Shown one piece after another: positions 1 to 64,000 of a stretch of 64,000 nucleotides of DNA. The stretch is from Pedobacter sp. MC2016-14 (GTDB lineage Bacteria > Bacteroidota > Bacteroidia > Sphingobacteriales > Sphingobacteriaceae). Position numbers and translations under genes: made by a program. The stretch lies in contig NZ_JAJMPA010000002.1 of NCBI RefSeq assembly GCF_020991475.1, positions 682,001 to 746,000 on the forward strand, written 5' to 3'. The notes beneath the pieces are model-generated. The model had not been told where the DNA came from. It searched no databases and saw nothing but the letters and a program-made list of their open reading frames with translations. Positions within the stretch are counted from its first letter, which is position 1, and every line of letters starts with the position of its first letter.

Positions 1-1363
1 CCTGAATGCAATTGCAAGAAAGAATGCAAAAGCACAAGCAGCTGTGGAGAAGGCGACATTGTACCTTATTTTTGCAGCCTCTATTAGTTTCCTTATCTTA
101 TTTAGCTTTATTGTTAATTTTCCTGGTTTTGTAGCCAATCCGCTCCATGAGTTTATAATGGCCATAAAAGAGGTGAGCCGTAAGAATTATAAGCAAAGGC
201 TCGAATTTCATAACAATGATGAATTTTCTGAATTGGCTGAAGCATTCAATGCGATGACAGCATTGCTTGCTGAATGGGAGAATAGCAATTTGGCAGAGCT
301 TAAGTCAGAAAAACTTAGAATTGAAGCCATCATTGAGCAGATGGATGATGCCATTATTGGAATTAACCATAAGCAGGAAGTGTTGTTTTTAAATAAAGTT
401 GCGGCGGGATTGCTTAATTTGAACAAAAATGATGTACTTGGAAAAAATTCTAAAGAATTGGGCCTTAAGAATGACCTGCTGAAAAGGATTTTGGAAACTA
501 CTGACCACAGCAATCCCCTAAAAATTTACGCAGATCACAAGGATTCTTATTTTCAGCTGGACAGCAAGGAAATTGTGATCCCTAATTTTGACCGTCAGGA
601 ACAAAGTGTATTGATTGCAGCAACAAAGTCGGCAGGAACAGTATATGTGCTTAAAAACATTACTGAATTTAAAGAGTTGGATGAAGCCAAGACTAATTTT
701 ATAGCTACAGTATCACATGAATTAAAAACACCATTGGCATCCATCAAGATGAGCCTCAAACTTTTAAGTGACAATAGGGTAGGTGAGGTAAATCAGGAAC
801 AGCGGCAATTGCTGGAGCATATAAAGGAAGATAGTGACCGGCTGTTGGGTATTACCGGTGAATTGTTAAACCTGGCGCAAGTAGAGACAGGTAATTTACA
901 GCTCAATTTTGTAAGGACCAATCCGTTGAAGATAGCGGTTTATGCTATGGATGCGGTTAGGTTTCAGGCAGAACAGAAATCTATCCTATTGGAACTGATT
1001 TGCCGTAATGATTTACCCGATGTAAACGCAGACATTGAAAAAACCGCTTGGGTGATGATTAACTTTCTGTCTAATGCATTGCGTTATAGCCCTGCTAAAT
1101 CAAAAGTGATTGTTCAGATTGTGGAACTGGATGGAAACATTGAGTTTTCTGTCAGGGATTTTGGCAAGGGAATAGATGAACAGTATCGTGAACGCTTGTT
1201 TGACAGGTATTTTCAGGTGCCAACAGATGGGTATAACAAATCTGGATCGGGACTGGGATTAGCGATTTCTAAAGACTTTATTACGGCAGAAAATGGAAAA
1301 ATATGGGTTGAAAGTGAAATTGGTGTGGGTAGCAGGTTTTGCTTTTTACTTCCTGCATTTTGA
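1..1363 (+). CDS. HAMP/PAS sensor histidine kinase, 3' part (5' end outside window)
   Basis: The reading frame is open to the left edge, so the gene starts upstream; the GTG at 44 is only the first possible start inside the window. Visible in order: one membrane helix (codons near 62-135), a HAMP linker, a PAS-like segment, a HisKA box (VSHELKTPL, phospho-acceptor His codon at 716-718), an N box (NFLSNALRYSP), and G boxes (DFGKGID, GSGLGLAIS). This is the complete cytoplasmic core of a KinB/NtrY-like membrane sensor kinase. The periplasmic sensor is missing, so the signal cannot be inferred. The stop codon (1361-1363) overlaps the -33 element of the following tRNA promoter. No partner regulator is visible downstream; it may lie upstream of the window. 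Confidence 0.93.
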   Translation, partial: LNAIARKNAKAQAAVEKATLYLIFAASISFLILFSFIVNFPGFVANPLHEFIMAIKEVSRKNYKQRLEFHNNDEFSELAEAFNAMTALLAEWENSNLAELKSEKLRIEAIIEQMDDAIIGINHKQEVLFLNKVAAGLLNLNKNDVLGKNSKELGLKNDLLKRILETTDHSNPLKIYADHKDSYFQLDSKEIVIPNFDRQEQSVLIAATKSAGTVYVLKNITEFKELDEAKTNFIATVSHELKTPLASIKMSLKLLSDNRVGEVNQEQRQLLEHIKEDSDRLLGITGELLNLAQVETGNLQLNFVRTNPLKIAVYAMDAVRFQAEQKSILLELICRNDLPDVNADIEKTAWVMINFLSNALRYSPAKSKVIVQIVELDGNIEFSVRDFGKGIDEQYRERLFDRYFQVPTDGYNKSGSGLGLAISKDFITAENGKIWVESEIGVGSRFCFLLPAF

Positions 1364-1389
1364 AATCTGCATAAAAAAGCCTAGGTTTG
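1359..1389 (+). promoter_or_regulatory. Bacteroidota-type promoter for the tRNA
   Basis: TTTG at 1359-1362, 19 bases, then TAGGTTTG at 1382-1389. This fits the known Bacteroidota consensus TTTG-N19..21-TAnnTTTG. The predicted start near 1396 leaves about 20 bases of leader before the mature tRNA. The -33 box overlaps the kinase stop codon. Confidence 0.8.
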
Positions 1390-1415
1390 CAACCTGCAAA
1401 TGAAAAAATGCATCG

Positions 1416-1489
1416 GGGCCATTAGCTCAGTTGGTTAGAGTAGAAGACTCATAATCTTTTGGTCGATGGTTCGAGCCCATCATGGCCCA
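1416..1489 (+). tRNA. tRNA with CAT anticodon (elongator Met or Ile2)
   Basis: A full cloverleaf can be folded by eye. Acceptor stem GGGCCAT (1416-1422) pairs with ATGGCCC (1482-1488), with A1489 as discriminator. The anticodon loop is CTCATAA with CAT at 1450-1452. The T arm is GATGG-TTCGAGC-CCATC (1465-1481). CCA is not encoded. The first acceptor pair is G-C and the anticodon stem lacks three consecutive G-C pairs, so it is not the initiator. CAT tRNAs can be elongator Met or, after lysidine modification, Ile2; I cannot separate these by eye. Confidence 0.95.
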
Positions 1490-1490
1490 C

Positions 1491-1525
1491 AACCCCTCCT
1501 TACAGTCCGTAAAGAGGGGTTTTTT
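1491..1525 (+). terminator. rho-independent terminator after the tRNA
   Basis: Inverted repeat AACCCCTC (1491-1498) / GAGGGGTT (1514-1521), with an inner TTAC/GTAA pairing, followed by a T run to 1525. It starts two bases after the tRNA. Confidence 0.85.
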
Positions 1526-1620
1526 CTTTCCAAATATTTATAAGCCTTTATCTCGTAGCTTAAAGTATGTTTTGATTCGAGCCCAATAGGGGGGCATGTT
1601 TGTTGGGAATAATGTAAAGC

Positions 1621-2103
1621 CTATTTCGGTCTAGAAAAAGAAAAATTATAAGTTAGTCGAAGCCCTAGAACAGTTGTGTTTTCGTAAGGGTCTACTTTAA
1701 TTATTTCTCCATGAAGGTCTATGTCTATAAAATTCCGTCTGGAACCTACCAGTTGATATCCTATAGCTACAGAAGGTCCAACTCCGGCATAAACATCACC
1801 TCCAATATAGGCTATCCCACCGAAAAGCAGGTGAAATCTAGGTATTGGATAATACTTTCCTGAAATACCTAAATATCCATTATAAGGCGTTTCTAGGCCA
1901 ATCGATGGTACTAAAGAAATTCTGTTTGCAAGTTTTATTTCGCCTTGCAATCTAGCACCAATTCCACTTTCGCGATTGTATGAGCCCGTTTTCGAAACAT
2001 TTATTGCTGGACCGAGGCCTAAAGCATTTTTAGCCTGCCCGTAGGCAGTATTTATGGAAAAATGAATATAACAAATGAAAAATGGAACGAGTAGTTTATA
2101 CAT
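1621..2103 (-). CDS. small outer-membrane beta-barrel-like protein
   Basis: A 160-residue protein with a signal peptide of about 22 residues ending at AYGQA. The remainder alternates polar and hydrophobic residues and is rich in Gly, Tyr and Ile, in short strand-like segments (for example LHLLFGG-like and VLGLRLTYNF), as in small Bacteroidota outer-membrane proteins. No catalytic motif is visible. It stands alone between the tRNA and the ATP-grasp gene. A possible -7 box (TACATTTG) lies on the minus strand at 2196-2189, without a well-spaced -33. Function unknown; the class assignment is inference. Confidence 0.7.
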   Translation of the reverse strand: MYKLLVPFFICYIHFSINTAYGQAKNALGLGPAINVSKTGSYNRESGIGARLQGEIKLANRISLVPSIGLETPYNGYLGISGKYYPIPRFHLLFGGIAYIGGDVYAGVGPSVAIGYQLVGSRRNFIDIDLHGEIIKVDPYENTTVLGLRLTYNFSFSRPK

Positions 2104-2391
2104 TGATTAATTATTAGTTTTTATGCCTTAACAATATCATTTAGCATGTGATAAAGGCAGCAATGACCGGCTATTTAAAAATGTTTGGCAAATGTAGTCA
2201 CACCTGTTCAAATGCTAGGTAGTTCTATCAAATTAAAGTACCAACGCTATAATCCAGAGTAACCGGTAAATTAAAAAATAGCTTATCGCAATTGATGCTA
2301 TGATAGCAATGAACTTTAAGGGTTTTTCGCCTCATTAGTGACTTTTATTGTAGGTTGCGCTTATTTTTTAAAGATATCTTTGCTTTCAATT

Positions 2392-3441
2392 TTATGACCA
2401 TTTCTGCGCCAGCATATTGGTTAATAGTGAGCCAAAGTCCCATCCTATTGCTCTTGCTGCTAATGCAGTTAAACTATCTTGATCCATTCTATGGGGGCGA
2501 CTGGCGCCAGTCATGTTAGGTTTCATATTCAGGTCAAATAAAAAGTATTTGCCCTGATCATCGGCTCTGCAGTCGATCCTGATCGGCGCTTTGCCGTCTA
2601 TAATTGAACCCGCTTGTGCACATTCATCACTGACTAATAGAATCGCTACTGAATTTTCCTCGCATTCCTCCAAAACTGCACTGTTGTTGACGATAGCGAC
2701 TACTCCATTATAAGGCGCAATGCCATTTTCATGATTAAACCGTTTTACGGTAGGAAGGCTCCAGTGCTTGTCTTTGATTACCATCCGTTCATCAATGAGG
2801 TATGATCCTGGAGGCATAACAGTTAAAGTTACTTCCTGACCTTTTAGGTATGGCTCAATGTATACCGCAGTTCCATAAAGATCTGCATCAAACATTTCCT
2901 GTAAAATTTTATCCAAAGCCGGCTGATTATTGGCCATTGATACGCCCTGACTTCCACGACCCCTGATTGGTTTGACTACTACCGGAAATGAAAATTCCAA
3001 TCTGTAGTTGTATTTATTATCAGCATCGACCATTAAGGAATCCGGCACGGGCAGATTGTTTTTTCTAAGCAGGTTATTAGCAAATAGCTTATCGTCATAT
3101 TTATCTGTGTCACCTGGCCGCTGTCCTACTATTTCCACCTTTCCGATGTAACTCTGGATAGGATGCCCTTCATAAAGTACGGTGTTCAGCCAGAATGTGT
3201 TCGCCCCTTTTGCCATAGCGGATTCAATTCCTTCAACATCGTCAGGGAACACCCAGTCGTAATCATTATTAACTAAGGGATGTTCTACTGGTGTAATTAT
3301 GCAGATATTTTTGCTTTTCAAAGAAAATGCAATATCTGCACCGCTATCAGAATACCCTCCCGGTTTCATAGGTTTCAAGATTCCATACTTGACAGGGGGC
3401 GGACTTTTTTGATATAATACTGCAACCTTCGATTCACTCAT
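2392..3441 (-). CDS. ATP-grasp ligase, D-Ala-D-Ala ligase-like
   Basis: 349 residues. The middle contains the ATP-grasp core: PVVVKPIRGRGSQGV (lysine-glycine loop binding ATP), an IEPYLKGQEVTLTV strand with an acidic residue, and a C-terminal FDLNMKPNMTG segment matching the family's metal-binding D-x-N position. D-alanine-D-alanine ligases and related amino-acid ligases have this order. The essential chromosomal ddl would normally sit among cell-wall genes; here there are none, so a stand-alone peptide or amino-acid ligase is more likely. The substrate cannot be read from sequence. Cytoplasmic, with no signal peptide. The start is the first ATG after a stop-rich, AT-rich spacer. Confidence 0.8.
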   Translation of the reverse strand: MSESKVAVLYQKSPPPVKYGILKPMKPGGYSDSGADIAFSLKSKNICIITPVEHPLVNNDYDWVFPDDVEGIESAMAKGANTFWLNTVLYEGHPIQSYIGKVEIVGQRPGDTDKYDDKLFANNLLRKNNLPVPDSLMVDADNKYNYRLEFSFPVVVKPIRGRGSQGVSMANNQPALDKILQEMFDADLYGTAVYIEPYLKGQEVTLTVMPPGSYLIDERMVIKDKHWSLPTVKRFNHENGIAPYNGVVAIVNNSAVLEECEENSVAILLVSDECAQAGSIIDGKAPIRIDCRADDQGKYFLFDLNMKPNMTGASRPHRMDQDSLTALAARAIGWDFGSLLTNMLAQKWS

Positions 3442-4085
3442 TTTGTCTTGTATTTATTGCTGCCTTAAATGTAGGATAACCTCAAGATAATTGATCAGTT
3501 CTACGTTCAGATTCTATACAAATAGAATAAATTAGAAATTAACAAAGTAGTTTTAATCGAATTTTAATTCAATGTTGACATAAGCTTTACCTGAGAAAAA
3601 CGGGAGTTGTCGAATAGTAGGAATAATATGAAAGATAAAATGTCATTGGTAATGGGGTAATTGCTAAGGGAGTGTCGATCAGCAGCCTGGCTCTATTGAA
3701 AATATTCGGATGGAAACTGATAATGGTACAGTAGAGGCAGAATTTTTCGGAGTTGATTAAGACAAACCAGCAAGATTCCATCTATTAAAAAGTTATAGCA
3801 ACAAACGACATCAGATTCAACGCCTATTCTTGGCCGTATCAAAAGCAGAATGAAGGCAAAGAAAAGGCATAGAACATCCACAGAAAGCGCATACGTTGTG
3901 TGGATTTTCTGTGCGTTTGCTGTGGGATTGCTCTGGGTTTTCTGTACGATTGCCTGGGTCCTCATATATACGTTACTACTATGAATCCACCAGAAGTCCA
4001 TCAGGAGGTTTGTATTTAACTTAAAAGAAATATATTTGTGGCAGGTCATTGTTGGGCCTTGGTAAGGTTTGCTTTTGGCGCTTTC
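3442..4085. other. long intergenic region with imperfect repeats upstream of the PUL
   Basis: No convincing gene in about 640 bases. From 3876 to 3967 there are nested imperfect repeats: ATCCACA/TGTGGAT inverted (3876-3882, 3899-3905) and a 33-bp-phased direct repeat beginning GGRTTTTCTGTRCG at 3902 and 3935. ACAGAAAGCGC (3880-3890) is the exact inverse of GCGCTTTCTGT at 4078-4088, which runs into the HTCS-type site. The region may hold further regulatory sequence. Confidence 0.5.
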
Positions 4086-4151
4086 TGTACAAAAACAAAC
4101 CATTTCTGAACAAATCCATACCATGGTTAAAGTGGTGTTTGGCTACTTTTG
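4086..4151 (+). promoter_or_regulatory. HTCS-type operator plus -7 box (site A)
   Basis: Two half-sites 21 bp apart: TGTACAAAAACAAACC (from 4086) and TGAACAAATCCATACC (to 4122). The -7 box TACTTTTG lies at 4144-4151, with 21 bases between. The first start codon is at 4184. Sites B and C (21527 and 24131) have the same layout. Confidence 0.75.
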
Positions 4152-4183
4152 TGCCATAAGTCGTTAACTAACCAAATGAACGT

Positions 4184-5758
4184 ATGAAGAGAACTCACCA
4201 CAGATTTGTAGTCAAAACTGTCTTGGTTGTATCGCTTTGCTGCCCAATATTTATAAGTGCTTCAAAATATAATGTTGTCCATAATAAAGGAAATGATCAG
4301 GTAAATTACACCTCCTTAAAACCAAAATACAACAGCAAAACCGTACTGCGTAATCCTTTAAATGGTTGGGTGATGTATGCTTCACGTAGCGCTGATGAAT
4401 CTTATTGGGATACGGAGTATTTTGTACCACAATTAAACAAGAAAGTAAAGGCCCTGGATTATGCTTCTGCATGTTATATCCGTACGAGTTGGTCTTCATT
4501 GAATCCCAAAGATGGTATGTATGCATGGAATGATCCAGGTTCCCGGATTGCAAAGCTAATTAAGGGAGCGGAGAAGAGGGGATTACCCATAGCTTTCCGT
4601 ATTGTGGTAGATGGACGGGACCAGGGTCAGAATACACCACAGTTTGTTTTTAAAGCTGGTGCTAAATATTATTTGGAAAATACGGAACATCCGGATAGGC
4701 AGACACCTTACCCTCAGGATCTGGTATTTAAAAAGTATTACACAAAATTTATAGAGGCGCTGGCTAAAGAATTTAATGATCCAGTACGTACCGCTTTTAT
4801 TGATGCCTATGGTTTAGGTAAATGGGGCGAAGCACACCATGTGGTTTACCAGGATCCGAAAATTGCCACTTCTGAAGATACAGAAAAACTAAAAGAAGAA
4901 GTATTTGATTGGGTAACGGATTTATATTCACGAACCTTTACTAAGGTGCCTTTAGTGATTAATTATCACCGTTTGGTAGGCCATTCTGAAAGTTGGGCTG
5001 CAGCTAATCCAAATAGCGATAGGCTCTTGGTTAAAGCAATTGAAAAAGGCTATAGCCTTAGACATGATGCTTTCGGGATGACAGGTTACTATCAGGGTTG
5101 GGAAAAAGACTTCGCCAGGAAATGGAACTTTAAGCGCCCCATAATTATGGAAGGGGGCTGGATTACATCCCGTACACATCGGTATTGGACAGACCCAAGT
5201 GGTAAGTACAAGGAGGGGCATGCCGAAGACGTCCGACAGGGAGAGTATGAGGCTTCAGCAGAGGCTCATGTAAATATGATGGATTTTCGTTCTGGAGATA
5301 CTGATTCCTGGTTTGAAAAGGCTTTTTCATTGGTGCAGGGCTTTGTTTCTGAAGGTGGTTATCGTTTATATCCTGATCAAATTAACCTTCCCGACCATAT
5401 CAAATCCAATGCCTCAGCAAAGATTACACATCGCTGGAAAAATATGGGTTGGGGATATTTTCCCAACAACATTCCGCAATGGAACTATAAATATAAAGTG
5501 GCTTTTGCATTACTGGATGCAGAAAATAAGGTTAAAAGAATTTTTGTAGATAAGGAAAGTGAGCCATCAAATTGGCTGAAAGATAAACCCTTGACTTATG
5601 ATTTGAAAACTACTGTTGATTTACCCGTAGGTAAATATTCCTGGGCAGTAGCCATTGTTGACACCACAAAAGAAAACCGGCCAGCTATTAAATTAGCCCT
5701 TGATGCTGAAGTTACGGCGGGTGGATGGAATAGGCTTAATGACCTGCAGGTTCAATAG
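4184..5758 (+). CDS. secreted DUF4832-type barrel protein, probable glycosidase (copy 1)
   Basis: 524 residues with an N-terminal signal peptide (about 1-26). The protein resembles DUF4832/DUF4874-type proteins and is closely similar to the one at 30484-32046. The body looks like a TIM barrel with a C-terminal beta-sandwich (from about 410). Two glutamates sit in motifs arranged like clan GH-A catalytic residues: E216 in GLGKWGEAH (acid/base position) and E323 in IIMEGGW (nucleophile position). That role is inference from motif shape and order. It is the first gene of the first PUL transcription unit, 33 bases after the -7 box at 4144, so it should be under HTCS control. No substrate can be assigned. 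Confidence 0.8.
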   Translation: MKRTHHRFVVKTVLVVSLCCPIFISASKYNVVHNKGNDQVNYTSLKPKYNSKTVLRNPLNGWVMYASRSADESYWDTEYFVPQLNKKVKALDYASACYIRTSWSSLNPKDGMYAWNDPGSRIAKLIKGAEKRGLPIAFRIVVDGRDQGQNTPQFVFKAGAKYYLENTEHPDRQTPYPQDLVFKKYYTKFIEALAKEFNDPVRTAFIDAYGLGKWGEAHHVVYQDPKIATSEDTEKLKEEVFDWVTDLYSRTFTKVPLVINYHRLVGHSESWAAANPNSDRLLVKAIEKGYSLRHDAFGMTGYYQGWEKDFARKWNFKRPIIMEGGWITSRTHRYWTDPSGKYKEGHAEDVRQGEYEASAEAHVNMMDFRSGDTDSWFEKAFSLVQGFVSEGGYRLYPDQINLPDHIKSNASAKITHRWKNMGWGYFPNNIPQWNYKYKVAFALLDAENKVKRIFVDKESEPSNWLKDKPLTYDLKTTVDLPVGKYSWAVAIVDTTKENRPAIKLALDAEVTAGGWNRLNDLQVQ

Positions 5759-5777
5759 AAATTTTTTGCAAAGGGAG

Positions 5778-7832
5778 ATGAAAAGGATATTTTTAATGCT
5801 GTTTGTTTTAAGTGTTTTTTGCTCAGCTTATGGGCAAGGCCGCTATTACAGTCGTTTGGAAAAAGACACTTTGGTTATAGGGAACAAATGGATAGAGCGA
5901 AAATTTTACTGGAATAATGGGAATGTAATAACTTACAGCCTAACGGATAAAAATGCCAAACAACAATGGTTTAATAGATCCAAAAATCCAGATTTTCAGT
6001 TCACAAAAGACACTGCCACATCAAAAGGATCATATGCTGTAAAAGAAATCAAAGGAACATCTATTCAGCCGGAATACCTGGCTATAGAGGTGATTTCAAT
6101 GTGCGGCACCTTAGCAATTAAAAAAGTATATCGGATTTATGAAGACAGTCCGGTGATAGCCTGTGACATTTACTTAAAAGGAAGTACAAATCTACCGGTA
6201 GTTGCTAAACAGGCCAATGCGGCCGACAGAAAAAATATTGAGTTTGCGGAAGATATGAAGTCGCAGCAGATGACGGCAATATTAGATCAGATCAAATTAG
6301 ATGGTTTTCATTGGCAAACCAAAATTGTTGAGTTTTTTGATGTAACGGATTGGAACAATAACCTGTTACAGGAAAGAAATATTATTCCATACCGCAAAAC
6401 CTCTTACAGAGGGAATTTACTGGTGGCTCATAATAGCGAAATTAATAGAGGTTTTTTCTTTTTGAAGGAAGCGCCAACATCTAGTGTACAGTTGGCTTAT
6501 CAGGGTGATGATTTTACAACCGATTTTAGCCATTTTGCGGTTACCGGATTGGGCTTAACTGCAAAGGACATCAAAACAGACGTCTGGGCCAAAGCTTACA
6601 GCAGCGTAATTGGTGTATATAGTGGTACTGAACTTCAGCAATTAATGGCGTTGCGTAGCTATCAGAAGAATATCAGGAAGTTGTTGCCAGAACGTGATGA
6701 AATGGTAATGATGAATACCTGGGGGGATCGAAGTCAGGATGCGAAGGTAAATGAGAAATTTACTTTGTTGGAAGTAGAAAAGGCTGCTCAACTAGGACTG
6801 TCACATTTTCAAATAGATGACGGTTGGCAAATAGGTAAAAGTCCGAATTCTGCTGTGGCAAAAGGTTCTTTCAAAAATATCTGGGATAATCCATCATACT
6901 GGAAACCAGATCCGGCTAAATATCCTAGGGGTTTGCATCCGGTAGTAAAAAGGGCCAAAGAACTGGGAATAGAAATCTGCCTTTGGTTTAATCCAAGCGT
7001 ACAGAACGATTATGCGGATTGGGAAAAAGATGTACAAGCATTGGTGGATCTGCACAAAGCGTACGGTATCCGAACTTATAAGATTGATGGTTTGGCTATT
7101 CCAACCAAACAATCAGAAATTAATCTCCGCAGGTTGTTTGATGGCGTGTTGCTAAAGACCAATAATAAGGTGGTGTTTAACCTGGACGCAACCGCTGGCA
7201 GAAGAGCAGGATATTATACTTTTAACGAGTATGGGAATATTTTTCTAGAGAATCGTTATACGGACTGGCAGAATTATTATCCGTATTGGACTTTGCGAAA
7301 TTTATGGCAGTTGTCCAGGTATGTTCCTGCGGAGAAGTTGCAGATCGAGTTTCTAAATAAATGGCGAAACACAGATAAATATGGCAGTGACTTATTTGCG
7401 CCAAACAACTACTCTTTTGACTATCTTTTTGCGACTACTATGGCCGGGCAGCCGCTGGCATGGATGGAAGGTACAGGATTGCCCATTGAAGCATTTAAAA
7501 TTAAGGATTTGATTGAAGCTTATCGGAAGATTCAGCACGATTTCCATCTGGGAACAATTTTGCCTATTGGAGATGAGCCTTCTGGTAGATCCTGGACGGG
7601 TTTTCAATCTTTAAAGGATAACAAAGGTTACTTCATTTTTTACAGAGAGCATACAGCGGAATCTGTTGGATCAATAAAAACATGGTTGCCTGCGGGAACT
7701 AAACTGATATGTACGCCAGTATTAGGAAACGGAAAATTAATGAATACCGAAGTAAGTAGAGCAGGTACGATACAAGTAACACTACCACGCATCAATGACT
7801 TTGTAATGTACCGTTACGAAATCATGAAATGA
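5778..7832 (+). CDS. GH36-like alpha-galactosidase family protein
   Basis: 684 residues from the ATG at 5778, preceded by AAGGGAG and followed by a good signal peptide (FLMLFVLSVFCSAYGQ); an earlier in-frame ATG at 5700 lies inside the upstream gene. An N-terminal beta-sandwich is followed by a barrel with the melibiase-type signatures QIDDGWQIG and YKIDG; D437 in the latter is the expected nucleophile of a retaining GH36 enzyme. The usual second aspartate may be the one in ENRYTDW, but the surrounding motif is not canonical, so substrate preference is uncertain. The stop overlaps the next start (ATGA at 7829), which indicates translational coupling. Periplasmic; likely removes alpha-galactosyl or related sugars. 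Confidence 0.85.
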   Translation: MKRIFLMLFVLSVFCSAYGQGRYYSRLEKDTLVIGNKWIERKFYWNNGNVITYSLTDKNAKQQWFNRSKNPDFQFTKDTATSKGSYAVKEIKGTSIQPEYLAIEVISMCGTLAIKKVYRIYEDSPVIACDIYLKGSTNLPVVAKQANAADRKNIEFAEDMKSQQMTAILDQIKLDGFHWQTKIVEFFDVTDWNNNLLQERNIIPYRKTSYRGNLLVAHNSEINRGFFFLKEAPTSSVQLAYQGDDFTTDFSHFAVTGLGLTAKDIKTDVWAKAYSSVIGVYSGTELQQLMALRSYQKNIRKLLPERDEMVMMNTWGDRSQDAKVNEKFTLLEVEKAAQLGLSHFQIDDGWQIGKSPNSAVAKGSFKNIWDNPSYWKPDPAKYPRGLHPVVKRAKELGIEICLWFNPSVQNDYADWEKDVQALVDLHKAYGIRTYKIDGLAIPTKQSEINLRRLFDGVLLKTNNKVVFNLDATAGRRAGYYTFNEYGNIFLENRYTDWQNYYPYWTLRNLWQLSRYVPAEKLQIEFLNKWRNTDKYGSDLFAPNNYSFDYLFATTMAGQPLAWMEGTGLPIEAFKIKDLIEAYRKIQHDFHLGTILPIGDEPSGRSWTGFQSLKDNKGYFIFYREHTAESVGSIKTWLPAGTKLICTPVLGNGKLMNTEVSRAGTIQVTLPRINDFVMYRYEIMK

Positions 7833-9835
7833 GAAAAACAAGCATGAAATATATCTTTAGTACATTTTTAATCTTTACCCTTACCATCAATGCGTTGGGG
7901 CAAAAAAAGTATGAGTTAAAGTCTCCTGATGGAAAGTTGATTGTAACTATTTCTTTGAATGACAAAATTAGCTACTCGCTCATACATCATGGAGATACCA
8001 TATTGAAACCCTCATCGCTTGCGATGGTAATAGATGATGGAATAACCTGGGGCAAAGGCTCTAAACTTAACAGTACAAAAGCTACCAATTTCCATCAAAA
8101 AATTAACGCGCATTTTTATAAAAGAAATGAAATTGATGACCATTATAATGAGCTTGTATTTAGCTTCCAGGAGAATTTTAACTTGATTTTCAGATCTTAT
8201 AATGAAGGGATTGCTTATCGCTTTGTATCCACTGGAAATAAGCCGATTGTGGTAAAAAATGAAGAAGCTGTATTCAGTTTTCCAAAGGATTTTAATGCTT
8301 ATGTTCCATACGTAAAAGGAAAATTTAAAGATATTGAAAGCCAGTATTTCAACTCTTTTGAAAATGAATACACGTATACCTCCCTTAGTAAAATTAGTGC
8401 CGATAAGCTTGCTTTCTCGCCGTTGGTAGTGAGTGTAGACAATGGAAAAAAAGTTTGTTTAGCGGAGGCCGATCTGGAGGGGTATCCTGGCATGTATTTA
8501 AGAAATAGCAATGGCTCTACTTCGCTTCAATCTAATTTTGCAGCTTATCCTATGGCTACTCAGCAAGGTGGACACAATGAATTGCAACAATTGGTATCTT
8601 CACGTCAGCCTTATCTGGCTAAAAGCAAAGCCGGAGCGAAATTTCCCTGGCGAATTGTGATTGTCTCTACAGAAGACAAGCAATTGGCCGATAATGATAT
8701 GGTTTATAAACTGGCCGCTCCTTCAAGATTAAAGGATATTTCCTGGATTAAACCTGGAAAAGTGGCTTGGGAATGGTGGAACCATTGGGGAATTTCGAAT
8801 GTTGATTTTGAGGCAGGTGTAAATACAGCGACTTATCAGGCTTATATTGATTTTGCATCGAAAAATGGGATTGAGTATGTAATTCTGGATGAGGGCTGGG
8901 CTGTAAATAAAAAAGCCAACTTGTTCCAGGTAGTGCCTGAAATAGATTTGAAGAAGCTGATTGATTATGCGAAAGCAAAAAGTGTAGGCATTATTTTATG
9001 GGCAGGCTATTATGCTTTTGAACGGGACCTGGAAAAGGTGTGCAAGCACTACTCGGAAATGGGGGTGAAGGGTTTTAAGATTGATTTCATGGATCGGGAC
9101 GATCAACAAATGGTAGATTTCCATTACCGGGCGGCCCAGATAGCAGCAAAGTACAGGCTCATGCTTGACTTTCATGGAACCTATAAACCAACAGGTATTA
9201 ACCGGACGTACCCAAATGTGATCAATTTTGAGGCTGTTCATGGATTGGAACAGATGAAATGGACCGGTCCGGAGCTGGATCAGGTTACGTATGACGTAAC
9301 CATGCCTTTTATCCGTATGGTAGCTGGCCCAATCGATTATACGCAAGGAGCGATGCGCAATGCCACTAAAAGAGCCCATCGCGGCATCAATGATCAGCCA
9401 ATGAGCCAGGGAACACGCTGTCGCCAATTGGCCCAATATGTAATTTTTGAATCGCCATTAAATATGATGTGTGATAGTCCTACCAATTACGAGAAGGAGC
9501 AGGAGTGTACCGATTTTATTAGTGCTATTCCGACGGTATGGGACCAAACAGTTGCTTTAGATGGCGAAATAGGAAAATATGTAGCCATTGCCCGGAGAAA
9601 AGCAGAGGTGTGGTATGTAGGCGCCACAACGGATTGGGATGCCCGCAAATTAGAATTCGACTTTTCTTTTCTTGGCGAAGGAAATTATGTAGCCGAATTG
9701 TACAAAGATGGCGTAAATGCGAACCGCATAGCCACAGATTATAAAAAAGAAACGGTTGCCATTCCTGCCAATCGTAAAATGAGTCTTATGATGGCTCAAG
9801 GGGGTGGATTAGCAATGAAAATTTACAAGAAATAA
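7829..9835 (+). CDS. GH97 alpha-glycosidase, retaining (alpha-galactosidase-like) type
   Basis: 668 residues. The ATG at 7829 overlaps the previous stop; an alternative ATG at 7844 gives a cleaner signal peptide (MKYIFSTFLIFTLTINALGQ). The N-terminal beta-sandwich begins YELKSPDGKL, typical of GH97, followed by the barrel with WEWWNHWG and ILDEGW. GFKIDFMDRDDQ carries D419 where retaining GH97 members (alpha-galactosidase type) have the nucleophile; the inverting SusB type has no Asp there and uses glutamates as base. NFEAVHGLE carries E468 as the likely acid/base. Beside a GH36-like gene, this predicts two alpha-galactoside-type activities in one operon. Secreted to the periplasm. Confidence 0.93.
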   Translation: MRKTSMKYIFSTFLIFTLTINALGQKKYELKSPDGKLIVTISLNDKISYSLIHHGDTILKPSSLAMVIDDGITWGKGSKLNSTKATNFHQKINAHFYKRNEIDDHYNELVFSFQENFNLIFRSYNEGIAYRFVSTGNKPIVVKNEEAVFSFPKDFNAYVPYVKGKFKDIESQYFNSFENEYTYTSLSKISADKLAFSPLVVSVDNGKKVCLAEADLEGYPGMYLRNSNGSTSLQSNFAAYPMATQQGGHNELQQLVSSRQPYLAKSKAGAKFPWRIVIVSTEDKQLADNDMVYKLAAPSRLKDISWIKPGKVAWEWWNHWGISNVDFEAGVNTATYQAYIDFASKNGIEYVILDEGWAVNKKANLFQVVPEIDLKKLIDYAKAKSVGIILWAGYYAFERDLEKVCKHYSEMGVKGFKIDFMDRDDQQMVDFHYRAAQIAAKYRLMLDFHGTYKPTGINRTYPNVINFEAVHGLEQMKWTGPELDQVTYDVTMPFIRMVAGPIDYTQGAMRNATKRAHRGINDQPMSQGTRCRQLAQYVIFESPLNMMCDSPTNYEKEQECTDFISAIPTVWDQTVALDGEIGKYVAIARRKAEVWYVGATTDWDARKLEFDFSFLGEGNYVAELYKDGVNANRIATDYKKETVAIPANRKMSLMMAQGGGLAMKIYKK

Positions 9836-9849
9836 TATATACATTTAAT

Positions 9850-11637
9850 ATGAAGCTGAAAACATTTTGTTTGGTATTGTCCCTTTCTTTTAGCCTGATC
9901 TTTGCTGATGCCAATGCACAGCATACAATGACGAATGTATACGGGCGAAATGTGCAATCGCTTAATGGAAAATGGGATGCGATCATCGATTTATACGATC
10001 AGGGCAGGAAAAATAAAATCTTCCTGAATAAAAAGCCGGAAGGTAAAACCGATTTTTATGAATACGCTTTTGAAAATGGATACCTCTTAAATGTCCCTTC
10101 GGATTGGAATAGCCAAATGCCTGAACTTAAATACTATGAAGGTACAATTTGGTATGCCCGTCGTTTTGATGTGACTAAAGAAAGAGGCAAGCGTTTGTTC
10201 TTGTATTTCGGGGCGGTGAGTTACCGTTGCCGTATTTACCTGAACGGAAAGGAAATTGCTGAGCACGAAGGCGGTTTTACGCCGTTTCAGCTGGATATAA
10301 CCAATACAGTAAAAGATAAAGATAACTTTTTAGCAGTTGAGGTGAACAACACACGCAGGGTAGATGCAATTCCGGCAATGGCATTTGACTGGTGGAATTA
10401 TGGAGGCATTACGCGTGACGTTTTTTTGCTGAGTACACCGGAGACCTATATCGATGATTATTTTATTCAGTTGGATAAATATAAAACAGATAAGATTAAT
10501 GCCAGCGTGAAACTTTCGGAAAAGAAAGCCAATGCTGTGGTAACCATCGAAATTCCTGAACTCCAATTAAAGCAAACACTTAAAACAGATGGCAATGGAG
10601 AAGTGAAAACCTCATTTGCCACCAAAAAGCTGAAACGCTGGTCAACAACTTCGCCAACTTTATATAAGGTGAGGGTATCAAGCGAAAACGATCAGGTTGA
10701 AGAGCAAATTGGCTTCCGGAACATTTGGGTGAAAGGAGAAAAAGTTTACCTGAATGACAAAGCAATTTTTATGAAGTCTATCTCATTTCATGAAGAAATA
10801 CCACAAAGAAAAGGGAGGGCCTTCTCAGAAGCAGATGCAGTAGTTTTATTAACGGAAGCCAAAGCTTTGGGCTGTAACATGATCCGTTTAGCACATTATC
10901 CTCAGAACGAATATATTGTAAGGATGGCCGAAAAAATGGGCTTTTTGTTATGGGAAGAAATCCCCATTTGGCAGGGTATAGATTTCAAAAACGAGGTTAC
11001 CAGAGAAAAAGCAGGTAAAATGATGCGGGAAATGGTTCTGCGCGATAAAAACCGTTGTGCTTTAGCTTTTTGGGGTGTAGCGAACGAAACTCAGCCCTCT
11101 GAGCCTCGAAACTCATTTTTAAAATATCTGATTGAAACCTGTAAAACGATAGACACCACACGATTAATCACAGCAGCTTGCGATTTGGTTCGTTTTGATA
11201 ACAAGAGGCAGGTTTTTACAATGGATGATCCTTTTATGAAAGAACTGGATGTGGTAGCAGTGAACAAATACATGGGATGGTACCACCCATGGCCAGTTAC
11301 ACCAGATAAGGCCATCTGGGAGGTAGCCAGAGGTAAGCCTTTAATCGTTTCTGAGTTTGGCGGAGAAGCATTATATGGTAAAACAGGCGATGCTGATTTG
11401 GTGAGTTCATGGAGCGAAGATTATCAGGCCACTTTATACAGAGACAATCTGGAAATGTTTAAACATATCCCTAACCTGAGCGGGACTTCTCCCTGGGTAC
11501 TATTTGATTTTCGTTCACCTTTCCGTTTTCATCCAACCAATCAGGAAGATTGGAACCGTAAGGGCTTGGTATCTGATCAGGGGTACAGAAAGAAAGCCTG
11601 GTATTTAATGAAGGAATATTACGATAGTAAGCATTAA
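9850..11637 (+). CDS. GH2 hydrolase with beta-glucuronidase signature
   Basis: 595 residues, signal peptide ending near ADANAQ. Domain order is the usual GH2 sugar-binding (FERT-like jelly roll), immunoglobulin-like and TIM barrel domains. Catalytic residues: acid/base E413 in GVANETQ and nucleophile E502 in IVSEFGGEA. Near the C-terminus WNRKGL places N569 and K571 as the N-x-K motif that contacts the carboxylate in beta-glucuronidases, so I predict terminal beta-glucuronic acid as substrate. The length matches known glucuronidases. It lies 14 bases after the GH97 stop in the same operon. The N-x-K reading is established for the family; its use here is inference. Confidence 0.9.
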   Translation: MKLKTFCLVLSLSFSLIFADANAQHTMTNVYGRNVQSLNGKWDAIIDLYDQGRKNKIFLNKKPEGKTDFYEYAFENGYLLNVPSDWNSQMPELKYYEGTIWYARRFDVTKERGKRLFLYFGAVSYRCRIYLNGKEIAEHEGGFTPFQLDITNTVKDKDNFLAVEVNNTRRVDAIPAMAFDWWNYGGITRDVFLLSTPETYIDDYFIQLDKYKTDKINASVKLSEKKANAVVTIEIPELQLKQTLKTDGNGEVKTSFATKKLKRWSTTSPTLYKVRVSSENDQVEEQIGFRNIWVKGEKVYLNDKAIFMKSISFHEEIPQRKGRAFSEADAVVLLTEAKALGCNMIRLAHYPQNEYIVRMAEKMGFLLWEEIPIWQGIDFKNEVTREKAGKMMREMVLRDKNRCALAFWGVANETQPSEPRNSFLKYLIETCKTIDTTRLITAACDLVRFDNKRQVFTMDDPFMKELDVVAVNKYMGWYHPWPVTPDKAIWEVARGKPLIVSEFGGEALYGKTGDADLVSSWSEDYQATLYRDNLEMFKHIPNLSGTSPWVLFDFRSPFRFHPTNQEDWNRKGLVSDQGYRKKAWYLMKEYYDSKH

Positions 11638-11672
11638 TGAAAATTGAACATTAAATAGAATAAACACCAACA

Positions 11673-14396
11673 ATGAGGCTATATAGAAACTTAAGTGTAA
11701 TTTTAATCGTGTTTTTGATGCAAGTCCATGCCTCGAAAGCGCAGACTATTTCTGTAGATTTATCTGGTACATGGAAATTCCAAACTGATGTAATGGATTT
11801 CCGCAGGGGCTCTCTATCTCCGAGATATAACCACATTCTGCAAGATCAGATCGAACTTCCGGGTATTACCGATGATAAGCAGGTAGGTTACAAAAATCCT
11901 TATCAATATATTGATCGTTTAACAAGGAAATACGAGTATATGGCCCCGGCATGGTACCAGCGCGACATAGAAATTCCGGCTTCCTGGAAAGGAAAAAAGA
12001 TCTTTATGTATTTTGAACGTACACATTGGCTGAGTTCGATATATGTAGATACGAAAGAGGTGAGTAACATAGATTATATTAGTGTGCCACATAATCATGA
12101 CTTAACTGCATTTGTTAAACCGGGAAAAACCCATCGCATTACCGTTTGTATCGATAACAGATTTCAGTATAAAACCCACAAATGGGACCATGCGCATACT
12201 GAGTTTACCCAGATTAACTGGAATGGCATTTTAGGGGAAATGAAGTTGATGGCGATAGATCCGGTTTATGTGGAAGATCTTCAGGTGTATCCTAACATCT
12301 CAGATCATTCCATTAAAGTAAGGTTGCAGATCAATAACGACACAAAAAAGCAATTTAAAGGCAAAGCTTCATTTACCATAAATGGAACAAATTATAGCCT
12401 GAAAAATGAGGTAACTGTGGTGGGTAAGGATTCGGTAAACTTTGTTGAAGCCAACATTGCCCTGGGTAAAAAAGTGAAGTTGTGGGATGAATTTAATCCG
12501 AATATTTATCAGCTTACTTGTCAGTTAAATACTTCGGATGGTAAGCTAACTTATCAGCATGAGAAAGCTGCTTCTTTTGGCATGAGGGAAGTAAAACAAG
12601 GTAAAAACCATGTGCTGATCAATAATAGGCCAGTACACTTGCGAGGCAATGTGGAAAATGCGGTATTCCCGAAAACAGGTTACGCACCGGTAGACGATGC
12701 TTCCTGGGAACGCATCATGTTACTGATGAAAGACTATGGCATGAACCATCTACGTTTCCATTCCTGGTGTCCACCTAAAGCAGCCTTTCGCATGGCGGAT
12801 AAACATGGGATCTATTTTGAAGTTGAAATGCCGATGTGGGGTAAAGATGCCGAGCCTGATGAAGCGAGATATGATTTCTTTCGCCGGGAAATTAAAGCCA
12901 TTTTGAAAGAATATGGCAATCACCCTTCCTTTGTACTGTATTGTAACGGTAACGAAATTACAGGCAATTTCGATTTTATTGAGGAACTTACCGCTGAAGG
13001 CATTAAGTTGGATCCACGACATTTATTTAGCGGTTCTACAGCACGTACCCGGGTAAAATCAGATCAGTATTATGTGTCTCAACAAACCAATAAAGGTCCG
13101 GTAAAAGTTTATGAAGGTTTGCCCAATACAGATTGGGATAGAAGTACAGAATCTGATGTGGATGTACCGGTAATCTCTCATGAATCCGGTCAACGTTGTG
13201 TGTATCCGAATTTTGAAGAAATCAAAAAATATGCAAATAGTCCGGTAGAGGCCCGAAATTTTGAAGTTTTCAGGGCGATGCTACAGAAGAACGGGATGCT
13301 TGATCAGGCAGATGATTTTTTCCGGGCATCGGGAGCCTTGACCGTATTGGAATACAAAGCGGTAATAGAAGCGCTCTTGCGCTCTGCTAAATCTGCAGGT
13401 TTTCAGCTTTTGTCCATCAACGATTTTCCAGGCCAGGGTTATGCGCCTGTAGGGATACTTGATCCTTTCTGGGATTCTAAGGGTTTGGTTAGCCCAGCGC
13501 AATTCAGGGCATTTTGCGCACCTACAGTTGCTTTGTTGCGCTACGAAAAAAGCAGTTATTTTAATACAGAAACATTTAAAGGCAAAGCAGAGGTTTATAA
13601 CTTCAGTAATTCGGAAATTAGTAATGCGAAATTAAAGTGGTGGTTAACAGATGAAAGTGGTAAAGTACTTCAAAAAGGAAATCTGAAAAATCAAACTATT
13701 GCCAATGATAAAGTTTCGCAAGTGGGCGAATTCTCTATACCATTGAAAGGCATCAACCTTGCTCAAAAACTTAAAGTACATCTGTCGGTTAATGAGCAGA
13801 TCAAAAACAGTTGGGATATCTGGGTTTATCCGGGTCATCAAAATTTAATGCAGTCTACGGATCAGGTATTGTACACTATGGTTTATGATGAAGCAGCAAA
13901 AAAACAGCTTGCCGAAGGTAAATCGGTTGTGCTTTATCCCTCACCAGAGGATGTAAAGGGCCGTAAATCTATGTTTCATAATCACTTTTGGAATCCAATC
14001 ATGTTTGCCTGGGCCCCAATGACCATTGGAAATTTGGTACACAACGAACAGGCAATATTTAAGGATTTTACCACATCCTATCATACAGACTGGCAATGGT
14101 GGGACATTTTGAACAATGCCAAAGTAATTGAAATGCAGGATGCACCAGAAAAGCTCCGTCCATTTATTCAGGTAATTGATAGCTACGACAGTAATAAGAA
14201 GTTAGGAATTGGTTTTGAAGCCATAGTGAATGGCGGAAAGCTATTGGTACTGGCTGTTGATACAAAGACTGATATGGATAAACGTCCAGCCACACAGCAA
14301 CTGCTTTACAGTATTGACAATTATGTAAAAAGCGATAAGTTTTTGCCAGAAGTACAGGTTGAGGAAGCTTTTATCCATTCATTTTTAGCAAAATAA
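11673..14396 (+). CDS. divergent GH2 family glycosidase
   Basis: 907 residues with a signal peptide (to about HASKAQ). An N-terminal GH2 sugar-binding domain (LSGTWKF start) and Ig-like domain are followed by a barrel. CNGNEITG supplies the probable acid/base Glu, and VISHESGQRC the probable nucleophile Glu. The C-terminal 300 residues add beta-rich domains not found in the shorter GH2 proteins. The HESGQ nucleophile motif differs from classical beta-galactosidase and beta-glucuronidase motifs, so the sugar specificity is open. It sits 35 bases after the glucuronidase-like GH2 gene and 3 bases before the next gene, so it is probably co-transcribed. Confidence 0.85.
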   Translation: MRLYRNLSVILIVFLMQVHASKAQTISVDLSGTWKFQTDVMDFRRGSLSPRYNHILQDQIELPGITDDKQVGYKNPYQYIDRLTRKYEYMAPAWYQRDIEIPASWKGKKIFMYFERTHWLSSIYVDTKEVSNIDYISVPHNHDLTAFVKPGKTHRITVCIDNRFQYKTHKWDHAHTEFTQINWNGILGEMKLMAIDPVYVEDLQVYPNISDHSIKVRLQINNDTKKQFKGKASFTINGTNYSLKNEVTVVGKDSVNFVEANIALGKKVKLWDEFNPNIYQLTCQLNTSDGKLTYQHEKAASFGMREVKQGKNHVLINNRPVHLRGNVENAVFPKTGYAPVDDASWERIMLLMKDYGMNHLRFHSWCPPKAAFRMADKHGIYFEVEMPMWGKDAEPDEARYDFFRREIKAILKEYGNHPSFVLYCNGNEITGNFDFIEELTAEGIKLDPRHLFSGSTARTRVKSDQYYVSQQTNKGPVKVYEGLPNTDWDRSTESDVDVPVISHESGQRCVYPNFEEIKKYANSPVEARNFEVFRAMLQKNGMLDQADDFFRASGALTVLEYKAVIEALLRSAKSAGFQLLSINDFPGQGYAPVGILDPFWDSKGLVSPAQFRAFCAPTVALLRYEKSSYFNTETFKGKAEVYNFSNSEISNAKLKWWLTDESGKVLQKGNLKNQTIANDKVSQVGEFSIPLKGINLAQKLKVHLSVNEQIKNSWDIWVYPGHQNLMQSTDQVLYTMVYDEAAKKQLAEGKSVVLYPSPEDVKGRKSMFHNHFWNPIMFAWAPMTIGNLVHNEQAIFKDFTTSYHTDWQWWDILNNAKVIEMQDAPEKLRPFIQVIDSYDSNKKLGIGFEAIVNGGKLLVLAVDTKTDMDKRPATQQLLYSIDNYVKSDKFLPEVQVEEAFIHSFLAK

Positions 14397-14399
14397 GCG

Positions 14400-15167
14400 A
14401 TGTTGAGAAGAGTTATATTAGGATTAGGAATGCTTGCAAGTCAAACGTTGTTGGCACAAGAAATTATTCTGGACCAGAAAGCATCACTGGAACAGGTGTA
14501 TAAAAAAACTGTTAGAGATGAGGGTTTGTTGCCGATGAATGAGCTTAATCTGGAACTTGGCTACGTGCTCTATCAATCGGAAATTGTAACTCAATCAGAA
14601 AGTGAGGAACTGGAGCTGGAAAATGTTAGGGATTACGCCGCAGTATACGTTGATGGGAAATTGATGGGAAGGCTGACAGATGCCGAAAAGAAAATTATAC
14701 TAAAGATTAGCCCAGGGAAATATCTATTGCAGATTTATGTAGAAAACATAGGAAGGATTACTTATGGTCCGGAGATTACGGACAACTCCAAAGGCTTATT
14801 TGGTGCGGTTACTTTAGATGGGAATGAAATAAAAAACTGGCAAATGGTGCCGCTTAATATTAGAAACCATCCTATAAATGAACTGAATTTTGAAAGCCGT
14901 AAAGATTTGCAAAGTCCTGGTTTTTATAAGGGTACGTTTGAGTTGGCCATTCTAAAAAACAACTACCTGGATATATCTGGATGGGGAATGGGGGAAGTTT
15001 GGATCAATAAAAAATATATAGGGTCTTATTGGGAAGAGGAGAAGCAACGCTCTATTTTAATTCCATCAGAATACCTTATTGAGGGCGAAAATGAGATTAT
15101 CGTTTTTGAATTAAAGAATACGCTGCAGAAAGCAATGAAATTATCGCAAACACCTGTTTTTAAATAG
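14400..15167 (+). CDS. stand-alone GH35 C-terminal beta-sandwich module
   Basis: 255 residues, signal peptide to about LLAQ. The sequence matches the C-terminal jelly-roll half of Bacteroidota GH35 beta-galactosidases: VRDYAAVYVDGKLMGRL, IGRITYGPEITDNSKGL, PGFYKGTFEL, LDISGWGMGEVWINKKYIG and GENEIIVFEL. In the full enzyme these follow a catalytic barrel of about 350 residues; that barrel is absent and there is no coding trace of it before this gene, which begins 3 bases after the upstream stop with its own signal peptide. It is therefore either a separate carbohydrate-binding protein or a truncated, non-catalytic survivor. The frame is intact throughout, which favours a retained function. Confidence 0.8.
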   Translation: MLRRVILGLGMLASQTLLAQEIILDQKASLEQVYKKTVRDEGLLPMNELNLELGYVLYQSEIVTQSESEELELENVRDYAAVYVDGKLMGRLTDAEKKIILKISPGKYLLQIYVENIGRITYGPEITDNSKGLFGAVTLDGNEIKNWQMVPLNIRNHPINELNFESRKDLQSPGFYKGTFELAILKNNYLDISGWGMGEVWINKKYIGSYWEEEKQRSILIPSEYLIEGENEIIVFELKNTLQKAMKLSQTPVFK

Positions 15168-15172
15168 AAATT

Positions 15173-17368
15173 ATGAAAAAGGTTACCCTACTATTATCCA
15201 TCATCTTGATGATGATATTTTCAAGTTATAAGCAAGAAAAGCCACTATATAAAGATGCTAAACAGCCTATAGAGAAACGAATTGACGATTTGTTGGCACG
15301 TATGAATTTGAAGGAGAAAGTAATGCAGCTCAATCAATTTACGTTGGGAAGAAATGATAACGCCAATAACATGGCAGATCCGGTGGCCGATATTCCGGGG
15401 GAAATTGGCTCGCTCATCTATTTTGGAAGCAATGCAGATTTGCGTAACAAAGTGCAAAAAAAAGCGATGGAACAAACCCGGTTAGGTATTCCTATCCTTT
15501 TTGGCTATGACGTGATTCATGGTTTTCGCACCATTTATCCGATATCTTTAGGCCAGGCCTGCTCCTGGAATGCTGCGTTGGTAGAAAAGGCATGCGGTGT
15601 AGCTGCACAAGAAGCCAGAATGTCTGGCGTGGATTGGACTTTTTCGCCAATGATTGATGTAGCGAGAGATGGGCGTTGGGGTCGCGTTGCAGAAGGATAT
15701 GGCGAGGATACTTATACCAATGCGGTTTTTACCGTGGCCTCTGTTAAGGGCTATCAAGGAGAAGATCTTTCTAGTGAGCGAAACGTAGCAGCTTGCTTGA
15801 AACATTATATAGGCTATGGCGCCTCCGAAGCGGGACGGGACTACGTTTACTCAGAAATTTCTTCACAAACCTTGTGGGACACGTATATGTTACCCTACGA
15901 AAATGGGGTGAAAGCGGGGGTAGCAACTTTAATGAGCTCTTTTAATGACATTAGTGGAACTCCGGGATCTGCAAATCATTATACCTTAACAGAAGTATTA
16001 AAAAAACGCTGGAAACATGATGGTTTTGTGGTTTCGGATTGGGGCTCTATAGAGCAGCTTCGTCCGCAAGGGATAGCAGGCAGTAAAAAAGAAGCCGCTT
16101 TTAAGGCGTTCACAGCTGGTGTAGAGATGGATATGATGAACAGGTGTTACGACGCCCATCTTGAAGAACTGGTTAAAGAAGGAAAAGTGTCTGAAGATTT
16201 ACTGAATGATGCTGTAAGGCGTGTATTAAGAGTAAAATTTAGGTTGGGATTATTTGATCGTCCATATACGCCTGCTACGACAGAAAAGGAGCGGTTTTAT
16301 CGCCCGGAAAGTTTAAAGATTGCCGAACAATTGGCTGAAGAGTCAATAGTGTTACTTAAAAATGAAAACAAAGTATTACCCATAAATAATGTCTCTAAAA
16401 TTGCAGTGATTGGCCCAATGGCAAAGACTAAATGGCATTTGCTGGGCTCTTGGGCTGCTCAAGGTAATTCGGAAGATATTATAACCATTTATGATGCTTT
16501 GCAGGCGGAGTATAAAGGGAAAGCAGAAGTTGCTTACGCTTTGGGCTGTGACTTTGATGGAAAGGACAGAAAAGATTTAGAGGAAGCAAAAGCTTTAGCC
16601 GCAAAATCTGATCTGATTGTACTGTGTTTGGGTGAGAAGAAAAATTGGAGTGGAGAGAATGCTTCACGTTCTACTATTGCATTGCCGCAAATACAGGAAG
16701 AGCTGGCTATGGAACTTAAAAAGTTAGGAAAGCGGGTAGTCCTTGTGCTCTCAAATGGTCGCCCTCTGGAACTGAGCCGGCTGGAACCCATTAGTGATGC
16801 TATTTTGACGATGTGGCAACCTGGAACTCCGGGAGGCAAGCCACTTGCCGGCGTATTATCCGGCCGTGTTAATCCCTCTGGCAAACTGGCAATGACCTTT
16901 CCTTATTCAACTGGTCAAATCCCCATTTATTATAATTACAGACAAAGCGCCCGCCCGCATCAGGGAAAATATCAGGATATTCAAAGCACACCCTTATATG
17001 AATTTGCACATGGATTAAGCTACACTACTTTCGGGTACGGAGAATTAAAAGTTTCTGTATCTAAATTAAAACGGGGCGACAAACTAACGGTTGAAATTCC
17101 GGTGACCAATATGGGAGACCGGGACGGGGTAGAAACGGTACACTGGTTTATACAAGACCCGGTTTGTACGATATCGCGCCCCGTAAAGGAACTTAAATAT
17201 TTTGAGAAACAGTTGCTGAAAAAAGGAGAAACAAAGTTGTATAAATTTGAAGTAAACCTTGAACGTGATCTTAGCTTTGTAAATGGTGAAGGACAACGCT
17301 TTTTAGAAAGTGGAGAATACAATATTATGGTAAAGAATAAAAAAATTAAAATAGAAATTGTAGATTGA
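15173..17368 (+). CDS. GH3 beta-glucosidase-like hydrolase (BglX type)
   Basis: 731 residues with an N-terminal hydrophobic export signal. Order: GH3 N-terminal barrel (KVMQLNQ, GRWGRVAEGYGED, KHYIGYG), nucleophile D289 in VVSDWGS, the GH3 C-terminal alpha/beta sandwich (SIVLLKNENKVLPI, GEKKNWSGENASR), and a fibronectin-III-like end (GLSYTTFGY). Length and motif order match periplasmic BglX-type beta-glucosidases; related enzymes also act on beta-xylosides or galactosides, so the sugar is not certain. Last enzyme of the first PUL unit, 69 bases before the HTCS gene. Confidence 0.92.
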   Translation: MKKVTLLLSIILMMIFSSYKQEKPLYKDAKQPIEKRIDDLLARMNLKEKVMQLNQFTLGRNDNANNMADPVADIPGEIGSLIYFGSNADLRNKVQKKAMEQTRLGIPILFGYDVIHGFRTIYPISLGQACSWNAALVEKACGVAAQEARMSGVDWTFSPMIDVARDGRWGRVAEGYGEDTYTNAVFTVASVKGYQGEDLSSERNVAACLKHYIGYGASEAGRDYVYSEISSQTLWDTYMLPYENGVKAGVATLMSSFNDISGTPGSANHYTLTEVLKKRWKHDGFVVSDWGSIEQLRPQGIAGSKKEAAFKAFTAGVEMDMMNRCYDAHLEELVKEGKVSEDLLNDAVRRVLRVKFRLGLFDRPYTPATTEKERFYRPESLKIAEQLAEESIVLLKNENKVLPINNVSKIAVIGPMAKTKWHLLGSWAAQGNSEDIITIYDALQAEYKGKAEVAYALGCDFDGKDRKDLEEAKALAAKSDLIVLCLGEKKNWSGENASRSTIALPQIQEELAMELKKLGKRVVLVLSNGRPLELSRLEPISDAILTMWQPGTPGGKPLAGVLSGRVNPSGKLAMTFPYSTGQIPIYYNYRQSARPHQGKYQDIQSTPLYEFAHGLSYTTFGYGELKVSVSKLKRGDKLTVEIPVTNMGDRDGVETVHWFIQDPVCTISRPVKELKYFEKQLLKKGETKLYKFEVNLERDLSFVNGEGQRFLESGEYNIMVKNKKIKIEIVD

Positions 17369-17437
17369 TGCTTTGCGCTGCTAATGGGATGAATAAATCT
17401 GATAGCTTCCTAACAGCTAAAAAACAAATTTAAACAG

Positions 17438-20400
17438 ATGAAAAAATGCATCCTTGTTACTAGTTTTATTCTTTTTTTTCAAATTGCTTTTGCCATAGAT
17501 ATTACCAGGTATAGGTTTCATTTAATGCCGGAAACTTCTTACTATGGTGGTATACAGAGTATTGCTAAGGACAGTTTGGGAAGAATGTGGTACACTGGCC
17601 CTGATGCACTTTTTATGTACGATGGGAATAGCTTTTATCAATTAAATGATATTGTTTTTGCCACTCAACCAAAATTAAAATGGGGTTATGGCTCATTGAT
17701 TAGGAATAAAAAGGGGGATTTGTTTCTTGGGACGGGGCATGGTTTATTAAAATTCAATTATCAGAAGTTTTCTTTCGATTTAGTGGCTTCTGGTAAAATC
17801 CGCTCATTATGTTTAAATGACGACGGTACCTTGTGTATGTTGACGGGGGATAGTGTGAAATGCTATGATCCACGAAGCCGGAAGACAATTGGTTTTGCGT
17901 TGCCAAAAAATCAGTCTTTTAACCACATTATTAGTTTAAAGGGAAATATTTTTATTACTCAAAATGCCACGCTTTACAAAATAGAATTTTCTAAACACCG
18001 TTTGGTTCCCTTTGTAGATTTTGGTACAAATACTGTGATTGATGGTTTAGCATACCGCGGTATGTATTATTTCCTTACTCAGCGTGGCGGGATTCATGTT
18101 GCTGATGCCAGCGGCAGGTTGAAAAATACAATTCCGGTAGTGATAGCTGGAAATCAATCTGTATTAACGAAGAAATTATTTATAGACCAAACGGGGGTGA
18201 TATGGGTAGCTACCCAGGCAGGACTTTTCTTTTATGATCCAGTTAAGGAGAGCAGTAATTTTTTGCGAATGAATTTGAATGATGCATTTTCATTGCCTAA
18301 CAATTCAATCTGGACCATCTATCCAGACCCGGATCAAGGTGCATGGATTGGTACATATGGAGGTAAAATTGCTTATTGTTCTCTTTACGATGCGCAGGTT
18401 AGATATTTTAGACCAAATCCGGGCGGGCTTAATCATCCGATAGTGAGCGGTTTTCAGGAAGATCATTTAGGGAACATTTGGATTGGAACAGAAGGTGGGG
18501 GGGTGAATTATTGGAACCGGCAAAGCGATTCATTCAGCCATTTTTTAAAGTCGCAGCGCAACTCACCAAATTCAAATATGATTAAGCGTTTGAAGTTTGA
18601 TGTGGAAAGTAAACATTTGTCTATTTCGGCATTTAGCGGTGGTGTGGGTACATACGACCTAGGCAGCAAGCTATTCGAAAGTTTTAATTTTCTTTCTCCG
18701 GAAAGCAGAGAGCCGCTAACGGTGTATGATTTTGCACAAGACAATGAGGGCACGTGGTGGATGAGTGATCCTGATAAATCATTTTTTTACCGTAAGAAAC
18801 CGCAAGCTGAAATAGAAATAGTGAACGTGAGGGGAAGCAAAGGTGAAAAGTTGAATTTAGAAGTAGAAGTGTTGTATGTAAATAAGGAAAATCAACTGTG
18901 CCTGGTTACGCATCAAGGCTTTTTTATTGTAGATAGAAATACATTAAAAGTGTTAAAAAGTTACCTGATTAAAGATGCTTCTTATTCTGCTAATTACCTC
19001 TGTAGTTTTAACCTGGCTTCTAATGGCGATTTATGGTTTGGTACTTTAGGCAAAGGCGTAAATGTGCTGAAAAGCGATGGAACCTATATCAATTACAGTG
19101 CTGAGAATGGCTTCCCGGCTAAAATGGTGTTCGGTATACTGGAAGACAATACATCGAAAAATATGTGGCTTAGTACAAGCGACGGACTTTACTTCTACGA
19201 CCGGAAGTTGAAAAGATTTGAAAAGGCGAGATTTTATCAGGAAAACAATTGTGGGTCTTTTTATATCCGTTCTGCATACAAGACTGCAAAAGGAGAAATG
19301 CTTTTTGGTGGCACCAACGGTTTTATGCTCTTTGATCCAGCTTATTTAAATAAAAACCCACAGAAACCAAAAGTGTTTTTTACAGGTTTTTTTGTGAATA
19401 ATAAGCAGGTGACCATACATTCGGAGCACTCTCCTTTAACTAAAGATATAGCCAGTCTTTCAAATAAAGAAGAAAATAGGATACGACTTTCCAGTCAGGA
19501 ATCTAATGTAGAAATCAGGTTTTCTGCAAATAGTTATCTGTCGGCGGATAAGAACCAATTTGCTTACCGAATGGTAGGACTGGGTGGAAAATGGCAGATA
19601 GGGCATGCAAACCAAAAATCTGTGCAGTTTCTTAATCTGCCTGGCGGCGACTACACTTTCGAAATTAAGGCTTCTAATAACGATGGGCTGTGGGGAGATC
19701 AGATATCAAGGTTATATATTCATGTAGATCCGCCTTTTTTCCTTTCATGGTGGGCCTATTGTCTTTACGTCCTAATAGTTATTTCGCTGCTGTTTTTCAT
19801 TGCCAGATACTACACCAATAAAAAAGTTTTTAAGGAAAGATTGGCACTGGAAGCTTTAAAGGAGCAGAATATGCGCGAACTGAGCCAGGCTCGTACAGAT
19901 TTTTTTACGAATCTTTCTCACGACCTCAAAACTCCTTTAACCTTGGTTATTCAACCTTTAAAACAGTTAAAGGAGACACTTTCTGCAAATGAGAGTGCAA
20001 TTGGATACATGGGTTTGATAGAAAAGAATGTATCCAGGATACAGCGGATGATCAGCCAGCTGTTACGTTTTCGTGAAATTGAAAGTCAGAAGATTACCCT
20101 TAATCCTCAAATTGGCGATTTCATCAACTTTGTGAGAGATCTTTTTGGCCTCTTTGAACTTTACGCCAATAAGAAGGGGATTGAGACCAACATCTCCGCA
20201 CAGAAGGATAATCTGTTTGTTGCCTTTGATTATGATGTAATAGAAAAAATATTGACTAACCTGTTTTCGAATGCATTAAAATATACACCTAACAAGGGCT
20301 ATGTCGGCGTACGTATTTATACTGCTACAGAGGATGAAAAAGACAGGTTATCTGAGTTAGATATGCAGGAAACTGAATATGTTTCTATTGAAGTTTTAAA

Positions 20401-21502
20401 TAGTGGTGATGGGTTTTCTGAAGAACAGATTGCTAAACTTTTTACTTCATTTAATCGCCTGTCTTCACACCGGCCTACTTTTGAGGAGAGTTCTGGTTTG
20501 GGGCTTGCCATTGTGAAAGAACTGGTTGATGTATTAGGAGGTAAAATATGGATGGTAAACAAGATGGACAAAATCTCATTCACCATTATATTGCCGCTGA
20601 AAAAGCAGGCTAGTTCTGGAGATATGCAGTCGAATGTATATGATTATACAATTTCTGAAATCGACGATATTATTATGCAGGATATAGCGGAACCTGAAAG
20701 TGGAGGCACCAGTGCAAGGAAGGCGAATAGTATATTGCTGATTGACGATGATCTGCAGATGCGCGCCTATCTGGAACAACGATTGGCTGAAAAGTATAAT
20801 GTTTATACCGCAAGTGATGGGGTAGAGGGCCTGATTAAAGCGGAGAAGATTTATCCTCAATTGATTATTACAGACTTGATTATGCCAAATCGTAATGGTT
20901 TGGAGGTATGCAGTAGTTTAAGAAAGAATTTCAAGACCAGTCATATTCCTATTATCATGATTTCTGGCAATGGAGATGACAACCAAAATAAAATTAGGGC
21001 CCTGGAGTATGGTGCCAGTGTATTTATTGATAAACCTTTTGATGTTGATTATCTATTGCAACAAATGGAAACCATTTTAAAGAACCAACAAGAACTGAAA
21101 GAAAAATATAGCAAAAGGATATCTGTAGACCCATCTAACGTAACGGTGACTTCTATGGACGAAGAGCTGCTTAGAAAAGCGATGAAAGTTATTGAAGAGA
21201 ATATTGCCAATGCCAATTATTCTGTAGAAGACTTTGTGTCTGACATGAATGTAGGCAGGACTATTTTGTATCAAAAAATCCATGATATTGTGGGCATGTC
21301 TATTAAGGAATTTATCCTGAATGTTCGTCTGAAAAGAAGTGCATACCTGCTGGAAAAATCAGATTTGACTGTCGCGGAAGTGGCTTATCAAACCGGTTTT
21401 AACAACGCAAAATATTTCAGTGTATGTTTCAAAAAGCAATTTGAATTGAGTCCCTCTGAATTTAAGAAAAAGACATCTGCCAGTTTAGATAAGAAAAACT
21501 AA
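17438..21502 (+). CDS. hybrid two-component system regulator (HTCS)
   Basis: 1354 residues in one chain: signal peptide (1-19); a periplasmic sensor made of beta-propeller repeats with many G-x-x-W-x-G-T blades and a Y_Y_Y-type domain before the membrane; one membrane helix (about 768-790); HisKA with H828 in LSHDLKTPL; HATPase_c (NLFSNALKYTP, SSGLGLAIVKEL); a receiver with D1146 in IITDLIMP; and an AraC-type helix-turn-helix ending in VAEVAYQTGFNNAKYFSVCFKK. HTCS proteins bind oligosaccharides in the periplasm and activate their PUL. Its position between two units, and three identical site architectures at 4086, 21527 and 24131, make it the obvious local activator. No such site precedes its own start, so it may be read through from the upstream unit or expressed at a basal level. 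Confidence 0.97.
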   Translation: MKKCILVTSFILFFQIAFAIDITRYRFHLMPETSYYGGIQSIAKDSLGRMWYTGPDALFMYDGNSFYQLNDIVFATQPKLKWGYGSLIRNKKGDLFLGTGHGLLKFNYQKFSFDLVASGKIRSLCLNDDGTLCMLTGDSVKCYDPRSRKTIGFALPKNQSFNHIISLKGNIFITQNATLYKIEFSKHRLVPFVDFGTNTVIDGLAYRGMYYFLTQRGGIHVADASGRLKNTIPVVIAGNQSVLTKKLFIDQTGVIWVATQAGLFFYDPVKESSNFLRMNLNDAFSLPNNSIWTIYPDPDQGAWIGTYGGKIAYCSLYDAQVRYFRPNPGGLNHPIVSGFQEDHLGNIWIGTEGGGVNYWNRQSDSFSHFLKSQRNSPNSNMIKRLKFDVESKHLSISAFSGGVGTYDLGSKLFESFNFLSPESREPLTVYDFAQDNEGTWWMSDPDKSFFYRKKPQAEIEIVNVRGSKGEKLNLEVEVLYVNKENQLCLVTHQGFFIVDRNTLKVLKSYLIKDASYSANYLCSFNLASNGDLWFGTLGKGVNVLKSDGTYINYSAENGFPAKMVFGILEDNTSKNMWLSTSDGLYFYDRKLKRFEKARFYQENNCGSFYIRSAYKTAKGEMLFGGTNGFMLFDPAYLNKNPQKPKVFFTGFFVNNKQVTIHSEHSPLTKDIASLSNKEENRIRLSSQESNVEIRFSANSYLSADKNQFAYRMVGLGGKWQIGHANQKSVQFLNLPGGDYTFEIKASNNDGLWGDQISRLYIHVDPPFFLSWWAYCLYVLIVISLLFFIARYYTNKKVFKERLALEALKEQNMRELSQARTDFFTNLSHDLKTPLTLVIQPLKQLKETLSANESAIGYMGLIEKNVSRIQRMISQLLRFREIESQKITLNPQIGDFINFVRDLFGLFELYANKKGIETNISAQKDNLFVAFDYDVIEKILTNLFSNALKYTPNKGYVGVRIYTATEDEKDRLSELDMQETEYVSIEVLNSGDGFSEEQIAKLFTSFNRLSSHRPTFEESSGLGLAIVKELVDVLGGKIWMVNKMDKISFTIILPLKKQASSGDMQSNVYDYTISEIDDIIMQDIAEPESGGTSARKANSILLIDDDLQMRAYLEQRLAEKYNVYTASDGVEGLIKAEKIYPQLIITDLIMPNRNGLEVCSSLRKNFKTSHIPIIMISGNGDDNQNKIRALEYGASVFIDKPFDVDYLLQQMETILKNQQELKEKYSKRISVDPSNVTVTSMDEELLRKAMKVIEENIANANYSVEDFVSDMNVGRTILYQKIHDIVGMSIKEFILNVRLKRSAYLLEKSDLTVAEVAYQTGFNNAKYFSVCFKKQFELSPSEFKKKTSASLDKKN

Positions 21503-21526
21503 ATATTTTGCTTCATTTTTTCCTGG

Positions 21527-21591
21527 CGTACGAAAGAGAACCATTTTTGTACAAAAGTGAACCTTTGAGCATAGCGTTTATGCTAGTTTTG
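21527..21591 (+). promoter_or_regulatory. HTCS-type operator plus -7 box (site B)
   Basis: Half-sites CGTACGAAAGAGAACC (from 21527) and TGTACAAAAGTGAACC (to 21563) are 21 bp apart; the -7 box TAGTTTTG is at 21584-21591, 20 bases further on. It precedes the GH88 gene, whose ATG is at 21630. Confidence 0.8.
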
Positions 21592-21629
21592 ATAATACTA
21601 TCAACCAATATTTCCAAAATATAAACTGA

Positions 21630-22820
21630 ATGAACAATAAGCGGACACAATTTTTACTGCTATTTCTGGTAGCAGTATTCACATTTGGGCGAGTTAGTGC
21701 TCAACCTTTAAAAGAAATAGTGAATAAGGCTTTTCAAAATGCAGAGCAGCAGAGCCTTTTAATGGCCAAAAAGTACGAAAACCAACCAGGAAGCTTACCT
21801 AAATCTTTCGAAAACGGAAAAGATACTTTTTCAGATTCAAGATGGTGGTGTAGTGGTTTTTTTCCTGGTTCACTGTGGTATTTATACGAAAATAATAAAA
21901 ATGAGCAATTACTTAGGTACGCCAAGCTTTACACAGATAGAGTAGAAAGAGAGAAATATACCACCGATAATCATGATGTTGGTTTTATGCTGTATTGTAG
22001 TTTCGGGAATGGCTTACGTATTACTGGTGAAGAGCGTTATAAAGAAGTGTTATTAACTGGTGCTAAATCGTTAGCGACTCGCTTTGATCCTAATGTTGGG
22101 TTGATTCGTTCCTGGGATCACAACAGGGAGGTGTGGCAGTATCCTGTAATTATTGATAACCTGATGAACCTGGAACTTTTGCTTTGGGCCGCAAATTATT
22201 CAAAAGACAGTAGCTTTAAAATAATGGCCCTTTCTCATGCTGATAAAACGATGAAACATCACTTTCGCCCTGATTATAGCTCTTATCATGTGGTGTCATA
22301 CGATTTAAAATCTGGCATTCCCCATAAAAAGCAAACACACCAGGGTGCTGGAGACGAGTCTGCATGGAGCCGTGGGCAGTCCTGGGGTTTGTACGGCTAT
22401 ACCTATCTCTATAGGGAAACCAAAGACAAACGGTATTTGGAACAAGCAAAGCGGATTGCAAATTACCTTATCAACCATCCACAAATGCCGAAAAATTTTA
22501 TTCCTTACTGGGATTACAATGCGCCGCAAATCCCCAATGCTCCTCGTGATGCTTCTGCAGCTTGTGTGATGGCATCAGCATTAATAGAACTAAGTGATTT
22601 TGTAGAGCCTGAATTAAAAAAGAAATATATGCAGGTTGTGGATGTTCAGATCAGGACCTTATCATCTGATGAATATACCGCGAAACTGGGTGAAAACGGA
22701 GACTTTATACTGAAGCATAGTACAGGGGCATATCCTTTTAAATCTGAAATTGATGCCCCGCTTAGCTATGCAGATTATTATTACCTTGAAGCTTTGACCC
22801 GATTAAAGAAACGGTTATAA
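21630..22820 (+). CDS. GH88 unsaturated glucuronyl hydrolase
   Basis: 396 residues with a signal peptide ending near RVSAQ. The alpha/alpha-barrel signatures of GH88 are present: NHDVGFML with D116, and IDNLMNLELL with D176, matching the two catalytic aspartates of unsaturated glucuronyl hydrolases, plus the conserved GAGDESAWSRGQSW block. These enzymes hydrate and remove the 4,5-unsaturated uronic acid left at the end of oligosaccharides by polysaccharide lyases. Its presence implies that a lyase acts on the substrate of this locus; no canonical lyase is visible in the window unless the next gene is one. First gene of the second HTCS-controlled unit. Confidence 0.93.
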   Translation: MNNKRTQFLLLFLVAVFTFGRVSAQPLKEIVNKAFQNAEQQSLLMAKKYENQPGSLPKSFENGKDTFSDSRWWCSGFFPGSLWYLYENNKNEQLLRYAKLYTDRVEREKYTTDNHDVGFMLYCSFGNGLRITGEERYKEVLLTGAKSLATRFDPNVGLIRSWDHNREVWQYPVIIDNLMNLELLLWAANYSKDSSFKIMALSHADKTMKHHFRPDYSSYHVVSYDLKSGIPHKKQTHQGAGDESAWSRGQSWGLYGYTYLYRETKDKRYLEQAKRIANYLINHPQMPKNFIPYWDYNAPQIPNAPRDASAACVMASALIELSDFVEPELKKKYMQVVDVQIRTLSSDEYTAKLGENGDFILKHSTGAYPFKSEIDAPLSYADYYYLEALTRLKKRL

Positions 22821-22876
22821 AAAACATCAATTCAATAGTGGAAAAGGTATTGTCTCTTTTAAATAAATTTATATCA

Positions 22877-24100
22877 ATGTCAATCTTCAATAAAGCTTTA
22901 CTAATGCTTTGCATGTGCATGTACAGTTTCAGTTTTTTGTTTGCTACTGAAATCAGGAAATCTAATGAGACTTTTATTAGCCCAAATATGTATAAAACCG
23001 GCAGCCAATCTGAGCGGATACAGCGGGCTATAAATGATGCAATGAAAACTACTGGAAAAGTTGTAATACCAAAATACGATGCGGTTACAAAGACAAGTGT
23101 ATGGCTGATAGACAAGGCTATACTTCTGCCCGGTGACTTTGAGCTGGAGCTTAATAATTGCAAAATTAAATTATCGGACAAATGCAGGGATAATTTTATT
23201 AGATCTGCAAATGCGGGTTTGGGAATTAAGAATATTGAACCTTTAAGGAACATTAAGGTTGTTGGGATAGGTAATGTATTACTGGAAGGTGCGAGTAATC
23301 CTAGAGCTACTGGAGACCACAATAAAACGCTATCTACAAATCCGGCTGGGTATGCACAATCTTATGGCAGCGATGCAGGAAAGTCTGGTGAAAATCAAAA
23401 GGGTGGATGGCGAAATCATGCTATTATACTGGCCTATATAGATGTGTTTGAAATAAGTGGTATAACCTTGAAAGATTACCATGCGCATGGTTTGGTGTTG
23501 GAACGCAGTACCAATGGCACTGTTAAAGATATCACTTTTGAGGTGAGGCAGGCAGTTAATATTGCTGGCGTAGAAAAGCAGGTTTTAAATCAGGATGGCC
23601 TGGGCATACGTTTTGGATGTAAGAATATCATCATCACAAATTGTAAAGGGAAAAGTGGAGATGATTTTATCAATATCGGTTTAACTGACACGGGAGTAGC
23701 TGGTGGTGAAGAGAATGTAAATGTAGTAAGTGGTTCTGTTTACGCTGGCGAATTGGATAACATCTCCAATATTTACCTTCAGAACTGGCAGGACTTCTAC
23801 TCCATTTCGCACCGTGCTATTCGCATTATGTCGGTGGGTAAACTCGGAATAAGCAATGTTTTTATAGAAAACATGATCATTAATCCTTTGTCTAAACAGG
23901 GACTTGTTGTTGAACATGCAGAAAACGTAAAAGGGCTAATGGTGAGGAATATTGTTAGCCATCATTCAATTAAAGCAAAAGGAATAACTGAAGCCAGTTT
24001 TAGAGATATTTTTTACATAGGTGAGGGAGTAGCTATAGATATTGAAAAAAGTGATGGTGTGGTGGTAGACAACGTGAAAAATATTAGGAAGCAAAAATAA
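22877..24100 (+). CDS. GH28-like right-handed beta-helix protein
   Basis: I chose the ATG at 22877 (407 residues) because a signal peptide begins directly there (NKALLMLCMCMYSFSFLFA); a GTG at 22838 would add 13 residues. The protein is a pectin-lyase-fold beta-helix. Two polygalacturonase (GH28) motifs are recognisable: NQDGLGI (D240, in place of NTDG) and SGDDFI (D262, D263). The GHG motif is absent, and RIMS stands where RIK is expected. It may be an active divergent hydrolase, a lyase, or a binding protein. It follows GH88 by 17 bases after an extended GTG start or 56 bases after the chosen start, so the two are probably co-transcribed. Confidence 0.8.
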   Translation: MSIFNKALLMLCMCMYSFSFLFATEIRKSNETFISPNMYKTGSQSERIQRAINDAMKTTGKVVIPKYDAVTKTSVWLIDKAILLPGDFELELNNCKIKLSDKCRDNFIRSANAGLGIKNIEPLRNIKVVGIGNVLLEGASNPRATGDHNKTLSTNPAGYAQSYGSDAGKSGENQKGGWRNHAIILAYIDVFEISGITLKDYHAHGLVLERSTNGTVKDITFEVRQAVNIAGVEKQVLNQDGLGIRFGCKNIIITNCKGKSGDDFINIGLTDTGVAGGEENVNVVSGSVYAGELDNISNIYLQNWQDFYSISHRAIRIMSVGKLGISNVFIENMIINPLSKQGLVVEHAENVKGLMVRNIVSHHSIKAKGITEASFRDIFYIGEGVAIDIEKSDGVVVDNVKNIRKQK

Positions 24101-24130
24101 TTTAGGGCTTAAATGCGGATAATTCCTCAT

Positions 24131-24196
24131 TTGTACAAAACCAAACCATTTTCGTACAAAAGTGAACCCTCCGAATAGATTAGGACTTTAGTTTTG
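24131..24196 (+). promoter_or_regulatory. HTCS-type operator plus -7 box (site C)
   Basis: Best-conserved copy: half-sites TGTACAAAACCAAACC and CGTACAAAAGTGAACC (24132-24168) in 21-bp phase, and -7 box TAGTTTTG at 24189-24196, 20 bases downstream. It drives the susC/susD unit; the first ATG after it is at 24226, not the susC start. Confidence 0.8.
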
Positions 24197-24225
24197 TCTT
24201 AACCAAGATAACAACCAAATAGTGT

Positions 24226-24366
24226 ATGAAAACTAACCAATTAATAGCCCTGGCTATTACTAATGAAGGGGATAATTTAAAAGAGATTATCCAAAGACTT
24301 CTCAGAAAATCTAATCATCAGTTTTTAAATTCAATTCTGCTTTGCAACTATCGGCGGCGAGAATAG
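24226..24366 (+). CDS. possible 46-residue leader ORF before susC
   Basis: ATG at 24226, TAG at 24364-24366. The product starts MKTNQLIALAITNEGD, contains an amphipathic stretch (LKEIIQRLLRK) and ends NYRRRE; no signal peptide and no family recognised. The spacing from the -7 box (30 bases) is close to that of the first genes after sites A (33) and B (39), and the AACCAAAT..GTATGAA context resembles the start region at 4184. It ends 76 bases before susC. It could be a real small protein, a translated leader, or chance. Confidence 0.35.
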   Translation: MKTNQLIALAITNEGDNLKEIIQRLLRKSNHQFLNSILLCNYRRRE

Positions 24367-24442
24367 TAGTTCGATTTTTATTCAGTTATTGAAAGAGAAG
24401 ATACTGATTGTAAAGTTTTAATCTAAACCAAAATAAATCTAA

Positions 24443-27442
24443 ATGTTAAAAAAATTACACATTAAGCTCAAGAGCTGTTTAATGGTTGTTGGGGTGTTAC
24501 TGCTGGCAACAAATTATGGCTATTCACAAAAAACAGACCTCATTACTGTTAAAGGGAAAGTTACTGATGACAAGGGGGAGGGACTGATTGGGGTTTCAGT
24601 ACTCGTTAAAGGAACTGCTAAAGGAACATCTACGGATAACAATGGAAATTATGCTGTAGAGGCTCCAGCCACTGCTACTCTAGTTTTCTCTTACATTGGT
24701 TTCGATGCCCAGGAAATTAAAGTTAATCCATCTGGAATTTTAAATGTGAAGATGTCCGGAGATAAATTACTCGATCAGGTAGTAGTAGTGGGATATGGTA
24801 CGGCTAAAAAGAAAGATCTAACCGGGGGATTGGCGGTAGTAGGTAAAGATCAGTTGGGGATGGTTTCTACACCAAACTTGATGGATAGATTGGTAGGCCA
24901 GGTTGCCGGTTTCAGTATTACAACTGGTAATGCAGCACCTGGTGCAGCCCAAACCTTGGTAATCCGAGGGGAAAATTCTCTTTCCGCTGATAACAATCCA
25001 CTAATCATTTTGGACGGAATTCCGTATAGTGGTGCTCTGGCTGACCTGGATCCAAACAACATTGAGAATTTGAGTATTTTAAAGGATGCTTCTGCAGTTG
25101 CCATTTATGGGTCGCGCGGGTCTAACGGTGTAATCCTGATACAAACTAAAAGAGGATCATTAGGTCAAGCTCAGGTTTCTTATCGTGGACAGCTGGGCGT
25201 AGCTGAACCGATGCAACAAATAGAGGTGATGGGGCCAAATGAATATATCCGTTTTCAACAAGATATTGGAAGGCTAAGACAAGGATACACAGGCTCTTTA
25301 CTAGATCCTGTAGCTGGAGACATCATCAGTGTTACTGAACGTGGAAATTATATCAATGGCATCACTAACAATTGGCAGGACTATATTTTTAGATCAGCAA
25401 TCAGCATGGACCATCAGTTGAGTATTTCGGGCGGAACAGAAACTACAAAATATATGGCCTCTCTGGCTGCCCTGGACCAGGATGGAGTGGTATATAATTC
25501 TCGTTTGTCCAGATTAAACATGACGACCAATCTTGATCAAACTTTTAACAAGTGGTTGACCATTGGCATAGGTATGCAGTTTACGCAGAGGAGCGACGGA
25601 GGTATTACGCCGAATATAGAACATGCCATAAAGCAAAGCCCCTATGGTAGTTACAAAGATGCCTCAGGTAATTATGTTCCGGAGCCGATGGAATATTCTC
25701 TTATTGCCAATCCGATGCGAAATGTAAATGCCATTCAGGATAGGGTTAACCGCAACTTTTTTCTTTCTGGTTATGCCAATATACTACTGCCGGTAAAGGG
25801 ACTGTCTGGAAGATCAAACTTTGGGTATAATTACAGAAGCGGTTTTAACGGAACTTACTATGGACGTAATACTTTTGATGGTAGAGAACAAGCTGGTTTA
25901 GTGGGAGGTAGTGCTTCGATCAGCAATTCGCACTATACTGACTATACCTGGGAAAATATACTGAAATACGAGCGCGAATTGGGTGATCACCGTTTTGATG
26001 CTACTGGTCTTTTTAGTATTCAGCAAACTAAAGCAATTGCGTCATCTCAAAGTGGACAAGGTTTTGTGACGGATGACACCGAATACTTCATGCTGGGTAA
26101 AGCTGAACGTAATATTGCTAACAGTTCGGGATTGGAAGAAACCGCATTGCTTTCATATATGGGTCGTTTAAACTACAGTTATAAAGGTAGATATCTATTA
26201 ACGTTAACCGGCCGTTCGGATGGTGCCTCTGTTTTTGCGATAAATAATAAATATGCGTTTTTCCCTGCTGCTGCCGCTGCCTGGCAAATAGGTGAAGAAA
26301 GTTTTCTGAAAGATAAATTGAGTTGGTTAAGTATGTTAAAATTACGTCTCTCTTATGGCGCTAATGGTAACCAGGCCATACCTCCATATCGATCACTGGA
26401 TCGTTTATACTCAAACGTGAAGTACATATTTGGTGATACTGGAACACCGATAAATACGGCATATTTAGCTGGTGATGGTGTGGGTAACCCAAACCTGAAA
26501 TGGGAAACTACTTATTCTACCAACATAGGACTGGATTTCCAATTGTTTAAAAACAGACTGGGTGGTACCATTGACGTATATCAATCAAGAACAACAGATT
26601 TGTTAATGACACGTACTGTACCCATCATGAACGGATACAGCAGAATTTATGATAACATCGGGGAAACTCAGAATAGAGGTTTCGAAGTAACATTAAACAC
26701 CGTTAACATCGATAAGAAAGATTTTAAATGGAGCTCGACAGCAGTTTTTTCGCTGAACCGCGATAAAATTGTAGAATTAAGAGGGGATGGGAAAGACGAC
26801 ATTAACAACAATTGGTTTATAGGTAAGCCGCTAAGGGTATTTTATGATTATAACATGGTTGGTATTTGGCAAACAGGAGAACAATACTCCTCACAACCGG
26901 GGGCGGCGGCTGGTGCCGCTAAGCTGGAAGATGTAGACGGTAATGGCGTGATCAACATCAATGACAGGAAAGTTATTGGCTCTAAAAATCCACGTTACAA
27001 TGCATCCTTTGCCAATAGATTAAGTTACAAGAATTTTTATGCCTCCGCTCTGGTAACAGGGGTTTTTGGAGTGTGGCGTGACGATCATATGGCCAACATG
27101 GGTGCCTGGACTTTCGGAATTACCAATTACGTACACGATGCTAATTATTGGACACCAGAGAATCCAAATGCGACTATTGTTTCTCCGGGGTATCTTAATA
27201 GCCAGGGACATGGTTATTACAAAAAAGTAAATTATGTGCAAGTTAGAAATATCACTTTTGGATACAAGATCCCTCAAAATATAGCTAAAAAGGTAGGTTT
27301 GAGTGGTGTTGACATCAATGCCAGTGTTAATAATTTGCATACCTTCTCTAACATCAGGCAGGTACTTAATTACGACAACACCTGGATGGCTTCTTTTCCA
27401 ACAGCACGTTCTTATATGTTCGGTCTAAATGTGAACTTCTAA
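24443..27442 (+). CDS. susC: SusC/RagA-type TonB-dependent outer-membrane transporter
   Basis: 999 residues. Signal peptide to about YGYSQ, a carboxypeptidase-regulatory-like domain (VTDDKGEGLIGVSVLVKG), a TonB-box-like segment and plug (DQVVVVGYGTAKKKDLTG, PLIILDGIPY, YGSRGSNGVILIQTKRG), then a 22-strand-type barrel ending in FGLNVNF with a terminal aromatic residue. SusC proteins form the channel of SusCD complexes and import oligosaccharides. The next gene, 10 bases downstream, is its SusD partner. The symbol is used in the family sense; the glycan is not starch by context. Confidence 0.96.
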   Translation: MLKKLHIKLKSCLMVVGVLLLATNYGYSQKTDLITVKGKVTDDKGEGLIGVSVLVKGTAKGTSTDNNGNYAVEAPATATLVFSYIGFDAQEIKVNPSGILNVKMSGDKLLDQVVVVGYGTAKKKDLTGGLAVVGKDQLGMVSTPNLMDRLVGQVAGFSITTGNAAPGAAQTLVIRGENSLSADNNPLIILDGIPYSGALADLDPNNIENLSILKDASAVAIYGSRGSNGVILIQTKRGSLGQAQVSYRGQLGVAEPMQQIEVMGPNEYIRFQQDIGRLRQGYTGSLLDPVAGDIISVTERGNYINGITNNWQDYIFRSAISMDHQLSISGGTETTKYMASLAALDQDGVVYNSRLSRLNMTTNLDQTFNKWLTIGIGMQFTQRSDGGITPNIEHAIKQSPYGSYKDASGNYVPEPMEYSLIANPMRNVNAIQDRVNRNFFLSGYANILLPVKGLSGRSNFGYNYRSGFNGTYYGRNTFDGREQAGLVGGSASISNSHYTDYTWENILKYERELGDHRFDATGLFSIQQTKAIASSQSGQGFVTDDTEYFMLGKAERNIANSSGLEETALLSYMGRLNYSYKGRYLLTLTGRSDGASVFAINNKYAFFPAAAAAWQIGEESFLKDKLSWLSMLKLRLSYGANGNQAIPPYRSLDRLYSNVKYIFGDTGTPINTAYLAGDGVGNPNLKWETTYSTNIGLDFQLFKNRLGGTIDVYQSRTTDLLMTRTVPIMNGYSRIYDNIGETQNRGFEVTLNTVNIDKKDFKWSSTAVFSLNRDKIVELRGDGKDDINNNWFIGKPLRVFYDYNMVGIWQTGEQYSSQPGAAAGAAKLEDVDGNGVININDRKVIGSKNPRYNASFANRLSYKNFYASALVTGVFGVWRDDHMANMGAWTFGITNYVHDANYWTPENPNATIVSPGYLNSQGHGYYKKVNYVQVRNITFGYKIPQNIAKKVGLSGVDINASVNNLHTFSNIRQVLNYDNTWMASFPTARSYMFGLNVNF

Positions 27443-27452
27443 CATTACAAAA

Positions 27453-29099
27453 ATGAAAAATATTATAACAACAAGTATTGCACTTATTATACTGGTCTCG
27501 CTGGGTGGCTGTAAAAAGTTTTTAGAAGAAGAGTTAAAAACTGAATTGGCTCCAAGTAATACTTATACAAGTACTTATGGTTTTGAAGTTGGGAGTGCTG
27601 GATTTTATGCACTTACCCGTTCTGAATATAATACATATGGCGAAGGCGGCGCATATATCCACAACGGAGCTGCTCCTTATGAAGCTTTGCAAGCCGCCAC
27701 GGATATTGCAGACGCAATTAATAGTGATGCCTCTTTAATGGCTTTTGCTAACTTAACGCTTTTGCCAACAGAGCGGTTTGTGAGCACCTATTGGAACTGG
27801 GCCTACAGCTTGATTGCTTCGGCGAATTTGATGCTTGTTTATTCTGAAAAGAACACCAACTGGGATTCGCCGACAGATAAAGTACGTTTCCAGGCCGAAG
27901 CTCGCTTTTTCAGAGCCTATGCTTATCGTACCTTAGTCTATCTTTACGGAGATGTACCTTATGTAGAAACCATATTGTACGATTTTAAGCTGAATTTTAC
28001 CCGTACACCAAAAGCGGAAGTGATAGGGCATATGGTAGACGACTTAAAATTTGCGGTAGACAATCTCCCAATCAATCCAGATCAGGTAAAAGACGGCAAA
28101 TTAACCAAGTGGGCTGCAAGTCATTTATTAAGCGAAATCTATTTATTGCAGGGTGATTATGTTGCTGCGGAACAAGCTGCATTGGCTGTTATTAATAGTG
28201 GGCGCTATGGTTTGATGAAAACCAGATTTGGCGTTAACAAAGATAAAGCCGGGGATGTTTTTAATGATTTGTTTTTAGAGAATAACCAGAATAGATTGGG
28301 TACAGCTGCCAATAGAGAAAGTATTTGGGTATTGCAATTTCAATTTAACGTTATAGGTGGAGGTACCAACTCTGATGATTGGACGCGTAGAGCATGGATA
28401 CCAAATTACTCTTCCATAACTGGTTTTGCTTTGGCGGATACCTTAGGTGGTAGAGGTGTTGCACAGTTAGTGCCTATGAAATGGTGGACAGGAACAAACG
28501 GCACGAATGCAGATGGAAATGTTACCGGTATTTTTGGTGCTACAGACATCCGGAATTCAAATTATAACATTAAACGTAGTTGGTATTATAACAATCCTAG
28601 TGAAACTGCTTTATTTGGCAAAAAGGCCAATATTACAGAACAAACTTGGTTTAGTACCAAAACGTTATTTCCGGCCATTACTAAGTTTTTTTACGGACGC
28701 GCCGAGAACTTAAGCTTAACTGGTAGTTATAAGGATAGGATGAAATTCCGTTTAGCCGAAACCTATCTGCTTTTAGCTGAAGCATATTTGGGGCAGAACA
28801 ACCCTCAGAAGGCAGCTGATGCCGTGAATGAGGTGCGCAGAAGAGCTAATGCTACTGATGTGGGAGCTGCTCAAATGGACATGGATTTTCTTTTGGATGA
28901 ACGCATCCGGGAACTGGTGGGTGAAGAAAGCAGAAGGTTTACGCTTGTGCGGACCAAAAAATATGTTGATCGTGTAAAGGCTCATAATCCGGCAATCCAG
29001 AATAAGGTAACCGAAAATCATGCGCTGTGGCCAATTCCTCAATCCATTAGAGATGCCAACCGGGATGCACCATTCCCTCAGAATCCAGGTTACGACTAA
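27453..29099 (+). CDS. susD: SusD/RagB-type glycan-binding lipoprotein
   Basis: 548 residues. Lipoprotein signal with LGGCKKF (Cys lipidation site near residue 20), a TPR-rich fold (RFFRAYAYRTLVYLYGDVP, RLAETYLLLAEAYL, EVRRRAN) and the SusD C-terminus (LWPIPQSIRDAN, QNPGYD). SusD is the surface lid of the SusC transporter and binds the oligosaccharide. Ten bases separate it from susC, so they form one operon. Confidence 0.96.
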   Translation: MKNIITTSIALIILVSLGGCKKFLEEELKTELAPSNTYTSTYGFEVGSAGFYALTRSEYNTYGEGGAYIHNGAAPYEALQAATDIADAINSDASLMAFANLTLLPTERFVSTYWNWAYSLIASANLMLVYSEKNTNWDSPTDKVRFQAEARFFRAYAYRTLVYLYGDVPYVETILYDFKLNFTRTPKAEVIGHMVDDLKFAVDNLPINPDQVKDGKLTKWAASHLLSEIYLLQGDYVAAEQAALAVINSGRYGLMKTRFGVNKDKAGDVFNDLFLENNQNRLGTAANRESIWVLQFQFNVIGGGTNSDDWTRRAWIPNYSSITGFALADTLGGRGVAQLVPMKWWTGTNGTNADGNVTGIFGATDIRNSNYNIKRSWYYNNPSETALFGKKANITEQTWFSTKTLFPAITKFFYGRAENLSLTGSYKDRMKFRLAETYLLLAEAYLGQNNPQKAADAVNEVRRRANATDVGAAQMDMDFLLDERIRELVGEESRRFTLVRTKKYVDRVKAHNPAIQNKVTENHALWPIPQSIRDANRDAPFPQNPGYD

Positions 29100-29166
29100 G
29101 AGGAAGCACAATACCTTGCCTCTAAATGATTATAGAATTAAAATAGAAAAATGATTTAACAACATC

Positions 29167-30360
29167 ATGAAAAGTATAAACTATTTACATAAAACTTTAT
29201 TGTCTTTGAGCTTAGTGCTTTGTTTTTTTGCCTGTAAAAAGGACGTTAAAGACATTGAAAAAGTGCAGGAAAAAATGGAGCTTAAAGCTTCATCTACTGC
29301 CATTGCCCTGGATGAAAATAACCTGTCTAAAGGTATAGTTACCTTTACATGGGAGCCTGCCAGAGCACAATCGGACGATCATTTGGTGACCTATACAACG
29401 AGGTTAGACGTAGTGGGTAATAACTTCGGTACATCAACCGCCATTATGAATTATGAAGATGATGGCGTGTACGGTAGGAGCTTTACTTCAGAACAATTGC
29501 AAAATTGGGCAAATGAAAAATGGAAAATTCCAGCTAATCAGACTTTTACATTGGAGTTTAGGGTTGTTGCCGAATGGGAAGGCGGATCTACATTTGAAGC
29601 TCCGGAAGTACGGACGATGAGAGTTAATGTTACACCAATTAAAACCATCGTGTTCGATGCGGATAAGGTGTTTTTGGCCGGGAGCGCAATTTTAGGTAGT
29701 ACCAGGATTGAGATGCCTAAAACACTTGAAAATGCAAATCAGTATGCCTATGTCCTAAATCTCCAGCCGGGGGATTTAGAAATTCCTGTAGAATATAAAG
29801 GAGCTACTAATTATATAGCAACCGCTGATGGAGTTACAGCTTTGAAAGACGGCACAGCAGTGGCTATTAAAACACGTGAAAATGCTTTCGGGTGGAAAAT
29901 TGAAACCGCTGGGAAGTATCGTGTGGTGGTGAACATGCAGAAAGCCACCGCCACAATTTATTCTCCAGCCCAGGATCTTAAACCGGCTTCTGTGAACTGG
30001 ATACTTAATGCGGTTGCAACTACAACAGAAGTTAATGCATTGTGGACTTACGGTGAGCCTACAGGCTGGGCTTGGAGAGCTGGTAGTTGGACACAAAGTC
30101 TTGCTGACCCACAAATATTTGTTTACTCGGGACCAGCTTTGACTGGCAGGACAAAATTTGGTGTTGCTCCAACTAACCAAACGTATGTATATACAGGGAA
30201 TAATACCGCTACGAACACAGCTGTTACACTGGGTATTTCGTACACTGTATATAGTGGCTACAGCAGTAGTGAACGTGACGCGTATTTCAGTCTGCCTTCT
30301 GGTACTAACTTTATGGTTCTGGATCTTAGAAACAGAACATACGTTGCCACAAAGCGTTAA
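29167..30360 (+). CDS. SusE-like surface glycan-binding lipoprotein
   Basis: 397 residues. Lipoprotein signal with FFACKKD, followed by a SusE-like Ig domain (ALDENNLSKGIVTFTWEPA, then the repeating D-x-x-G pattern of surface glycan-binding proteins) and two tandem beta-rich modules (FLAGSAILG, WRAGSWTQSL) of the kind that bind starch or other glycans in SusE/SusF. It follows susD by 67 bases. Role: outer-leaflet capture of the polysaccharide for the SusCD complex. Ligand unknown. Confidence 0.82.
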   Translation: MKSINYLHKTLLSLSLVLCFFACKKDVKDIEKVQEKMELKASSTAIALDENNLSKGIVTFTWEPARAQSDDHLVTYTTRLDVVGNNFGTSTAIMNYEDDGVYGRSFTSEQLQNWANEKWKIPANQTFTLEFRVVAEWEGGSTFEAPEVRTMRVNVTPIKTIVFDADKVFLAGSAILGSTRIEMPKTLENANQYAYVLNLQPGDLEIPVEYKGATNYIATADGVTALKDGTAVAIKTRENAFGWKIETAGKYRVVVNMQKATATIYSPAQDLKPASVNWILNAVATTTEVNALWTYGEPTGWAWRAGSWTQSLADPQIFVYSGPALTGRTKFGVAPTNQTYVYTGNNTATNTAVTLGISYTVYSGYSSSERDAYFSLPSGTNFMVLDLRNRTYVATKR

Positions 30361-30386
30361 TTACGGTTTCCAATGAAATTAATAGC

Positions 30387-30433
30387 GTATTGTCATATCT
30401 GGCATGTAAGAATTCAGTAAGATGTGGCAATAC
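30387..30433 (+). other. strong hairpin between the SusE-like and DUF4832 genes
   Basis: GTATTGTCATATCT (30387-30400) pairs with AGATGTGGCAATAC (30420-30433): 14 consecutive pairs, two of them G-U, with a 19-base loop. No T run follows directly (a T6 run begins about 14 bases later), so it is not a clear terminator. It may be an mRNA-processing or stabilising element. Confidence 0.6.
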
Positions 30434-30483
30434 TCTCAAAATAGGTTTTTTGACTTTGAGTAGTCAACATAAATTATTTACAG

Positions 30484-32046
30484 ATGAAGAAAATAAACTA
30501 TAAAATAATGGGCTTAAAATCAATTTCGATGGCCCTATGTATTATGCTTTTTGCTTGCAAAAAGAATTCGGATAATGATACAAAGGAATTTGAGGGAACA
30601 CTTGTAAAACCTAGCTACAATAGAAGTACTACTTTTCGTAATCCACTAAATGGCTGGGTAATGTATGGATCGGGGTCAGGTGTACCTGCTTATTGGGATA
30701 CTGAATATTATGTCCCTGATTTGGGAAAAAGGGTTAAGGCGATAGACTATGCCTCTGCTTGTTACATTCGAACAAGTTGGGCTACATTTAATCCGTCTAA
30801 CGGGGTATATGCCTGGAGAGACCCGAGTACTGCACTTTATAAGATGATCAAAGGAGCTGAAAGCCGGGGTTTGCCAATCGCTTTTCGTGTTGTTGTAGAT
30901 GGACGTGACCAAGGCTTGAACACGCCACAATTTGTATTTGATGCCGGTGCAAAATATTATGTTGAGAATGCTTCTTTTCCCAACCGTAAAACACCTTATC
31001 CTCAGGATGCAATTTTTAGGCAGCACTACGCAAAGTTTATTGAAGAGCTGGCAGCAGATTTTAATGATCCGGTTAAAACATCGTTTATTGATGCGTATGG
31101 TTTAGGTAAATGGGGCGAAGCGCATAACGTTATTTATGCAGATCCGAATACTCCCGCGGGACAAAATACGGAAGTGGCTAAAGAGGAAGTTATAGATTGG
31201 GTTTCAGATCTGTATGTGCGGACATTTACAAAGATACCTTTGGTGATAAACTATCACCGGGTAGTTGGAGATCCGGTTAGCTGGGGTTCTGTAAACCCAA
31301 ATACCGACAGGTTATTAAACAAAATGATTAACAAAGGATACAGCCTTAGACAGGATGCCTTTGGAATGACTGATTACTACCAAAGCTGGGAAAAGGCTTT
31401 TGCTAAAGCCTGGAATTTTAAACGCCCAATCCTGATGGAAGGCGGATGGATTACAAGTGGCACGCACCGTTATTGGATAGATCCAAGTGGTAAATATAGA
31501 GAGGGACACCCGGAGGATGTGAGAAAGGGGGAGTTTGACGCCTCATTAGAAGCGGCTGTAAATATGATGGATTTCCGCATTGGAGATATTGAAAGTTGGT
31601 TTGCTAATTCCTTTTCTCTAGTACAACGTTTTATTTCTGAAGGAGGCTATCGTATATATCCGGATCAGATTTATTTGCCAGAGCAAGTGAGCGGTAGTGC
31701 TGAAACGACTATTACCCACCGCTGGAGAAATATGGGCTGGGGTTATTTACCTAACAATATTCCGCAATGGAATTTTAAATATAAGGTGGCATTTGCTTTA
31801 TTGGATGCCAATGGCAGCGTGAAGAAGGTTTATGTTGATAAAAATAGCGAGCCTTCTGCCTGGCTGAAGAATGCCCCGGTAAGATACGAATTCAAAACTA
31901 CTTTGGGCGTGCCAGCAGGAAGCTACACCTGGGCTGTAGCAATTGTTGATACTACTAAAGATAACCAACCAGGAATAAGGCTGGCGGTTAATGGCGACAT
32001 TACTGCTGATGGCTGGTTGAAGCTAATGAATGTGCAGGTACAGTAA
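30484..32046 (+). CDS. DUF4832-type barrel lipoprotein, probable glycosidase (copy 2)
   Basis: 520 residues. Closely similar along its length to the protein at 4184-5758, but with a lipoprotein signal (MLFACKKNS) instead of a cleavable one, so probably outer-membrane anchored and possibly surface exposed. The two candidate catalytic glutamates are conserved: E212 in GLGKWGEAH and E319 in ILMEGGW. The ATG at 30511 is an alternative start closer to the lipobox. The pair suggests one enzyme cutting at the surface and one in the periplasm. It is the last gene of the third unit and ends 22 bases before a strong terminator. Confidence 0.8.
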   Translation: MKKINYKIMGLKSISMALCIMLFACKKNSDNDTKEFEGTLVKPSYNRSTTFRNPLNGWVMYGSGSGVPAYWDTEYYVPDLGKRVKAIDYASACYIRTSWATFNPSNGVYAWRDPSTALYKMIKGAESRGLPIAFRVVVDGRDQGLNTPQFVFDAGAKYYVENASFPNRKTPYPQDAIFRQHYAKFIEELAADFNDPVKTSFIDAYGLGKWGEAHNVIYADPNTPAGQNTEVAKEEVIDWVSDLYVRTFTKIPLVINYHRVVGDPVSWGSVNPNTDRLLNKMINKGYSLRQDAFGMTDYYQSWEKAFAKAWNFKRPILMEGGWITSGTHRYWIDPSGKYREGHPEDVRKGEFDASLEAAVNMMDFRIGDIESWFANSFSLVQRFISEGGYRIYPDQIYLPEQVSGSAETTITHRWRNMGWGYLPNNIPQWNFKYKVAFALLDANGSVKKVYVDKNSEPSAWLKNAPVRYEFKTTLGVPAGSYTWAVAIVDTTKDNQPGIRLAVNGDITADGWLKLMNVQVQ

Positions 32047-32068
32047 AAAAATATAAACCTGTATTGTT

Positions 32069-32112
32069 AAAGAGGATGTGTCAAAATTATGATTTGATGC
32101 ATCCTCTTTTTT
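32069..32112 (+). terminator. terminator closing the PUL
   Basis: AAGAGGATG (from 32070) pairs with CATCCTCTT (from 32100), with an inner TCAAA/TTTGA pairing, followed by a T run at 32107-32112. Confidence 0.9.
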
Positions 32113-32308
32113 AATAGATTAAGGTAATTGCGTAAAATAGCATTCTATGGCTTTGATGAGTATTCCATCAATTAATGCTGTAATCTGTTTGCTCAATTAT
32201 AGATTTTGAAGTTGGAATAACTTGTATAATAGCGTGATTTTGTTTCCAAAAAATAAGGCTTTCTTGAATTAAAATCTGCATTTTGCGCCATAAAAAAATA
32301 ATAGATAA

Positions 32309-33181
32309 ATGGCCTCAGGTTTTTTTGCAATTTTAGATGATATAGGTGCGTTAATGGATGATGTTTCTGTTGCCGCAAAAGTAGCGACAAAGAAAACCGC
32401 CGGGATTTTAGGGGATGATTTGGCTGTAAATGCTGAAAAAGCCACAGGTTTTTTATCGTCCAGAGAACTACCTGTACTTTGGGCAATTACTAAAGGATCT
32501 CTGGTTAACAAGATTATTATTGTTCCGGTAGCCTTGATTTTAAATGTGTTTTTTCCAATAGCCATTAAATTCATCTTATTACTTGGAGGCGCTTACCTGG
32601 CTTTTGAAGGTGTTGAGAAGATTGTAGAATATTTATTTCATCGTCCAAAAAAAGGTCATGAAGTAGTGGATGAGCGTGAGCAAAATGATACTGATGCTGA
32701 AAAAGCCAAAGTTAAATCTGCAGTACTGACCGATTTTATTTTATCCGTAGAAATTGTAATTATTGCCTTGGGTACCGTTTTGGAAGAGAGTTTATCTATA
32801 CAGATCTTGACTGTATCTGTAGTTGCAATTTTGGCAACTATTGGTGTTTATGGTATAGTTGCATTGATTGTAAGGATGGATGATGCAGGCTACAAATTGA
32901 TTAAAAAGGCCAATGAAAAAGGGTTTCTCGCTGGTTTGGGGCGCTTTCTGGTAAAATCGTTACCAATCATTATTCGTATACTAGCTGTAGTGGGTACGAT
33001 AGCCCTAATTCTGGTGTCGGGAGGTATTTTTGTTCACAACGTGGAATATTTCCACCATTTACTTCCAACTGTACCTGGAGTTGTTAAAGAATTCGGTATT
33101 GGATTAGTTGCCGGACTGCTTGTAGTTGCACTGGTGACAGGCAGCAAAAAGTTAATTGCGGTGTTTAAGAATACAAATTAA
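32309..33181 (+). CDS. DUF808 (YedI-like) inner-membrane protein
   Basis: 290 residues. The N-terminus (FFAILDDIGALMDDVSVAAK) and the motif FEGVEKIVEYLF are characteristic of the DUF808/YedI family, with five to six predicted membrane helices between about 70 and 285. The family has no established biochemical function. It stands alone on the plus strand between the PUL terminator and a minus-strand operon; its last 17 bases overlap the 3' end of the response-regulator gene on the other strand. Confidence 0.88.
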   Translation: MASGFFAILDDIGALMDDVSVAAKVATKKTAGILGDDLAVNAEKATGFLSSRELPVLWAITKGSLVNKIIIVPVALILNVFFPIAIKFILLLGGAYLAFEGVEKIVEYLFHRPKKGHEVVDEREQNDTDAEKAKVKSAVLTDFILSVEIVIIALGTVLEESLSIQILTVSVVAILATIGVYGIVALIVRMDDAGYKLIKKANEKGFLAGLGRFLVKSLPIIIRILAVVGTIALILVSGGIFVHNVEYFHHLLPTVPGVVKEFGIGLVAGLLVVALVTGSKKLIAVFKNTN

Positions 33182-33575
33182 TTAGTTCTCTGAGTTCTTC
33201 TGGATTGAGCGGCTTTTTTAAAAGTTTAACCACATAAGCATTAGCCTCTGCTCTTTTAATATCCCCAAAATCAAGTGTAGAGGAAAGCATGGCAATTGAA
33301 CAGTGATTGGCTAATTCATTAGGAAATCTTTTATAAGCTTCTAAAAATTCAAATCCGTTCATGTCTGGCATTTGTATATCAAGCAGGATGAAATCTGGCA
33401 ACTCTTCTGGTGTGTTTAGGTTTTTTTGAAGATATGATAAGGCCGATTCTGCCGAATTACATTGGATAATTTGATCAAATAATTTGGTAAGGGTAATTAT
33501 TCTGGAGTGGATTTTTAAATCTACTTCATTGTCATCTATAAGCATTACCCTGCTTGTTTTAGTTGGATTGGGCAT
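33165..33575 (-). CDS. single-domain response regulator (CheY-like)
   Basis: 136 residues, a receiver only. Phospho-acceptor D66 in ILLDIQMPDMNG, the acidic pair D14/D15 in MLIDDNEVD, and the conserved Lys in LLKKPLN. No output domain. Its sequence is unlike the three related receivers nearby (33559, 39947, 40453). The start overlaps the end of the hybrid kinase gene by 17 bases, so it is the last gene of the minus-strand operon. Probably a phosphotransfer or protein-interaction output. Confidence 0.9.
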   Translation of the reverse strand: MPNPTKTSRVMLIDDNEVDLKIHSRIITLTKLFDQIIQCNSAESALSYLQKNLNTPEELPDFILLDIQMPDMNGFEFLEAYKRFPNELANHCSIAMLSSTLDFGDIKRAEANAYVVKLLKKPLNPEELRELINLYS

Positions 33576-34644
33576 TTGGTATATTTATTTTAAAAGTAGT
33601 ACCATTAATTTCATCAGAACTCACTGTTATTTTTCCATTGATTTTGTTGAGGGCTTCTTTAACAATAAATAAGCCCAGACCACTGCCACTCAATGTGCTG
33701 CTTTTAAAAAACTGAGTAAATATCCTTTCCAAATGCTCATTTAAAATGCCAATACCATTGTCGTTAATAATAATTTCTGCCTCCAGCTGTGTAACCTGAA
33801 TATCAATGCTTACTTTTTTATGGGTTTCTTCTTCTTTCTGATATTTTATTGCATTAGAAATCAAGTTGCCTAAAATTACCTCTATTCTAAAAGCATCTCC
33901 CGAAAAACGATGCTGCTGATCAATCTTTATTTTAAAAACTGTTTCGCGATCTGCCAGGGAATAAACTTCCAGCAGGTCATACGTTAGGGTATTGAAATCT
34001 ATATCGGTATTTTCAGAAACCGTTTTGTTGTTTTTGTAGTATTGAAGTGTTTTCTGGATGTAGTAATCCAACTTGTTTGAACAGTTTTCTATCATAGACC
34101 AGTACTCACCACTTGAATGGTAAAGATCTTCCATTTTTACGAGGTTCAGGACGCCAATTACTGATACAAGAGGCGCTCTTAATTCATGAGAAATGCTGTA
34201 AATGAATCTGTTGAGTTCGTCGTTGGTTTTTTCTAACTCTGATACCTTATTTCTAAGATCTATCTTTGCTTTGTAAGCATCGTAAGCATTCTTTATAGAA
34301 TTGTGCAACTCAAGGTCATTCCATGGTTTTGTAATGTATCTGTAAATGTCACCATGATTTATAGCATCAGCTAAAGACTCCACATCTGTATAACCAGTTA
34401 ATAAAATACGAATAGGGTCGGGAAAGGTTTCTGTAATGCTTTTAAAAAATTCTACGCCAGTTAATCCAGGCATCTTTTGATCTGCAATAATTACCTGGAT
34501 AGAAACACTTTGAAGTATTTTTAATCCTTCAAAGGCAGAAATTGCTGTATAAATTTCATATTGACGTCTAAAGCTAGCTTTAAATGAGTTTAAATTATTT
34601 TCCTCATCATCAATATATAGAACCCTTACAGTTGGTGCACTCAT
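33559..34644 (-). CDS. REC-first hybrid histidine kinase
   Basis: 361 residues. An N-terminal receiver (D55 in IIADQKMPG; ILLTGY motif; KPWND) is followed by a short coiled coil, HisKA with H153 in ISHELRAPL, and HATPase_c (NLISNAIKYQ, GSGLGLFIVKEA). No membrane segment, so cytoplasmic. Receiver-before-kinase order suggests that phosphorylation of the receiver controls kinase output. The receiver is a close relative of the two single-domain regulators at 39947 and 40453. It starts 11 bases after the 7TMR-DISM kinase gene ends, so the two kinases are probably produced together. Confidence 0.93.
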   Translation of the reverse strand: MSAPTVRVLYIDDEENNLNSFKASFRRQYEIYTAISAFEGLKILQSVSIQVIIADQKMPGLTGVEFFKSITETFPDPIRILLTGYTDVESLADAINHGDIYRYITKPWNDLELHNSIKNAYDAYKAKIDLRNKVSELEKTNDELNRFIYSISHELRAPLVSVIGVLNLVKMEDLYHSSGEYWSMIENCSNKLDYYIQKTLQYYKNNKTVSENTDIDFNTLTYDLLEVYSLADRETVFKIKIDQQHRFSGDAFRIEVILGNLISNAIKYQKEEETHKKVSIDIQVTQLEAEIIINDNGIGILNEHLERIFTQFFKSSTLSGSGLGLFIVKEALNKINGKITVSSDEINGTTFKINIPNAQSN

Positions 34645-34655
34645 AATAAAAGGAG

Positions 34656-36800
34656 TTATCTATTGTTTAAAGGCAAGGTAATAATAAATTCTGTACCTTC
34701 ATTTATTTTTGTTTGCACATCTATATTTCCATGGTGACTTTCAATAATTCTGAAAACGATGGATAAACCCAAACCTGTTCCTTCTCCTACATCTTTCGTA
34801 GTAAAAAATGGTTCAAATATTTTTTGTTTTACTTCGTCTGGCATGCCTGTGCCAGAGTCTTTTATGCTGATTTTAACGTATTGGTCTTCTTTCCAGGTTG
34901 TAATAGTAATAAACTCTTCTGCATTATGCTGAGGCTTTGATTTTATGGCTTGTACAGCATTTGTGATTAAATTCATGAAAACCTGATTGATTTTTCCGGG
35001 CATACATTCTACCTCAGGCAGCTCCTGATAATTTTTAACAACACTAAGGTAGGAAGGGAATGTACTCTTTATTAGTACAAGCGTAGAGTCTAATCCTTCA
35101 TTAAGGTCCACAGGTTTGGTATCGTTTTCGTCCAAACGGCTAAAATTCTTAAGACTTCTTATAATTTCTGCAGTTCGTTTTGCTCCATCTCCAATTCCGG
35201 AAAGCAAGGATTTGATTTCTTCTCTTACATAATGGATGTCAATTTTTCGTTTGAAGGATTCTATACTTGAAATCTGTTTCGCAAGATCTCCGTCGTAGTC
35301 GAGTTTCTCATACATTGAAATTACCTCATTAAGGTCGTTGATGTCCAACTCAAGAGGTTTAATGTTTGAAGTTACGAAGTTGATTGGATTATTAATTTCA
35401 TGTGCTATACCTGCGGTAAGCTGACCAAGCGAAGCCATTTTTTCGGAATCTACCAACTGTGATTGTGCTTCTTTCAGGTTGTATAACGTATCATTTAAAG
35501 TATGATTTGTTTGTTCCAAAGCTTCTGTACGCTCCATAACTTTTTCCTCAAGAATAGCGTTTTGCTCTCTGATAATCCGTTCATTTTCCTGCAGGGCTTT
35601 TAGTGTTTCTTCTTGTGAACGCTCCTTGTCTTTTTTAAAGATGTTAATTTTATCTGCAAGGGCGAAAGACAGTAGCGTAACTTCGGCAGCTGAACCAAAA
35701 AGTATTGCGTAGGCTGTTATGGTATTGTAGGGGATAATACCGTAATCCTTTAAAACATATACAACGATCCCAATCATTAAGGATGTCCAACCAATTAAGT
35801 AGTATTTTGCCTCCGCATAGCCTTTTCTGTATAGATATACTGAGATTCCAAGTATGGCTACGGCTACAATCGATTGCGTGGATAATATTTGTTTAAAGGT
35901 TAAAGAATAAAAACCTAAAAGACTTGTAATGATGAAAATGACATAAATGAGCTGGAATATTTTTAGCAATATGAAAAGCTTTTTGGCTATTTTTTTCATA
36001 TGCATAAATTCTATAAGAAATTGTACGCCAACTATACTAACCAGGCAGGTAAGTAAGAAGACGCTGAAATTGCCAAACCAAGGACTTTCTGACCAAATGT
36101 ATTTATACGTAAAGCCTGTTAAGGAAGCTTGTGTAATACCAATAAAGAGGGTGTGAAGTACGTAGTATAGATAACTTTTATCCCGGATGCTGAAATATAC
36201 AAACAAGTTATATAAAAACATAACCAGTATGATGCCGCAGTAAATTCCGAACCAAAGTGTTTGATCTGAAACTTCTGATGAGAGCGTGTCCGATTTAATG
36301 ATTTTAATTGGCAATAATATCTGTTTGTGTCCTCGTACTTTTAAGTAAAATGTTTTGGTTTCTCCCGGGGCTAAATTAAGCTTAAACAAGAAATTTACGC
36401 TTTGCGTGTAGGTTCTTTGATAGAATGGGAACTTTTCTCCTTGCTTAGTGAGGTGGTATTGCCCGTTTTTAAGTGGCGTATAGAGGTATATTTCTTCTAA
36501 TAAAGGTTGGATAATTTCCAGCAAGTTATCTGTTGATCTGCCGTCATTTTTAACCGTAAATTTAAGCCAAAACGTGGAAGGAGAAACTTGGAAGTTTACA
36601 ATTTCTTTGTCTGCTGTAATAAAATTCTTAGCTTTTAATACCTCGTTAAATGTAAAGGTATTGTCTTTATCCTCTAAATATGAAATATAGGTTCCAATTA
36701 GTTCTGGGCGCTGGTTGTCATTTAAATTTAACACCCTATCAAACGAGTAACTAAAATTACTGATGATACATAAAATAAAGACAAAAGTGAATTTTAGCAT
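34656..36800 (-). CDS. 7TMR-DISM membrane sensor histidine kinase
   Basis: 714 residues: signal peptide (1-19), a periplasmic DISM-type beta domain (about 25-170), seven membrane helices (about 182-385), a coiled coil (390-450), HisKA with H467 in AGIAHEINNPINF, and HATPase_c (NLITNAVQAI, GTGLGLSIVF). The 7TMR-DISM architecture is associated with sensing extracellular ligands such as carbohydrates, but ligands are mostly unknown. Adjacent upstream genes encode possible small-molecule-modifying enzymes, so the ligand may be made by the same operon (inference). Confidence 0.94.
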   Translation of the reverse strand: MLKFTFVFILCIISNFSYSFDRVLNLNDNQRPELIGTYISYLEDKDNTFTFNEVLKAKNFITADKEIVNFQVSPSTFWLKFTVKNDGRSTDNLLEIIQPLLEEIYLYTPLKNGQYHLTKQGEKFPFYQRTYTQSVNFLFKLNLAPGETKTFYLKVRGHKQILLPIKIIKSDTLSSEVSDQTLWFGIYCGIILVMFLYNLFVYFSIRDKSYLYYVLHTLFIGITQASLTGFTYKYIWSESPWFGNFSVFLLTCLVSIVGVQFLIEFMHMKKIAKKLFILLKIFQLIYVIFIITSLLGFYSLTFKQILSTQSIVAVAILGISVYLYRKGYAEAKYYLIGWTSLMIGIVVYVLKDYGIIPYNTITAYAILFGSAAEVTLLSFALADKINIFKKDKERSQEETLKALQENERIIREQNAILEEKVMERTEALEQTNHTLNDTLYNLKEAQSQLVDSEKMASLGQLTAGIAHEINNPINFVTSNIKPLELDINDLNEVISMYEKLDYDGDLAKQISSIESFKRKIDIHYVREEIKSLLSGIGDGAKRTAEIIRSLKNFSRLDENDTKPVDLNEGLDSTLVLIKSTFPSYLSVVKNYQELPEVECMPGKINQVFMNLITNAVQAIKSKPQHNAEEFITITTWKEDQYVKISIKDSGTGMPDEVKQKIFEPFFTTKDVGEGTGLGLSIVFRIIESHHGNIDVQTKINEGTEFIITLPLNNR

Positions 36801-36842
36801 TGAATGATTGGTATTTAAATGAGGATAATTTGAATTCGTTAA

Positions 36843-37526
36843 TTATTTAAGTAGATGATAACTAATTTCTAACTCTCTTTTTTGACTTGCTTCTATGCGT
36901 GTGATCAATGGGTTTTCTCGCAGATCAAAAATAAGTGTTTTTTCTGAAGGTAGTGCTAATGGCAGCGTGTCGGTATTTTTGATGATGATACTTGTAGCTA
37001 CAAGATCTAATTTTGGGTAAATAAAAGTGCCTTCATTACCTATTGATTTTTCTACTTCAAAACCTTTTTCTACGCTTATGTTGAGCGTATGTGGAGCGCA
37101 TAGTGCAAACAAAGTTGATAAATTTAACTTCGGTATAATGCTGATGCCCGCCCTCATTAATATGTAACTGCCAATACCCCAGCCAGCAGTAGTTTTTGCA
37201 TTCCAAAGGCCACAGAGCTCAGCGGTACCAGCAGCAGTATATTTATCTATCAGGCCGTAAACGCTTTTATCAACCATAGCTACCGCATCTTCCATAGGTA
37301 ATCTGGTGATTCCATCGGCAATATGTATCCTTATTCCACCTACAGTTTCATTGGTGTCGGCCATTTCGGCTACAATGACGTATACTGCAGGATTATAAAA
37401 CCAATCTGTACTTGAGGAAGTAACCTTTGTTACACCATAATCGAGTAATACTTTTGCATGTCCCTGGGCAAATTTAGTGCAGGACGCTAAATCGTCTATG
37501 GCCCTGAACATCCTTACTTTTAGCAT
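36843..37526 (-). CDS. GNAT-like N-acyltransferase (LuxI/FeeM-like layout), tentative
   Basis: 227 residues, no signal peptide. A GNAT-like core is suggested by VGGIRIHIADG (about 62-72), AELCGLWNA (about 102-110), then GWGIGSYILMRAGI (115-128) and FALCAPHTLNISVEKGFEV (140-158). This strand-helix-strand arrangement, with an E-L-x-x-L strand before a G-rich acyl-CoA loop, resembles N-acyl amino acid and acyl-homoserine-lactone synthases. It is not close enough to assign a product. It lies 17 bases after the E1-nitroreductase gene and 42 bases before the sensor kinase, in one operon. Confidence 0.55.
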   Translation of the reverse strand: MLKVRMFRAIDDLASCTKFAQGHAKVLLDYGVTKVTSSSTDWFYNPAVYVIVAEMADTNETVGGIRIHIADGITRLPMEDAVAMVDKSVYGLIDKYTAAGTAELCGLWNAKTTAGWGIGSYILMRAGISIIPKLNLSTLFALCAPHTLNISVEKGFEVEKSIGNEGTFIYPKLDLVATSIIIKNTDTLPLALPSEKTLIFDLRENPLITRIEASQKRELEISYHLLK

Positions 37527-37543
37527 TCTTTATAGATAAAGAT

Positions 37544-39832
37544 TTAGTGTTTGATGAATAATTGTTTTGCCAATGGTCTCCTTAACGATCTGATAGGCTG
37601 TGTGTTTGTTAATGTTAGCCTGAAAACGAATATGGGATACCTGGTGTTTTCAAGAGAAAGTATTTTGTAGAATCTTTCACTAATGTTTTTCATTTCCTTT
37701 TTTTCATATTCATTAAATTCTGACTCATTTGGGCTTAGAAATAACTCATTCATGAAGGTTATTTGCGAAATGGGCTGGAAAGAAATACCGCGGTAATTTG
37801 CTTCAAGCCAGACTTTTTCCAACGCTCTTCCTCCCTTCAGAAAATCGTAGCCCTCGTGTCCGTCCATCGTAATTACGCCAATAGCCGATGCTTTTAAAAT
37901 AGATTCTTTGGATATTTTCTTAAAACCATGTCCCTGCTGTAGTTCATGTAGAAATTCAATTGCTTTGGGATCCTTCGCTATAGTTAAAGCAGCAAGTTCG
38001 CTTTGTTTCATATTTAAGGTAGCTACATCCAATCCATCTGCGGATGTTAGAATTTCTTCTGCTGAAAAACGAAGTTCTTTAACAAAGGTATCGTAATGCC
38101 CGCGGGGATGTAAAAAGCGAAGTCGCTCTGTATTGGTTAAAATTTCAGAGAATTCGATCAGGTCTTCTTCATTTTCAAATATTTTTAATCCGGCACCAGT
38201 AATTTCGCTTGCTGTTTTACTGAGTAGACTCTTGAGATCTTCAGTTAATAAAACTCTTTCAGAAACATCTCTGTTGGTAATTCTGCTGCCAATTATAGGT
38301 GCCAGGTGAAGCAATTCTGCATTGGGCGTAGTCTGCTCAAATGACAATACGGCAATGAGCCGTTGGTCATCACTTAAAGGTAAGATATCTTCATTTGCTT
38401 TAAGGCCAAGTTTGTTGGCTGTAACCTTGATATTTTCTAACATTGCTCCGAAACTAACATAGGAGCCTAAATTATTGTAATCAAGTAAAGAATAGGAGTG
38501 ATGCTGATCATGAAAAATAAAAAGCATGTTTCTATCGAACAAAAATTTCCAGGGCTGTGCATTTCCACCGGATGGTGCGAGCGTAGCGGATTTTACGATA
38601 TCTTCGAGATTGCTGCTATCAATTTTTACAGGAAATACCTCCTTTTTGTATTTTCCTGCGATTTGTTCTAAATCATTAAAAGTTAGCGCCGCAGGACCAT
38701 CGTATTTACTGGTGTCTACAGGGGCTGGTTTTTTATCACCAACAAGTTCGTCAAGATCAATATAGTATCTGCCTGATTCGTGATATTGATCAAGAAGAAT
38801 TCTGCGTGAGACATCAGTGGTTAATGCACCTCCTAACACTACAGAAGAGGCCAGCTGCGGCCAGGTGTTGATGGATTGTTCTACTTCGAGCATAGAGGCT
38901 TTTAAGCGGGTAGAAATACTTTCTGCTCCGATCATCTTAAGCACAAAAGGTATTTTTTCTTCATTTGTTAAGCCCTTTATGTTTTCTGGATCTAAGCCGT
39001 CTGCCAATCCATGAAGTATAGGACGGGAAGGTTCAAGGTCAAAACGCTCCACGTCAAGCATACCCCGGTCATTGGTGTCCATTACCACAGGTATATTTAA
39101 TTCTCTGGCTTTAAATCGACTTTCAATTTTGATGTCAAGACCATCGCAGACTTCTACAAACAAATCAAGCTTTCCTCCGCCGGTAAAAAACTCGTTTATA
39201 TTACCTTGATGAAGACCGTCGTTAAAGATTCGAACTTTAATAAATGGATCAATTTCCGCAATCTCTCTGGCTGCAATAACAGTTTTTTGCAATCCTAAAT
39301 TTTGGATGCCCGTACGAAGCCGGTTTAAATTACTTAATTCGGCGGTGTCAAAATCTGCCAGTCTTAACTCACCGCATGTACGCTCCATGGCTAATGTAAG
39401 CGCTATAGATTGGCCAACAGAAAGTCCAACAACGCCTATTTTTTTACTTTGGAGTAAAGCCTGTTCTTCTCTTGTTATTTTGTATCGGTTTCGATTTGTT
39501 CTAACCTCAATAAATTCTTCAGCATCGAGTGCATGAATTAATTTGTTGCTCCAGGGGTAATATATCCAAACACCATATTTAGATAAATCCTGGCCAGCTA
39601 AATGTTTATCCTTGAGCTCATCTATCTGTTTACGTGATGGCTTCTTGAGCTCCGGATTTTTAGATTTTAACAGATCATCAAGCTGTGTGCTGATTTGATC
39701 GTGTATTTGTATCGTCGGATTTTGCGCTAATAAATTTTCTAGTGCGGTTTCTTGATCCTGATTTTGGATTCTATAAAATAATGGCTCATAACAAAGTTGA
39801 GACTCTATTGATTGGTTTTCAGATAATAGCAT
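37544..39832 (-). CDS. E1/ThiF-like adenylation domain fused to nitroreductase (Rv1355c family)
   Basis: 762 residues, cytoplasmic. Residues 1-125 are family-specific. Residues 130-350 are E1/ThiF-like: glycine loop GVVGLSVGQS (134-142), ADFDTAELSNLNR (159-171) matching the D-x-D...N-x-N-R ATP-binding block, and C229 in EVCDGLDIK as a possible active-site cysteine. Residues 405-750 are a nitroreductase-fold flavoprotein with the FMN-binding APSGGNAQPW (419-428). Proteins of this layout are filed as Rv1355c family, with no known reaction. Similar partners (E1-like enzyme plus FMN oxidase) make azole rings in thiazole/oxazole peptides, which suggests adenylation then oxidation; this is inference. 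First gene of the operon. Confidence 0.85.
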   Translation of the reverse strand: MLLSENQSIESQLCYEPLFYRIQNQDQETALENLLAQNPTIQIHDQISTQLDDLLKSKNPELKKPSRKQIDELKDKHLAGQDLSKYGVWIYYPWSNKLIHALDAEEFIEVRTNRNRYKITREEQALLQSKKIGVVGLSVGQSIALTLAMERTCGELRLADFDTAELSNLNRLRTGIQNLGLQKTVIAAREIAEIDPFIKVRIFNDGLHQGNINEFFTGGGKLDLFVEVCDGLDIKIESRFKARELNIPVVMDTNDRGMLDVERFDLEPSRPILHGLADGLDPENIKGLTNEEKIPFVLKMIGAESISTRLKASMLEVEQSINTWPQLASSVVLGGALTTDVSRRILLDQYHESGRYYIDLDELVGDKKPAPVDTSKYDGPAALTFNDLEQIAGKYKKEVFPVKIDSSNLEDIVKSATLAPSGGNAQPWKFLFDRNMLFIFHDQHHSYSLLDYNNLGSYVSFGAMLENIKVTANKLGLKANEDILPLSDDQRLIAVLSFEQTTPNAELLHLAPIIGSRITNRDVSERVLLTEDLKSLLSKTASEITGAGLKIFENEEDLIEFSEILTNTERLRFLHPRGHYDTFVKELRFSAEEILTSADGLDVATLNMKQSELAALTIAKDPKAIEFLHELQQGHGFKKISKESILKASAIGVITMDGHEGYDFLKGGRALEKVWLEANYRGISFQPISQITFMNELFLSPNESEFNEYEKKEMKNISERFYKILSLENTRYPIFVFRLTLTNTQPIRSLRRPLAKQLFIKH

Positions 39833-39874
39833 GGAAAATTTATTGTAAACCCCTGATAAATTAATTCAATAGAG

Positions 39875-39882
39875 CAAAAATA
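39875..39882 (-). promoter_or_regulatory. possible -7 box for the E1-nitroreductase operon
   Basis: TATTTTTG on the minus strand (complement of 39875-39882), 43 bases before the ATG at 39832. It fits TAnnTTTG, but I see no well-spaced -33 element. Confidence 0.4.
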
Positions 39883-39946
39883 GCTATATTTAGCATATTA
39901 ATGCGTCTTTGAGGTGCTTAATTCAAAAATTGCGTAATTTTGATTT

Positions 39947-40414
39947 ATGATGGACAAACAGGATATAAATATACTATACGTAGATGATGAAGTTCATAAT
40001 TTGAATGCCTTTAAAGCCTCATTTAGAAGGTGTTTTAATGTTTTTACGGCTGACTCCGCAGCAGATGCATTAGCGGTGTTAAAAGAAGAAAGTATCCATG
40101 TAATTGTTACAGACCAGCGCATGCCTGTGATGACCGGAATTGAATTTTTGGAATCCATTATTGAGAAATATCCTGATCCGATAAGGATTTTACTAACTGG
40201 TTATTCTGATATTAATGCAGTTATTGATGCAATTAATAAAGGTCAAGTCTATTTATACATCACCAAACCATGGCAAGACGATGAATTGAGGCTTAATCTC
40301 GAAAGAGCTTATGAAGTGTTTTCTCTAAGAAAGCAAAATAAGGAACTAAACGAGAAACTTACCGTCGTTAATCAACAACTTGAATTTATGCTTCGCCAAA
40401 AATTGCTTTCGTAA
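39947..40414 (+). CDS. single-domain response regulator, copy 1 of tandem pair
   Basis: 155 residues: a receiver with D56 in VTDQRMPVMTG, the RpfG-type ILLTGYSD motif and KPWQDDE, then a C-terminal coiled coil (about 125-155, KQNKELNEKLTVVNQQLEF). No DNA-binding or enzymatic output, so it probably acts by protein contact or phosphotransfer. It is divergent from the minus-strand operon with 114 bases between. MM at the start leaves two possible ATGs (39947, 39950). Confidence 0.92.
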   Translation: MMDKQDINILYVDDEVHNLNAFKASFRRCFNVFTADSAADALAVLKEESIHVIVTDQRMPVMTGIEFLESIIEKYPDPIRILLTGYSDINAVIDAINKGQVYLYITKPWQDDELRLNLERAYEVFSLRKQNKELNEKLTVVNQQLEFMLRQKLLS

Positions 40415-40452
40415 AAAAAAGTCTGTTATATTTAGCATCTAATGTTTTTTAT

Positions 40453-40917
40453 ATGAATAATCAGTCAATCAACGTTCTTTATGTAGATGATGAAATTCAT
40501 AATCTAAACTCCTTTAAAGCGGGATTTAGGAGAGTGTTTAATGTATTTACTGCGGAATCTGCTGTTGAGGGGAGAAAAATTCTGGATACTGAAGAGATCA
40601 ATATTGTGATCACAGATCAAAGAATGCCCATAACCACGGGAATCGAATTTTTGGAATCTATTATTCCTGATTATCCGGACCCCATTCGGATATTGTTGAC
40701 TGGGTATGCGGATATTACTGCCGTAATTGATGCTATTAACAGGGGAAAGGTATATCGGTATCTTCAAAAGCCCTGGATGGAGGAGGAATTGAAGATTAGT
40801 ATTGAAAAAGCTTTTGAAGTTTACATACTTCGAAAGGAGAATAAGGAGCTAACTGCTAAACTGATTGAGGCTAACGAACAGCTTGAAAGCCTTCTGAAAC
40901 AAAATCTACTGCCTTAA
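40453..40917 (+). CDS. single-domain response regulator, copy 2 of tandem pair
   Basis: 154 residues, closely similar to the preceding gene over its full length: D55 in ITDQRMPITTG, ILLTGYADI, KPWMEEE, and a C-terminal coiled coil (ENKELTAKLIEANEQLESL). The 12-base TATATTTAGCAT occurs before both copies (39885-39896 and 40427-40438), so the duplication included upstream DNA. The closest third relative is the receiver of the hybrid kinase at 33559-34644. Probably takes phosphate from one of the two kinases. Confidence 0.92.
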   Translation: MNNQSINVLYVDDEIHNLNSFKAGFRRVFNVFTAESAVEGRKILDTEEINIVITDQRMPITTGIEFLESIIPDYPDPIRILLTGYADITAVIDAINRGKVYRYLQKPWMEEELKISIEKAFEVYILRKENKELTAKLIEANEQLESLLKQNLLP

Positions 40918-40942
40918 TTATACCTGTTTAATTTTCTTTTTT

Positions 40943-43900
40943 ATGAGTAAATCGGTTTACCTGCTGATTTTTATCCTTATACTTTTGTGTTTTCAGAAAG
41001 TAAATGGCCAAAATATATCTAATGAGGGCACTGAGTTTTGGGCTGTTTTTCCAACTCATAATCCTGCCGGTGCTAACAATTTGGCTAATATTACTATATA
41101 TGTGACTTCTAAAGAGAATTCTGAAGTAACAGTTAGTTGTGGTACTTATACATCAGGGTCAAAAGCAATACCTGCCAATACCAGTGTGCCATTTGATGTG
41201 CCTAGAAGCCAGGCGTACATTGATGAAACTGAATCTTATCCTACAAGAACTATTATTTCAGAAAGTGTACTCTCAAGAGGGATTCATGTTAAAGTTACAG
41301 ATGGTCAACCTAAAGTTGCAGCTTATGCCCATATTTATGCAGGCAGGCGATCGGCAGCATCATTGCTATTACCAGTAGAAGCTGCTGGACAGAAGTATTA
41401 TTCTATGAATTTTACACAGAGTCCTAATGAAGGCAATAACTTTATTGTCATTGTTGCTGCGGAAGACGATACAGATGTAAGAATTCATAATGGTAATACA
41501 ATAATTCCTATACATTTGAACCTTAAAGGGGATGTTTTTGAATATCGCTCTGTAGATGCCACTGATTTAACTGGGACCTTTATAGATGTAGATCCAATTA
41601 GTTCTGGATGCAAGAAATTTGTAGCATTTTCAGGAAGTTCAGCTGATAATATTGGTGATTGCGTGTTGGCTCCAAATGTTACTGTGTCAAGAGATCCACT
41701 TTTTCAGCAGCTTTATCCTGTGAATAGTTGGGGTAAAAATTACGGCATAGTGCCATTTATCGATAGACGGCATATTGTAAGGGTACTTGCACAAGAAGAC
41801 AATACTACTGTAAAAGCAGATGGAGTTTTAGTTGCCACTTTAAATGCTGGTATGTATTACACTTCGCCAATATCAAGTGTCTCTTCATTAGTAACTGCAG
41901 ATAAAAACATTAGTGTAGCGCAGTATTCTTTAAGCCAGGCATGTTCCGGGGTTAATGGAGGAGCTAAAACAGGTGATCCCGAAATGATCCTGCTAAATCC
42001 TGTAGAATTCAACATCAAGAAAATTACGTTGTTCTCTTCCAAAGACGAAGCGATTTCGGAGAAATATATCAATATATATATGAAAACCTCAGGCACATCA
42101 ACCTTTAAGATTGATGGAGCAGCCCCCATCAAATCATGGGTGCCAGTTCCATCTAACCCAGAGTTTTCTTATATTCAAATTGGATTGGATATTGAGTTGA
42201 CAAGTGTAACCTTAATGGCTGATGTTGGTTTTAATGCGGTTGCGTATGGTTTTGGAAATGTTGAGTCTTATGGATACTCTGCAGGGACTAATCTGGCAAG
42301 CAATAATTATTTATTGGTAACGAATGAAAGTAAAACGCTTGAAAGTCCTGATGCATGCGTGGATGAACCTGCTAGTTTTAAAGTGGTTCTTCCATATGAG
42401 GTTAGCAAAATTACCTGGTCGCTAAATGAGGGCATACCTTATGTAGATGCTGCGCCTGTTGCAACGCCGATTACAGTGAATGGAGAAGTCTATTACTCTT
42501 ATTTTTATTTAGCAAATAAAGAATTCGAGTTGGCTGATCTGGGTGAGAATGAGATGAAAGTGAACATAAATTTGGCTGCCACCATGGCTGGGTGCCCGGG
42601 AGCACCGCTTGAGTTGACTTTTAAGTTTAATGTGGATGCTTTGCCAGATCCCGATTTTGATTTTGCACCTGGAACAAACATTTGTCCCGATGTACCTGTC
42701 CAGTTTTTTGACAGAAGCAACTCAAATACTGTTGGTAAGAAAATTGCCCGATGGACCTGGACGTTTGATGATGGTAAGATAGAAACAACTCAAAATCCCT
42801 TTCATACTTTTACCTCAGGCGGGGAACATAGCGTAAAGCTATCAGTTGCTACAGAAACAGGATGTATGTCTGATGTGAAAGATATTCCAGTGAATGTACG
42901 GCCAAAGATGACTGCTAAATTCAGTGCCCCTTCTGTTGTATGTCCGTCTGTTGAGTTCTCTATAACTGATCAGTCTAGCATAGAAACACCGGGTAAAATT
43001 GTAAAATGGCTTTGGAATTTTGGAGATGGAAAGCCAACGATTAATAAGTTTGACGCCTTACCTTTTACATATTCTTATAGTGAAGCAGGAAGTTATACCA
43101 TTACTCTGGTTACCGAATCGGAATCTGATGGATGTCAAAGTTTTCCTGAACCTAAGGTGGTAACTGTAGCTTCATTACCTAATGTGAACTTTGAAATACC
43201 AACTGTGTGTCAGGCTGAAGTTGCTGTTTTTAAAAATACATCAACAAATGAACTAGGAACGGAAACAGGTTTGCAGTATTTCTGGGACTTTGGCGATGCT
43301 TCAAATCCCGCTATGAATACCTCACAACTCAAAGTTGGTGCACATTTATATCCTGGGCCTACAGATTATGATGTGACCTTAACTGTAATCAATGCCTCGG
43401 GTTGTAAGAATTCAAAGACTCAAAGAATTTCTGTTAACGGTGCAACTCCTGTCCCTATATTTAGTGTAGCGAATATGGATAAGTTATGTAGCAATAAGGA
43501 AGTTTTGGTGACCAGCACTTCTTATGTTTTACAAGGTGGTAATTTGACAAAACTTGAATGGCAGCCTGATTTTGTAAATCATCCGGAATGGGTAGTTACT
43601 GACGATAGTCCAACTTCTGGTGAGTCCTATTCTTTTGACTATAAAGCTTTCAATACGCCTGAAGCGAAAACTTATAAAATACGCCTAGTTGCTTATTCTG
43701 GGGGTACTGCGCTTAGCTGTCATGAGGATAAGACTCAAGATATTACTGTTTTAGCGGCTCCAATCTTAAAATTTGATGATATTGATCCAATTTGTGTTAA
43801 TGCAGAATCCATACCTTTAACTCAAGCCGCAGAAACCGCTAATCTGCCAGGAACTGGCGTCTATTCCGGACCAGGCGTTGTTCAGGTTGGTGCTAACGCT

Positions 43901-44518
43901 TTTAAGTTTAATCCTGCAGTGGCAGGTGTAAATGAAAGTGGCCATACCATAACTTATACTTTCACCGCTAACAATGGCTGCCCTGAAACAATAGTTAACA
44001 AGATAAAGGTAATGCCAAAACCTTCTCTTTTTGTGGATCGTGATGTATATGTTTTAGCTGGAGGACAAAAGATGATTTTATCAGAAGCTACTGGCTTTAA
44101 AATATCTTATCAATGGAGTCCTGTAACTGGATTGAGTAGTAGTACAATTTCTAATCCTATAGTTACTCCTGAAAAAGACACAGAATATACGGTGACTGTA
44201 ACTTCTGGTAGTAATTGCATTGTTTACCAAACGGTTTCTGTGCATGTTTTGAATTCGGTTAATGCTCCAAATACTTTCTCTCCAAATGGAGACGGTGTAA
44301 ACGATACATGGAATATTGCCCATTTGGACAGCTATCCGAACGTAACCGTCGATATTTTTGACCGTTACGGCGCAAAAGTGTTTTTTAGTAAAGGATATTC
44401 CGTACCTTTTGACGGGAATTTTAAAAATGAAGCTTTGCCTGTAGGAACCTATTACTACATTATAGATCCAAAAAATGGCAGGAGTAGAGTAACGGGCTCA
44501 TTAACCTTAATTAGATAA
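40943..44518 (+). CDS. large secreted PKD-domain protein with type B T9SS sorting domain
   Basis: 1191 residues. Signal peptide to about VNGQ; an N-terminal IgGFc-binding-like region (EFWAVFPTHNPA onward, about 25-460); several PKD-type Ig domains marked by WTFDDG, WNFGDG and WDFGDA; and a C-terminal gliding-motility-type domain (NTFSPNGDGVNDTW, DRYGAKVF, LPVGTYYYII), the type B sorting signal of the type IX secretion system. Expected to be exported to the surface and to work as an adhesin or motility-associated protein. The PorP/SprF-like partner starts one base after its stop, which is the usual arrangement for type B cargo. Ligand unknown. Confidence 0.92.
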   Translation: MSKSVYLLIFILILLCFQKVNGQNISNEGTEFWAVFPTHNPAGANNLANITIYVTSKENSEVTVSCGTYTSGSKAIPANTSVPFDVPRSQAYIDETESYPTRTIISESVLSRGIHVKVTDGQPKVAAYAHIYAGRRSAASLLLPVEAAGQKYYSMNFTQSPNEGNNFIVIVAAEDDTDVRIHNGNTIIPIHLNLKGDVFEYRSVDATDLTGTFIDVDPISSGCKKFVAFSGSSADNIGDCVLAPNVTVSRDPLFQQLYPVNSWGKNYGIVPFIDRRHIVRVLAQEDNTTVKADGVLVATLNAGMYYTSPISSVSSLVTADKNISVAQYSLSQACSGVNGGAKTGDPEMILLNPVEFNIKKITLFSSKDEAISEKYINIYMKTSGTSTFKIDGAAPIKSWVPVPSNPEFSYIQIGLDIELTSVTLMADVGFNAVAYGFGNVESYGYSAGTNLASNNYLLVTNESKTLESPDACVDEPASFKVVLPYEVSKITWSLNEGIPYVDAAPVATPITVNGEVYYSYFYLANKEFELADLGENEMKVNINLAATMAGCPGAPLELTFKFNVDALPDPDFDFAPGTNICPDVPVQFFDRSNSNTVGKKIARWTWTFDDGKIETTQNPFHTFTSGGEHSVKLSVATETGCMSDVKDIPVNVRPKMTAKFSAPSVVCPSVEFSITDQSSIETPGKIVKWLWNFGDGKPTINKFDALPFTYSYSEAGSYTITLVTESESDGCQSFPEPKVVTVASLPNVNFEIPTVCQAEVAVFKNTSTNELGTETGLQYFWDFGDASNPAMNTSQLKVGAHLYPGPTDYDVTLTVINASGCKNSKTQRISVNGATPVPIFSVANMDKLCSNKEVLVTSTSYVLQGGNLTKLEWQPDFVNHPEWVVTDDSPTSGESYSFDYKAFNTPEAKTYKIRLVAYSGGTALSCHEDKTQDITVLAAPILKFDDIDPICVNAESIPLTQAAETANLPGTGVYSGPGVVQVGANAFKFNPAVAGVNESGHTITYTFTANNGCPETIVNKIKVMPKPSLFVDRDVYVLAGGQKMILSEATGFKISYQWSPVTGLSSSTISNPIVTPEKDTEYTVTVTSGSNCIVYQTVSVHVLNSVNAPNTFSPNGDGVNDTWNIAHLDSYPNVTVDIFDRYGAKVFFSKGYSVPFDGNFKNEALPVGTYYYIIDPKNGRSRVTGSLTLIR

Positions 44519-44519
44519 T

Positions 44520-45533
44520 TTGAAACCTTACCATTTTATATTGGTTACATTTATGCTACTGGCATCAATAGCTACGGCCCAACAGCGGCCGCAGTATACC
44601 CAGTATGTGTTCAATAACTATCTTCTAAATCCTGCATTAAGCGGTATAGAAAATTATGCTGATGTGAAAATGGGCTACCGTAAACAATGGGCAGGTATCA
44701 CTAATGCGCCAAAAACATCCTTTATTACTGCAAATTGGAACCTTGGAAGCGACTACTTATGGAGAAATGCATTGTCTTTACCTGAAAAAGGGGACGACCC
44801 GATGAGTAAAAATTACATGCAGAATTATACTGCTTCGCCTGCGCACCATGGCATGGGAGTGACCGCTGTTTTGGATAAGACCGGTCCAATTTCAAGACTC
44901 GATGCCAATGTTACTTATGCGTACCACTTACAGTTAGCTAATACATTAAATTTATCTGTTGGTGCTGCAGTGGGGTTAACTAATATAGCACTGGATGTGA
45001 ATGCACTCTTATTGGAAAATGCCAGCGATCCCGCGCTTTCTAATACGATTGTAAACCAGGTGAAGCCTGATTTGGGCCTGGGGCTATGGTTATATGGCGC
45101 AAGGTTTTTTGCCGGAGTTGCCGCTCAGCAGATTATTCCGCAAAAGTTATCCTTTACAAATGATCCAAGTTATAATTCTGGGAAAGAGGTTGCTCATTAT
45201 TTTATAACTGCTGGGTATAAACTTTTTATTGACGATGAGATAGCCGCTATTCCGTCGGTTATGGTTAAAAGTGTGCGTCCAACTCCGGTTTCTGTAGATA
45301 TGAACTTGAAGGTGTCTTTTAGGGACAGGTTATGGGTTGGTGGAAGTTATCGTCGTAATGATTCTTATTCCGCACTTGTGGGATTTAATATGAGTAAGTT
45401 GATTAACTTAACTTACTCATATGATTTTACTACTTCGGATTTAAATAAGGTTAGCAACGGTACACATGAAATTGTACTTGGATTGCAGCTGAACAATATT
45501 TATGAAGTGCTTAGCACAACACGCATGTGGTAA
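44520..45533 (+). CDS. PorP/SprF family outer-membrane protein
   Basis: 337 residues from a TTG start at 44520: this start gives a full signal peptide (KPYHFILVTFMLLASIATAQ), whereas the next ATG (44553) would cut it short. QYTQYVFNNYLLNPALSG is the family hallmark of PorP/SprF proteins, followed by a barrel (MGYRKQWAGI, VSFRDRLWVGGSYRRND). Proteins of this family are paired with type B C-terminal-domain cargo and help anchor or export it; the cargo gene is directly upstream. The stop is 2 bases from the convergent rpoN stop. Confidence 0.93.
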   Translation: MKPYHFILVTFMLLASIATAQQRPQYTQYVFNNYLLNPALSGIENYADVKMGYRKQWAGITNAPKTSFITANWNLGSDYLWRNALSLPEKGDDPMSKNYMQNYTASPAHHGMGVTAVLDKTGPISRLDANVTYAYHLQLANTLNLSVGAAVGLTNIALDVNALLLENASDPALSNTIVNQVKPDLGLGLWLYGARFFAGVAAQQIIPQKLSFTNDPSYNSGKEVAHYFITAGYKLFIDDEIAAIPSVMVKSVRPTPVSVDMNLKVSFRDRLWVGGSYRRNDSYSALVGFNMSKLINLTYSYDFTTSDLNKVSNGTHEIVLGLQLNNIYEVLSTTRMW

Positions 45534-45535
45534 GC

Positions 45536-47008
45536 TTACAATTCTTTTCTTAAACGAGCTACGGGGATATTCATTTGTTCCCTGTATTTTGCAACGGTAC
45601 GTCTTGCGATATTATAACCGCGCTCTTTTAAGATGTCAGTAAGCTTTTCGTCTGCAAGTGGTCTGCGTTTGTCCTCATTACTAATACAGTCTTCCAGAAT
45701 TTTCTTTACTTCTTTGTTGGAAACTTCTTCACCACTTTCTGTTTGGATTGCTTCTGAGAAGAAAGATTTTAAAAGAAAAGTACCAAATTCTGTTTGAACG
45801 TATTTTGAATTGGCTACTCTGGATACAGTAGATATATCCATATCTATCTTATCAGCAATATCTTTCAGGATCATAGGGCGCATTTTGCGCTCATCACCAG
45901 TTAATAAATATTCATATTGATATTGCATAATGGCGTTCATTGTTTTAAGCAAAGTTTGCTGTCTTTGTTTAATTGCATCAATAAACCATTTTGCCGAATC
46001 CAGTTTCTGCTTTACAAACTGGACAGCTTCTTTTAATTTTTTATCTTTTTGGGAGGCCTTGTCATAATGTTCAAACATGTCGATGTAGGAACGGCTAACC
46101 CGAAGTTCAGGTGCATTTTTAGAGTTAAGGGTAAGAATGAGTACGCCATCGTTATTCGCAACATGAAAGTCAGGAATCACCTGAAGCTGCTTTGTGGTAA
46201 CCTGATTGGAATCTCCGGGTTTAGGATTTAATCTTAAGATTTCCGCAACAATTTCTTTAAGATCTTCGCTGTTTAAGCCCAGGGATTTTTCGAGTTTATC
46301 GTAGTGTTTTCTGGTAAATTCGTCCAGGTGATGTTCTACAATAGTAATGGCCTTTAAGATGATGGGATTGTTGGAGTCCTTCCTTTTGAGCTGTAAGGTA
46401 AGACATTCTTGTAAATCTCTAGCCGCAATTCCGGGAGGATCGAAGCTTTGAATGATTTTTAGCATATCTTCCACATCTTCTTCTTCCACCATTACGTTTT
46501 GGGAAAAAGCAAGGTCATCAATCATAGATGTAATTGGCCTTCTCAAATAACCATCATCGTCAAGGCTTCCAATTATTTGCTTGCCAACAATGAAATCTTT
46601 ATCTGATAATGGTACAAGGTCAAGTTGTTCTTGCAAACTTTCGAAGAAGGTACTTTCTATAGCTATTGGCGTTTCTTTCTTTTCTTCATCGTCATCATTA
46701 TTATTGTATGATGTGCTGTAGTCGTTTGTATTGTCATCCTGTAAATAATCATCTACATTAAATTCGTCAGAAGTATCTTCCTTGGCCGTTGAGTCGTAAT
46801 CGTCCTGCCCGTCATTTAAATCATCGTATTCGCCTTTAGGTTCTTCAGCTACCATCAAGCTAGGATCTTCAAGAGCAGGATTTTCTTCTAATTCTTCTTT
46901 TATTCTTGTATCTAAAGCAACTGTTGGAACCTGCAGCAATTTGATGAATTGTATTTGCTGGGGAGATAGTTTTTGTAATAATTTTTGTTGTAGATGTTGT
47001 TTAAGCAT
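45536..47008 (-). CDS. rpoN: RNA polymerase sigma-54 factor
   Basis: 490 residues from the ATG at 47008 (MLKQHLQQKLLQKL). Upstream TTG/ATG starts at 47041 and 47026 are possible but add residues foreign to the family. Region I is glutamine-rich (SPQQIQFIKLLQ), followed by a long acidic region II (about 60-115), the core-binding region, the helix-turn-helix, and the RpoN box ARRTVAKYREQMNIP near the C-terminus. The family needs AAA+ activators; none is in the window. Convergent with the PorP/SprF-like gene. Confidence 0.97.
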   Translation of the reverse strand: MLKQHLQQKLLQKLSPQQIQFIKLLQVPTVALDTRIKEELEENPALEDPSLMVAEEPKGEYDDLNDGQDDYDSTAKEDTSDEFNVDDYLQDDNTNDYSTSYNNNDDDEEKKETPIAIESTFFESLQEQLDLVPLSDKDFIVGKQIIGSLDDDGYLRRPITSMIDDLAFSQNVMVEEEDVEDMLKIIQSFDPPGIAARDLQECLTLQLKRKDSNNPIILKAITIVEHHLDEFTRKHYDKLEKSLGLNSEDLKEIVAEILRLNPKPGDSNQVTTKQLQVIPDFHVANNDGVLILTLNSKNAPELRVSRSYIDMFEHYDKASQKDKKLKEAVQFVKQKLDSAKWFIDAIKQRQQTLLKTMNAIMQYQYEYLLTGDERKMRPMILKDIADKIDMDISTVSRVANSKYVQTEFGTFLLKSFFSEAIQTESGEEVSNKEVKKILEDCISNEDKRRPLADEKLTDILKERGYNIARRTVAKYREQMNIPVARLRKEL

Positions 47009-47251
47009 GTTATAGTAACGCGGCATTTTATACCGTTTCAAAAATACACATTTGGATTAGATATATTGTAAGCAGTTAAATTTATTCTGCCCTGAACGTA
47101 GCTGTTAAACGAAGACTCACAAGAAAAAGTATCTTTTGGAAATTCTTTAAGACTTTAGTTAGCCAAGCGATAATACTATTTAAGATGATTTTTGATTCTA
47201 AAATAAAATTTATACTTTTATTTGCTAGTAAAAATATTTAAAAAGTACCCA

Positions 47252-47683
47252 ATGAGTTTTGTAAAGGAATTTAAAGAGTTTGCCATTAAAGGCAGTGTAA
47301 TGGATCTTGCTGTAGGCGTAATTATTGGTGGCGCGTTTGGGAAAATTATTGACAGCGTTGTGAAGGATTTAATCATGCCGTTGGTATCATCAATAATTGG
47401 TTCTATCGATTTCAGTAACCTGTATATTGTTTTAAAAGGAGAGCGGACAGCCAACCTGGCGCTTGAAGAGGCAAGAAAAGTTCCAGATACAGTAATTTTT
47501 GCTTATGGTAATTTTATTACTGTGGCTATCAATTTCTTTTTACTGGCATTGGCCGTTTTTATGTTGGTAAAAGGGATAAATTCTTTAAAACGTAAACAGG
47601 AAGTGGCTGATGCAAAACCAGTGGTGCCTACCAAAGAAGAAGCTCTGCTGACTGAAATTAGAGATTTATTGAAGTCGAAATAG
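47252..47683 (+). CDS. mscL: large-conductance mechanosensitive channel
   Basis: 143 residues from the ATG at 47252; an upstream TTG at 47222 adds a poorly conserved tail. KEFAIKGSVMDLAVGVIIGGAFGK is split by the first membrane helix, the second lies at about 88-113 (FITVAINFFLLALAVFMLV), and the C-terminal helix is KEEALLTEIRDLL. MscL opens under membrane tension to release solutes on osmotic downshock. Single gene between rpoN and the rpmH cluster. Confidence 0.97.
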   Translation: MSFVKEFKEFAIKGSVMDLAVGVIIGGAFGKIIDSVVKDLIMPLVSSIIGSIDFSNLYIVLKGERTANLALEEARKVPDTVIFAYGNFITVAINFFLLALAVFMLVKGINSLKRKQEVADAKPVVPTKEEALLTEIRDLLKSK

Positions 47684-47711
47684 TAGAAAACTAATTTACC
47701 TTTAAAATCTA

Positions 47712-47743
47712 TTTGCATTTAAATAAAAATCGAACTATATTTG
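47712..47743 (+). promoter_or_regulatory. promoter of the rpmH-rnpA cluster
   Basis: TTTG at 47712-47715, 20 bases, TATATTTG at 47736-47743. An exact match to the Bacteroidota consensus, 42 bases before the rpmH ATG at 47785. Confidence 0.88.
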
Positions 47744-47784
47744 CACCTCTTATTTAAAAAAATAGTCTAAGATATAATACAGTT

Positions 47785-47943
47785 ATGAAAAGAACATTCC
47801 AACCTTCGCAAAGAAAGAGAAGAAACAAACATGGCTTCCGCGAAAGAATGGCTACAGCAAACGGTAGAAGAGTATTAGCTTCCCGTCGTGCAAAAGGAAG
47901 AAAAAAACTATCAGTTTCAGACGAGCGTCGTCACAAAGCATAA
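47785..47943 (+). CDS. rpmH: 50S ribosomal protein L34
   Basis: 52 residues, ATG at 47785 and TAA at 47941-47943. The basic sequence [20 protein letters not shown], and [14 protein letters not shown] after it, are unmistakable for L34. Followed by rnpA at 48004, the classical gene order. Confidence 0.98.
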
Positions 47944-48003
47944 TTTTGATTGTAGCACGTTAAGTGTTGGCAGATCAAAATCTGCAATTTTACAATCGAA
48001 AAC

Positions 48004-48399
48004 ATGAAAACATTTTCTAAAGAAGAACGGTTATGCAGCAGAAAGTCGTTAGACCTGCTATTTAAGAACGGTTCTTCTTTTTTGTTATATCCCTACCGCG
48101 TTTCCTACTTGTTTATTGAGGCCAAAGAAGATTTTCCTGTTCAGGTGGTCATCAATGTATCTAAAAAGAGATATAAACGAGCCGTTGACAGAAATCTAAT
48201 CAAACGTAGGACAAGGGAAATTTACCGCCTTCAAAAGCAAACCGAGTTGTATGATATACTTGACAGGCCAGGCGAGTTGCTATTGCTTTCTCTTCAGTTT
48301 ATTGGAAAACAGAAATATGAGCATCTATTTTTGGAAAAGAAATTAAATGCCGCTTTGAAAAAGCTGCAAACCAATATCGGTACCCATGAAATTTCTTAG
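48004..48399 (+). CDS. rnpA: ribonuclease P protein component
   Basis: 131 residues. [20 protein letters not shown] contains the family signature with the RNA-binding RNxxKRRxRE helix. It assists the RNase P RNA in 5' processing of tRNA precursors. The last 14 bases overlap the yidD start, so the two are translationally linked. Confidence 0.97.
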
Positions 48400-48616
48400 A
48401 CAAATTATCGGCTGGTTCTTTCTGGCATTGATTAAAGTATATCAATTGCTAATTTCTCCCTTATTGGGAGCTAATTGCAGGTACACACCCACTTGTTCAC
48501 AATACGGTATTGAGGCCATTAAAAAGCATGGACCATTTAAGGGTGGTTGGCTAACGCTTAAACGGATTGGAAGGTGCCATCCCTGGGCTGCCCACGGTCA
48601 TGATCCTGTTCCTTAA
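48386..48616 (+). CDS. yidD: membrane protein insertion efficiency factor YidD
   Basis: 76 residues. [20 protein letters not shown], then [16 protein letters not shown] and RCHPW, are the complete family signature with the conserved cysteines. Acts at the inner membrane with YidC. Overlaps rnpA by 14 bases. Confidence 0.97.
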
Positions 48617-48639
48617 TTTAAAATACTATCTTTAATTAA

Positions 48640-49326
48640 ATGACAACCCTACTTCAAATTGAAACTGCCACTCAGGCATGTGCAGTTGCACTATCTGTTA
48701 ACGGTAAAACAATAGCTTTAAAGGAAGAAATTGCTCAGAATATTCATGCAGGCAACCTCACAATATTTATTGACGAAATAATGAGGGACGCTGGTTTAAC
48801 TTACCCGGAACTGGATGCTGTAGCTGTGAGTAAAGGGCCGGGATCTTATACGGGTTTGAGAATTGGTGTGTCTACGGCTAAGGGTTTATGTTTTGCATTA
48901 GATAAACCACTTATTGCTGTTGATACGCTAAAAATGATGGCAAATGGCTTTCTCGAGCAAACTGACTGTTATGATGGTTTGGTTTGTCCGATGATTGATG
49001 CAAGAAGGATGGAGGTTTACACTACCTTGTGCGATGCTAAGCTAAATCTATTGACCCCTGTAAGTGCAATGGTGATTGATGAGCATGCTTATGAGGATGT
49101 ATTGAAAACGGGAAAGGTGACTTTTATTGGTGATGGAGCCATGAAATGCGCTGATGTGATTAAACATGCAAATGCTATATTTTCACCTTTAAATTTTAAT
49201 TCTGCAGCTAATATGAGTACATTAGCTTTTGATGCCTATGTTAATGAAGATTTCCAGAATATAGCTTACTTTGAGCCTTATTACTTAAAGGACTTTGTAC
49301 TTACACAGCCAAAGAAAAAAGCCTAG
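48640..49326 (+). CDS. tsaB: tRNA threonylcarbamoyladenosine biosynthesis protein TsaB
   Basis: 228 residues. ASKHA-fold protein with the family motif SKGPGSYTGLRIGVSTAKGL and the N-terminal LQIETATQACAVAL. TsaB forms a complex with TsaD and TsaE to make t6A at position 37 of ANN-decoding tRNAs. Placed 23 bases after yidD and in the same direction, probably read from the rpmH promoter. Its stop is adjacent to the convergent gene's stop, with no gap. Confidence 0.94.
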   Translation: MTTLLQIETATQACAVALSVNGKTIALKEEIAQNIHAGNLTIFIDEIMRDAGLTYPELDAVAVSKGPGSYTGLRIGVSTAKGLCFALDKPLIAVDTLKMMANGFLEQTDCYDGLVCPMIDARRMEVYTTLCDAKLNLLTPVSAMVIDEHAYEDVLKTGKVTFIGDGAMKCADVIKHANAIFSPLNFNSAANMSTLAFDAYVNEDFQNIAYFEPYYLKDFVLTQPKKKA

Positions 49327-50727
49327 TTATCTCTTTCTGCTAAATACACTAAATATTCTCTTAAAAAAGCTTTCTTCCTGCTGATCATCTATTCCTGGCA
49401 TATAACTGCTGTTTAAAGGATGGTTTACGACATAACCAAATTTGATACTCATTCCCATATAGAAAGATGCGCCATTATAACCATTTGATCCGGTTACATC
49501 TTTTAAAATTACCGCAGTTTTTGATAAATTATCTGAGCCCAGGAAAAATTCAAAATTTGGTGTCTTGTACATGCCTTGTGCACCAATCATAAAAAAGCCA
49601 TTAAGGTTGTAGTTGGGTACGATGCTGGCCGAAAAATCTCTGTATTTAAACGTATTAATGAATGCAAGATCTCCACCCTTGTAAACAAGGTTTTTTGATA
49701 ATATTAAGCCTGGTACGTAGAAGTCAAAAGCCTTAGAGATCAAGAAATCTGCTTTGGCATTAGTTAAAGAATAAAAACTCTTTTGCTGATCGTTATTTTT
49801 GATGGTTTCGTAGATGTCAGTGCCTATTTCTATACTTGGATCATTTTGAAATTGTTCGATGGTTTTTTCGGTAAGCTCTACCGTATGTGATTTTTTGCTC
49901 CATTTGATAAAACCAAGATCCTTTAAATTGGCCATAATGGTAACCCCTTTTTTTGAGTTGTAAGTTGTTCCAAGACTAAGAGATAAACCGGGACTTTTAA
50001 AGTTGGGAAACAGTGTTTTCTTGTTGACTTCATCCCAATCAAAAAAGCTGGATTTATAAGCACCTGTAAGTTTTAGCAACAGCTGGTTGGAGGAAGGGTC
50101 TACGTACATCGATGATCCGTTGATATCTAGTTTATTGTAGGTTATGCCACTTAGTAAGCTAAGCTTTGCGCCAAACGAGAGCTTCTTGTTGTAATTTTCT
50201 CTGTAACTTATGCTAAACTGGTGGTAGGTTTGGACCTGGCCCTTGTCATTAAAGATATTTTCATATAGACGACCTTTATCAAACCGGTTGTAATCATCTA
50301 GTAAAGCCAGGCTTTCATTCGTGTAATCCAGGTGCGCATCTGTACGTACTTGCCAGGCAAAGCCAATTTCTTTATTAAATTTATATGATTTAAATATCCT
50401 AAAAGCGAATAGGTAAATATTTGCATTTTCATAAACTGTATTGGTTTTTCCACTTCCTAAGGGTAATCCTTGAGCTGTATAAAGACCATTGGAGATTAAT
50501 CCTCTGATGGTATTATTTGCGTCGCCTTTATTTGCCGCGTTAACTCCAAAATTTGGAAGGAAAAAATTGGAAGCAAACTGTCTTGATGAATCTAATATAA
50601 ATGCTTTTTGGGCAGGGTTTTCAAAAGCATCAAATAGGGTTTTTGTATTGAATAATCCATACTGCTGAGCATTTGCCTGAATGGTGAGGATGAGGAAGAA
50701 AACAGGTGTCAGGTATATTCTATTCAT
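49327..50727 (-). CDS. DUF5723-like outer-membrane protein
   Basis: 466 residues from the ATG at 50727 (a TTG at 50739 is an alternative). Signal peptide to about IQANAQ. Resembles the DUF5723-type porin-like proteins of Bacteroidota: NTKTLFDAFENPAQKAF near the N-terminus and many Gly/Phe/Tyr-rich strands. No catalytic motif. Placed 40 bases after the hypothetical gene upstream, so the two are probably one unit. Function unknown; likely envelope. Confidence 0.8.
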   Translation of the reverse strand: MNRIYLTPVFFLILTIQANAQQYGLFNTKTLFDAFENPAQKAFILDSSRQFASNFFLPNFGVNAANKGDANNTIRGLISNGLYTAQGLPLGSGKTNTVYENANIYLFAFRIFKSYKFNKEIGFAWQVRTDAHLDYTNESLALLDDYNRFDKGRLYENIFNDKGQVQTYHQFSISYRENYNKKLSFGAKLSLLSGITYNKLDINGSSMYVDPSSNQLLLKLTGAYKSSFFDWDEVNKKTLFPNFKSPGLSLSLGTTYNSKKGVTIMANLKDLGFIKWSKKSHTVELTEKTIEQFQNDPSIEIGTDIYETIKNNDQQKSFYSLTNAKADFLISKAFDFYVPGLILSKNLVYKGGDLAFINTFKYRDFSASIVPNYNLNGFFMIGAQGMYKTPNFEFFLGSDNLSKTAVILKDVTGSNGYNGASFYMGMSIKFGYVVNHPLNSSYMPGIDDQQEESFFKRIFSVFSRKR

Positions 50728-50767
50728 AAAGGAAATCAATTCCTAAATCTAGTGCTTTTTTTTTCTT

Positions 50768-52345
50768 TTATTGTGTAATGCTTACAACCGTATCTATTAA
50801 CTTTTGCTCCTCTTTTGTATTTAACAAGAGATTGGTTTGGAATTTACCTTTATCTCCACTTAGTTGCCAGGTGAGGGTTTCAAATGGCCTTAAACCATCT
50901 TTAGAACGGTAATGTTTGTAGAACGGACTTAGTAAATTGTTTCTGAAAATAGCTTCAGACTGATTGTTATTTAAATAAAATACAACATTTGCAGTGGCTG
51001 AAAGCTGGTTAACTGCGGCAACATATGTGTTAGTGTTTATTAGTAAATTGTTGCTTTTATAATGACTTAGAAAATTTTGGAGTGTACTGGCATAATTGGA
51101 AAAAATCAAATAGTTATCAATGATAACATAATATGGTCTTTTAAATTTTTGAAATGCAGAACCAAAATAGAAATATAATAGGTCTGCTTCTTTAAAAAGC
51201 CTGATTTCATCCGTGTAGCTGTCGCTGATGTCGAGTAATTGTTGTTCGAGTTTATCTCCATTTGTTAAATTTACTGCACCAAGTTTTTCTCCAGTGTTGA
51301 GCTGGAATGTAATGAATTGATTTTTGGTGTATTTTGGAATGGATTCTTCCATGTTAATATGATACTTTTTGCTGAGGGTTTGGCTAAAATTATGTATATT
51401 CTTACTTTTTTGTTTTGAAAGCCAAAGGTTAAGCGATTTTCTCCATGAGCTGTAACTTTCTATTGCATAAAGCGTATAATTGGCCGTATTTTCTGGAAGA
51501 ATATTATCTATAATTGTTTTTTGTGGGAGCAGGTTCGAAAAAAGCTGATGGTAATTATCCGGATCAGTTAGCAACGTGCTGCCATTAAACAATAGCCGCT
51601 CTTTACTAAAATTGTAATTTAAACTTGCAAAGGCATTTAAGTTTTTGAGCACAATCAAATCACCGTTGATGCCAGTACTAATCGTTTTTAACAGTTCCGG
51701 GATTTTATTGAAATTTATGAAAAGGTTAGCAAGATTAGATTTTCTGGCATTACTGTTTTCTTTTAAAAATTCAAAAAATGGATTATCTTTCCTTTCTTTT
51801 AATTGATTTAGAACTTTTGTGACTTGCTCAAAGGAGTTAGAAATCATAACCAGGTGATCAGTACTGGCAAGATAAAATGACGAACTGTCCGCTATTGTTA
51901 TTTTTTTTAAAGGTGGAATGTTTTCTATTTTGAAATCACTGGATTTTAAGATTTCTTCCAGTTTTTTTTGATCCTCAGTTTCGTTAAGTTGGGTACTAAG
52001 CAATAAGTCCATTTCTCCTTTTTCTCCCGGTAATATACTGATATAGCTATTTTGCTGATCAAAACAGCGGAATAATTCTGGAGAGGAAGTAAAAGTAGTT
52101 TCTAAGGTTGAAAGTGTTTTAAACTTCGCTTCGCCTATTATATTCTTAAATAGCTGTTGGCCTTTTAAAATGTCAAATGTACTTTTGTCATTTTGAATAC
52201 GGACAACGATGCCTGAATTACAGGTAGCTGCATAAATACTGGTGTCATTAATGCTGGTTCTTTTATCCAGGTTATTAAAATAAAACCAAGCCATGTATAA
52301 CATGGCAAGCAGAAGAACAAATATGGTGGTGTATATGGTTTTCAT
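50768..52345 (-). CDS. membrane-anchored hypothetical protein (DUF3352-like)
   Basis: 525 residues. One N-terminal helix (about 5-25, FVLLLAMLYMAWFYF) with no cleavage site, then a large soluble domain rich in Leu, Asn and Ser. The repeating pattern of two similar halves recalls DUF3352-type proteins, but I do not recognise it with certainty. No cysteine or metal motif. Probably faces the periplasm. Probably co-transcribed with the porin-like gene downstream. Confidence 0.75.
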   Translation of the reverse strand: MKTIYTTIFVLLLAMLYMAWFYFNNLDKRTSINDTSIYAATCNSGIVVRIQNDKSTFDILKGQQLFKNIIGEAKFKTLSTLETTFTSSPELFRCFDQQNSYISILPGEKGEMDLLLSTQLNETEDQKKLEEILKSSDFKIENIPPLKKITIADSSSFYLASTDHLVMISNSFEQVTKVLNQLKERKDNPFFEFLKENSNARKSNLANLFINFNKIPELLKTISTGINGDLIVLKNLNAFASLNYNFSKERLLFNGSTLLTDPDNYHQLFSNLLPQKTIIDNILPENTANYTLYAIESYSSWRKSLNLWLSKQKSKNIHNFSQTLSKKYHINMEESIPKYTKNQFITFQLNTGEKLGAVNLTNGDKLEQQLLDISDSYTDEIRLFKEADLLYFYFGSAFQKFKRPYYVIIDNYLIFSNYASTLQNFLSHYKSNNLLINTNTYVAAVNQLSATANVVFYLNNNQSEAIFRNNLLSPFYKHYRSKDGLRPFETLTWQLSGDKGKFQTNLLLNTKEEQKLIDTVVSITQ

Positions 52346-52444
52346 TTTTTTAGTTACAGCAAATTTAATTTTATTACTTGGATTGGAGAGTGATGTATCC
52401 TGATTTTATTAATTTAGCGTTTCTTAAAATAAAATGGGTCACAA

Positions 52445-52831
52445 ATGAATAAACGAATAATTTTAACGGCTGCTGTTTTTGGTGCTCTTGCAGTTATTCT
52501 GGGTGCGTTTGGAGCACATGGGTTAAGAGATAAAATAAGTGCAGAATCCATTACAATATGGAACAAAGGGGTAGAGTATCAGTTCTATCATACTTTTGCA
52601 TTACTTTTTCTGTCTACCTTTGTAAGGTTTAGAAATAAACTGATTGACCTTGCATACTTTTCCTTTAGTTTTGGAATCTTACTTTTTTCGGGTTCGCTAT
52701 ACCTGCTAGCTTCCAAAAGCATCACTAATATTGGCTTTATCAATTATATATGGCCAATAACTCCATTAGGTGGATTATTGCTCATTCTTGGCTGGATGTT
52801 TTTGTTCCTTGCCGCATTAAGACACCGCTAA
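52445..52831 (+). CDS. DUF423 (YgdD-like) small membrane protein
   Basis: 128 residues with four predicted membrane helices. AVILGAFGAHGLRDKI is the DUF423 signature, with FGILLFSGSLYLLA in the third helix. Function unknown. Its TAA overlaps the ATG of priA by one base. Confidence 0.93.
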   Translation: MNKRIILTAAVFGALAVILGAFGAHGLRDKISAESITIWNKGVEYQFYHTFALLFLSTFVRFRNKLIDLAYFSFSFGILLFSGSLYLLASKSITNIGFINYIWPITPLGGLLLILGWMFLFLAALRHR

Positions 52832-55308
52832 TGCAGGATAGTCTTGATTTCAACGAGCGGGAAACTCTTTTTATAACCGTAATCTTACCACTGTCACTTT
52901 CAAAAAATTACATGTACCGCGTTCCTTTTCATTTAAATGAATTGATTGCGGTAGGTAAGCGCGTTATAGTTCAATTTGGGAAGAATAAAATTTACACCGC
53001 TCTAGTAAAAAGTATTCATACTACTGCTCCGGAACATTACGAAGCCAAATACATCATTGATGTAATTGACGAGCATCCTGTTGTCAATGCACTTCAGTTT
53101 GAATTTTGGGATTGGATGACCAGTTATTATATGTGTAATGAAGGGGATGTAATGGCTGCTGCTTTACCTGCCGGATTGAAACTTGCCAGTGAAACCATTA
53201 TCATATTAAAAGAAGATTTTACCGATGGTTCCGAAATTATCACTGCAAAAGAGGCAATTCTAATTGAAGTGCTTAAAAAACAAGGACGTTTATCTGTTGA
53301 TGAAATTACAAAATTACTTGGACAAAAGACTGTGTTCCCGATAATCAGGTCTTTAATGGAAAAGGAATTGGTTTATATAGCCGAAGAAGTAATTGATAAA
53401 TATAAGCCGCTCTTAAAGTCTTTCATCAGCTTAAGTCCTTTTTATCAAGATGATGAGGAGAACTTTAAGCAGCTTTTTACGGTACTTGAACGTGCTCCTA
53501 AGCAGCTGGATGCCTTGTTGGCCTACATAACCCTATCTAAACAGAATCAGGAAATCTCAAAGCAGCATTTGCTGGAATTTAGTAATTGTGGACAGGGTGC
53601 AATTAAGGCGCTACTAGATAAAGACGTATTTATACTACAGAAAAAAGCAGTAAGCAGGCTTAAAGATGAAAATGATGACCTTATTTTAAATTTTAAACTC
53701 AGTACTTCACAAGAAAGCGCCTTGCAAAAAATCAATGAAGAATTTATACAAAAGGATGTTGTATTGCTTCATGGGATTACTGCTTCTGGTAAAACACAGA
53801 TTTATATTAAGCTGATTGAGAAAGCCATTGAAAATAGTGGACAGGTACTATTTTTATTGCCTGAAATAGCACTAACCACTCAAATTGTAGAGCGGATAAA
53901 ACTATATTTTGGCGATGCAATTGGTATTTATCACTCAAAATTTAATGATTTAGAGCGGGTGGAAATCTGGAACAAAGTGATTAATGGTACTTACAAAGTA
54001 ATTTTGGGTGCGCGCTCTGCCGTATTTTTACCTTTTGGGGACTTGAAATTAATTGTGGTTGATGAGGAACATGAATCTTCTTATAAACAACATGATCCTG
54101 CACCAAGGTATCAGGCCAGGGATACAGCTGTTTACCTTGCGCACCTCCACAAGGCAAAGATTATTCTTGGTTCTGCAACGCCATCTTTAGAAAGTTATTA
54201 TAATGCTTTGCAAGGTAAGTATGGCCTGGTTACGCTAACGGAGAGGTTTGGTGGTGTGCAATTACCGGTACAGCAAGTGGTAAGTATTGCAGAAGAAACG
54301 AAGAGAAAGAAAATGGTTTCCTATTTTTCAAGTGTGTTGGTAGATGACATTTCTTCTGCCATGGAGCTTAAAGAGCAAGTAATTTTGTTTCAAAACAGGA
54401 GGGGATATGCCACCATCTTAATTTGTGCCACTTGTGGTTTTGCACCAAAATGTATCAATTGCGATGTTAGTTTAACTTTTCACAAAAGTAGCGGACAGCT
54501 CCACTGTCATTACTGTGGTTACCACCAGCCAAGCCTAAAGCTATGCCCGGCTTGCGGCTCTGTTCATATTGAACAAAAGGGGTTTGGAACGGAAAGAGTA
54601 GAAGAAGAACTTAGCCTGATTTTTCCGGAGGCGAGGATTGCTAGATTGGATGTAGACACCACGAGAACAAAAAATAGTCTCCAAAAGATCATCTCAGAAT
54701 TTCAGGATAAGAAAACTGATATTTTAATAGGCACACAGATGGTAGCTAAGGGGCTGGACTTTGATAATGTGACACTGATTGGTGTAATTAACGCAGATAC
54801 ACTGCTTAATTTCCCTGATTTTAGAGCTTTTGAAAGGAGTTTTCAATTGCTGGCACAAGTAGCTGGCAGGGCTGGAAGAAGAGAAAAACAGGGTAAGGTA
54901 TGTATTCAGGCCTATGCTGATGACCACAGGATTATAAGGCAGGTGATGGATAACAATTATGTTGAAATGTATTATGATGAGATAGAGGAGCGAAAACAGT
55001 TCTTTTATCCGCCTTTTACGAGGTTAATTTTTATAAATATTAAACATAAGGATGCAGATGCGCTCAATTTGGCTGCTTTAAATTTTGCCGGAGTACTTAG
55101 GACGCAGCTTGGTGGGCGCATATTGGGACCGGAACAGCCGCTGATCTCCAGGATCCGTAATTATTACATTAAACAAATTATCATAAAAGCAGACAGGCAA
55201 ACAAACATTCCTAAGCTTAAAAACTTTTTGAAAGAGAGCATCACTGCATTTAATGCTGAGAAAATTGCCAAGGGCATTATCCTGCAAATAGATGTTGATC
55301 CATATTAG
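52831..55308 (+). CDS. priA: primosomal protein N' (replication restart helicase)
   Basis: 825 residues from the ATG at 52831, chosen because it directly follows the DUF423 stop (TAATG); a longer frame from 52750 only extends into that gene. N-terminal DNA-binding domain, then the helicase: Walker A HGITASGKT, DEEH box VVDEEHESSY, eight zinc-binding cysteines (CATCGFAPKCINC, CHYCGYHQPSLKLCPACG), and the C-terminal helicase motifs (GTQMVAKGLDFDNV, AGRAGRR). It reloads the replisome at stalled forks. Confidence 0.97.
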   Translation: MQDSLDFNERETLFITVILPLSLSKNYMYRVPFHLNELIAVGKRVIVQFGKNKIYTALVKSIHTTAPEHYEAKYIIDVIDEHPVVNALQFEFWDWMTSYYMCNEGDVMAAALPAGLKLASETIIILKEDFTDGSEIITAKEAILIEVLKKQGRLSVDEITKLLGQKTVFPIIRSLMEKELVYIAEEVIDKYKPLLKSFISLSPFYQDDEENFKQLFTVLERAPKQLDALLAYITLSKQNQEISKQHLLEFSNCGQGAIKALLDKDVFILQKKAVSRLKDENDDLILNFKLSTSQESALQKINEEFIQKDVVLLHGITASGKTQIYIKLIEKAIENSGQVLFLLPEIALTTQIVERIKLYFGDAIGIYHSKFNDLERVEIWNKVINGTYKVILGARSAVFLPFGDLKLIVVDEEHESSYKQHDPAPRYQARDTAVYLAHLHKAKIILGSATPSLESYYNALQGKYGLVTLTERFGGVQLPVQQVVSIAEETKRKKMVSYFSSVLVDDISSAMELKEQVILFQNRRGYATILICATCGFAPKCINCDVSLTFHKSSGQLHCHYCGYHQPSLKLCPACGSVHIEQKGFGTERVEEELSLIFPEARIARLDVDTTRTKNSLQKIISEFQDKKTDILIGTQMVAKGLDFDNVTLIGVINADTLLNFPDFRAFERSFQLLAQVAGRAGRREKQGKVCIQAYADDHRIIRQVMDNNYVEMYYDEIEERKQFFYPPFTRLIFINIKHKDADALNLAALNFAGVLRTQLGGRILGPEQPLISRIRNYYIKQIIIKADRQTNIPKLKNFLKESITAFNAEKIAKGIILQIDVDPY

Positions 55309-55408
55309 TTTTGGTTTGCCTTGACATTGTGTTGTTTAGAAATTCAGGACAATATTTAAGTAAAATTCATACCTCCGTTTGATTTCAAAGCGCTATTTTT
55401 GAAGTTCG

Positions 55409-56065
55409 ATGGCATACAAATTTGTAGACAATTACCGGGAAAGAGGCGCAAGAAAAAAATTGGTAGAACACCTTAAATCAAGGGGTATAGCAGATTTGAA
55501 GGTATTAAATGCCATAGGGAAAATTCCCCGGCACTTCTTTTTTGATGAGACATTCTGGAACCAGGCCTATAAGGATATTGCTTTTCCAATTGGTGGAGGA
55601 CAAACGATCTCTCAACCTTATACTGTAGCCTATCAGACCGAAGTGTTACATATTAAAAAAGGCGATAAAGTATTAGAAATTGGTACTGGCTCAGGATATC
55701 AAACTTGTGTTTTGATGGAGTTGGGCGCAAATGTTTTTACAATTGAACGCCAGGAGAGCATTTACCAGCGTACCATTAAAGTTTTACCGGGAATGGGGTA
55801 TCATGCCAAATTCTTTTTTGGAGATGGTTCTTTAGGGATTTCTGTACACGCCCCATACGATAAAATTATTGTAACAGCAGGTGCCCCTTTTGTACCGGAA
55901 GTTTTACTTAAGCAGCTTAAAATTGGTGGCATACTCGTAATCCCGGTAGGTAATGAGCATGCCCAGGTTATGGTAACCGTAATTAGAGTGAGTGAAACTG
56001 ATTATGAGAAAATAGAACTGGATACCTTTAGATTTGTCCCTTTGGTAGGAGACCAGGCCTGGTAA
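55409..56065 (+). CDS. pcm: protein-L-isoaspartate O-methyltransferase
   Basis: 218 residues. IGGGQTISQPYTVAYQTE and the SAM-binding motif VLEIGTGSGYQTCVL are typical, with the later VTAGAPFVPEVLLKQL. It repairs isoaspartyl residues in damaged proteins. Stop adjacent to the convergent smpB stop. Confidence 0.96.
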   Translation: MAYKFVDNYRERGARKKLVEHLKSRGIADLKVLNAIGKIPRHFFFDETFWNQAYKDIAFPIGGGQTISQPYTVAYQTEVLHIKKGDKVLEIGTGSGYQTCVLMELGANVFTIERQESIYQRTIKVLPGMGYHAKFFFGDGSLGISVHAPYDKIIVTAGAPFVPEVLLKQLKIGGILVIPVGNEHAQVMVTVIRVSETDYEKIELDTFRFVPLVGDQAW

Positions 56066-56515
56066 TTAAACTTTCATTGCACGATTCATCTCACGTTTTG
56101 ATTCACGATCTTTGATGCTGTCTCGTTTGTCAAATTCTTTTTTTCCTTGCGCCAACGCAATTTCTATTTTTGCAAATCCCCTGTCATTGGTGAAAATTCG
56201 TAAAGGAACAATTGTATAGCCTTTTTCTTCGCCCTTAACCCTTAGTTTTTTTAATTCCTTTTTTTGTAAAAGCAAAGCCCTGTCTCTTTTTATATCATGG
56301 TGATGAAAAGAACTGTGGCTATATTCAGAGATATGAAGGTTTCTTACATACAAAATGTTGCCAACAAACATGCAAAAAGCGTCAGACATGTTCGCTTTTC
56401 CTTGTCTGATAGCTTTGATTTCTGTACCCAAAAGTGCCAGTCCGGCCTCATATTTCTCAATAATGTGGTAGTCAAAATAAGCCCTTTTGTTTTTTATTTG
56501 TATATCGTTCTTCAT
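56066..56515 (-). CDS. smpB: SsrA-binding protein SmpB
   Basis: 149 residues. NKRAYFDYHIIEKYEAGLAL at the start, the EIKAIRQGKANMSDAF core and the basic C-terminal tail (KRDSIKDRESKREMNRAMK) match SmpB, which delivers tmRNA to stalled ribosomes. No tmRNA gene is seen in this window. Confidence 0.97.
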   Translation of the reverse strand: MKNDIQIKNKRAYFDYHIIEKYEAGLALLGTEIKAIRQGKANMSDAFCMFVGNILYVRNLHISEYSHSSFHHHDIKRDRALLLQKKELKKLRVKGEEKGYTIVPLRIFTNDRGFAKIEIALAQGKKEFDKRDSIKDRESKREMNRAMKV

Positions 56516-56561
56516 TAAGAGTTAGGTGTTGAATTTATTAGAGCCCGCAAATATCCGCATT

Positions 56562-58427
56562 TTATTTAACTATAAATATTGGAATTGATACTTTATGCCT
56601 CACCGAGTCAACAGTGGTGCCAAAAATAAGATCTTTAATTCCTTTATGTCCATGAGCCCCCATTACCAGTAGTTCGAGTTTATTTTTTTTACTAATCTCT
56701 GCAATTGATTTTGCAGTGCTGCCAAATCCAATATAAGGGTGAGCAGTGTAGCCAAGTTTTGCAAGATTATCGCAATACTTTTGGAGGTTATCTGCGTCAC
56801 TTTGTGTTTCATGATCTAATGCAAGCTGTCCATGATATCGTGCTACAGCTGTTTCAACAATATGGATTAAATCGTAGGTGGCATCCTTTCCTCCCTGTAG
56901 TAAAGCATGTTGAATAGTGTTGCGGTCTTGTTTCGAGAAATCTACAGTAATACCAATCCTTTTATAGGTAATTTTTTCGATGTCATTAATGTTTAACGCA
57001 TGCCCATGGGGGATATTTACCTGCTTGTCTTTCCTGGATTTGAATAGCGGATAAATAAATATGTAAAGTAGCAAAAAGCCAATGGCAGCCGCAAAGAGCA
57101 GGATTAAACCGTAGATGAACGAACCGTTAATATCATTGGCCCATCCTGAAATTTCTTCTATTACAAGCTTTACATTTAAGATTACAATCACCAATGCACT
57201 TAACCAGGCCAGAATTTTAACCCAGGTTTTAATAGCAAATTCTTTCATCTCTTTTTTACTTGAGGTGAAATGTATAAGTGGGATCACTGCAAAACCCAAT
57301 TGTAAGCTCAACACCACCTGACTCAAAATAAGCAGACCACTTAACGCGTCTTCTCCAAACCATAAAATGGTGAAAAAAGCAGGTGCAATAGCTAGTATCC
57401 TGGTAATTAGACGGCGTAGCCAGGGTTCAATACGCAGATTTAAGTGTCCTTCCATAATAATTTGACCAGCAAGCGTTCCGGTAACGGTAGAACTTTGTCC
57501 GGCAGCAATTAAGGCAATGGCAAAAAGACTGGGTGCAACACCACCAAATATATTTTCCAATAAGCGGTGGGCATCTTTAATTTCAGCAACTTCATGAAGG
57601 CCATTTTTGTAAAAGGCAGCAGCAGCAAGTATCAAAATGGCAGCATTCACAAAAAAAGCAAGGTTAAGTGCTACTGCGGTATCAATGAAATTGAATTTGA
57701 TAGCCTCTCTAATACCGTTGCTGTCTCTCTCAAATTTTCTGGTCTGCACAAGTGAAGAATGAAGGTAAAGGTTGTGGGGCATCACGGTGGCACCAATAAT
57801 TCCTATGGCTATGTACAATGCCTGTCCCGATAGTAAACTCGGTTTAAAACCACTGGCTATTTCTGTGAAAGAGGGCTCAACGATAAACATCTCTACCAGA
57901 AAGGAAATTCCAACAATGAAAACCATGGATACAATAAATGCTTCCATTTTTCGCATGCCTTTATTCATTAAGAATAGGAGTAAGAAAGTATCAAATATAG
58001 TGAGACTTATTCCCCATATAAGGGGCAACTTAAATAATAGCTGTAGTCCTATTGCCATTCCAATAATCTCAGCGAGGTCACAGGCTACTATAGCAGTTTG
58101 TGCCAGAATAAATAAGGGAATGTTTACCCATTTTGGATAACTATTTCTGGAAGCTTGTGCTAAATCTAATCCTCTTACTATGCCTAGTCGTGCACTAAGC
58201 GATTGTAGTAATAATGCAATTAAGTTAGACATCAGTAAGACCCAGATAAGTTGGTAGCCAAATTTGCTTCCACCAGCAAGATCTGTGGCCCAGTTTCCCG
58301 GATCCATATAGCCTACACTAACTAAATAAGCCGGGCCTATAAAAGACAGGATCCTTTTCCAACCAGTGCGTTTGTTAGTGTCAATGCTTTGATGAACCTC
58401 ACTTAATGATTCTGCGTCTCTTTTCAT
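56562..58427 (-). CDS. mntH: Nramp manganese transporter with C-terminal UspA domain
   Basis: 621 residues, longer than the usual Nramp of about 430. Residues 20-465 are an 11-helix Nramp transporter with the metal-binding motifs MDPGNWATD (helix 1) and ATVMPHN (helix 6), so Mn(II)/Fe(II) uptake is likely. Residues 475-621 are a universal-stress-protein domain (KRIGITVDFSKQD ... VMGAHGHKGIKDLIFGTTV), with the nucleotide-binding glycine pattern intact. The fusion suggests ATP/AMP- or stress-dependent control of metal uptake, which is inference. It follows the metal-dependent repressor by one base, in one operon. Confidence 0.92.
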   Translation of the reverse strand: MKRDAESLSEVHQSIDTNKRTGWKRILSFIGPAYLVSVGYMDPGNWATDLAGGSKFGYQLIWVLLMSNLIALLLQSLSARLGIVRGLDLAQASRNSYPKWVNIPLFILAQTAIVACDLAEIIGMAIGLQLLFKLPLIWGISLTIFDTFLLLFLMNKGMRKMEAFIVSMVFIVGISFLVEMFIVEPSFTEIASGFKPSLLSGQALYIAIGIIGATVMPHNLYLHSSLVQTRKFERDSNGIREAIKFNFIDTAVALNLAFFVNAAILILAAAAFYKNGLHEVAEIKDAHRLLENIFGGVAPSLFAIALIAAGQSSTVTGTLAGQIIMEGHLNLRIEPWLRRLITRILAIAPAFFTILWFGEDALSGLLILSQVVLSLQLGFAVIPLIHFTSSKKEMKEFAIKTWVKILAWLSALVIVILNVKLVIEEISGWANDINGSFIYGLILLFAAAIGFLLLYIFIYPLFKSRKDKQVNIPHGHALNINDIEKITYKRIGITVDFSKQDRNTIQHALLQGGKDATYDLIHIVETAVARYHGQLALDHETQSDADNLQKYCDNLAKLGYTAHPYIGFGSTAKSIAEISKKNKLELLVMGAHGHKGIKDLIFGTTVDSVRHKVSIPIFIVK

Positions 58428-58428
58428 A

Positions 58429-59088
58429 CTATAGTTTGATCAATATATTTTTTGCAACCTCTCTGCTAATGTTCAATTTCTTGTCGCTAACAAGCAGTTC
58501 TACCGAACCATCAAAATCAGTAAGGTCATTAATTGTGATGTCTGTGCCAAGTGTAAGGCCTATTTTTTCAAGATGTTTTAAAAAAGGGGAGGAATGCTCC
58601 ATAACACCTACAATCATTCCTTTGTCTCCTGGTTGCAACTTATTCAGTTTAATGAGTGATATGTCTTCAAATTTTCCGTTCTTGTCTGGTATGGGGTCTC
58701 CATGTGGGTCTTGCCTGGGGAAGTTCAGGTGCTGATCTAAACGATCTATTAATATGTCTGAATTAACATGCTCCAGTTGCTCGGCTATATCATGCACTTC
58801 GTCCCATTTAAAGTTCAGTTTGTTTACCAAAAATACTTCCCACAACCTATGCTTTCGGATCACATTAATAGCAGCTTTTTTACCCAGATCTGTTAACGTT
58901 ACACCCTGATAACGGGTATAGTTGACCATTTGCTTTTCCGCTAAACGTTTAATCATATCCGTTACAGAAGCAGGTTTTGTATGCATGCCATCAGCAATTG
59001 CATTAGTTTGCACTGCAACAGCGGAATCTACCGATAGGTGGTATATTGCTTTGAGGTAGTTCTCTTCTGTAAATGAGTTGCTTTTCAT
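58429..59088 (-). CDS. mntR: DtxR/MntR-family metal-dependent repressor
   Basis: 219 residues. N-terminal winged helix (ENYLKAIYHLS, HTKPASVTDMIKRLAEK), a dimerisation and metal-binding region with HRLWEVFLVNKL, EQLEHVNS and PRQDPHGDPIP, and a C-terminal SH3/FeoA-like domain (LQPGDKGMIVGVMEH). Such repressors sense Mn or Fe and repress uptake genes. A palindromic operator starts 11 bases upstream of the ATG, and mntH follows in the same operon, so autoregulation together with mntH repression is likely. Mn rather than Fe is inferred from the MntH neighbour. Confidence 0.93.
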   Translation of the reverse strand: MKSNSFTEENYLKAIYHLSVDSAVAVQTNAIADGMHTKPASVTDMIKRLAEKQMVNYTRYQGVTLTDLGKKAAINVIRKHRLWEVFLVNKLNFKWDEVHDIAEQLEHVNSDILIDRLDQHLNFPRQDPHGDPIPDKNGKFEDISLIKLNKLQPGDKGMIVGVMEHSSPFLKHLEKIGLTLGTDITINDLTDFDGSVELLVSDKKLNISREVAKNILIKL

Positions 59089-59098
59089 CTAACTAACA

Positions 59099-59134
59099 TT
59101 ATATTTAGACAAATCTAAATATAATTTAGGCAAA
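59099..59134 (-). promoter_or_regulatory. DtxR/MntR-type operator
   Basis: Perfect inverted repeat TTATATTTAGA-CAAA-TCTAAATATAA (59099-59124), whose half-site TTTAGACAAA recurs as TTTAGGCAAA at 59125-59134. Located 11 bases before the repressor ATG. DtxR-family operators have this TTAGR...YCTAA form. Confidence 0.78.
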
Positions 59135-59219
59135 TAAATGTAATAAATCGTGTGTAATTTTAGAATAATATTTTGTAAAGCTTCTTTTATGTTTTACATT
59201 TGATCACAAATAAATAAAA

Positions 59220-59690
59220 ATGGCTGCTGATTTAGATAAAATTGATTTTAAAATACTTAAACTCTTGCAAGAAAACGGAAGGATAACCAATTTGTTATTA
59301 AGCCAGGAAATTGGCCTTTCTCCAGCTCCTACGCTTGAGCGTGTGCGTAAGCTGGAAATGTCTGGATACATTAAAAGTTATCATGCATTGGTTGATGAGG
59401 AGAAGTTAGGTTTAGGTATCAAGACTTTTATTCAAGTACAGTTAGATTTTCACAAGAACAATACGATACAAATTTTTCTTGATGAAGTTAATGTGATTAA
59501 TGAGGTTACTGAATGCCATCATGTAACTGGCCAGGCAGATTTTCTATTGAAAGTATATGTAAATGATATCAAATCCTATGAGCGCCTGATCATGGACAAA
59601 ATCAGTAAAATTTCGGTTGTAAAGACATTTCAGACCATGATGATTATGTCAACTACCAAAAAAGAGCCAATTGTGCCCCTGGAATATTAA
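59220..59690 (+). CDS. Lrp/AsnC-family transcriptional regulator
   Basis: 156 residues. The N-terminal helix-turn-helix (DFKILKLLQENGRITN, LSQEIGLSPAPTLERVRKLE) and C-terminal RAM ligand domain (CHHVTGQADFLLKVYVND) match Lrp/AsnC. It probably senses an amino acid; the target genes are not apparent. The 3' end overlaps the convergent ung stop by 4 bases. Confidence 0.95.
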   Translation: MAADLDKIDFKILKLLQENGRITNLLLSQEIGLSPAPTLERVRKLEMSGYIKSYHALVDEEKLGLGIKTFIQVQLDFHKNNTIQIFLDEVNVINEVTECHHVTGQADFLLKVYVNDIKSYERLIMDKISKISVVKTFQTMMIMSTTKKEPIVPLEY

Positions 59691-60364
59691 TCAATTTGCC
59701 AATCTATTGGAGTAATTCCCTGGGCCGTTAACTTCTGATTAGCTGTAGAAAAGTGTTTGCTGCCAAAAAATCCATTATATGCAGAAAATGGAGAGGGATG
59801 CGCTGCTTTTAGAATGGTGTGTTTAGTAGCGTCTATTAAAGCAGTTTTGTTCTGTGCGTACTTTCCCCATAATAAAAAGACCAGGCCAGTTTTTCTGGCA
59901 GATAATTCTGCAATTACCCTATCCGTGAAAATTTCCCAACCTTTTCCCTGGTGAGAACCTGCCTCATGTGCCCGGACCGTTAGTGTTGCATTGAGTAACA
60001 GCACACCTTCATCTGCCCATTTGGTAAGATTACCATGTACAGGAATTTTAAATCCCGGGATATCAGTTTCAAGTTCTTTATAAATGTTTTTTAGTGATGG
60101 GGGTGTAGTAATGCCTTTTTGTACTGAAAACGAAAGCCCATGCGCCTGACCATTTCCATGATAGGGGTCTTGACCAAGGATAATAACCTTAACGTTATCA
60201 AAAGGGGTATGGTTAAAAGCATTAAAAATGTCTGGGCCTTTTGGGAATACAGTGTAACCTTTTTGTTTTTCTTCAAGCAAGAAAGACTTTAAAGATTTCA
60301 TGTATTCCTTTTCAAATTCGTTCCCTAAAATAGTTAACCAACCCGGTTCAAGTGCTGCTGACAT
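59687..60364 (-). CDS. ung: uracil-DNA glycosylase
   Basis: 225 residues. Catalytic loop GQDPYHGNGQAHGLSFSV (Asp as general base), LLLNATLTV, and HPSPFSAYNGFFGSKHF (catalytic His) are all intact. Removes uracil from DNA in base-excision repair. Length matches family 1. Confidence 0.98.
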   Translation of the reverse strand: MSAALEPGWLTILGNEFEKEYMKSLKSFLLEEKQKGYTVFPKGPDIFNAFNHTPFDNVKVIILGQDPYHGNGQAHGLSFSVQKGITTPPSLKNIYKELETDIPGFKIPVHGNLTKWADEGVLLLNATLTVRAHEAGSHQGKGWEIFTDRVIAELSARKTGLVFLLWGKYAQNKTALIDATKHTILKAAHPSPFSAYNGFFGSKHFSTANQKLTAQGITPIDWQID

Positions 60365-60442
60365 TTATCGTTTTTTTTGTGAAATTATAATTTTAAATCT
60401 GATTTTAGGTATATAAACACGATATTTGCAGAAAAAAAAGAT

Positions 60443-60982
60443 ATGCCAAACGTAGTTCGTCTTATTATAGCTTTCACAATTTTTGGGGCTTCTGTTGCTT
60501 TAATGATTTTTGGTTTTTGGGGTTGGGGTATTTTAGCCTTGTTTATCAGTATTTTAGTTGGAGTAACCTATTTTTTTAATGAGAATATGTTACTTGCGCA
60601 GTGGTATTTGCGTAAAGACAATATGCCAAAGGCAGAACAATTTCTGAAAAGAATCACCAATTATGAGAAACAACTGATTAGCTTTCAGCAGGGGTACTAC
60701 AATCTTTTAATTGGGTTAATTGAATCCAGGAAAGCACCAATGCAATCAGAAAAGTACTTTAAAAAAGCACTATCATTGGGCTTGCATATGGATCATAATA
60801 TTGCAATGGCTAAACTTAGTCTTGCGGGCATCGCTATGGGAAAACGAAATAAACGAGAAGCTCAAATGTATCTTACGGAGGCCAAGAAAGCAGATAAGAA
60901 TAAACTGCTAGCCGATCAGATTAAACAAATGAAAGATCAACTGGGGATGTTGGATAAACAACAACAGGTAAGATACAGGTAA
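60443..60982 (+). CDS. hypothetical membrane protein with helical TPR-like tail
   Basis: 179 residues. Two adjacent membrane helices (about 5-45) followed by a helical region with TPR-like pairs (KAEQFLKRI, FQQGYYNLLIGLI, SEKYFKKALSLGL, EAQMYLTEAKKA). Such proteins occur as single genes in Bacteroidota; the function is unknown. Ends 25 bases before a strong terminator. Confidence 0.8.
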   Translation: MPNVVRLIIAFTIFGASVALMIFGFWGWGILALFISILVGVTYFFNENMLLAQWYLRKDNMPKAEQFLKRITNYEKQLISFQQGYYNLLIGLIESRKAPMQSEKYFKKALSLGLHMDHNIAMAKLSLAGIAMGKRNKREAQMYLTEAKKADKNKLLADQIKQMKDQLGMLDKQQQVRYR

Positions 60983-61007
60983 AGTAGAGTTAAGATATTA
61001 AATAGTG

Positions 61008-61030
61008 AAAGCCCCAGACAAGGGGCTTTT
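61008..61030 (+). terminator. terminator, probably shared by convergent genes
   Basis: AAAGCCCC (61008-61015) pairs with GGGGCTTT (61022-61029) with a short loop, then a T run from 61027. The A-rich stem foot also gives T-runs on the other strand, so it may serve the convergent gene ending at 61031. Confidence 0.85.
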
Positions 61031-61246
61031 TTATTTATCACTTAATCTGTCAAAATTATCTTCATTTACTGAATCTGCTTTTCTGCTGATGATGTCATCC
61101 TCGTAAGAATCTTTGGATTTGCTGAAAAATAATTGTTCTGATTGAATTCGTTTGATTAGCTGTCTGATTAAGGAAAGGTCAAATGCGTCTTTACTCAATT
61201 TTATGCAGTATTCGTTCTCTGTAATTTCAATGCTGGAGATATTCAT
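61031..61246 (-). CDS. small hypothetical protein (71 residues)
   Basis: ATG at 61246, ending beside the terminator. Sequence begins MNISSIEITENEYCIKLSKD, followed by a helix (FDLSLIRQLIKRIQSE) and an acidic tail. No signal peptide. I do not recognise a family. Frame, position between convergent gene and lysS, and codon use look like a genuine gene. Confidence 0.6.
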   Translation of the reverse strand: MNISSIEITENEYCIKLSKDAFDLSLIRQLIKRIQSEQLFFSKSKDSYEDDIISRKADSVNEDNFDRLSDK

Positions 61247-61332
61247 AACTTGTAATTTTAGTACAGGCTAAAAATAACAAAGGCTTACTACATTAAGTTA
61301 CAGTAAGCCTTTAAGTTTATGTTATTAGTTTG

Positions 61333-63054
61333 TTAAGAAAACCAGGACATTACATCTTCCTTAGCAGGCATAACTATATCTAATTTCATTTTTTTTCTCA
61401 TTCCACCGAGGTCGTTAAATACCTTGTTTGGATTTGCAGCTTTAAGCTCTTCAATGGTATTGATACCCATTTTACGAACTACCTGTACCCACTCTTCAGG
61501 AACACCAGAATCAATGAAATCCTGATCGGTAGTTATTTTAGCTTTTTTCTCAGGACGCATTTGAGGAAAAAATAATACTTCCTGTATAGTAGACTGATTA
61601 GTCATTAACATCACCAAACGATCAATACCAATTCCTAAACCGGAAGTAGGTGGCATTCCATATTCTAATGCACGGATAAAATCATCATCCATTGCCATGG
61701 CTTCATCATCACCACGTGCAGCAAGTTTTAGCTGGTCTTCAAAACGTTCTTTTTGATCAATCGGATCATTTAGTTCAGAATAAGCATTTCCAATTTCCTT
61801 GCCCAGTACAAATAGTTCAAATCTTTCTACTAAACCATCTTTACTACGGTGCTTTTTAGCAAGTGGTGTCATTTCCAATGGATAATCTGTAATGTAGGTT
61901 GGCTGAATTAAATTGGCTTCTACCTTTTCACTGAATAACTCATCAATTAGTTTACCGCGGCCCATTGAATTGTCTATTTCTATTCCAAGGGTTTTACAAG
62001 TTTCACTAATTTGATCTTCAGTCATTTCGGAGACATCAATGCCCGTGTATTTGTGAATAGACTCATACATTGTCAATTTTTCATATGGACCTTCAAAGTT
62101 AATCTCATGATCGGCTACTTTAACAATGGGAGAACCATGAATAGCTACTGCAATTTTTTCAAGACATTCTTCCACCATTCCCATCATCCAGATGTAGTCT
62201 TTATAGGCTACATAGATTTCCATAGAAGTAAATTCCGGGTTGTGAGTGCGGTCCATTCCTTCATTTCTGAACATTTTTCCGAATTCATAAACACCGTCAA
62301 ATCCAGCAACAATCAATCGTTTAAGATATAATTCATTCGCTATACGAAGGTATAGCGGCATGTCAAGCGTATTGTGATGTGTAGCAAAAGGTCGTGCAGC
62401 CGCACCTCCATGAATAGGTTGTAAAATGGGTGTTTCCACCTCCATCCATCCCTGGCTGTCAAAGTAATTTCTCATCGTGTTAATTACTTTAGACCTGATG
62501 ATGAAGATTTGTTTAAAATCAGGATTCACCGTTAAATCTACGTAACGTTGTCTATAACGCAACTCAGGATTTGTAAATCCATCATATACGTTTCCATCAT
62601 CATCACGTTTTACAATAGGTAGGGGGCGTAAAGATTTAGAGAGTACTTTAAACTCAGTTACGTGAATTGAAATCTCACCAGTTTGAGTCGTGAACACGAA
62701 TCCTTGAATACCAATAAAATCACCTATATCCAGTAATTTTTTAAAAACCGTATTGTATAGAGTCTTGTCTTCATTAGGACAAAGCTCATCTCTTTTTAAA
62801 TATACCTGTATTCTGCCTGTCGAGTCCTGAAGTTCTGCAAAAGATGCAGCTCCCATAATATTGCGTCCCATGATACGACCGGCTATGCTTACAGTTTTAT
62901 AAGCAGTCTTCTCTTTTTCGTAGTTGGCTAAAATATCTGCAGCAGTAGTATTTATCTCAAAAGTTTCTGCAGGGTAAGGGTTGATGCCAAGTTCGCGTAA
63001 TTGATTTAAGGAATTGCGGCGTAATAATTCTTGTTCTGATAGTGATGTACTCAT
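61333..63054 (-). CDS. lysS: lysyl-tRNA synthetase, class II
   Basis: 573 residues. N-terminal OB-fold ([20 protein letters not shown]), class II motif 2 ([20 protein letters not shown]) and motif 3 ([15 protein letters not shown]) are clear. The C-terminal 70 residues (about 505-573) extend beyond the usual bacterial LysS; they contain a helix-rich segment with [15 protein letters not shown]. Charges tRNA-Lys. A -7 box (TACTTTTG, 63116-63109) lies upstream. Confidence 0.97.
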
Positions 63055-63108
63055 ATGTGTTGGATATACGCATTTACACGTATATATGATTTGTTCAAAT
63101 TAATTAGG

Positions 63109-63116
63109 CAAAAGTA
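63109..63116 (-). promoter_or_regulatory. -7 box for lysS
   Basis: TACTTTTG on the minus strand, 54 bases before the lysS ATG; fits TAnnTTTG, with a weak TTG 17 bases upstream as a possible -33 element. Confidence 0.5.
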
Positions 63117-63122
63117 AGATTT

Positions 63123-64000
63123 TTAATCTGCTTCAACAGATTCCTGATACATCTCATTGATGACCTCAGCATATTTTTTCTCTATTACTTTTCTTTTTGC
63201 TTTCATGGTAGGTGTAAGTTCTCCTTCGTCCATACTAAAAGGATTTCTTTTAATTTTGAAATTCTTTATGCGCTCAAATTTTGAAAGTTCAGTAGATAGT
63301 TTTCTAATGTCTTTAGCTATCCAGTCAATAATTTCAGTTTCAGTAATGAATACTTCCTGTCTTGCAAAAAACTCATCAGGTAATGAAAATGCCTCCTGAA
63401 GGGATTCACGGTTAGGTATTACGATTGCTGTAAGGTACTCTCTTTTATCGCCAATTAAAAACAGCTGTTCAATTTTGAGACTTTTAAGGTAAATGTTCTC
63501 TACTGGTGTAGGGTAAACATTTTTTCCATACGCATTAACGATCATGTTTTTTAGACGATCCGTAATCTGTAAGTTTCCTTTGTAAAAACGCCCAATGTCT
63601 CCTGTATGAAACCAATTATCTTTGTCTATCGCTTCGGCGGTTTCTGCAGGCTTGTTAAAATAACCTTGCATTACGCAATGACCACGAACGATGATCTCAC
63701 CTTCCGGAGATTCAAAATTTTCGTTGAAAGATTCATGCGTTTGGATATTGAGAATATCTTTTGTATCTACATTCTGTACCCCAACTTCAATGCCCGGAAT
63801 TACTCGGCCTACAGTGCCATATACTTGTCTATGGTATTCGGTAACGGACATCACAGGAGATGTTTCTGTTAGGCCGAAGCCCTCCAGGATCTTAATGCCA
63901 AGATTACCAAAAAATTCGCCCACATTTTTGGGTAAAGCTGCACCACCGGAAATCATGAACTTTAACCTTCCGCCTGTTTTTTCTTTAATTTTGCTGAATA
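63123..64000 (-). CDS. long-chain acyl-CoA synthetase (AMP-binding), 3' part
   Basis: The frame is open to the right edge, so the N-terminus lies outside the window; upstream codons (IKEKTGGRLKF before the first internal Met) continue the family sequence. Visible motifs: MISGGAALP, GFGLTETSPVMS (A5 motif), TGDIGRF, and the hinge KNMIVNAYGKNVYPTPVEN. Matches FadD-like long-chain fatty acid-CoA ligases of the eukaryotic-type (AMP-binding with a lid) group. Activates fatty acids for degradation or lipid synthesis. Upstream of lysS and in the same direction. Confidence 0.94.
   Translation of the reverse strand, partial: FSKIKEKTGGRLKFMISGGAALPKNVGEFFGNLGIKILEGFGLTETSPVMSVTEYHRQVYGTVGRVIPGIEVGVQNVDTKDILNIQTHESFNENFESPEGEIIVRGHCVMQGYFNKPAETAEAIDKDNWFHTGDIGRFYKGNLQITDRLKNMIVNAYGKNVYPTPVENIYLKSLKIEQLFLIGDKREYLTAIVIPNRESLQEAFSLPDEFFARQEVFITETEIIDWIAKDIRKLSTELSKFERIKNFKIKRNPFSMDEGELTPTMKAKRKVIEKKYAEVINEMYQESVEAD

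Follow-up and report, generated by a model that had tools for sequence, protein, structure and literature searches.

The genome of Pedobacter sp. MC2016-14 carries a five-gene operon that pairs predicted genes for N-acyl oxazolone synthesis with a receptor-type histidine kinase, and we somewhat favor reading it as a module that both makes and senses a signal, in which an N-acyl amino-acid-derived compound is read by the operon's own kinase. The predicted synthesis of a small acyl amino-acid ring compound is well supported by homology, and we infer the sensing of this product by the adjacent kinase from conserved linkage, co-variation, and gene layout. Taken as a whole, it appears to be a previously undescribed means of chemical communication, present in many Bacteroidota, with the sensory module attached to TrzAS-type synthesis genes appearing to be its novel part. 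A literature search, from which subscription journals were mostly absent, returned no link between an oxazolone or FeeM-type synthase and a 7TMR-DISM kinase in Bacteroidota, and an earlier description is possible.

Gene Content of the Operon

The analyzed window (a 64,000-nt stretch of contig NZ_JAJMPA010000002.1) contains a minus-strand run of five open frames, the first four spaced 17, 42, and 11 bases apart and the last two overlapping by 17 bases, with two further open frames diverging from it on the plus strand. The initial annotation had described this run as an E1/ThiF-nitroreductase fusion of the Rv1355c family, a GNAT-like protein of LuxI/FeeM shape, a seven-helix 7TMR-DISM kinase, a REC-first hybrid kinase, and a lone receiver, with two divergent receivers opposite; the open frames, Pfam and NCBIfam matches, and structural models given below bear out each of these assignments. 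A sigma-70-type promoter scan of the window found 28 matches versus 29 expected, and a Bacteroidetes-type pattern gave 10 versus 5.4 expected, one of them at nt. 39908-39942; neither was taken as evidence. We noticed no exporter in the module, and its genes yielded no DNA-binding output domain; both points count against a signaling role.

The first gene of the run (trzS-like; nt. 37544-39832, minus strand) encodes a 762 a.a protein with Pfam ThiF and Nitroreductase domains, corresponding to an adenylation/cyclase domain of ThiF type that spans roughly residues 1-370 and, joined to it, an FMN-dependent oxidase (FDO) domain at roughly residues 396-762, for which the closest solved structure is Acg (2ymv, E = 6.1e-8). 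It scored 781 bits against the NCBIfam model for the Rv1355c family (NF005901, cut-off of 476), and shares 31-34% identity over the aligned length with five actinobacterial TrzS proteins. Residues D230, R171, K183, and N170 were invariant in 78/78 distinct fused proteins (from 80 aligned rows, excluding one duplicate locus and the fragmentary L106) and were likewise kept in 29/29 ThiF-only proteins scoring at least 380 bits (loci from L129 on). D230 corresponds to the ATP-binding aspartate of the ThiF cyclase (D217 in the Mycobacterium smegmatis TrzS), as mapped via related mycobacterial proteins and not the M. smegmatis sequence itself. The FMN-site arginine (R572) occurs in the window protein and in 73 of the 78 distinct fused proteins, its equivalence to R540 being judged from spacing, and at the position of Q651, where the window protein has Q, 27 of 50 distinct Bacteroidota proteins carry Q and the other 23 carry H. 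The residue next to D230, C229, had been singled out for structure prediction; among the 50 distinct fused proteins from Bacteroidota, 45 have C and five have S at this position, so a catalytic cysteine here is not universal. The curated family score, together with the conservation of the catalytic residues, marks the 762 a.a protein as a TrzS by homology. The family had been said to lack any known reaction, which published work supersedes: Rv1355c is TrzS, and N-acyl tryptazolones, which are oxazolones, are produced by it and the acyltransferase TrzA (Rv1356c), the tested family members taking a free N-acyl amino acid as substrate (PMC12856293). Oxazolones undergo hydrolysis in acid (PMC12856293). 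The same source describes the actinobacterial tryptazolones as occurring in higher amounts within cells and as having no known function (PMC12856293), which weighs against a signaling role.

The next gene (trzA-like; nt. 36843-37526, minus strand) encodes a 227 a.a protein, a putative N-acyl amino acid synthase, for which neither Pfam nor NCBIfam gave a match at E ≤ 0.01. Its AlphaFold2 model (pLDDT 94, pTM 0.91) displays a GNAT-type fold of the FeeM/LuxI kind, and not the unrelated fold that had been considered as a refutation. FeeM (2g0b) was the first-ranked Foldseek match (E = 5.2e-8), with a VIA-align Z score of 18.1 (rmsd of 2.3 over 170 residues), compared to 17.0 and 16.6 for ordinary acyltransferases and 16.3 for LasI. 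This model thus places FeeM ahead of ordinary acyltransferases by about 1 Z, and the fold alone leaves the substrate unsettled. Among 46 TrzA homologues, nine showed a weak match to Acetyltransf_1 (best E of 0.0026) and none matched an autoinducer-synthase model at E ≤ 0.1.

The candidate receptor (nt. 34656-36800, minus strand) is a 714 a.a sensor histidine kinase comprising a periplasmic jelly roll, seven helices, HisKA, and HATPase, with Pfam matches to 7TMR-DISMED2, 7TMR-DISM_7TM, and HATPase, and a HisKA match below the Pfam cut-off. The phospho-acceptor (H467) is present in 97/97 cassette kinases. In the sensor model (pLDDT 91), the ectodomain matches that of RetS (3jyb, E = 7e-7), a jelly-roll type often tied to sugars.

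Downstream lie a 361 a.a REC-HisKA-HATPase protein with the layout of PhcR (nt. 33559-34644, minus strand; Pfam REC, HisKA, and HATPase, with no DNA-binding domain found) and a 136 a.a single receiver with the layout of PhcQ (nt. 33165-33575, minus strand; Pfam Response_reg, E = 7.8e-15), in which the aspartate falls within an LDIQMP motif starting at residue 65. Homologues of the former (REC-kinase) keep the receiver aspartate (Asp55) in 91/91 and His153 in 87/91 cases, and were found in 40 of 44 cassettes sampled across the class. The divergent receivers (Pfam Response_reg) comprise copy a, with a C-terminal tail (nt. 39947-40414, plus strand), and copy b (nt. 40453-40917, plus strand), a probable tandem duplicate belonging to the same profile family. 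An opposite-strand receiver of the copy-a type occurs in 38/44 class cassettes and 47/58 cassettes of one family, making it a usual part of the module. Among the loci listed a single copy is usual, and the two tandem copies in the window appear to stem from a duplication.

Conserved Linkage of Synthase and Kinase

The ThiF/TrzS protein was present in 52 of 295 genomes of the class and absent from the two other genomes of the same genus in this sample, a patchy distribution that counts against a signaling role. All 52 positive genomes were placed, and in 45 of these both TrzA and the 7TMR-DISM kinase adjoin the ThiF/TrzS gene; three were cut by a contig end and could not be evaluated, and four of the 49 evaluable genomes (L161, L162, L165, and L176) are true exceptions that lack the kinase, which likewise weighs against signaling. 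The kinase also adjoins TrzA in 59/60 TrzA-bearing genomes of one family (one cut), in 12/12 TrzA-positive genomes of a phylum-wide sample of 296, and in 36 of 37 named Bacteroidota loci (one cut). Carriers include strains of Pedobacter, Mucilaginibacter, and Chitinophaga. Among 43 loci from other phyla, three of them shorter than 9 kb, this linkage was seen in none. The gene-order search proposed at the outset therefore returned a conserved order, in which the E1-nitroreductase gene is not consistently far from the kinases and acyltransferase. Given how few 7TMR-DISM proteins a genome carries (six in the window's own 5.0 Mb genome and one to four in 12 others), chance adjacency has a low probability.

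The limits of the module were examined in 25 loci picked for long flanks (the window and 24 of the 37 named Bacteroidota loci). For genes at positions -1 to +3, the median number of the 24 other loci with a homologue is 14-24, and for the gene at +4 it is five; positions beyond this have a median of 0-1 homologues, except for the last (+10; four, with only five loci contributing). The Bacteroidota core proteins are about 25-51% identical to those of the window.

Exchange of the Modifying Enzyme and Co-Variation of the Kinase

Around the constant acyltransferase-kinase pair, the order and content of the enzymes vary. Among 60 loci from one family other than that of the window, TrzA is partnered by a ThiF-FDO fusion (25), ThiF (11), ICMT (7), a class-I methyltransferase (3), a FAD-linked oxidase (2), or a cut FDO (1), with no partner seen in 11 (three cut); methyltransferases thus occur in 10/60 cassettes. 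The best trees, which cover 53 of the 60 loci (six truncated at a contig end and G035 were left out), imply 14 changes of modifying enzyme for TrzA and 12 for the kinase, losses included. In the eight uncut cassettes where no modifying enzyme was seen, no remnant of ICMT was matched by tblastn at E ≤ 0.01. A broader kinase tree combined 42 of 136 cassette kinases, hand-picked to cover their spread, with 11 of 16 others, the remaining five being short or poorly alignable to the profile. It gave four changes for the cassette kinases, and a single clade was neither proven nor rejected (p-AU 0.471), which counts against a signaling role.

Sequence distances were compared in three samples (40, 53, and 28 loci with all needed genes found whole). 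The sensor half of the kinase co-varies with TrzA, though the test is an imperfect one: with the kinase half and REC-kinase controlled for, the partial r was 0.21, 0.35, and 0.29, with values as high in 10, 0, and 2 of 1000 Mantel permutations. Such permutations take no account of common ancestry, and 1, 2, and 2 identical kinases are shared between the samples. Distances of the REC-kinase track those of the kinase half (0, 0, and 6 of 1000 permutations as high) but show no such link to the sensor half (413, 1000, and 632 of 1000), where the value in the family sample is negative (-0.14) and hints at collinearity. TrzA also co-varies with the kinase half in two of the three samples (0.26 and 0.36; 0/1000). 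The raw distance correlations of TrzA were 0.55 with the REC-kinase, 0.49 with the kinase half, and 0.31 with the sensor half; the TrzA-sensor link emerges only as a partial correlation, which counts against a signaling role.

Proposed Mechanism and Alternative Explanations

In the mechanism we propose, the TrzA-like enzyme would use acyl-CoA or acyl-ACP to acylate the amino group of an amino acid, probably an aromatic one, as its fold and homology suggest. By homology to the proven Mycobacterium and Rhodococcus enzymes, the ThiF domain would then adenylate the carboxylate with ATP and close a five-membered oxazolone ring, which the FMN oxidase domain would desaturate with O2, giving an N-acyl oxazolone. 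Linkage, co-variation, and layout suggest that this acyl product may be read at the membrane or periplasm by the jelly-roll/seven-helix sensor, from which phosphate would pass to the receivers of the REC-kinase and single-receiver proteins. Given that these proteins show no DNA-binding domain, they should act on other proteins, as proposed for PhcR and PhcQ in Ralstonia. A fixed acyltransferase-kinase pair with an exchanged modifying enzyme would give lineages different signal molecules. More tentatively, and at slightly under even confidence, we extend this to a Bacteroidota signaling family in which the pair of FeeM-type synthase and 7TMR-DISM kinase is kept, the receptors co-evolve, and the finishing chemistry is exchanged, potentially yielding a desaturated oxazolone, an oxazolone, a methyl ester (via ICMT or another methyltransferase), a FAD-oxidized product, or the bare N-acyl amino acid.

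Pairs of E1-like proteins and flavin oxidases form azole or azoline rings in known modified peptides, and the initial annotation had drawn on this analogy in proposing an operon that makes and senses a small molecule. The synthesis of a small molecule, fixed together with a sensor kinase, has stood, and the azole-peptide chemistry has not. Action on a peptide is very improbable here, as the tested family members use free N-acyl amino acids and the constant partner is a FeeM-fold acyltransferase, and we reject this reading, the family chemistry being already known. It is also improbable that the operon simply represents a new branch in the biosynthesis of oxazolone lipids, with two-component neighbors retained by inherited synteny only; although the biosynthetic homology is firm, the core stays where the flanks fall away, its proteins have diverged to the identities given above, and enzyme order and content shift around the constant acyltransferase-kinase pair. 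The boundary test largely refutes synteny by descent as the full explanation, and we rejected it as such.

A more serious alternative, which we consider possible yet clearly less probable than signaling, reverses the flow of information: the kinase would sense an envelope or environmental cue and switch the output of an acyl-oxazolone acting as an antimicrobial, surfactant, or membrane lipid. Linkage alone is symmetric between the two, being equally compatible with a kinase that senses another cue and controls product formation, and the RetS-like ectodomain, with its sugar-associated fold, is in keeping with such a cue. The available portions of several reports also favor a product of this kind: N-acyl tyrosine derivatives from Stieleria reportedly have antimicrobial activity (PMC12856293) and change the communities of marine biofilms (PMC7293339), and the N-acyl alanine methyl esters of Roseovarius take no part in AHL signaling (PMC11580390). 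However, this alternative does not by itself account for the partial correlation that, with the caveats above, ties the sensor half to the acyltransferase when the REC-kinase shows no such tie to the sensor half, or for why the kinase-acyltransferase pair is fixed amid exchanged modifying chemistry.

The physiological role of oxazolones is, in the available text from the discoverers of the tryptazolones, a major unresolved question (PMC12856293), which a conserved receptor-type kinase beside the synthase makes directly testable. Should the product switch the kinase, the Bacteroidota would own a family of acyl signals with chemical dialects predictable from gene content, and 7TMR-DISM kinases would gain a lipid-like class of ligand; the family-wide proposal, if true, would give the phylum a dedicated small-molecule signaling family with a seven-helix receptor. 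The FDO-less and methyltransferase cassettes also point to natural products for which the literature search found no description.

Comparison with Known Systems

The TrzAS loci of Mycobacterium and Rhodococcus share with the window a ThiF-FDO fusion adjoining an N-acyltransferase, with the ATP-site aspartate kept and the FDO arginine present in most. Unlike the window, all 28 actinobacterial loci fetched lack a 7TMR-DISM kinase; trzS precedes trzA in the window, whereas it follows trzA in most actinobacterial loci with a TrzA match. Genes for c-di-GMP neighbor trzAS in actinobacteria, as noted in the available part of the tryptazolone report (PMC12856293). The tyrazolone systems TyzACB (Mycobacterium) and OxzAB (Pseudoalteromonas) have the same three activities as those predicted for the window. 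For TyzA, the authors' DALI search gave a FeeM/AHL-synthase fold; ThiF and FDO are separate genes in Tyz, in contrast to the fusion seen here, and the available text mentions no linked kinase (PMC10404671).

The window kinase shares its arrangement of DISMED2 jelly roll, 7TM, and kinase with 7TMR-DISM kinases of the RetS/LadS type, and our literature search found no kinase of this class fixed beside an acyl-signal synthase. A search of plasmid records for PhcR kinship matched 451 records, the best 25 of which bear generic kinase or response-regulator names, none of them PhcR. The sensor in the window is of the 7TMR-DISM type, unlike the Phc sensor, and the Phc signal is, in the available text, a hydroxy-fatty-acid methyl ester made by a methyltransferase, where the window has ThiF-FDO instead (PMC8578825). 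This methyltransferase, PhcB, can be likened by enzyme class alone to those carried by some Bacteroidota cassettes. The layout of phcBSRQ in Ralstonia, as described in the same text, is that of the window: a signal synthase, a sensor kinase, a REC-kinase, and a single receiver, with the last two lacking a DNA-binding domain (PMC8578825).

Operon Organization and Predicted Chemistry

The minus-strand operon and divergent receivers described in the initial annotation are both present, the former comprising a 762-aa protein (39832–37544), a 227-aa protein (37526–36843), a 7TMR-DISM sensor kinase (36800–34656), a REC-kinase (34644–33559), and a single receiver (33575–33165), and the latter lying on the plus strand (39947–40414 and 40453–40917). 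The 762-aa protein, a TrzS-like fusion of a ThiF cyclase and an FMN-dependent oxidase (FDO), matched the NCBIfam model NF005901, that of the Rv1355c family, at 781 bits (cut-off 476). While the 227-aa protein displayed no Pfam or NCBIfam match at E ≤ 0.01, its AlphaFold2 model, built from a 48-row alignment, was confident (pLDDT 94, pTM 0.91) and had FeeM as its best match, both in Foldseek (2g0b, E 5.2e-8) and in VIA-align (Z 18.1, rmsd 2.3 Å, 170 residues). Given that a P. aeruginosa acyltransferase (Z 17.0), ElaA (16.6), and LasI (16.3) score just below FeeM, the fold by itself does not identify the substrate of this TrzA-like protein.

The initial reading is partly right. A small-molecule operon linked to a kinase is supported, but the remark that no reaction is known for the Rv1355c family is outdated, as the TrzS reaction has been published. 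Kleetz and colleagues show that tryptophan is acylated by TrzA (Rv1356c) and that TrzS, of the Rv1355c family, converts the N-acyl tryptophan to N-acyl tryptazolone by ATP-dependent cyclisation and O2-dependent desaturation, with Asp217 and Arg540 important in the M. smegmatis enzyme (PMC12856293); TyzACB is described as a related pathway (PMC10404671). Across the 78 distinct fusion proteins compared, of which 50 are from Bacteroidota, 21 from Actinobacteria, and 7 from other groups, D230 of the window protein (matching D217), R171, K183, and N170 are invariant, and 73 retain the FDO arginine (R572, whose spacing equates it with R540). The position of C229, highlighted in the initial annotation, is serine in 5 of the 50 Bacteroidota proteins. 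As the window TrzA shares just 12–17% identity with four actinobacterial TrzA proteins, tryptophan should not be assumed as its substrate. From the published chemistry and the kept catalytic residues, the window operon very likely performs N-acylation of an amino acid, then ring closure with desaturation to an acyl oxazolone.

We did note a weak acyltransferase match (49–65 bits) in one frame with ThiF and FDO (950–1024 aa) at loci from Acidimicrobia/actinomycete MAGs (L056, L058, L059, L070, L075, L080, L082, and L090, the last being split as to the FDO), possibly representing all-in-one oxazolone synthases.

Linkage of the Sensor Kinase

The kinase belongs to the TrzA/ThiF module. In a class sample of 295 genomes, where ThiF/TrzS proteins were called at E ≤ 1e-60 and the surroundings of every positive were fetched, 52 genomes carried the protein, and the gene order that the initial annotation had proposed to look for in other Bacteroidota recurs, with TrzA and the 7TMR-DISM kinase adjoining in 45 of them (own genome counted). 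The rest comprise three loci cut at a contig end and four true exceptions (L161, L162, L165, and L176). TrzA was present in 12 of the 296 genomes of a phylum sample, each time with an adjoining kinase. Among the matches listed for named GTDB loci (80 kept in all), the kinase occurs in 36/37 from Bacteroidota, the remaining one (L041) stopping at a contig end, and in 0/43 from elsewhere, three of these being short.

To delimit the module, 25 Bacteroidota loci picked for long flanks were each compared with the 24 others. For positions −1 to +3, the median number of other loci with a homologue is 14–24 of 24; it drops to 5 at position +4 and to 0–1 further out, except at +10 (4), which is present in five loci only. 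As the core is kept and the flanks are not shared, this is a module rather than a conserved chromosome region. Its distribution is patchy: the class sample includes two further genomes from the window's genus, and the ThiF/TrzS search found no cassette in either. Given that 7TMR-DISM proteins are few (six in the 5.0 Mb own genome; one to four in each of twelve others), we estimate chance adjacency at about one per cent.

L161 and L165 each encode a complete ThiF-FDO protein, and the 8–9 kb examined there yielded no acyltransferase and no kinase. At L176 (8452–9561), ThiF is matched weakly (189 bits) and acyltransferase and kinase are both missing, but a cassette-type receiver still lies divergent to it; the locus is perhaps a remnant of the module. 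At a Myxococcota locus (L091, 3–4111), a ThiF gene sits immediately ahead of one for a 900-aa receiver-domain protein, so that cyclase and signalling may have been paired independently here.

The wider window contains a polysaccharide-use region unrelated to the finding (7829–29099; GH97, GH2, GH3, a hybrid two-component system regulator, a CarboxypepD_reg/Plug outer-membrane protein, and SusD), and, at 40943–45533, a large PKD/IgGFc-binding protein that carries a type B T9SS sorting domain and has a PorP/SprF protein after it.

Exchange of the Modifying Enzyme

The modifying enzyme is exchanged around a constant TrzA and kinase. ThiF lacks the oxidase in 16/44 class-sample cassettes (own genome excluded), and in one genome ThiF is absent and the gene between TrzA and the kinase encodes an ICMT carboxyl methyltransferase (PF04140, E 1.5e-19). 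A genome-wide search at E ≤ 1e-5 found no FDO-type oxidase in 18 genomes with an oxidase-less cassette (17 ThiF-only, one ICMT) and detected it in 4/4 fused-protein controls; the ThiF residues are intact in 29/29 ThiF-only proteins.

Sampling 195 genomes from the family of the ICMT-cassette genome, we found TrzA in 60 and fetched all 60 neighbourhoods. The kinase adjoins in 59, the contig of the sixtieth ending two bases past TrzA. Beside TrzA lie ThiF-FDO (25), ThiF (11), ICMT (7), a class-I methyltransferase (3), an FAD_binding_4 oxidase (2), or a cut FDO (1), with no modifying enzyme seen in 11, three of them cut by contig ends. Pfam supports the three class-I methyltransferases, both FAD oxidases, and two ICMTs, the other five ICMTs being called from their profile match. 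In quick trees built from 53 family loci, the best tree needs 14 (TrzA) or 12 (kinase) type changes, losses included, compared to ~27 with shuffled labels, so enzyme types also cluster by descent; well-supported branches alone force fewer changes for some types. We infer that ICMT and the ThiF cyclase share a trait, as both would cap the carboxylate. A fixed synthase and receptor with varying decoration is the pattern of signal families.

The three class-I methyltransferase cassettes (L246, L252, and L266) lack the REC-kinase and divergent receiver and carry a same-strand receiver after the kinase. FDO scores at L262, L257, and L175 fall to 34, 167, and 169 bits (mostly 320–410 elsewhere), which would suit a stepwise loss of the oxidase.

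Does the Kinase Sense the Product?

On balance, the kinase probably senses its own operon's product. The main rival, that it answers another cue and controls an antimicrobial or lipid, we consider less likely. Pairwise distances were compared in three locus sets (40, 53, and 28 loci, sharing a few; 1000 permutations, not ancestry-aware). TrzA tracks the sensor half once the kinase half and REC-kinase are controlled for (partial r 0.21, 0.35, and 0.29; 10, 0, and 2/1000 permutations as high). The REC-kinase tracks the kinase half (0, 0, and 6/1000) and does not track the sensor half (413, 1000, and 632/1000). Such a pattern is expected of a sensor that responds to what TrzA makes and a kinase half that signals to the REC-kinase. 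Counting against this, TrzA also tracks the kinase half in two sets (0/1000 each), the REC-kinase/sensor value is negative in the family set (−0.14), and among 88 pooled loci the raw TrzA correlation is lowest for the sensor half (0.31; kinase half 0.49, REC-kinase 0.55). Co-variation supports, without deciding, a sensor that reads the TrzA product.

The ectodomain model best matched RetS (3jyb, E 7e-7), followed by Wntless (E ~2e-3, low TM). Wntless has seven helices and carries an acylated protein, and the match may offer a hint, and only that. Trees neither demonstrated nor rejected the cassette kinases as one clade among 7TMR-DISM proteins. Phospho-residues are intact in the kinase (His, 97/97), REC-kinase (Asp, 91/91; His, 87/91), and divergent receiver (Asp, 86/86). 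At ThiF-only cassettes with TrzA and kinase from Flavobacteriales/Bacteroidetes MAGs (L092, L096, L098, and L099), a 178–182-aa receiver replaces the REC-kinase, and no divergent receiver was seen.

Comparison with Known Systems

We found no description of a module joining an acyl-oxazolone synthase to a 7TMR-DISM kinase in the searchable literature; synthesis and circuit each have precedent, but the two combined, with exchangeable chemistry, have none. A domain search found no DNA-binding domain in the window's module members, and in the Ralstonia phc operon PhcR and PhcQ are likewise without one (PMC8578825). The window's gene order of synthase, sensor kinase, REC-kinase, and single receiver is that of the same phc operon (PMC8578825).
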